Part shown: positions 1 through 21,069 of the stretch, in pieces
Layout: every line of letters starts with the position of its first letter
Position numbering within the stretch: the first letter of the stretch is position 1
Source of the DNA: Candidatus Tectimicrobiota bacterium
GTDB lineage: Bacteria; JACPSX01
Length of the DNA: 21,069 nt
Reading direction: 5' to 3'
Assembly: GCA_016193065.1 (NCBI GenBank)
Contig: JACPSX010000001.1
Span: 1 to 21,069 of the forward strand
Position numbers and translations under genes: made by a program
The notes under the pieces: generated by a model
What the model was told of the DNA's origin: nothing
The model's database searches: none
What the model saw: only the letters and a program-made list of their open reading frames with translations

Positions 1-1
1 G

Positions 2-397
2 ACGCTGACTACATACATCGCCGACACCCACAGCCTGGTCTGGTACCTGGGATCCCCACCGCGCCTGGGACCCTTTGCTCGACATGCCTTCGCAGAGGCG
101 GTTGCCAGTCGGGCAAGAATCATCATCCCGGTAATCGTCCTCGCCGAGATTATTTTCGCCGTCGAACGCGGAAAGATAAGGGCTGACGTTCCACAGCTCA
201 TCCACAGCATTCGGTCCGCCTCCTACTTCCGGGTCGTCCCTCTTCGATTGGTGACCATCCTCCGGCTTCAGACACTAACCGAGATTCCCGAGATGCATGA
301 CCGGATCCTGGTAGCTGAGACCCTCGCGCGGAAAGCCAGCCTCATCACGAGAGATCAAGCCATTACCAACTCCAGAATAGTCGCCACCGTTTGGTAG
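2..397 (+). CDS. PIN-domain ribonuclease toxin (VapC-like), 5' end outside window
   Basis: This frame is open from the first bases of the window to a TAG stop and gives about 131 residues, close to a full VapC of about 130. The start codon is not visible, so the gene begins at or just before the window edge. The visible N-terminus YIADTHSLVWYL is the classic first PIN strand with the metal-binding Asp. LAEI supplies the conserved Glu, MHDRILVAETL the third acidic residue, and LITRDQAI the fourth. PIN toxins of this family are Mg-dependent RNases that cleave tRNA or rRNA when freed from their VapB antitoxin. The antitoxin gene would be expected immediately upstream, outside the window. All catalytic acids are present, so the gene looks functional. 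The family call is confident; the target RNA cannot be predicted. Confidence 0.85.
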   Translation, partial: TLTTYIADTHSLVWYLGSPPRLGPFARHAFAEAVASRARIIIPVIVLAEIIFAVERGKIRADVPQLIHSIRSASYFRVVPLRLVTILRLQTLTEIPEMHDRILVAETLARKASLITRDQAITNSRIVATVW

Positions 398-451
398 GCA
401 GCGCCGCGCCGAAAGGCCCTGGATCAAGTTGCGCTTTTCCATTCCCTGTGA

Positions 452-667
452 TTGCCTCCGCCGCCGGCGCGCCCCGTAGCCTGGTCTTCCCTCCTCCACG
501 CGGAATCCGATCCGCCTCCGCGGCGCTGAGGACGGCGATTCCATCAACCGTCTGACGGCCGTGACCAGTGAGCGGACCGCCTCGTCGTGACTGGCTACCT
601 TCCGCTCCAGCTCACCCAGTTTCGTGGCCACTTCCTTGTTCGCAGCCGTTATCTCACGAGGTCGCAT
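452..667 (-). pseudogene. C-terminal remnant of an ORF6N-domain (phage/anti-repressor-like) protein
   Basis: The minus-strand frame reads TAANKEVATKLGELERKV, then LVTAVRRLM, RRRIGFRVEEGRPGYGARRRR. This matches the usual tail of ORF6N-domain proteins: a coiled coil of the type ATNKELAxKLxELExK, then AIRQLM, then IGFRVEE. The N-terminal DNA-binding ORF6N domain that should lie upstream (above position 667) is absent. That side has unrelated sequence and an in-frame stop near 722-724. I read it as a degraded gene fragment. Its 3' end approaches the PIN toxin gene tail to tail, with about 55 bp between them. ORF6N genes are common in phage-derived and mobile accessory regions, which fits the surrounding toxin-antitoxin island. 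Confidence 0.65.
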
Positions 668-796
668 CGATTGGGAGGAAGAAAGAACACCCGAAGGTGT
701 GGGAAATCTCTTGGCGTAGGATCAGGAAGAGTTTACTCGAAAGATCGAGCCAGATCAAAGGAAATGAGGAGCAATTCATCCCACCCTCACCCTTGT

Positions 797-816
797 CCTC
801 TCCCTCCAGGGAGAGG
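797..816. repeat. Short C-rich palindromic repeat (hairpin)
   Basis: CCTCTCCCT and AGGGAGAGG form a perfect 9-bp stem with a 2-nt loop, embedded in a CACCCTCACCCTTGTC context. A close relative lies at 2634-2651 and a looser one at 13788-13810. All three are outside genes, so this is a dispersed palindromic repeat family. No T-run follows, so a simple intrinsic terminator is not indicated. Confidence 0.6.
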
Positions 817-855
817 GAATTCTTATCACCCCCACCTTGATCCTCCCCCCTCAGA

Positions 856-981
856 GACTGTGTCGCAAGTCCGTTCATGGTTCGACAGGCTCACCACGAA
901 CGGACAAGCAGCCCCCAATTCAATCAATTAGCCGTTCGTCCTGAGCTTGTCAAAGGGCGAGCGGCGGATTGCGACACAGTC
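856..981. mobile_element. MITE-like palindromic element, copy 1
   Basis: The element has perfect terminal inverted repeats, GACTGTGTCGCAA on the left and TTGCGACACAGTC on the right. With flanking bases the match extends to 16 bp (853-868 against 969-984). Inside, TTCGACAGGCTCACCACG and its near-complement GAGCTTGTC form a second inverted pair. A homologous 128-bp copy with the same layout lies at 18255-18382. It encodes no protein of its own. The intergenic stretch 398-1278 otherwise holds only repeats and two ORF6N-tail remnants. Confidence 0.7.
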
Positions 982-1057
982 TCTCAAGGGGGAGGAGTGA
1001 TGATTCGGAAATTCGGGGAACACCATAGGGAATTCTCCGTCGTCGGCATTTGGCCGC

Positions 1058-1147
1058 TCATTTGGTGCCTTGGGTGCGCAGCCGCTTGCGCACCCCGTAG
1101 CCCGGCCCTGCCTCTTCCAGGCGGAATGCCAGGTCAACATGAGGCAT
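1058..1147 (-). pseudogene. Second ORF6N tail remnant (29-codon frame)
   Basis: The frame reads AFRLEEAGPGYGVRKRLR, a diverged match to the IGFRVEEGRPGYGARRRR tail of the fragment at 452-667. The nucleotide similarity is also visible (CCCCGTAGCC context in both). An ATG with a good GGAGG seven bases upstream happens to precede it. It is most likely a decayed fragment of another ORF6N gene or a partial duplication, rather than a functional micro-protein. A short peptide cannot be ruled out because of the Shine-Dalgarno-like sequence. Confidence 0.4.
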
Positions 1148-1222
1148 GGTTTCCTCCGATCTGATGAATGCCACCTTAACACCCCCCTGTGACATCCGGG
1201 GTCACTTTGGACAAAGAAACAT

Positions 1223-1251
1223 TTGACAGAATCCTGTACACAATTTAAGCT
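1223..1251 (+). promoter_or_regulatory. Sigma70-like promoter of toxin-antitoxin operon
   Basis: TTGACA (1223-1228), a 17-bp spacer and TAAGCT (1246-1251) lie 27 bp before the antitoxin start codon. The -35 box is consensus and the -10 box is weaker. In Phd/YefM systems the antitoxin usually binds its own promoter, so autoregulation here is expected but no operator was proven. Confidence 0.5.
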
Positions 1252-1278
1252 AATCATACAAAACTTCTGGAGGATTCA

Positions 1279-1560
1279 ATGCCCCTTTCTTCCAAGGACA
1301 TCATTCCGCTCACGCGGGCCCGTGCGAAGCTTTCCGAGCTGTGCGAGGAAGTTCGCCGGGAGCACGGGGAGAAGATCCTCACCAAGAACGGCGAGAGCTG
1401 CGCAGCCCTCATTGACCCGGAACGCCTCGACCACTACCACCGGCTCGAACGGGAGCACGTCCATCTGATACTCCTTGAGGAGGCCATTCGCGGCCTCGAG
1501 GATCTGAAGACCGGGAAAACGGTCACTCTCCGCAAGCTGAAAACCCGGTATGGCCGCTAG
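1279..1560 (+). CDS. Phd/YefM-family antitoxin
   Basis: This 93-residue protein has a Phd/YefM fold signature: a short N-terminal strand, then LTRARAKLSELCEEV as the helix used in dimerisation and DNA binding. LTKNGESCAALI follows, equivalent to the usual 'tknGkpvAvLv' strand. The acidic C-terminal part (HLILLEEAIRGLEDL) is the probable toxin-binding tail. It would neutralise the ParE/RelE-like toxin encoded by the next gene, whose start lies 11 bp inside this gene, so the two are translationally coupled. The ATG is chosen because TGGAGG precedes it at good spacing. The length is typical of the family. Confidence 0.85.
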   Translation: MPLSSKDIIPLTRARAKLSELCEEVRREHGEKILTKNGESCAALIDPERLDHYHRLEREHVHLILLEEAIRGLEDLKTGKTVTLRKLKTRYGR

Positions 1561-1924
1561 GGCGCGGAAGCCCGTCTTCACCGAAAATTTCGTAAACAAT
1601 CTGGAGTCGATCCTCCTCTTCCTCGAACCGGAAGGAGCAGATGCCTTTCAGCATCTCCTGGCCCGCATTTCCGATGACATTGTGCCCACTCTCTGCCGGT
1701 TTCCGCAGTCCGGGCGCTCCTTTCTCGCCCATCCAGTTCGCTCCCTTGAGGCGCAGGCTCTGATCAAGCAGCTGAAGCGTCTCTTGAGAAAGGGCGATGA
1801 TCTGCGGGAATTTGTCCTCGATGATTATCTGATTCTCTACCTGCTGCGAGGGAACCAGGTCATCTTCCTTTCGATCAAGCATCACCGGCAACTGTCCTTC
1901 GATTTCCGAAACATCTGGCCTTGA
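1550..1924 (+). CDS. RelE/ParE-superfamily toxin
   Basis: This protein of 124 residues starts FTENFVNNLESILLFL and ends FLSIKHHRQLSFDF. That is the arrangement of RelE/ParE toxins: an N-terminal helical hairpin, then a beta sheet ending in the conserved strand with basic and His residues. DDYLILYLLRGNQVIFLSIKH is the recognisable core. ParE members poison gyrase and RelE members cleave mRNA on ribosomes; the sequence does not tell me which. The gene overlaps the upstream Phd-type antitoxin by 11 bp, as is usual for antitoxin-first operons. The frame is intact and looks functional. Confidence 0.8.
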   Translation: MAARARKPVFTENFVNNLESILLFLEPEGADAFQHLLARISDDIVPTLCRFPQSGRSFLAHPVRSLEAQALIKQLKRLLRKGDDLREFVLDDYLILYLLRGNQVIFLSIKHHRQLSFDFRNIWP

Positions 1925-1997
1925 CGGACCGCTTTTCATTAGTTGCCTTATGATGTGCAACACGTACACTTTTTCTAATCCTCATCAGGAAGCGACC

Positions 1998-2264
1998 ATG
2001 AAAATTACGATCAGCGAGGCCCGCAAACGACTGCCCGAGCTGGTCCGCCAGGTCAAAAAGGACCGGGGCACCACGGTGCAAATCACGGTGCGCGACGAAG
2101 TGGTGGCCGAGCTCCGGGCGGCGCTGCCCGAGCCCGAGCCCGGGGCGGCGGCCCGGAAGCTGCTGGAAGTGATGGGGAAGCTGCCGAAGGCTCGGGGGTC
2201 TAAGACGGATATCTCTTCGCGCGTCAAGGAGCACCTCTACGGAGGGAGCCGCGGGAGCCGGTAA
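1998..2264 (+). CDS. Phd/YefM-family antitoxin, orphan
   Basis: This 88-residue protein starts MKITISEARKRLPELV, the standard Phd/YefM opening, and continues VQITVRDEVVAELR. It has a charged C-terminal tail (SSRVKEHLYGG) of the kind that wraps around a PIN toxin. I chose the ATG at 1998, with AGGA upstream, over an earlier in-frame ATG at 1950 because family homology begins at MKIT. Its expected partner, a VapC directly downstream, survives only as the last third of the gene at 2265-2414. This antitoxin is therefore an orphan. It may persist by chance, or by buffering a related toxin such as the PIN protein at 2-397. Confidence 0.75.
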   Translation: MKITISEARKRLPELVRQVKKDRGTTVQITVRDEVVAELRAALPEPEPGAAARKLLEVMGKLPKARGSKTDISSRVKEHLYGGSRGSR

Positions 2265-2414
2265 CTTTACTCCCTCTCCGCTATTTTCGGATGTATCCGC
2301 CTCTCCTTTTGTGATGCGATTTCCTTTGTGGTGGTCACCACGCTTCTGGATCACGTGCCCTGCCTTGCCTTCGATGAGGATTTTCGGGCGTTGGGGCTGA
2401 CGGTTGTTGTCTAA
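2265..2414 (+). pseudogene. Truncated VapC (PIN toxin) remnant
   Basis: After the antitoxin stop, the same frame reads SFCDAISFVVVTTLL and then CLAFDEDFRALGL before a TAA. This is the C-terminal third of a VapC-type PIN domain: the third acidic residue in CDAISFVV and the fourth in FDEDF. The N-terminal two thirds, with the first Asp and the Glu, are missing, and no start codon with a ribosome-binding site is present. The junction lies near 2290-2300. It cannot be an active nuclease. It shows that the 1998-2264 antitoxin once had a partner in the usual antitoxin-toxin order. Confidence 0.7.
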
Positions 2415-2449
2415 CAGTGTATTGAAGAATCGTCCGTTCCCTCTTCACT

Positions 2450-2591
2450 GTTCGCCCTTCGACAAGCTCAGGACGAACGGTTAATGCGTTGTCCTTCGCT
2501 CTTCGAGTCTCAGGAAGCTCATGGGGCTCAGGGCGAACGGGAGTCGAAGGACTCAGGATGAGCGGCAGAGTCGAAGGGCTCACCACGAACG
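2450..2591. repeat. Cluster of palindromic repeat cores
   Basis: The stretch contains GTTCGCCCTTCGACAAGC (reverse complement of the core in both MITE-like copies), GGGCTCAGGGCGAACGGG, GAAGGACTCAGGATGAGC and finally GGGCTCACCACGAACG. These are several diverged copies of the same core in alternating orientation, without the GACTGTGTC ends. The intergenic stretch 2415-2749 consists of this cluster, one C-rich hairpin (2634-2651) and no gene. Confidence 0.6.
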
Positions 2592-2633
2592 ATCCAGCAG
2601 CAGCGCTGCCGGGTGTTCACCCTCACCCTTGCT

Positions 2634-2651
2634 CTCTCCCACAAGGGAGAG
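2634..2651. repeat. C-rich palindromic repeat, second copy
   Basis: CTCTCCC and GGGAGAG form a 7-bp stem with an ACAA loop, preceded by TTCACCCTCACCCTTG as in the copy at 797-816. It lies in non-coding DNA downstream of the WYL regulator gene. Confidence 0.55.
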
Positions 2652-2734
2652 GAAGCCACTGGCAGACGACGGCCCGGAAACCAGAGCTTCGCCCCGTGAT
2701 TCCCAGAACCACTGCAGACCAGCCTACCCGTCCC

Positions 2735-2755
2735 CTGTGACAGATCAGGTCACAG
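2735..2755 (-). terminator. Hairpin overlapping the stop of the WYL regulator gene
   Basis: CTGTGAC and GTCACAG form a perfect 7-bp stem around a 7-nt loop, extended by CCC/GGG after a bulge. The stop codon of the minus-strand gene lies inside the stem. It may act as a terminator or mRNA-end hairpin, but there is no clear U-tract. A related but weaker GTGAC/GTCAC pair occurs at 1189-1205. Confidence 0.35.
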
Positions 2756-3730
2756 AGGGAAACTATTAGGGAGAGGGGTTCTTGTTGTCATGTATCCGCG
2801 GGCGATTTTCCGAGCCTCTTCCTGCACCCTCTTCCCCAGGCTTTCCGGCTTGAGGACCCGGACGCCGCTGCCGAAGCTCAAAATCCAGCCCAGGAGCTCC
2901 CGGGTATCCGCCACCTGAAGGGACATCTTGAGGCGGCCGTCTTTCAGGAGAGTGAGCCGCTGGCTGTCGTGCCAGATCCGATCCTGGACCCAGGGAGCGG
3001 TGGACTTTGCAAAGACAAGTTCCACATCGATCCGCCGGCCCCGCATGATCACCAGAGCATCCCGCAGGTACGCCTCCAGATCAAACCCCAAGGGCATCTG
3101 GTATGGGTGGCTCGTTACAGTAAGGGAGCGGATGCGATCCACGGCAAAAGTCCGCACGTCCCTGCGGGTGTGGCAGTAGGCGATCAGGTAGAGGGCTCCC
3201 GCCATGTACCAGAGACGGTAGGGGTCCACTTCCCGGCGGGTGGTTTTGTTCCTTGAGGCGGTGTAGTAGCGCATCTGAACCGTCCGGGTCCGGTCAATGG
3301 CATGGGCGAGGCGGTCGATGGTCTCCCGATGCTCCCGGTAGGTCTTGTGGGGGCCGATCCCCACGGCAAACAGGTCTTGCATTTGCCGGACGTAGGTTAA
3401 CCCCGAGGGCGGCAGGGCCGCAGTGGCCTTGTTCAGGGCCGAATCCAGGGAAGCTTTGATCTCGGTCCCCTCCAGGGGTTTCAGGAGGTTGCGGCTAAAG
3501 ACCAGGGCCATGAGTTCCGTGGGGGAAAAGGCCAGAGGAAGGGCGCGTCGGTCGTTGACGAGGGGGAAGCCCGCGGCTTCCAAGGCCTCGAGGTCCCGGC
3601 GCAGGGTGCGAAGGTGTTTGGGAAAGTCATCCGGGAGGCTGTGCGCCAACTCCTGTAGCGTCGAGCCGCGGGGAGATTCCAGCCTCTGGAGTAGAAGCCA
3701 CTGGCGGATCACCTGGTCATTGCGGGGCAT
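2750..3730 (-). CDS. WYL-domain transcriptional regulator (DeoR-type HTH)
   Basis: This 326-residue protein has the standard three-part layout. Residues 1-65 form a winged helix-turn-helix (IRQWLLLQRLE, then HLRTLRRDLEALEAAGF). The middle WYL domain contains VDPYRLWYMAGALYLIAY and VRTFAVDRIRSLTV, whose Arg and aromatic residues bind ligands in the family. The C-terminal WCX extension reads LLGWILSFGSGVRVLKPESL. The frame stays open upstream to 4069, but the ATG at 3730 is preferred: GGAGG precedes it at 8 nt and homology starts there. It is divergent from the thioesterase gene, with a 208-bp shared upstream region, and may regulate that gene or itself. WYL regulators often sense nucleotides or DNA damage; the ligand here is unknown. 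Confidence 0.85.
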   Translation of the reverse strand: MPRNDQVIRQWLLLQRLESPRGSTLQELAHSLPDDFPKHLRTLRRDLEALEAAGFPLVNDRRALPLAFSPTELMALVFSRNLLKPLEGTEIKASLDSALNKATAALPPSGLTYVRQMQDLFAVGIGPHKTYREHRETIDRLAHAIDRTRTVQMRYYTASRNKTTRREVDPYRLWYMAGALYLIAYCHTRRDVRTFAVDRIRSLTVTSHPYQMPLGFDLEAYLRDALVIMRGRRIDVELVFAKSTAPWVQDRIWHDSQRLTLLKDGRLKMSLQVADTRELLGWILSFGSGVRVLKPESLGKRVQEEARKIARGYMTTRTPLPNSFPL

Positions 3731-3882
3731 GAAGTCTGCCTCCAGCGAAGCCAAAAGGAACAAGGACGGGAAAGGGAAGATGGGCTCCGGAAGTGCTGTT
3801 TGTCCTTGTGAGATATGCCCAATATACAACGATTTGAGGAGAGATCGCAAGAAAGGCGGGCTTTCGGAGCGGTTTTTCCAAA

Positions 3883-3911
3883 TTGAATTCACCCCGGGAA
3901 CTGTGTAAGTT
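3883..3911 (+). promoter_or_regulatory. Putative promoter for thioesterase gene
   Basis: TTGAAT (3883-3888), a 17-bp spacer and TAAGTT (3906-3911) lie 27 bp before the ATG. The spacer contains CGGGAACTGTG. A very similar arrangement (CGGGAACTCTG) occurs in the candidate promoter of the efflux operon at 6003-6030. Confidence 0.4.
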
Positions 3912-3938
3912 AGGGCCAAAGGTGAGCGGAGGACGACA

Positions 3939-4346
3939 ATGGGAGCCGAAAGTCTGGATCTTTTGCGGGAGAAGTTGCAGCAGGATCCTTTTGCCCGCGC
4001 TCTGGGAATCCGTCTCCTCCTGTTGGAGAAAGGGCTGGCCCGACTGGAGATGCCCCTCGGGGAGCACACCCGGAATTTCCTGGGGATGACTCACGGGGCA
4101 GCGATCTTTGCGTTGGCCGATCAGGCATTTGCCGCCGCCTGCAACTCCCACGGGGAGCGCTCGGTGGCCTTCAACGTGACGATCAGCTTTCTGGCCCCTC
4201 CCCGGGGAGATCGGCTCGTGGCGGAGGCCCGGGAGTTGAGCAGGAGCAAAAATGTGGGGGTCTACCACATCCAAGTCAATGACGCTGATGGTTCCGCCGT
4301 GGCCGAGGTCCAGGGGCTGGCGTATCGCCGGTCGGAGCGCACCTGA
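3939..4346 (+). CDS. PaaI-like hotdog-fold acyl-CoA thioesterase
   Basis: This 135-residue protein belongs to the PaaI group of hotdog thioesterases, which hydrolyse acyl- or hydroxyphenylacetyl-CoA thioesters in the cytoplasm. The diagnostic segment FLGMTHGAAIFALADQAFA carries the HG.IFALAD motif, with the catalytic Asp on the central hotdog helix. It is followed by VAFNVTISFLAPPRGD, the usual second strand pair, and the length is normal for the family. The ATG is preceded by GGAGG at 6 nt. It is divergent from the WYL regulator. There are no phenylacetate-catabolism genes nearby, so a housekeeping or detoxifying role in removing stalled CoA esters is as likely as phenylacetate degradation. 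The exact substrate is not predictable. Confidence 0.85.
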   Translation: MGAESLDLLREKLQQDPFARALGIRLLLLEKGLARLEMPLGEHTRNFLGMTHGAAIFALADQAFAAACNSHGERSVAFNVTISFLAPPRGDRLVAEARELSRSKNVGVYHIQVNDADGSAVAEVQGLAYRRSERT

Positions 4347-4409
4347 TTCCCGCCTGGATCGCCATGGGCCTCCGCCGTGATGTGCCGAGAGGTCAGCGAG
4401 GGATTGACA

Positions 4410-4964
4410 ATGAGAAGACAAAACGGGTGGCTGGTTTGTGCGGCTCTGTTTCTTGCTCTGGCAGGGCAGGGATGGCTGGCGACTCCCGTTGCCTCCTTCA
4501 CGGCTCAGGAGATCGTGTCCCTGAAACGAGCGGGGATCTCCGAAGAGGTGATCGCCCTCATGGTGGAGAAGCGCTCCGATGTCATGGGTCTGCTAAGCGC
4601 TCAAGACGCCTTGACCCTGAGGGCCGGCGGGGTCGGCGATCCCGTTTTGCGAGCGCTGCTCTCCCCGACACGGCAAGGGGGTTCACTGCAGAAGTTCCTG
4701 CCTGTCGAGGGGATCGTGCGCCTCAAGGAAGCCGGAGTCGGCGATGATCTTCTGCGCTACATACTTGACCGGTACCTGGAGATGAGCCGGGAGGAAGAGG
4801 CAGGGGTCTCCCGGGTCATCGTGGACCAATCGGGCCGCCGGGTCATCGTTTACGGAGATCGTGAACCCTCGCCTCGCTTGAAGGAGTTGGAAGAAAAGCT
4901 CAAGGAGTCCAGGGCCTGGGAGCTTTTGAAGACCATGGGCCTCATTGTGGACAAGAGGCCCTGA
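4410..4964 (+). CDS. Exported protein with short helical repeats, function unknown
   Basis: This 184-residue protein has a clear signal peptide: RR near the start, hydrophobic WLVCAALFLALAG, and probable cleavage near VAS-F. The mature part begins with FTAQEIVSLKRAGISEEVIA, related to VEGIVRLKEAGVGDDLLRYI later in the chain. Such 'I..L..AGI.D.VI..M' helical units occur in exported proteins of unknown function in several phyla. The C-terminal third, from about residue 120, is charged and predicted helical (RLKELEEKLKES). The ATG at 4410 is preferred over 4377 because the signal peptide then starts normally and GAGGG lies 7 nt upstream. It ends 11 bp before the oxidoreductase gene, so the two are probably cotranscribed. 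Confidence 0.65.
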   Translation: MRRQNGWLVCAALFLALAGQGWLATPVASFTAQEIVSLKRAGISEEVIALMVEKRSDVMGLLSAQDALTLRAGGVGDPVLRALLSPTRQGGSLQKFLPVEGIVRLKEAGVGDDLLRYILDRYLEMSREEEAGVSRVIVDQSGRRVIVYGDREPSPRLKELEEKLKESRAWELLKTMGLIVDKRP

Positions 4965-4975
4965 GGGGAGCGGGG

Positions 4976-5953
4976 TTGGGAAAAGGAGACCTCCGTTTCG
5001 GGCTCATCGGCTTGGGGCGGCACGGCAGCCGCTATGCGCGCCACCTGCTGCATGATGTGGCCGGAGCGGTGTTAGGAGCTGTGTGCCGGCGGGACCGCGC
5101 CGCCGGGGAAGAATTCGCCGCAGCGCACGGGGTGCCGTTTTTTGAAGATTGGCGGGAGCTGATCTGGTCCCCCGTTGTCGATGCCGTTGCCGTGGTCACC
5201 CCGCCCGCGCTGTACCTGCCGATTTCTCAGGAGACGGCCCGGGCTGGGAAGCCCTTGCTTTTGGAAAAGCCTCTGGGAACCAGCCCACAGGAAGCTCGGG
5301 CCATTGTGCAGGCGGCTGCCGAGGCCCGCATTCCCCTCATGGTGGCACAGACCATGAGATTCAGCGAGGTGGTCCAGACCCTCCTGGCCCACAAGCCGTC
5401 CATCGGACCCGTTCACATGCTGGTTCTAAGCCAGCGCCTGGAGCCCTCTCCTCTCGCCTGGCTGGATGATCCCGCGGCGGCTGGAGGCGGGACCATACTT
5501 CACACCGGCATCCATCTCTTCGATCTGGTTCGCTATCTGATGGAGGACGAGGTGGCCCAGGTCTCGTGCGTTGCGAGCCGGGTGTTTTCCCGACACCTGG
5601 AAGATTCTTTTGCCGCCCTGTTTACTCTGCGGTCGGGCTCCGTCCTTTGCCACCTCGATTCCTGCCGCTTTGCCGGTGGGCGGACGGGACGCATTGAGCT
5701 GGTGGGTGAAAAAGGACAGTTGATGGGGGATCACATTCACAACTTTGCCTGTCGCGTTGAAGGACGCCAGACCACCCCGCTTCCGGTTCCTCCTCCCGTA
5801 AATACGGTGTGCGCAGCCCTTGAGGCCTTTACCTCCTGCTTGCAGAAAGGGAAAGAGCCTCCGATCTCCGGCCAGGACGGGCTGCGGGCCGTGGAGATTG
5901 CCTGGGCCTGCCAGCGCTCTGCTCAACTTGGAGAGACGGTCCACTTGCCCTGA
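4976..5953 (+). CDS. Gfo/Idh/MocA-family NAD(P)-dependent oxidoreductase
   Basis: This 325-residue protein starts with a Rossmann nucleotide-binding loop, FGLIGLGRHGSRYARHLL. It has the LEKPLGTSPQEARAIV segment whose Glu-Lys-Pro motif is the family signature. The C-terminal alpha/beta domain includes GGTILHTGIHLFDLVRYLM, where the conserved His residues (HTGIH..D) position the substrate. Members oxidise or reduce sugars, inositols and related polyols with NAD(P). The substrate here is not predictable. The start is a TTG at 4976 with a GAGGGGAGCGGGG purine run before it; no ATG fits the Rossmann start. It follows the exported protein gene by 11 bp. A GC hairpin follows its stop. Confidence 0.85.
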   Translation: MGKGDLRFGLIGLGRHGSRYARHLLHDVAGAVLGAVCRRDRAAGEEFAAAHGVPFFEDWRELIWSPVVDAVAVVTPPALYLPISQETARAGKPLLLEKPLGTSPQEARAIVQAAAEARIPLMVAQTMRFSEVVQTLLAHKPSIGPVHMLVLSQRLEPSPLAWLDDPAAAGGGTILHTGIHLFDLVRYLMEDEVAQVSCVASRVFSRHLEDSFAALFTLRSGSVLCHLDSCRFAGGRTGRIELVGEKGQLMGDHIHNFACRVEGRQTTPLPVPPPVNTVCAALEAFTSCLQKGKEPPISGQDGLRAVEIAWACQRSAQLGETVHLP

Positions 5954-5971
5954 GCCCGGCACCCTCCGGGC
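5954..5971 (+). terminator. GC hairpin after oxidoreductase gene
   Basis: GCCCGG and CCGGGC form a perfect 6-bp stem with a 6-nt loop immediately after the stop codon. There is no T-run, so it is either a weak terminator or an mRNA-stabilising hairpin. Confidence 0.35.
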
Positions 5972-6002
5972 GGACCCCGGTTCAGCCTTGGCCAAATGGG
6001 GA

Positions 6003-6030
6003 TTGTATTTCTTCGGGAACTCTGTAAACT
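6003..6030 (+). promoter_or_regulatory. Putative promoter of RND efflux operon
   Basis: TTGTAT (6003-6008), a 16-bp spacer and TAAACT (6025-6030) lie about 45 bp upstream of the adaptor start. The spacer contains CGGGAACTCTG, shared with the candidate promoter at 3883-3911. Confidence 0.35.
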
Positions 6031-6075
6031 AGTTATCTGTCAAAGTAATAGCACTCGATGAAATCCGAGGTCTAA

Positions 6076-7347
6076 TTGTCCATGAGGTCCAGGAAGTTAA
6101 AAATCGCAGGGATTTTTTTGCTCATCGCGCTGGGCGCATTTGCTGGATACCGCCTGCTGCCTGTCCCCGGAACGAAGGCCGAGGAGCCCCGCCGGAGCCG
6201 GACCCAGGTCTTCCCGGTCCGCATCCAAAAAGTGTCCCCGGGGGACATAGAATACCGGCTCACGGCGACGGGGGACATCCTGGCGCTCATGCAGGTGGAC
6301 CTCCATCCCCGCGTCTCGGGATACCTGCAGTCCGTTCCGGTGCAGATCGGGATGCGGGTTGCCCAGGGACAGGTGATTGCCGTTGTGGATCAGGCCGAGA
6401 TCACGCAGAAGGTCAGAGAGGCCGAGGCGGTCTTGGCCAAGGCCAGAGCCCAGATGGCGGAGGTGCGGGCCGGAGCCCGGCCCGAGGAGCTGGCCCAGGC
6501 GGAAGAGAGCTGGCGCCAGACGAAATCCCGCCTGGAAAATGCCCGCATCAACCTGGAAAGAGTCCGCAGCCTGGTCAGAAACGGCTACGTGGCCCGCCAG
6601 GAGCTGGATAATGCACAACTGGCCTACGAGCTGGCGGAGGCCCAGTCGGTGGCCGCAACCAACCAGCTTGAGCTGGTTCGCAAGGGAGCGCGCGCCGAAG
6701 TCCGGGAAGCCATGGAGGCTCAGGTCAAACAAGCCGAGGCCACTCTCAACCAGCAGCGCCTCCAGTTGGAAAATACCGTGGTGCGGGCCCCGTTTTCCGG
6801 CAACATTTCCCGCCGCTTCGTCGATCCCGGAGCCCTGGTTTCGACTTCCACCCCGCTGGTCACGGTGGTCCACTCGGATACGGTCAAGGTTCTCGTCAAC
6901 ATTCTGGAAAAGGATCTCCCCCTGATCAAAGTCGGAGCGGCGATCTTCGTGCGCACGGACGCCTACCCCGACAAGGTGTTCCAAGGGCAGGTGGTGCGTC
7001 TCAACTCGGCTTTCGAGACGGCCAGCCGGACCCTGGTGGCCGAAGCCCACATCCAGAACCCGGGCGGAGCCCTCAAGCCCGGGATGTTTGCCCGGGTCGA
7101 GGTGCTCCTGGCCAGGAAATCGGCGGTCCTGCGGGTTCCCACGGATGCTCTCCTGAGGGATGAGGAGCGCAAGGCTACATTTCTCTACGTGGTGAACGGC
7201 GATAAGGTGTCGCGCAGGCCGGTGACGACCGGTCTTAGCCAGGATTCCGCCACGGAAGTGGTCTCCGGGCTTAAGGAAGGGGAGGCCGTTGTCACCGTGG
7301 GCCACCAGCGCCTGCGTGACGGGGCTTCCGTTCAGGTCATTCAGTAA
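6076..7347 (+). CDS. RND efflux periplasmic adaptor (membrane fusion protein)
   Basis: This 423-residue protein starts with a single membrane anchor or signal (KIAGIFLLIALGAFAGY). The first half of the barrel-sandwich (lipoyl-like) domain follows, with VDLHPRVSGYLQSVPVQIGM. A long alpha-helical coiled-coil hairpin then spans roughly residues 110-235. The second sandwich half reads TVVRAPFSGNISRRFVDPG, and the beta-barrel and membrane-proximal domains end with GLKEGEAVVTVGHQRLRDG. This is the MexA/AcrA type architecture that links an inner-membrane RND pump to an outer-membrane channel. The TTG at 6076 has GAGG at 5 nt; an ATG two codons later (6082) is an alternative. The permease gene follows after 13 bp. 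No TolC-like channel gene is adjacent, so one encoded elsewhere is presumably used. Confidence 0.88.
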   Translation: MSMRSRKLKIAGIFLLIALGAFAGYRLLPVPGTKAEEPRRSRTQVFPVRIQKVSPGDIEYRLTATGDILALMQVDLHPRVSGYLQSVPVQIGMRVAQGQVIAVVDQAEITQKVREAEAVLAKARAQMAEVRAGARPEELAQAEESWRQTKSRLENARINLERVRSLVRNGYVARQELDNAQLAYELAEAQSVAATNQLELVRKGARAEVREAMEAQVKQAEATLNQQRLQLENTVVRAPFSGNISRRFVDPGALVSTSTPLVTVVHSDTVKVLVNILEKDLPLIKVGAAIFVRTDAYPDKVFQGQVVRLNSAFETASRTLVAEAHIQNPGGALKPGMFARVEVLLARKSAVLRVPTDALLRDEERKATFLYVVNGDKVSRRPVTTGLSQDSATEVVSGLKEGEAVVTVGHQRLRDGASVQVIQ

Positions 7348-7360
7348 GTAAAGGAACAGC

Positions 7361-10300
7361 GTGGACCTCATCCGCGGCTCCCTGCAGAATCCCATCGGCC
7401 GGTTCATGTTCGCCATCGGCCTGATCCTGCTGGGGATCATCGCCTTCTCCAAGCTCGCCATCGATCTTTTCCCCGACATCACCTATCCGGTCGTCTCGGT
7501 GCTCACGGAATATGAGGGAGCGGCGCCGGAAGACGTGGAGGTGACCCTGACGCGCCCCGTGGAGAAGCGCCTGAGCCGCATTCAGAACGTCAAGAACATA
7601 TCTTCCCGGTCTCTGGAGGGCCTCTCCATCGTGACTGCCGAATTTTACTGGGGCACGAATCTGGATACGGCCACCGATGACATCCAGCAGGCCCTCAACC
7701 AGATCATCGATGATTTCCCCGACGACGCCAAGCGTCCCGTGATCTTCAAGTTCGACCCTTCCCAGATCTCGGTGATCACCTTCGCGGTCACCGGGACGAT
7801 GGACGAGTGGAAGCTGCGCGAGCTGGCTGAGGACACGATCGCCCCGCGCCTGGAAAGCATCCCGGGGGTCGCCGCAGCCAATGTTTTTGGAGGCAAGCGC
7901 CGGGAAATTCAGGTGCTGGTCGAACGCTCCCGTATGGAAGCTTCCGGCATCTCCATCCTCCAGGTCGTCGATGGAATCCGCCAGGCCAACACGGATGTTC
8001 CCGGGGGGAATCTCAAGGCGGGGAGCCGGGATTACAACGTCCGTACCCTGGGGCGCAGCACCCGGGTCGCTTTCCTGGAAGACCTGGTGGTCTCCAACCG
8101 AAACGGAGTTCCCGTTCGGGTCAAGGATATCGGACGAGTAGCGGACGGGTTCGAAGAGGAGGATACGGAGACCCGGGTGAACAGCGGAGCCGGTCTGGTC
8201 ATCGGCGTACAGAAGCAGATCGGGGGAAACACGGTCTCGGTCGTGGACACGATCTTGAAGGCCCTGCCCGCCATCCAGAGGGACCTCCCGAAGGGGACGG
8301 TCCTTGAGGTCATTAACGATCAGTCGCGCTACATCCGGAAATCCATCAAGAACCTCCAGCACGAGGCCATGATCGGCGCCCTTCTGGCTACGAGCATCGT
8401 GCTCATCTTCCTGCGCAACGTGAGCAGCACCTTGATCGTGGCCACCTCGATCCCGATCTCGATCCTTTCCACGTTTATCCTGCTCCACGTGAACCACCTG
8501 ACCCTGAACATCATGACCCTGGGCGGGCTCGCTCTGGGCGTCGGCCGTCTCCTGGATGACGCCATCGTGGTCCTGGAAAATATCAACCGCCACTTGGACA
8601 TGGGAGAGCCGCCGGAAGTGGCTTCCTACGAGGGGACCCGGGAGGTGAGCAAGCCGGTCATCGCCGCCACGATCACGAGCATCATCGTCTTTGTCCCGCT
8701 GGCGTTCGTGGAAGGGATCGCGACCGTTTTGTTCCTGCAGATGGCCTACACGGTGGCCTTCTCCTTGCTCGCGTCCCTGTTCGACTCCTTGACCCTGGTG
8801 CCCGTCCTGACTTCCAAGATCCTGGGCCGCCGCGAGCGTCCTGTCCGAGAGGAGTCCCTGGCGCGCAGGTTTTTTGTGAAAAGTCAGGATTTCTTTAATG
8901 GCGTTGATCAGCGCTACCAGAATCTCCTGTCCTGGGCCTTGAAACGCCGCCGCCTGGTTTTTACAGGGACTGGGGGAGTATTGGTCGCCAGCCTTCTGCT
9001 GGTACCCGCCATCGGCAGCGAGTTTTTCCCCAAGTCCGACGAGGGGAACGTGCGGATCAGCCTGCGGCTCCCCGTGGGAACGAGACTGGAAGAGACGCGC
9101 AAGGTGATCGAGCAGATCGAGGCCGTGGTGCGCTCCGAGGTTCCGGAAGTCGAGGCCATGTTTGCCCGGGCAGGCTCCGGGCGGGGCCGCTCGGTGATTT
9201 TCGGCGGCCGGTTCACCGGCCCGCACACGGGGTTCGTGTCGCTGACCCTTTCCGACAAATCCCGCCGCCGACGCTCCTCGGAGCAAATTGCCGCGGCCTT
9301 GCGTCCCAAGCTCTCCCGGATTCCCGGCGCCATTGTCACGGTGAACAGCGGCGGCCTGGTCTCGCGGGTCATCTCGTTCGGGTCGGAAGAGCCTCTGCGA
9401 GTCGAGATCATCGGGTACGACCTGGGGCTTTCCAGCCGCCTGGCCCGGGAAGTGGCCGAGTCCATGAGATCCGTGCCGGGCGTGACCGATATCCAGGTGA
9501 GCCGGGAAGAAGGCCAGCCCGAGTACAACGTGCGGATCCAGCACGACCGGGTCTCCAACATGGGTCTTACGGTGAGCCGGGTGGCCGACACGGTGAAATC
9601 CGCGCTGGGAGGCAAAGTCGCTTCCGTCTATATTGATCCAGCCACGGGCCGCGAGCATAACATCCGCGTGCGCCTCCAAGAGGCGGACCGGGGAGCTCCC
9701 CGGGACATTGAACGGATCACTCTTCCCATGGATAGCCGTGGTTCGATTTCCCTGGGCAACGTGGCTGAGCTGGTTGCGGCCACCTCCCCGACCCGGATCG
9801 AGCGCAAGTACCAGCAGCGGGCCGTCTTCGTCACCGCGGACAGCAGCGGCCGCGACTTTGGAAGTGTGGCTCGGGAAATTGAGAGCAATCTTGGCCGCCT
9901 GCAAGTTCCCGAGGGGTTCTCCATGAGGCTGAGAGGATCCCGAGAGGACCAGCAGCAAGCCTTCCGCTCCCTGGCTTTCGCCTTGCTGCTGGCCATTGTT
10001 CTCATCTATATGGTGCTCTCCGCCCAATTCGGTTCCCTGGTCCACCCCTTTCTCATTATGTTCTCGGTCCCCCTGGGATTCATCGGCGTCATCTGGGCCC
10101 TGTTCCTGACCGGAATCACCTTGAGCGTGATCTCCTTTATCGGCATCATCATGATGGTGGGGATCGTGGTCAGCAACGCGATCCTGCTGGTCGATTACAC
10201 GAACCTCTTGCGGGCGCGCGGGGTCGAGCTGGATCAGGCGGTGGTCCAGGCGGGCAGGACGCGGCTGCGTCCGATCCTGATGACGACGTTGACGACTCTT

Positions 10301-10468
10301 CTGGGGCTTTCCCCCATGGCCCTGGGAATCGGGGAAGGCGCGGAAGCAAACGCGCCTCTGGCGATTACCGTCATCGGCGGCCTTTCGGTCTCCACCTTCC
10401 TCACGCTCGTCTTTCTCCCCGCGCTTTATCATAGCGTCGAGCGCTATCGCCTGAAACGGCGAGCATAG
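7361..10468 (+). CDS. RND-family efflux permease (HAE1-like)
   Basis: This 1035-residue protein is a full-length RND pump. It has one N-terminal membrane helix, a large periplasmic domain, six helices around residues 335-540, a second periplasmic domain, and five or six closing helices. LDDAIVVLENINRHL (Asp399-Asp400) is the proton-relay Asp pair of TM4. AcrB has a relay Lys (Lys940, SAKNAI context) in TM10; here the matching segment is VVSNAILLVDYTN with Ser938, as in RND subgroups that lack that Lys. The Asp pair fits the drug/amphiphile (HAE1) branch rather than metal pumps. The GTG start has AAGGAA upstream and lies 13 bp after the adaptor gene. The substrate is unknown; lipophilic compounds are typical. 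Confidence 0.88.
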   Translation: MDLIRGSLQNPIGRFMFAIGLILLGIIAFSKLAIDLFPDITYPVVSVLTEYEGAAPEDVEVTLTRPVEKRLSRIQNVKNISSRSLEGLSIVTAEFYWGTNLDTATDDIQQALNQIIDDFPDDAKRPVIFKFDPSQISVITFAVTGTMDEWKLRELAEDTIAPRLESIPGVAAANVFGGKRREIQVLVERSRMEASGISILQVVDGIRQANTDVPGGNLKAGSRDYNVRTLGRSTRVAFLEDLVVSNRNGVPVRVKDIGRVADGFEEEDTETRVNSGAGLVIGVQKQIGGNTVSVVDTILKALPAIQRDLPKGTVLEVINDQSRYIRKSIKNLQHEAMIGALLATSIVLIFLRNVSSTLIVATSIPISILSTFILLHVNHLTLNIMTLGGLALGVGRLLDDAIVVLENINRHLDMGEPPEVASYEGTREVSKPVIAATITSIIVFVPLAFVEGIATVLFLQMAYTVAFSLLASLFDSLTLVPVLTSKILGRRERPVREESLARRFFVKSQDFFNGVDQRYQNLLSWALKRRRLVFTGTGGVLVASLLLVPAIGSEFFPKSDEGNVRISLRLPVGTRLEETRKVIEQIEAVVRSEVPEVEAMFARAGSGRGRSVIFGGRFTGPHTGFVSLTLSDKSRRRRSSEQIAAALRPKLSRIPGAIVTVNSGGLVSRVISFGSEEPLRVEIIGYDLGLSSRLAREVAESMRSVPGVTDIQVSREEGQPEYNVRIQHDRVSNMGLTVSRVADTVKSALGGKVASVYIDPATGREHNIRVRLQEADRGAPRDIERITLPMDSRGSISLGNVAELVAATSPTRIERKYQQRAVFVTADSSGRDFGSVAREIESNLGRLQVPEGFSMRLRGSREDQQQAFRSLAFALLLAIVLIYMVLSAQFGSLVHPFLIMFSVPLGFIGVIWALFLTGITLSVISFIGIIMMVGIVVSNAILLVDYTNLLRARGVELDQAVVQAGRTRLRPILMTTLTTLLGLSPMALGIGEGAEANAPLAITVIGGLSVSTFLTLVFLPALYHSVERYRLKRRA

Positions 10469-10472
10469 CATT

Positions 10473-10504
10473 CAGCTCTTAGCTCTTGGCCCTTAGCTCT
10501 CGGC
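10473..10504. repeat. Short tandem-like CTTAGCTCT repeat
   Basis: CAGCTCTTAGCTCTTGGC is followed by CCTTAGCTCTCGGCT, an iteration of an approximately 8-nt AGCTCTTN unit directly after the RND permease stop. Further on, GCGGAGA occurs twice (10548-10554 and 10557-10563). The 146-bp gap to the HAD gene holds only these low-complexity repeats. Confidence 0.45.
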
Positions 10505-10614
10505 TATAAAAGCGAAACCTGGTAAAATGGCTTCGTGTTTTTTCGCTGCGGAGAACGCGGAGACCACAAAAAAGATCATGAACGGTTTCCCCTTGAAGAA
10601 GCGGGAGGGAGAAC

Positions 10615-11310
10615 GTGGCGGCAAAGGCGGTTTTTTTTGATGCGGGCGGCACTCTGATCTTCATCGATTACGATTACATTCTCGGGGTGCTTAGAGGTCA
10701 CGGAGTCACCCTGGACCGTCAAGACCTCATGAAAGGCGAGTATGCGGCCAAGTTCGAGGTGGACCACCGGATCCTGGTGGAAAAGCGCCGGGACGGCCTC
10801 TGGGATGACCTGTTCGGGATCATGCTGCGGGGCGCCGGAGTTCCCGAAGGGCTCCTGGACCGAGTAATTCCCGAGCTGGAGAGCGAAGTTCCCGCGGCGG
10901 CGCTGTGGCGTTGGGTCCGGCCTGAGACCCCAGACCTCTTACGTGGGCTGAAGACGGCGGGCTACACCCTCGGGGTGATTTCCAACTCCGACGGCCGGGT
11001 TGCCCAGCTTCTGGAGGAAGCCGGCCTTGCTCCGTATCTGGACGTCATTGTGGATTCCGGTGTCGTCGGAGTGGAGAAACCGGATCCCCGCATCTTCGAA
11101 CTGGCTCTCAAGCAAGTGGGGGTCTCTGCAGAAGAGGCTCTGTTCACGGGAGACATTTATTCGGTGGACGTTCTGGGGGCCCAGGCGGCGGAACTGAGAG
11201 GGATCCTGTTTGATCCCCTGCGGCTCTACGATCACGTGGACTGCCCCCGGATTCATGCCATCGACGAGATTGCGGTTTATGCCGGCCAATCTTCCCCCTC
11301 AGTACTTTGA
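10615..11310 (+). CDS. HAD-superfamily hydrolase
   Basis: This 231-residue protein has HAD motif I (FFDAGGTLIF, nucleophile Asp9), motif II (VISNSDGR) and the motif III Lys in GVEKPDPRIF. Motif IV is FTGDIYSVDVLGAQAA, with the Mg-binding acids. The helical cap at about residues 20-95 is the C1 type of the HAD-IA group. The usual acid-base Asp two residues after the nucleophile is Gly here (DAGGT). That variation is frequent in HDHD3-like members, and it makes simple phosphatase activity less certain. The GTG start is preceded by GGGAGGGAG. The next gene, encoding a GTPase, overlaps its 3' end by 32 bp, which suggests coupled expression. Confidence 0.8.
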   Translation: MAAKAVFFDAGGTLIFIDYDYILGVLRGHGVTLDRQDLMKGEYAAKFEVDHRILVEKRRDGLWDDLFGIMLRGAGVPEGLLDRVIPELESEVPAAALWRWVRPETPDLLRGLKTAGYTLGVISNSDGRVAQLLEEAGLAPYLDVIVDSGVVGVEKPDPRIFELALKQVGVSAEEALFTGDIYSVDVLGAQAAELRGILFDPLRLYDHVDCPRIHAIDEIAVYAGQSSPSVL

Positions 11311-12256
11311 AGCGGAGCGGCTTTTCCGGGAAGCAAGATCTCCGCAGGACAAGCTGGCGGCCCTGGAGGAAATGCTCCGAATAATTCCCCACCACAAAGG
11401 GACCGACAAGCTGATCGGGGACCTGCGCCGCAAAATGGCCAAGCTCAAGGAGGAGGCGCAGAGGAGGCCCCAGACGGGGAAGAGAGGGGAGGCCTTTTCG
11501 ATCCGCCGGGAGGGAGCCGCCCAGGCAGTGCTGGTGGGTTTGCCCAATTCAGGGAAGTCCTCCTTGCTCGCGGCCCTTACCCATGCAACCCCGGTCGTGG
11601 CCGATTATCCGTTCACGACCCGCGGCGCCCAGCCGGGGATGATGGTCTTCGAGAACGTCCAGATCCAGCTCGTGGACACTCCGGCTCTGGGGGATGAGGC
11701 TGCCGATGCCTGGGTTCCGAACCTGCTGCGGGGCACGGATCTCATCGTCGTCGTCGTGGATCTGGAGGAAGATCCGCGCTCCCAGTTGGAGTTTATCCTG
11801 GGGGAGCTGGAAAAGTGGCGTGTCGGGATTCGGGAACTGCGCAGAGACCAGGAGGAGAAGGTCGGGTTTGTGGAAAAGCGCGGCTTCCTGGTCGGAACCA
11901 AGCTGGAGACAGCCGCGGCGCAGGATCGGCTGGCCTACTTGCAGGGTTTGGGAGTTCGGGCCCAGGGCATCTCGGTGGCCCGGGGGTGGGGTCTGGAAGA
12001 ATTTTCAAAATCCGTGTTTGAGGCTCTGGAGGTGATCCGGGTCTACAGCAAGCCGCCGGGAAAACCCGCCAGCTTGCAGGAGCCCATTATTCTGCCTCGC
12101 GGGAGTCAGGTGGCGGGTTTGGCCGCCAGCATTCACAAGGATCTGCTTCAGCAGATGAAGTTTGCCAGGGTCTGGAGCAATCAGGAAAAGATTGCGCGGA
12201 AGGTGGGAAGAGATCACATGCTTCAGGAAGGGGACGTGGTTGAGATCCACACCTGA
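11279..12256 (+). CDS. Obg/DRG-like GTPase with TGS domain
   Basis: This 325-residue protein has a helical N-terminus (residues 1-75). The G domain has P-loop GLPNSGKSSLL (87-97), switch I with YPFTTRGAQPG (110-120) and a G3 region DTPALGD (133-139). The C-terminal TGS domain (about 251-325) starts VIRVYSKPPG and ends HMLQEGDVVEIH. This is the DRG/Obg layout, a group of ribosome-associated or translation-related GTPases. The G4 motif that reads guanine (NKxD) is not recognisable: the expected place has FLVGTKLE (203-210). The ATG at 11279 gives a normal length and lies inside the 3' end of the HAD gene. The frame stays open further upstream, but without a ribosome-binding site or homology. 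Confidence 0.8.
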   Translation: MPANLPPQYFEAERLFREARSPQDKLAALEEMLRIIPHHKGTDKLIGDLRRKMAKLKEEAQRRPQTGKRGEAFSIRREGAAQAVLVGLPNSGKSSLLAALTHATPVVADYPFTTRGAQPGMMVFENVQIQLVDTPALGDEAADAWVPNLLRGTDLIVVVVDLEEDPRSQLEFILGELEKWRVGIRELRRDQEEKVGFVEKRGFLVGTKLETAAAQDRLAYLQGLGVRAQGISVARGWGLEEFSKSVFEALEVIRVYSKPPGKPASLQEPIILPRGSQVAGLAASIHKDLLQQMKFARVWSNQEKIARKVGRDHMLQEGDVVEIHT

Positions 12257-12285
12257 CCGCGTGCGGAAGCAACATCGAGAGTAGC

Positions 12286-13704
12286 ATGAAGGACCGCAGA
12301 GCCATCTACCAATATATTGAGGATCACGAGGCGGAACACATCGCCCGGGTGCAGGAGTATTTGCGTCAGCCCAGCATCAGCGCTGACGGCACCGGGATGA
12401 GCGAATGCGCCCGGCTGCTTCAGGAATACTACCGGGCGCTGGGCTGCCGGGAGGTGGCGGAGGTGGACGTGGGGGGCTACCCGTTCGTGTGGGCTGTCTA
12501 CTCCTGCGGATCTCCCAAGACCATCATCAATTATTCCATGTACGATGTGCAGCCCGTGGAAGGTGAGGTCTGGAGTTCTCCGCCCTTTGAGGCTCACCTG
12601 CAGGAGCGTCCTCCCTTTGGCCGTGTGATCGTCGCCCGGGGAGCCCATAACAGTAAGGGGGGCTACCGGATGTGGCTCAATGCCCTGGAATCCATCATTG
12701 CGGTGGAGGGAAAGCTGCCGGTCAATATTTTCTTTACCGCCGAGGGAGAAGAGGAGTTGGGGAGTCCCCATCTACCGGCTTTCATCGACCGCTATCTCTC
12801 GCGCCTGCAAGAAGCGGATGGGGTGTTGAGCTGCATCCCCTGCCAGCAACACGATGGCGGAATCCGTTTGACTCTGGGAGTGAAGGGAATTTATGAGTTC
12901 CGGTTGGAATGCTCCGGAGAGCGCTGGGGGAGAGGGCCTGAAAAACATGATGTCCACAGCAGCATGAAAGCGATCGCGGACAGCCCCGTGTGGCGTCTTA
13001 TTCATGCCCTGTCCACTCTGACAACTCCCGATGGCAACCGCGTTCTCGTGGAGGGATTTTATGAGAACGCCGCCTCTCCAACCTCTGAGGATCTGGAACT
13101 GATCCGGGATCTTTCCTCTCAATTTGATCCTTCCCTGTGGCAACGAACCCATCGCATACGGAGTTGGGCCGACGATCTCTCGGGCCAGGATCTGCTGGTG
13201 CGGTTTATGTTTTCTCCCACCTTGAACATTCAAGGGATCTGGGGAGGGCACACAGGGGCCGGTTCCAAGACCGTCCTGCCCCACAAGGGGAGCTGCCAGA
13301 TCGACATTCGCCTCGTTCCCGGCATGACCGTGGAGGAAGTTCACGACAAGCTGCGCAGGCATCTGGACCGGCACGGCTATGAAGACATTGCGATCTTTCC
13401 TCTGGGCGGATATCCGCCGGCCCGCACGAGCCTGAGGACAAAGCTGGTTCAATCTGTCGTCCGCATGTACCGGGATCGTGGCATCACTCCGCAGATCTGG
13501 CCCCTTTCAGGGGGAAGCTGGCCCATGTATCTGTACTGCGAGGATCCCTTGCGGCTCCCCTATTGCGCGGGGGGGCTGGGTCACGGCGGCGGCGCTCACA
13601 GCCCCGACGAGTATTTGGTCATGCAGGGAAACGGCACCGTTGCCGGTCTCGTGGAAGCCGAGAAATCCTACGTGGACATCCTCTACAATTTCGTCGAAGC
13701 ATGA
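12286..13704 (+). CDS. M20-family metallohydrolase homologue with altered metal ligands
   Basis: This 472-residue protein follows the M20 peptidase/deacetylase plan with a dimerisation insert. Recognisable parts are MYDVQPVEG (85-93), RGAHNSKGGY (118-127), TAEGEEELGS (151-160) and, near the C-terminus, GGGAHSPDEYL. In typical M20 enzymes the first is GHYDVQP and the second RGAxDxKG. Here the first metal-binding His is Met85 and the bridging Asp is Asn122. The Glu-rich catalytic segment and the last His are kept. I recall a sub-group of M20 homologues with MYDV in place of HYDV, so this may be a family trait rather than decay. It starts 29 bp after the GTPase gene. The substrate is unknown and di-zinc hydrolysis is questionable. 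Confidence 0.75.
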   Translation: MKDRRAIYQYIEDHEAEHIARVQEYLRQPSISADGTGMSECARLLQEYYRALGCREVAEVDVGGYPFVWAVYSCGSPKTIINYSMYDVQPVEGEVWSSPPFEAHLQERPPFGRVIVARGAHNSKGGYRMWLNALESIIAVEGKLPVNIFFTAEGEEELGSPHLPAFIDRYLSRLQEADGVLSCIPCQQHDGGIRLTLGVKGIYEFRLECSGERWGRGPEKHDVHSSMKAIADSPVWRLIHALSTLTTPDGNRVLVEGFYENAASPTSEDLELIRDLSSQFDPSLWQRTHRIRSWADDLSGQDLLVRFMFSPTLNIQGIWGGHTGAGSKTVLPHKGSCQIDIRLVPGMTVEEVHDKLRRHLDRHGYEDIAIFPLGGYPPARTSLRTKLVQSVVRMYRDRGITPQIWPLSGGSWPMYLYCEDPLRLPYCAGGLGHGGGAHSPDEYLVMQGNGTVAGLVEAEKSYVDILYNFVEA

Positions 13705-13787
13705 AACCTCATCGTGTTTCCGGCAAATTTGCGCCTCTTCTTTATGCCTGCCCTACTCAGAAAATGCCCTGTTCACCCCCTCCCTGC

Positions 13788-13844
13788 CCCTCCCCCCTCG
13801 AGGGGGAGGGTATGCCTGCCTGCCGCGCCCGCGGCGCAGGCAGG
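13788..13844. repeat. Two adjacent GC-rich palindromes
   Basis: CCCTCCCCCCTC pairs with GAGGGGGAGGG around a CTCGAG centre (13788-13810). CCTGCCTGCCGCG then pairs with CGCGGCGCAGGCAGG (13815-13844). The first resembles the C-rich repeats at 797-816 and 2634-2651. They lie about 85-140 bp after the M20 gene and could slow or end transcription, though no U-tract follows. The rest of the 385-bp gap (13705-14089) shows no gene and no T-box consensus that I can find. Confidence 0.5.
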
Positions 13845-14089
13845 GGTGGGGGGGATGATGCACAGGTGAGCCCAAGGCTCATGACAACTGATCTGAAAAA
13901 GGATTGAGAATGCAAAAAGGGAAAATGTCATTTGTCTCTGGCACGGAAAAGTGCCGTGGAATCCCTGGATATACTTGCATGTTCAGAACGAGGCTTGCAA
14001 ACGGCGGGGGCATTGTTTATGGTGGAGTGGGAAAGGGCGTGATGGAATTCATTTCTGTTGATTTTGTTGATCCTGCGTAGAGGGGACCC

Positions 14090-15520
14090 ATGCTCGAAAA
14101 AATTACTCCGAGAACGGAAGATTTTTCCCGCTGGTACACTGATGTCATTGCTGCGGGGCAACTGGCCGACTACGCTCCGGTGAAAGGGTGCATGGTGATC
14201 CGGCCCAACGGCTTTGCCCTGTGGGAAAATTTCCAGCGGGCACTGGATGGAATGTTTAAGGAAACGGGGCACGAGAACGCCTACTTTCCCCTGTTCATCC
14301 CCGAGAGTTTCTTGAAGAAGGAAGCGGAGCACGTGGAGGGGTTTGCCCCCGAGTGCGCCGTCGTCACTCACGGCGGGGGCAAGGAGCTCGAGGAGCCTCT
14401 GGTTGTGCGCCCGACCTCCGAAACCATCATCTGGGCCATGTTTCGCAAATGGATCGAGTCCTACCGGGATTTGCCGCTGCTCATGAACCAGTGGTGCAAT
14501 GTCGTGCGCTGGGAAATGCGCACCCGCCTCTTCCTGCGGACTCTGGAGTTTCTCTGGCAAGAGGGGCATACCGCCCACGGCACCGCCGAGGAGGCCGAGG
14601 AGGAGACCCGGCGCATGCTGGAGGTCTACCGTCGTTTCGCGGAAGACTGGATGGCCATGCCGGTCATCTCCGGGATAAAGACCGAACGGGAGAAATTCGC
14701 GGGCGCCGTACGGACGTATTCCATCGAGGCCATGATGCAGGACCGTAAGGCCCTACAGTCTGGAACTTCGCATAACCTGGGGCAAAACTTTGCCCGGGCC
14801 TTTGACGTGACCTTTCAAAACGAGCGCGGGGAGAGAGAATTCGTTTGGGCTACGAGCTGGGGGGTCAGCACCCGCTTGATCGGCGCCTTGATTATGACGC
14901 ATGGAGATGACAAGGGGATCATCTTGCCGCCCAAGCTGGCCCCGACCCATTGCGTTTTGATCCCCATCTACAAGGGGGAAGATCAGCGCGCTCTGGTGCT
15001 CGAGCGTCTGGAGGCGATCGGCAACACGCTGAGCCCCGACTTTAAAGTGAAGGTGGACAAGAGAGAAGGCTACACCCCCGGCTGGAAATTCTATGATTGG
15101 GAGCAAAAGGGAGTTCCCCTGCGGGTGGAGATGGGACCACGGGATCTGGCGAAGAATCAGGTAGTCCTGGTGCGAAGGGACACAGGGGAGAAAATTCCTG
15201 TGGGTACAGAGGGCCTCGTGGATCGTGTCCGAGATGTACTTGATGCCATCCAGAGGTCTCTTTTCGAGAAGGCGCGCTCTTTAATGCTGCAAAATTCCGT
15301 GACTCTGGACGATTACCTGGACGTCGTGCGGTTCCTGGAAGGGCCGGGCGGGTTTGTTTACGGCCGCCTTTGTAATTCGTTCTCCTGTGAGGAGAAGATC
15401 CAGGAGGAGACCAAGGCCACGGTGCGCTGCATCCCGTTTGATCGCCCACCCGATCCGGGCCCTTGTCTGGTCTGCGGTAAGACGGTCGACGGGCGTGTCG
15501 TCATTGCCAAGGGGTATTGA
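14090..15520 (+). CDS. proS: Prolyl-tRNA synthetase, archaeal-like (ProS type 3)
   Basis: This 476-residue class II synthetase charges tRNA-Pro. VRPTSETIIW (106-115) and the motif 2 region, NVVRWEMRTRLFLR followed by FLWQEGH, bind proline and ATP. GTSHNLGQNFARAF and the motif 3 region GVSTRLIGALIMTHGDD follow. After the anticodon-binding domain comes a zinc-type C-terminal domain with CNSFSC and CLVC, ending in the terminal Tyr typical of the archaeal/eukaryotic-like form. There is no large editing insertion between motifs 2 and 3, unlike the approximately 570-residue bacterial form. The ATG is preceded by GAGGGG. A small coiled-coil gene follows after 13 bp. Confidence 0.95.
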   Translation: MLEKITPRTEDFSRWYTDVIAAGQLADYAPVKGCMVIRPNGFALWENFQRALDGMFKETGHENAYFPLFIPESFLKKEAEHVEGFAPECAVVTHGGGKELEEPLVVRPTSETIIWAMFRKWIESYRDLPLLMNQWCNVVRWEMRTRLFLRTLEFLWQEGHTAHGTAEEAEEETRRMLEVYRRFAEDWMAMPVISGIKTEREKFAGAVRTYSIEAMMQDRKALQSGTSHNLGQNFARAFDVTFQNERGEREFVWATSWGVSTRLIGALIMTHGDDKGIILPPKLAPTHCVLIPIYKGEDQRALVLERLEAIGNTLSPDFKVKVDKREGYTPGWKFYDWEQKGVPLRVEMGPRDLAKNQVVLVRRDTGEKIPVGTEGLVDRVRDVLDAIQRSLFEKARSLMLQNSVTLDDYLDVVRFLEGPGGFVYGRLCNSFSCEEKIQEETKATVRCIPFDRPPDPGPCLVCGKTVDGRVVIAKGY

Positions 15521-15533
15521 GGGGGTTGTTTTC

Positions 15534-15839
15534 ATGGAAGAGAAGTTTGAAGAGATCGATCCTCAGGAGTTAAAAGACAGGCTGGAAGCCGCTGAGAACC
15601 GGATCGGCGATCTGGAGGAAACGGTGGAGTCCTTGACCCGGTTCGCCGGGATCGGCATGGCAGCCATTGAGATGTTGGTGCAAAAGAAGATCCTGAACCG
15701 CAAGAAACTCAACAAGATGGTGGCTCAATTTGAGGAGAACTTGAGCAAGTATTACGAAGAGGAGTTTGAAAACCTCCTGGCCAAGGAGGAGCGGAACATG
15801 CTTGCGGAACTGGACGAAGAGGAGATGCACAAGGCCTGA
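15534..15839 (+). CDS. Small coiled-coil protein, function unknown
   Basis: This 101-residue, strongly charged and helical protein begins ELKDRLEAAENRIGDLEETV with clear heptads. It then has a short hydrophobic stretch (FAGIGMAAIEMLV) and a second acidic helix ending YYEEEFENLLAKEERN. There is no signal peptide. The ATG at 15534 is chosen because GGGGG precedes it at 8 nt and the coiled coil starts there; the frame also extends upstream into proS without homology. It is 13 bp behind proS and presumably cotranscribed. I do not recognise the family. It may be a scaffold or chaperone-like protein. Confidence 0.6.
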   Translation: MEEKFEEIDPQELKDRLEAAENRIGDLEETVESLTRFAGIGMAAIEMLVQKKILNRKKLNKMVAQFEENLSKYYEEEFENLLAKEERNMLAELDEEEMHKA

Positions 15840-15859
15840 ATTCACGGTTAAATTTCCGG

Positions 15860-15889
15860 TTGACAATCTTGATCGAAATAGTGTAGTAT
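15860..15889 (+). promoter_or_regulatory. Sigma70-like promoter of the rhodanese-MoeB gene
   Basis: TTGACA (15860-15865), an 18-bp spacer and TAGTAT (15884-15889) lie in an AT-rich gap. They are about 80 bp before the start codon of the selenoprotein candidate. The separate promoter means this gene need not follow proS expression. Confidence 0.55.
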
Positions 15890-15971
15890 TGAGCTTGCCT
15901 ATTTTCATTACCTTATTCATTGCTTGGGCTTGGAAGTGACAAGCTCCAGCCATCGGGATGGAGGAATCAGC

Positions 15972-17147
15972 ATGGCAAAGTCGATTCGGGATCTGCTGGC
16001 GGAAGCCAAGCGGCAGGTGTGTGAAGTTTCCGCGCAGGATGTAAAGCGGATGCTCGAGAATCGGGAAGATGTGGTCCTCGTTGATGTGCGCGAAAAGGAC
16101 GAATACGGCAACGGCTACATTGACGGGGCCATTTACATTGGCCGGGGGATGCTCGAGTTCAGCGTAGAGAACCATGTTCCGGATAAACAAAAGAAGGTGG
16201 TCCTCTATTGCGCCCGGGGCAACCGCTCCGCTCTAGCCGGGCAAACCCTCCAGGCCTTGGGGTACACGAACGTCTATTCCATGGCGGGGGGGTTCCTGGG
16301 CTGGAAGGACAACGGTTTGCCCTTCGTGCAGGATAAGCAGTGGTCTCAAGAGCAGTTCTCCCGTTACAGCCGCCACTTCGCCCTGCGCGAGATTGGGGAG
16401 AAGGGACAGCGCAAGCTCCTGGAGTCTAAAGTGCTCCTGGTAGGCGCGGGTGGTTTGGGTTCGCCCTCGGCTATTTACCTGGCCGCCGCCGGGGTAGGAA
16501 CCCTGGGGATTATTGACTCCGACGTGGTGGATGTGAGCAATTTGCAGCGGCAGATCATCCATACGACGGCCAATGTGGGTAAGCCCAAAGCCGAGTCGGC
16601 CCGGGAAACAATTGCTGCATTGAACCCTGACGTGCGGGTGATTCCCTACAACTCCCGTCTTACGGCCGAGAACATCCTGGAGATTATCCGGGAATATGAC
16701 GTGGTCATGGATGGCAGCGACAACTTCGTAACCAAATACATGGTTAACGACGCCGCCTACTTGGCGGGCAAGCCCAACGTGTTCGGGAGCATCTTCCAGT
16801 TTGACGGGCAAGTAAGTGTTTTTCACCCGGATCGCGGCCCTTGCTACCGCTGCCTGTTTCCGGTCCCGCCGCCTCCGGGCCTCGTGCCCAGCTGAAGCGA
16901 GGCCGGTGTGCTGGGGGTCCTGCCCGGCATAGTTGGTCTGATCCAGGCAACCGAGGTGATCAAGCTGATCGTCGGAATCGGAGAGCCTCTGATCGGCAGA
17001 CTGATCGCTTACGATGCACTGGCCATGGAGTTCCGGGAGCTCAAAGTGAAGAGGGATGAGAATTGCCCTCTGTGCGGCACGGAACGGACAATCACGGAGC
17101 TGGCGAACTACGAGGAATTTTGCGGGGTGGCGGCACCCGCTGTCTAG
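15972..17147 (+). CDS. Rhodanese-MoeB/ThiF fusion, candidate selenoprotein (TGA at 16893-16895 read as Sec308)
   Basis: The frame gives 391 residues if TGA at 16893-16895 is decoded. Residues 15-115 are a rhodanese domain with active-site loop YCARGNRS (Cys80). From about 125 follows an E1-like adenylyltransferase of the MoeB/ThiF/HesA type: VGAGGLGSP (157-165) for ATP, MDGSDNF with the catalytic Asp, and zinc ligands CYRC (291-294) and CPLC (365-368). After GLVPS comes TGA, then SEAGVLGVLPGIVG in the same frame. MoeB relatives read VPSCAEAGVLGVLPG here, so the TGA replaces the conserved catalytic Cys that takes part in thiocarboxylate formation on ThiS/MoaD-like carriers. Reading stops at a TAG that shares CTAG with the converging pfkA stop. 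The ATG has GGAGG at 7 nt. Conventional calling would split it at 16895. The alternative is a point nonsense mutation. Confidence 0.85.
16902..16928 (+). promoter_or_regulatory. Candidate bacterial SECIS hairpin for Sec308
   Basis: Starting 7 nt after the TGA, GCCGG pairs with CCGGC. After a UGU bulge, GC pairs with GC; a U-U mismatch and a GG/CC pair then close an apical GGGU loop at nt 20-23 after the TGA. Bacterial SECIS elements are short coding-region hairpins with a G at the start of the apical loop roughly 16-37 nt after UGA. Folding was done by eye. Confidence 0.6.
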
Positions 17148-18235
17148 CGCCCCAGACAGATCCCCACCGCCTCCGCGGTGTCCACTAGTTCTCCGTCCGT
17201 GGGAACGGTTTTGAGTGACTCCACGGCATCCCGGATGGGGACGGAGGACATGCGGGTCCGGTAAATCGTCACCATTTCTCCGAACTTTTCGCGGGCCACG
17301 AGCTCCACGGCCCAGAAGCCGAACCGGGTTGCGAGGATCCGGTCGAAGGCTGTCGGAGATCCTCCTCTTTGGACGTGTCCCAGCACGGTGACCCGAGCTT
17401 CCACGTCGAGCGCTTTCGTCAGTGTTTCTGCAACCAGTTGGCCGATTCCTCCCAGACGAGCCGTCCCGCCTGGATCCCCGGGACTGTAGTACATTTCCTG
17501 CCCCCCGAGAGGTTTCGCTCCTTCTCCTGCCACCAGGATGCTGAACTTGGCGGGGCTGTTCTGGCGCTCGCGTACTTTTTGAATGATCGTCTCCCACTTG
17601 AAAGGAATCTCGGGAATCAGGATCACATCGGCTCCTCCAGCCATGCCCGCGCACAGGGCGATCCAACCCGCATGGCGTCCCATGACTTCCACCACGATGA
17701 CTCGGTGATGGCTCTCGGCCGTGGAGTGGAGCTTGTCCAGAGCGTCCATGGCCGTGTTGACCGCCGTATCGAATCCGAAGGTGAGCTCGATGCGACGCAG
17801 GTCATTGTCGATGGTCTTGGGGACTCCGACCACGGGGACCCCCATCTCGAAGAACTTCTGAGCGATCTTCAGAGAGCCCTCCCCGCCAATGACGATCAGG
17901 GCATCGATCCCGAGCTTGTGGAGATTTTGAATGACCTGGCCTGACACGTCCCTGGGGCCGTTTTGGATCGGAGCCACGTAGGCGAAGGGATTTCCCCGGT
18001 TCGTGGTACCCAGGATCGTGCCGCCGCGCTGCAAAATCCCCCGGATGTTCCAGGGGGTCATCTCGCGGCAGCGCACAGGCTCTACGATCAACCCTTCGAA
18101 ACCGTCTTCGATGCCGATCACTTTCCAGTTGTACTTGTTCGCTGCGGTTTTCACGATGGCCCGCAGCACGGCGTTTAGGCCCGGACAGTCGCCTCCTCCG
18201 GTGAGTACACCAATGGTTTTTTGCGTATCACCCAT
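17144..18235 (-). CDS. pfkA: 6-phosphofructokinase, group with Gly104/Lys124 signature
   Basis: This 363-residue enzyme phosphorylates fructose 6-phosphate in glycolysis. LTGGGDCPGLNAVLRAIV (11-28) is the phosphoryl-donor loop and PKTIDNDL (139-146) holds catalytic Asp143. MGRHAGWIAL and GHVQRGGSPTAFDR are the other conserved segments. In E. coli numbering, position 104 is Gly (GGEGS) and 124 is Lys (PKTIDND). ATP enzymes usually have Gly/Gly and PPi enzymes Asp/Lys; the Gly/Lys combination occurs in a long-chain group with both donors on record. I lean to ATP but cannot exclude PPi. The ATG at 18235 has GGAGG at 7 nt. A MITE-like element sits 19 bp upstream of this start. The stop overlaps the stop of the convergent rhodanese-MoeB gene. 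Confidence 0.9.
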   Translation of the reverse strand: MGDTQKTIGVLTGGGDCPGLNAVLRAIVKTAANKYNWKVIGIEDGFEGLIVEPVRCREMTPWNIRGILQRGGTILGTTNRGNPFAYVAPIQNGPRDVSGQVIQNLHKLGIDALIVIGGEGSLKIAQKFFEMGVPVVGVPKTIDNDLRRIELTFGFDTAVNTAMDALDKLHSTAESHHRVIVVEVMGRHAGWIALCAGMAGGADVILIPEIPFKWETIIQKVRERQNSPAKFSILVAGEGAKPLGGQEMYYSPGDPGGTARLGGIGQLVAETLTKALDVEARVTVLGHVQRGGSPTAFDRILATRFGFWAVELVAREKFGEMVTIYRTRMSSVPIRDAVESLKTVPTDGELVDTAEAVGICLGR

Positions 18236-18254
18236 GCTCCATCCTCCTTGTGGC

Positions 18255-18382
18255 GACTGTGTCATAAGTCCGTTCATGGTTCGACAGGCTCACCACGAAC
18301 GGATGACGACACACGGAAATCCAACCACTTAGCCGTTCGTCCTGAGCTTGTCGAAGGGCGAACGGCGGATTGCGACATAGTC
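18255..18382. mobile_element. MITE-like palindromic element, copy 2, with target-site duplication
   Basis: The ends are GACTGTGTCATAA and, reverse-complemented from the right, GACTATGTCGCAA. The inside has the same TTCGACAGGCTCACC / GAGCTTGTCGAA inverted pair as the copy at 856-981. CTTGTGGC flanks it on both sides (18247-18254 and 18382-18389), a 7-8 bp direct repeat of the sort left by transposition. One copy of this duplication overlaps the ribosome-binding site of pfkA. No transposase is encoded, so it would move in trans. Confidence 0.75.
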
Positions 18383-18426
18383 TTGTGGCCGGTGGGGTCA
18401 TCATAGCACGGGTACTTTGTCGGCAA

Positions 18427-19602
18427 TTAACTGAAAAGCCTGTAGAGGAGACTAACAGCTCCCCCGCCCAGCACCAGCCAGGCGGAGTTCACCTTGAACC
18501 GAAACACACCGACCGTAGCAAGGATGAGGAGCGCTGCAGTGAACCAGTCGATTACAGACGCTCGCCCCAACTGCCAGGTGACGGTGGCCATCAGCGCCAG
18601 CGAGGCGACGTTGGCCCCGTCGAGAAACCCGCCGGCCCAAGGGGAATTTCGCAAACGCGGGATCAGGGGGCTGGAGGCGGCGACCAGAACAAAGGACGGG
18701 AAAAAGATGCCGACAGTCGCCAGAATCGCGCCCGGCCAGCCGGCGATCAGGTAGCCGATAAATGTGGCTGTGGTAAAGACGGGACCGGGAGTGAACTGTC
18801 CAACGGCTATCGCATCGATGAGCTGCTGGTCGGTGAGCCAGTGCCAGCGCTCCACCAGGTCAGCCCTCAGAAAGGCCAAGAGCACGTAGCCGCTGCCGAA
18901 CAGAATTGATCCGATTTTGAGGAAAAAACCGGTCAGCTTGAGCAGACTTATGGAGGCGCCGGCTGCAGCTCCTGTCGCCGCTTGAGCACCCGTGGCCGCC
19001 AGCAGCACCGGCCCGGCCATCACCCCCGCAGCGGCTTGTCGTGCCCGGCCCCGGCGCAAATTCGACAGGGCCATCACCAGGAAGGCGCTGGCAAACAGAA
19101 GGAAGACCTCGTTGATTCCGAGGAACGAGAGGATGGTCACGGCGATTCCAACGGCCCCCGTGAGCGACCCCTTCACCGCTTTCGTGCCAAGACTCCAGAG
19201 GGCCTGAAGGACAATGGCAATGATGACAGGCTTCACCCCGTAGAGGATCCAGACCGCTTGGGGGGCGGTGCCGTAGCGGGTGTAGGCCCAGGCTATGGCC
19301 AGCACGATTACCACGGCGGGAAGGATGAAGCAGGATCCAGCCGCAATGAGACCGCGCCAGCCGGCTCGGGTCAGGCCGATGTGGATGGCCATTTCCGTTG
19401 AGTTGGGGCCGGGGATGAGATTCGTTGCCCCGAGCAGGTCCAGAAATCGCTGCCGGGAGAGCCAGCCCCGGCGCCGCACCACCTCGTCCTCCATCATGGC
19501 GATGTGGGCGGCGGGTCCGCCGAAACCGATGGTCCCCAGCTTGAGAAACAGCCGGGCAATTTCTCCCAATCGGCCGGTGCCGTCGATGGGGTTCTGCCGC
19601 AA
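18427..19602 (-). CDS. chrA: Chromate transporter, ChrA (CHR) family
   Basis: This 391-residue inner-membrane protein has two homologous CHR halves. The first has KLGTIGFGGPAAHIAMMEDE and NLIPGPNSTEMAIHIG. The second has FLKIGSILFGSGYVLLAFL and VGQFTPGPVFTTATFIGY. FGG/FGSG and the PGP motifs are the family signatures, and about ten hydrophobic helices are visible. Characterised ChrA proteins export chromate using the proton gradient, though many relatives have unknown anion substrates. The frame is open up to 19716, overlapping the next gene, but a TTG at 19602 with AGGAGG at 8 nt gives the proper start. It is 67 bp after the multi-pass membrane protein gene in the same direction. Confidence 0.85.
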   Translation of the reverse strand: MRQNPIDGTGRLGEIARLFLKLGTIGFGGPAAHIAMMEDEVVRRRGWLSRQRFLDLLGATNLIPGPNSTEMAIHIGLTRAGWRGLIAAGSCFILPAVVIVLAIAWAYTRYGTAPQAVWILYGVKPVIIAIVLQALWSLGTKAVKGSLTGAVGIAVTILSFLGINEVFLLFASAFLVMALSNLRRGRARQAAAGVMAGPVLLAATGAQAATGAAAGASISLLKLTGFFLKIGSILFGSGYVLLAFLRADLVERWHWLTDQQLIDAIAVGQFTPGPVFTTATFIGYLIAGWPGAILATVGIFFPSFVLVAASSPLIPRLRNSPWAGGFLDGANVASLALMATVTWQLGRASVIDWFTAALLILATVGVFRFKVNSAWLVLGGGAVSLLYRLFS

Positions 19603-19669
19603 GTCAATTACCTCCTCTCGATCCAGGGCTGGCCGCTGATTGCTGACCGTATGCTTTCTCTGGTGAGTC

Positions 19670-20242
19670 TTACACCCACCCGTAGGGAATTCGGCTGCGG
19701 TACACTCTCCAGGCAAACAGGGCGGCTAGCACGATCAGAATAACTGTCAGCGAGGCTGCGAAACGTGAAACAACCTGAAGTCCCAACAGCACGGTGGTGA
19801 TCACCAGGAAGAGGCAGGTGGCTGCCAGCCGCTTCCGCCTGAGCCGCAGCGGGCCAATCTGGGCAGCGATTGCTTGGGGGAGAGCATCCCCTTCGGCCTT
19901 TGCCAGGAGCCCATCGATCTGGGGCTGGAGAGAGAAGTGGACCAACGAGAGGGTGAGGACCAGCAGGAGGAGAAACTTGACCAGGAGGATCCAGTTCGTA
20001 AACAGGGGGGTCAAAGACCCTTGCAGGCTGATGAGCAGAAGGCCCGTTGCCAGCGCAGTCAGCTGGAAAATGTAGCATCGGATTGAATTTCCCCGGATGA
20101 GGTTCTCAAAATACTGGTCCACCTGGAGGTGGGCCTTTCCGAACCGGGCCCTCTCGTTGACCACGACGAGATTGTAGAGAGGAGCCGCCATGAACACAAC
20201 CGTCAGGATGTGGAGAAACTTAAAAAAGTCATAGAGACTCAT
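19670..20242 (-). CDS. Multi-pass membrane protein, function unknown (CopD/DUF2269-like)
   Basis: This 190-residue protein has about four membrane helices: FKFLHILTVVFMAAPLY, FQLTALATGLLLI, ILLVKFLLLLVLTLSLV and, near the end, a pair starting CLFLVITTVLLGL. A conserved-looking His in the first helix (FLHIL) recalls DUF2269 and CopD-like proteins, where such residues bind haem or metal, but I cannot assign it firmly. A basic loop (RLRRKRLA) lies before the last pair. The ATG at 20242 has GGGAGG at 9 nt. It lies between the DUF2892 selenoprotein candidate (159 bp upstream) and chrA. The 159-bp gap contains an imperfect inverted repeat TTGACCAGT...ACTGG, possibly a control site. Confidence 0.6.
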   Translation of the reverse strand: MSLYDFFKFLHILTVVFMAAPLYNLVVVNERARFGKAHLQVDQYFENLIRGNSIRCYIFQLTALATGLLLISLQGSLTPLFTNWILLVKFLLLLVLTLSLVHFSLQPQIDGLLAKAEGDALPQAIAAQIGPLRLRRKRLAATCLFLVITTVLLGLQVVSRFAASLTVILIVLAALFAWRVYRSRIPYGWV

Positions 20243-20401
20243 CTGTCCCGCCCTCCCATCGGTTTCTCCTGTGGTCCTCGGAAAGAGTTCCACCGGAAGA
20301 CACTCTGATCTCCCTAAAAAGAGGAAAGAGGAGATTGCTAGAGGTCTTGACTTTTGCCCAGTTTAAGTGTCGACTGGTCAATCCTCAATGAGCCAAACTG
20401 C

Positions 20402-20608
20402 TCATTTTTCAGCCTTGTCCTTCACGCCTGCGGCCCGCAGGATCACCATGGACGGTCAGAAGTTCGTGAAGGCCGACTGGACCAAATTGATCCCCATCAG
20501 ACCGGTCAGCCAGAGCCACGCGGCATTGTGAAAGACCGCGAGGAGGACACTGGCTAGAACAACGATTCCTCCAAGCAGTCGAAGCCACTGTTCCATGTAA
20601 AGCTTCAT
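20402..20608 (-). CDS. DUF2892-family small membrane protein, candidate selenoprotein (TGA at 20456-20458 read as Sec51)
   Basis: This 68-residue protein starts at an ATG with GGAGG 8 nt upstream. It has two membrane segments, RLLGGIVVLASVLLAVF and AAWLWLTGLMGINLV, then QSAFTNF, an in-frame TGA, and PSMVILRAAGVKDK before the real stop (another TGA). DUF2892 proteins, including the membrane part of the rhodanese YgaP, typically read LNLFQSAFTGFCPxxxILxxLGVK. The TGA thus replaces the invariant Cys of the Cys-Pro motif, and the following residues match the family in frame. If the TGA were a true stop, the protein would lose the whole conserved tail. It follows the outer-membrane protein gene by 50 bp. 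The gene is too short and interrupted for standard callers. Confidence 0.8.
20427..20441 (-). promoter_or_regulatory. Candidate bacterial SECIS hairpin for Sec51
   Basis: CCUGCG and CGCAGG form a perfect 6-bp stem closing a GGC loop (or 5 bp with a GGGCC loop). The apical loop starts 20-21 nt after the TGA, and its first bases are G. Position, loop composition and stem strength fit the bacterial SECIS pattern. The hairpin lies within coding sequence. Confidence 0.65.
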
Positions 20609-20658
20609 CTTCCCTCACCTCCTTTCTTCGATCCCCTGCCTACTGGGTCAGGCATGCC

Positions 20659-21069
20659 TTAGAAGGCGTAGCGGGTGACCACGTAGAGGTTCGCGTTCCC
20701 CTTAAACTGGCCAAACTCGGTGCGGCGCGGCCCGCCGAAGAGATTTACCCCGAAGGTGCCCGACAAGGCATCCGTGATGTTGTATCTAACCTCAGGGTTT
20801 ACATAGTAGTCCCCTTCGTTGGGGCTCGCCAGGGCAAAGAGGCCAAGCCTGAGCGTCTGGTGAAGGAAGAGCTGGGTCAGCCTGACAGTGAGGACGTGTC
20901 GGGCGGCCGGCCGCTCAGGCATCCCCGGGGCCCGCGTGCTTAGGTACTCCCGATGGTCCTCCATTACCTGGACATAGTACTGGGTAGAAAGTGTCAGGTC
21001 CGGCACGATCTCTCGCTGGTATCCAGCGAGGAACCTGACAGAGGAGTTCTTAACGGAAGGATTCCGGCC
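20659..21069 (-). CDS. Outer-membrane beta-barrel protein, C-terminal part (5' end outside window)
   Basis: The last 136 residues are visible; the gene enters from the right edge of the window. Alternating hydrophobic and polar strands are clear: VRFLAGYQREIVPDLTLSTQ, HVLTVRLTQLFLHQTLRLGL, DYYVNPEVRYNITDALSG and NLYVVTRYAF. The final Tyr-Ala-Phe is the typical BamA-recognised end of outer-membrane porins. It resembles uncharacterised barrel proteins found next to DUF1302-type proteins, but the missing N-terminus prevents a firmer name. An internal GTG at 21006 is not the start, since the frame and strand pattern continue to the window edge. It is 50 bp upstream of the DUF2892 candidate, so the two may be cotranscribed. 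Confidence 0.7.
   Translation of the reverse strand, partial: GRNPSVKNSSVRFLAGYQREIVPDLTLSTQYYVQVMEDHREYLSTRAPGMPERPAARHVLTVRLTQLFLHQTLRLGLFALASPNEGDYYVNPEVRYNITDALSGTFGVNLFGGPRRTEFGQFKGNANLYVVTRYAF

Follow-up and report, generated by a model that had tools for sequence, protein, structure and literature searches.

Does the TGA that lies inside a small membrane-protein gene near one end of the window (the whole 21,069-nucleotide stretch of Candidatus Tectimicrobiota DNA analysed here) stop translation, or is it read as selenocysteine (Sec)? The gene starts with an ATG at 20608 on the minus strand and runs for 68 codons including the UGA (Table 1); with UGA written as U, its translation is MKLYMEQWLRLLGGIVVLASVLLAVFHNAAWLWLTGLMGINLVQSAFTNF-U-PSMVILRAAGVKDKAEK. 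A first-pass annotation had described a 68-codon gene with a strong ribosome-binding site, encoding a DUF2892 membrane protein. Both points stand: the frame holds, with GGAGGTG 7 nt before the ATG, and the 68-residue product matches a single Pfam domain, PF11127 (YgaP-like_TM; E value 6e-12, 45.9 bits), above the gathering cut-off of 25.3. An AlphaFold model (mean pLDDT 73, modest) contains two helices, residues 2–26 and 29–48, and places residue 51 directly past helix 2. Foldseek found no match to this model in the PDB, an unsurprising result for a 68-residue helical hairpin modelled at pLDDT 73, and no NCBIfam model matches the protein.

Table 1 Position of the DUF2892 gene, its signals and related features in the window
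Feature	Position	Strand	Remark
DUF2892/YgaP-like transmembrane gene, one in-frame UGA	20402..20608	minus	68 codons + TGA stop
In-frame TGA, codon 51, predicted selenocysteine	20456..20458	minus	invariant Cys column of [FW]CP motif
Terminal TGA of DUF2892 gene, read as stop	20402..20404	minus	homology of relatives ends about here
Shine–Dalgarno GGAGGTG of DUF2892 gene	20616..20622	minus	7 nt before ATG
SECIS-like hairpin CCTGCG-GGC-CGCAGG	20427..20441	minus	identical in all 8 Methylomirabilota loci of the gene, including 3 truncated copies
C-terminal part of DUF1302-type outer-membrane porin-like protein	20659..21069	minus	directly upstream of predicted Sec gene, cut by contig end
Rhodanese–MoeB/ThiF fusion, in-frame TGA at 16893-16895	15969..17147	plus	supports Sec use on same contig

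Codon 51 is where the family has its Cys. In an alignment of 18 members the UGA coincides with an invariant Cys, that of the [FW]CP motif, bearing out the initial proposal that the TGA occupies the invariant DUF2892 Cys. Scanning ~85,000 genomes once with the degenerate pattern N-L-x-Q-x-x-[FL]-[TS]-x-[FW]-UGA-P gave 20 matches, 7 of which are DUF2892 genes with UGA in frame; the other 13 lie outside DUF2892 and were discarded as chance. The seven belong to Methylomirabilota/Rokubacteria (L051, from Rokubacteria CSP1-6, L053 and L065), Desulfobacterota (L052, Desulfobacterales; L062, Desulfobacula) and Nitrospirae (L054 and L066). Whole-genome searches around the scan matches added L110 from Methylomirabilota and L159, L182 and L183 from Nitrospirota, which brings the distinct UGA sequences, that of the window included, to 12 in these three phyla. 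The window genome (G000) stood alone in its 'phylum' search, and relatives were sought via G386, G390 and G391. One other candidate, L028, was rejected, its TGA lying after the gene end and not at the Cys.

Where the 12 copies carry UGA, the other aligned homologues carry Cys. Copies lacking the TGA are far commoner: of 185 genomes with a match in the Desulfobacula class only 2 are exceptions, and for Nitrospirota (194 genomes) such copies account for almost every match listed. Within Nitrospirota, UGA and Cys versions are near-identical proteins in similar gene order, so that the TGA/Cys pairs suggested at the outset as a check do exist, down to orthologues of this closeness. A DUF2892 tree (99 rows and 58 columns, weak; row L163_Cys, a spurious frame, was ignored) implies five switches between Sec and Cys, of which supported branches force three; with just 58 columns in the tree, this number is rough.

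This distribution bears on two simpler accounts. The TGA might be a true stop, or the gene a recently inactivated one whose downstream half is a relic, and the truncated or frameshifted copies in three related genomes, like the frameshift in L065, would fit such decay. That the same UGA codon recurs at the Cys column in 12 distinct copies from three phyla speaks against it, as do the conservation of the protein sequence past the UGA, the starts and ribosome-binding sites intact in most copies, the conserved operon position and the lack of further stops in the intact copies, save for the TGA that L053 has in place of a Trp codon; we consider this account highly improbable. Alternatively, a TGC or TGT could have been misread as TGA: the named UGA records are metagenome assemblies, and L053 and L065 have likely errors elsewhere in the gene. 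The same error would then have had to arise separately in assemblies that come from different projects and cover different phyla, each time hitting the Cys codon of a gene that also has the hairpin, and we attach negligible weight to this possibility.

Several individual copies are irregular. In L053, codon 33 of the gene (at about 5468-5470) is a second TGA, Trp in other copies; a second Sec there would be odd, and we read it as probably a sequence error. L065 has its frameshift within a G-run. Three Methylomirabilota genomes hold deleted or frameshifted copies (L113, 1501-1620; L118, 1501-1575; L120, 1501-1560), a sign of its decay in some lineages; at the Sec position, L120 reads TGG.

Downstream of the UGA lies a hairpin that may serve as the SECIS element. 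Bacterial SECIS elements are stem-loops with G in the first loop positions, roughly 16–37 nt after the UGA, and fdhF-type elements have a hairpin spacing like that of the window, where the stem begins 14 nt and the loop about 20 nt past the UGA. The first-pass annotation had placed a 6-bp hairpin with a GGC loop 21 nt downstream; the hairpin is there, and the distance fits its loop but not its stem. An equivalent fold, CCTGC-GGGCC-GCAGG, has a loop beginning with GG. The window contains the string CCTGCG-GGC-CGCAGG a single time, where shuffled sequence would be expected to have none. Its stability is not unusual in comparison with same-composition, GC-rich shuffles (z = 0.28); because the folding energy matches that of the shuffles, stability alone proves nothing, and the thermodynamic z-scores, not being significant, were set aside as evidence. 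The evidential weight of the hairpin is in its conserved place and frozen codons, not in its stability.

For each copy we took the best hairpin that has a G among its first two loop positions and whose loop starts 19–27 nt away from the U that opens the UGA or Cys codon, and compared it with hairpins of the same gene after shuffling of synonymous codons. Every one of the 12 UGA copies has a stem-loop with G among the opening loop positions in the bacterial SECIS range given above, with a best hairpin of −6.2 kcal/mol or lower (mean −10.3), whereas the median for 86 Cys copies is −1.1 kcal/mol and most of these lack a SECIS-like hairpin. The two groups differ in energy (Mann–Whitney, p = 2.7e-7) and in the synonymous-codon test (p = 7.8e-7), both values being rough because copies within a clade are related; taken singly, no Methylomirabilota copy except L110 reaches p < 0.05 in the synonymous-codon test. 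The conservation of the hairpin, another of the checks proposed initially, thus separates UGA copies, which all keep it, from Cys copies, which mostly do not have it. Hairpin codons 57–60 are identical in all five intact Methylomirabilota copies, and 15 of 23 conserved residues in codons 13–50 vary silently; the hairpin 15-mer is kept even in the truncated L113, L118 and L120. Stems differ by phylum (CCTGC/GCAGG, ATCCTCA/TGGGGAT and CTTCGCC-type), with the place and a GG or AG loop start constant. In Nitrospirota the loops vary (GGGCTA, GGGCGA, GGTCGT, GGTTAC) around a constant stem and leading GG. The Cys gene L156 (G916:C244, at 1642) has nearly the same hairpin as its Sec-type sister L183, probably a fossil SECIS left after a Sec-to-Cys change.

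The organism also has part of the machinery for Sec. In its assembly (2.9 Mb, 294 contigs, 86% complete), contig C175 encodes a full-length SelB, and there are two copies of selD (L102/L099 on G000:C175; L101 on G000:C120), both with a single in-frame TGA; on the SelB contig this TGA has the classical CAG-U-AGK position. By eye, C175 also carries phosphonate-type ABC transporter genes. SelB and SelC had been named at the outset as the components to look for. The first is present; selC, like selA, was not found in this 86%-complete, 294-contig assembly, where the Rfam matches to tRNA-Sec proved to be tRNAs of other kinds, those for Ser, Leu and Trp among them. The selB of two Rokubacteria relatives is immediately preceded by selA, with tRNA-Sec upstream in the same stretch; the window genome has selB near a contig end, and the 259 nt before it do not resemble selA. 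An assembly gap is the likely, if unproven, reason for the missing selA and selC. Both relatives examined for selA have it. Among the seven pattern-scan genomes with a UGA copy, ARAGORN finds a tRNA-Sec with TCA anticodon in all seven and SelB is full and above cut-off in six; SelB is likewise present in G464, G975 and G1167, which hold further UGA copies. Having SelB does not tell a Sec genome from a Cys genome here, as most genomes of these phyla encode it, many with only Cys copies among them; it is necessary but not diagnostic.

A second UGA gene lies on the same contig. The description of the DUF2892 TGA as the 'second' in-frame TGA was apt, the other being that of the rhodanese–MoeB gene, in the context PS-U-SEAGVLG followed by a strong hairpin; MoeB is a listed selenoprotein family (PMC13188914).

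These observations weigh on a further account, in which UGA is read as Trp or Cys through a changed code or a near-cognate tRNA. The TGG of L120 and the L053 codon that is TGA where others have Trp could be taken as hints of it. L120, however, is a deleted and frameshifted copy, TGA also terminates the DUF2892 gene of the window, the UGA sits at a Cys column and not a Trp column, and genomes with UGA copies have SelB, tRNA-Sec and UGA-containing selD, all of which makes a reassigned codon extremely unlikely. The TGA at codon 51 very probably encodes Sec instead. Support for this reading comes from the in-frame UGA at an invariant Cys, the repeated UGA/Cys exchange, the hairpin, and the Sec machinery that both the organism and related genomes encode.

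What such a protein would do must be sought among its neighbours. The porin fragment upstream of the gene has no Pfam match; its family was named through the homologues in L053 and L184, and it is 68% identical to the porin that precedes the UGA gene in a relative. Clusters around the DUF2892 gene in relatives from all three phyla contain an HAE3/MMPL transporter, a LolA-like periplasmic carrier (PF17131) and a DUF1302-type porin. Nitrospirota clusters add a rhodanese, as a separate gene, a YeeE/YedE-type Sulf_transp protein (without UGA), DsrE, an SQR-like flavoprotein and ArsR regulators, and the cluster of the Desulfobacterales copy adds an ArsR–rhodanese fusion, TauE/SafE and a Sec-type selD. 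That copy, L052, has the ArsR–rhodanese fusion, selD, TauE/SafE, MMPL and UGA DUF2892 genes in one gene run (2750-7952), a possible island of selenium or sulfur genes. In the window, no sulfur gene adjoins the DUF2892 gene; a chromate transporter (PF02417) and a DUF2269-like membrane protein lie downstream of it at 18427-20293 on the minus strand.

In the mechanism that we propose, SelB with Sec-tRNA would bind the hairpin about 20 nt downstream of the UGA during translation, and Sec would be inserted at codon 51 to give a 68-residue inner-membrane protein with two transmembrane helices. The Sec would lie just beyond the end of helix 2, at the place of Cys159 in E. coli YgaP, which is near the reported thiocyanate site (PMC4730233), and could be the reactive nucleophile there, at the membrane face, accepting sulfane sulfur (of persulfide, thiosulfate or thiocyanate type), reducing it or handing it on. 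Its candidate partners would be the products of the neighbouring genes, namely the MMPL transporter, the LolA-like carrier and the DUF1302 porin; in other phyla, the rhodanese, DsrE, SQR-like and YeeE/YedE proteins might take part as well. Our best guess links the uptake, reduction or relay of sulfane sulfur at the membrane to export across the envelope. Membrane-located chemistry of this kind, on sulfane sulfur or of redox type, is suggested by the neighbours and by analogy with E. coli YgaP and is put forward tentatively, at somewhat less than an even chance.

The MMPL, LolA-like and porin neighbours point to the export of lipids or hydrophobes as much as to sulfur. The main rival to a sulfur function, one that leaves the Sec reading untouched, accordingly makes envelope lipid or hydrophobe export by the MMPL, LolA and porin proteins the principal job, with the selenoprotein assisting assembly or acting as a redox switch, and with sulfur genes added only in particular lineages. 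In its favour, distantly related bacteria have the three export genes beside Sec and Cys copies alike; it is mainly Nitrospirota that carry the rhodanese, YeeE, DsrE and SQR-like genes, and Desulfobacterales have ArsR, rhodanese and TauE; and the MMPL neighbours are nearest to HAE3, with weak similarity to hopanoid or sterol transporters. Sulfur chemistry, by contrast, would suit the exchange of a single reactive residue for Sec beside rhodanese, SQR-like and DsrE genes, the ArsR regulators, whose similarity to BigR is sub-threshold, and the induction of a DUF2892 gene elsewhere: Dsui_0042 of Azospira rises ~10-fold under sulfide oxidation, although its deletion has hardly any effect (PMC5358917). 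Lipid export with a redox-active partner is a serious possibility, albeit one that we hold to be rather doubtful.

In the most far-reaching reading, the protein would stand for an unlisted selenoprotein family, among the smallest of membrane selenoproteins, with Sec at the membrane face. MMPL pump, LolA-like carrier and porin would be its companions in a conserved envelope module for the export of sulfur (or selenium) in at least three phyla, and the family would switch repeatedly between Sec and Cys. We rate this combined picture as falling just short of even. SECIS-directed Sec at a Cys site is of a known kind; as far as could be checked, the DUF2892 family is new to the list. Among the open-licence papers searched, we found no mention of DUF2892 with selenocysteine, of YgaP with selenoprotein, or of PF11127, and DUF2892 is absent from the 119 prokaryotic selenoprotein families tabulated in 2026 (PMC13188914); in these sources the first-pass remark that a selenocysteine DUF2892 protein has yet to be named is borne out. 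Standard annotation would cut such genes short at the UGA, a possible reason for the family having so far gone unlisted. If the reading is correct, the bacterial selenoproteome gains a family, a reactive atom is placed in a domain whose Cys (C159 of YgaP) has only a tentative role, and the little-studied MMPL/LolA/DUF1302 cluster becomes tied to sulfur or selenium handling. The near-identical Nitrospirota Sec/Cys pair offers a clean way to probe DUF2892 chemistry.

The 2026 table includes YeeE/YedE, a MerT-like mercuric transport protein and type III SQR. Its families resemble the window protein in having UGA at a Cys position, and several handle sulfur or metals, but none is PF11127/DUF2892; the MoeB selenoprotein (PF00899), with its own UGA and hairpin in the same window, belongs to a listed family and is an unrelated protein. 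Among stand-alone DUF2892 proteins, Dsui_0042 is linked to sulfide exposure (PMC5358917), and the Cys paralogue L017 of the window genome is of the same length class, shares the Cys motif and is followed by a rhodanese gene. Stand-alone Cys proteins of this kind differ from that of the window in their Cys codon and, for most copies, in having no conserved SECIS-like hairpin. A structural reference is the transmembrane domain of E. coli YgaP (PF11127, PDB code 2MPN; profile match E value 1e-6), a protein whose in vivo substrates are unknown (PMC9774250). It has the same two-helix membrane domain, with C159 at the end of helix 2, the position of the UGA in the window. The fused rhodanese that marks YgaP as a sulfurtransferase is lacking in the window protein: YgaP joins a cytosolic rhodanese domain to a Cys-bearing membrane domain, whereas the window protein stands alone, with a UGA, and presumably Sec, in place of that Cys.
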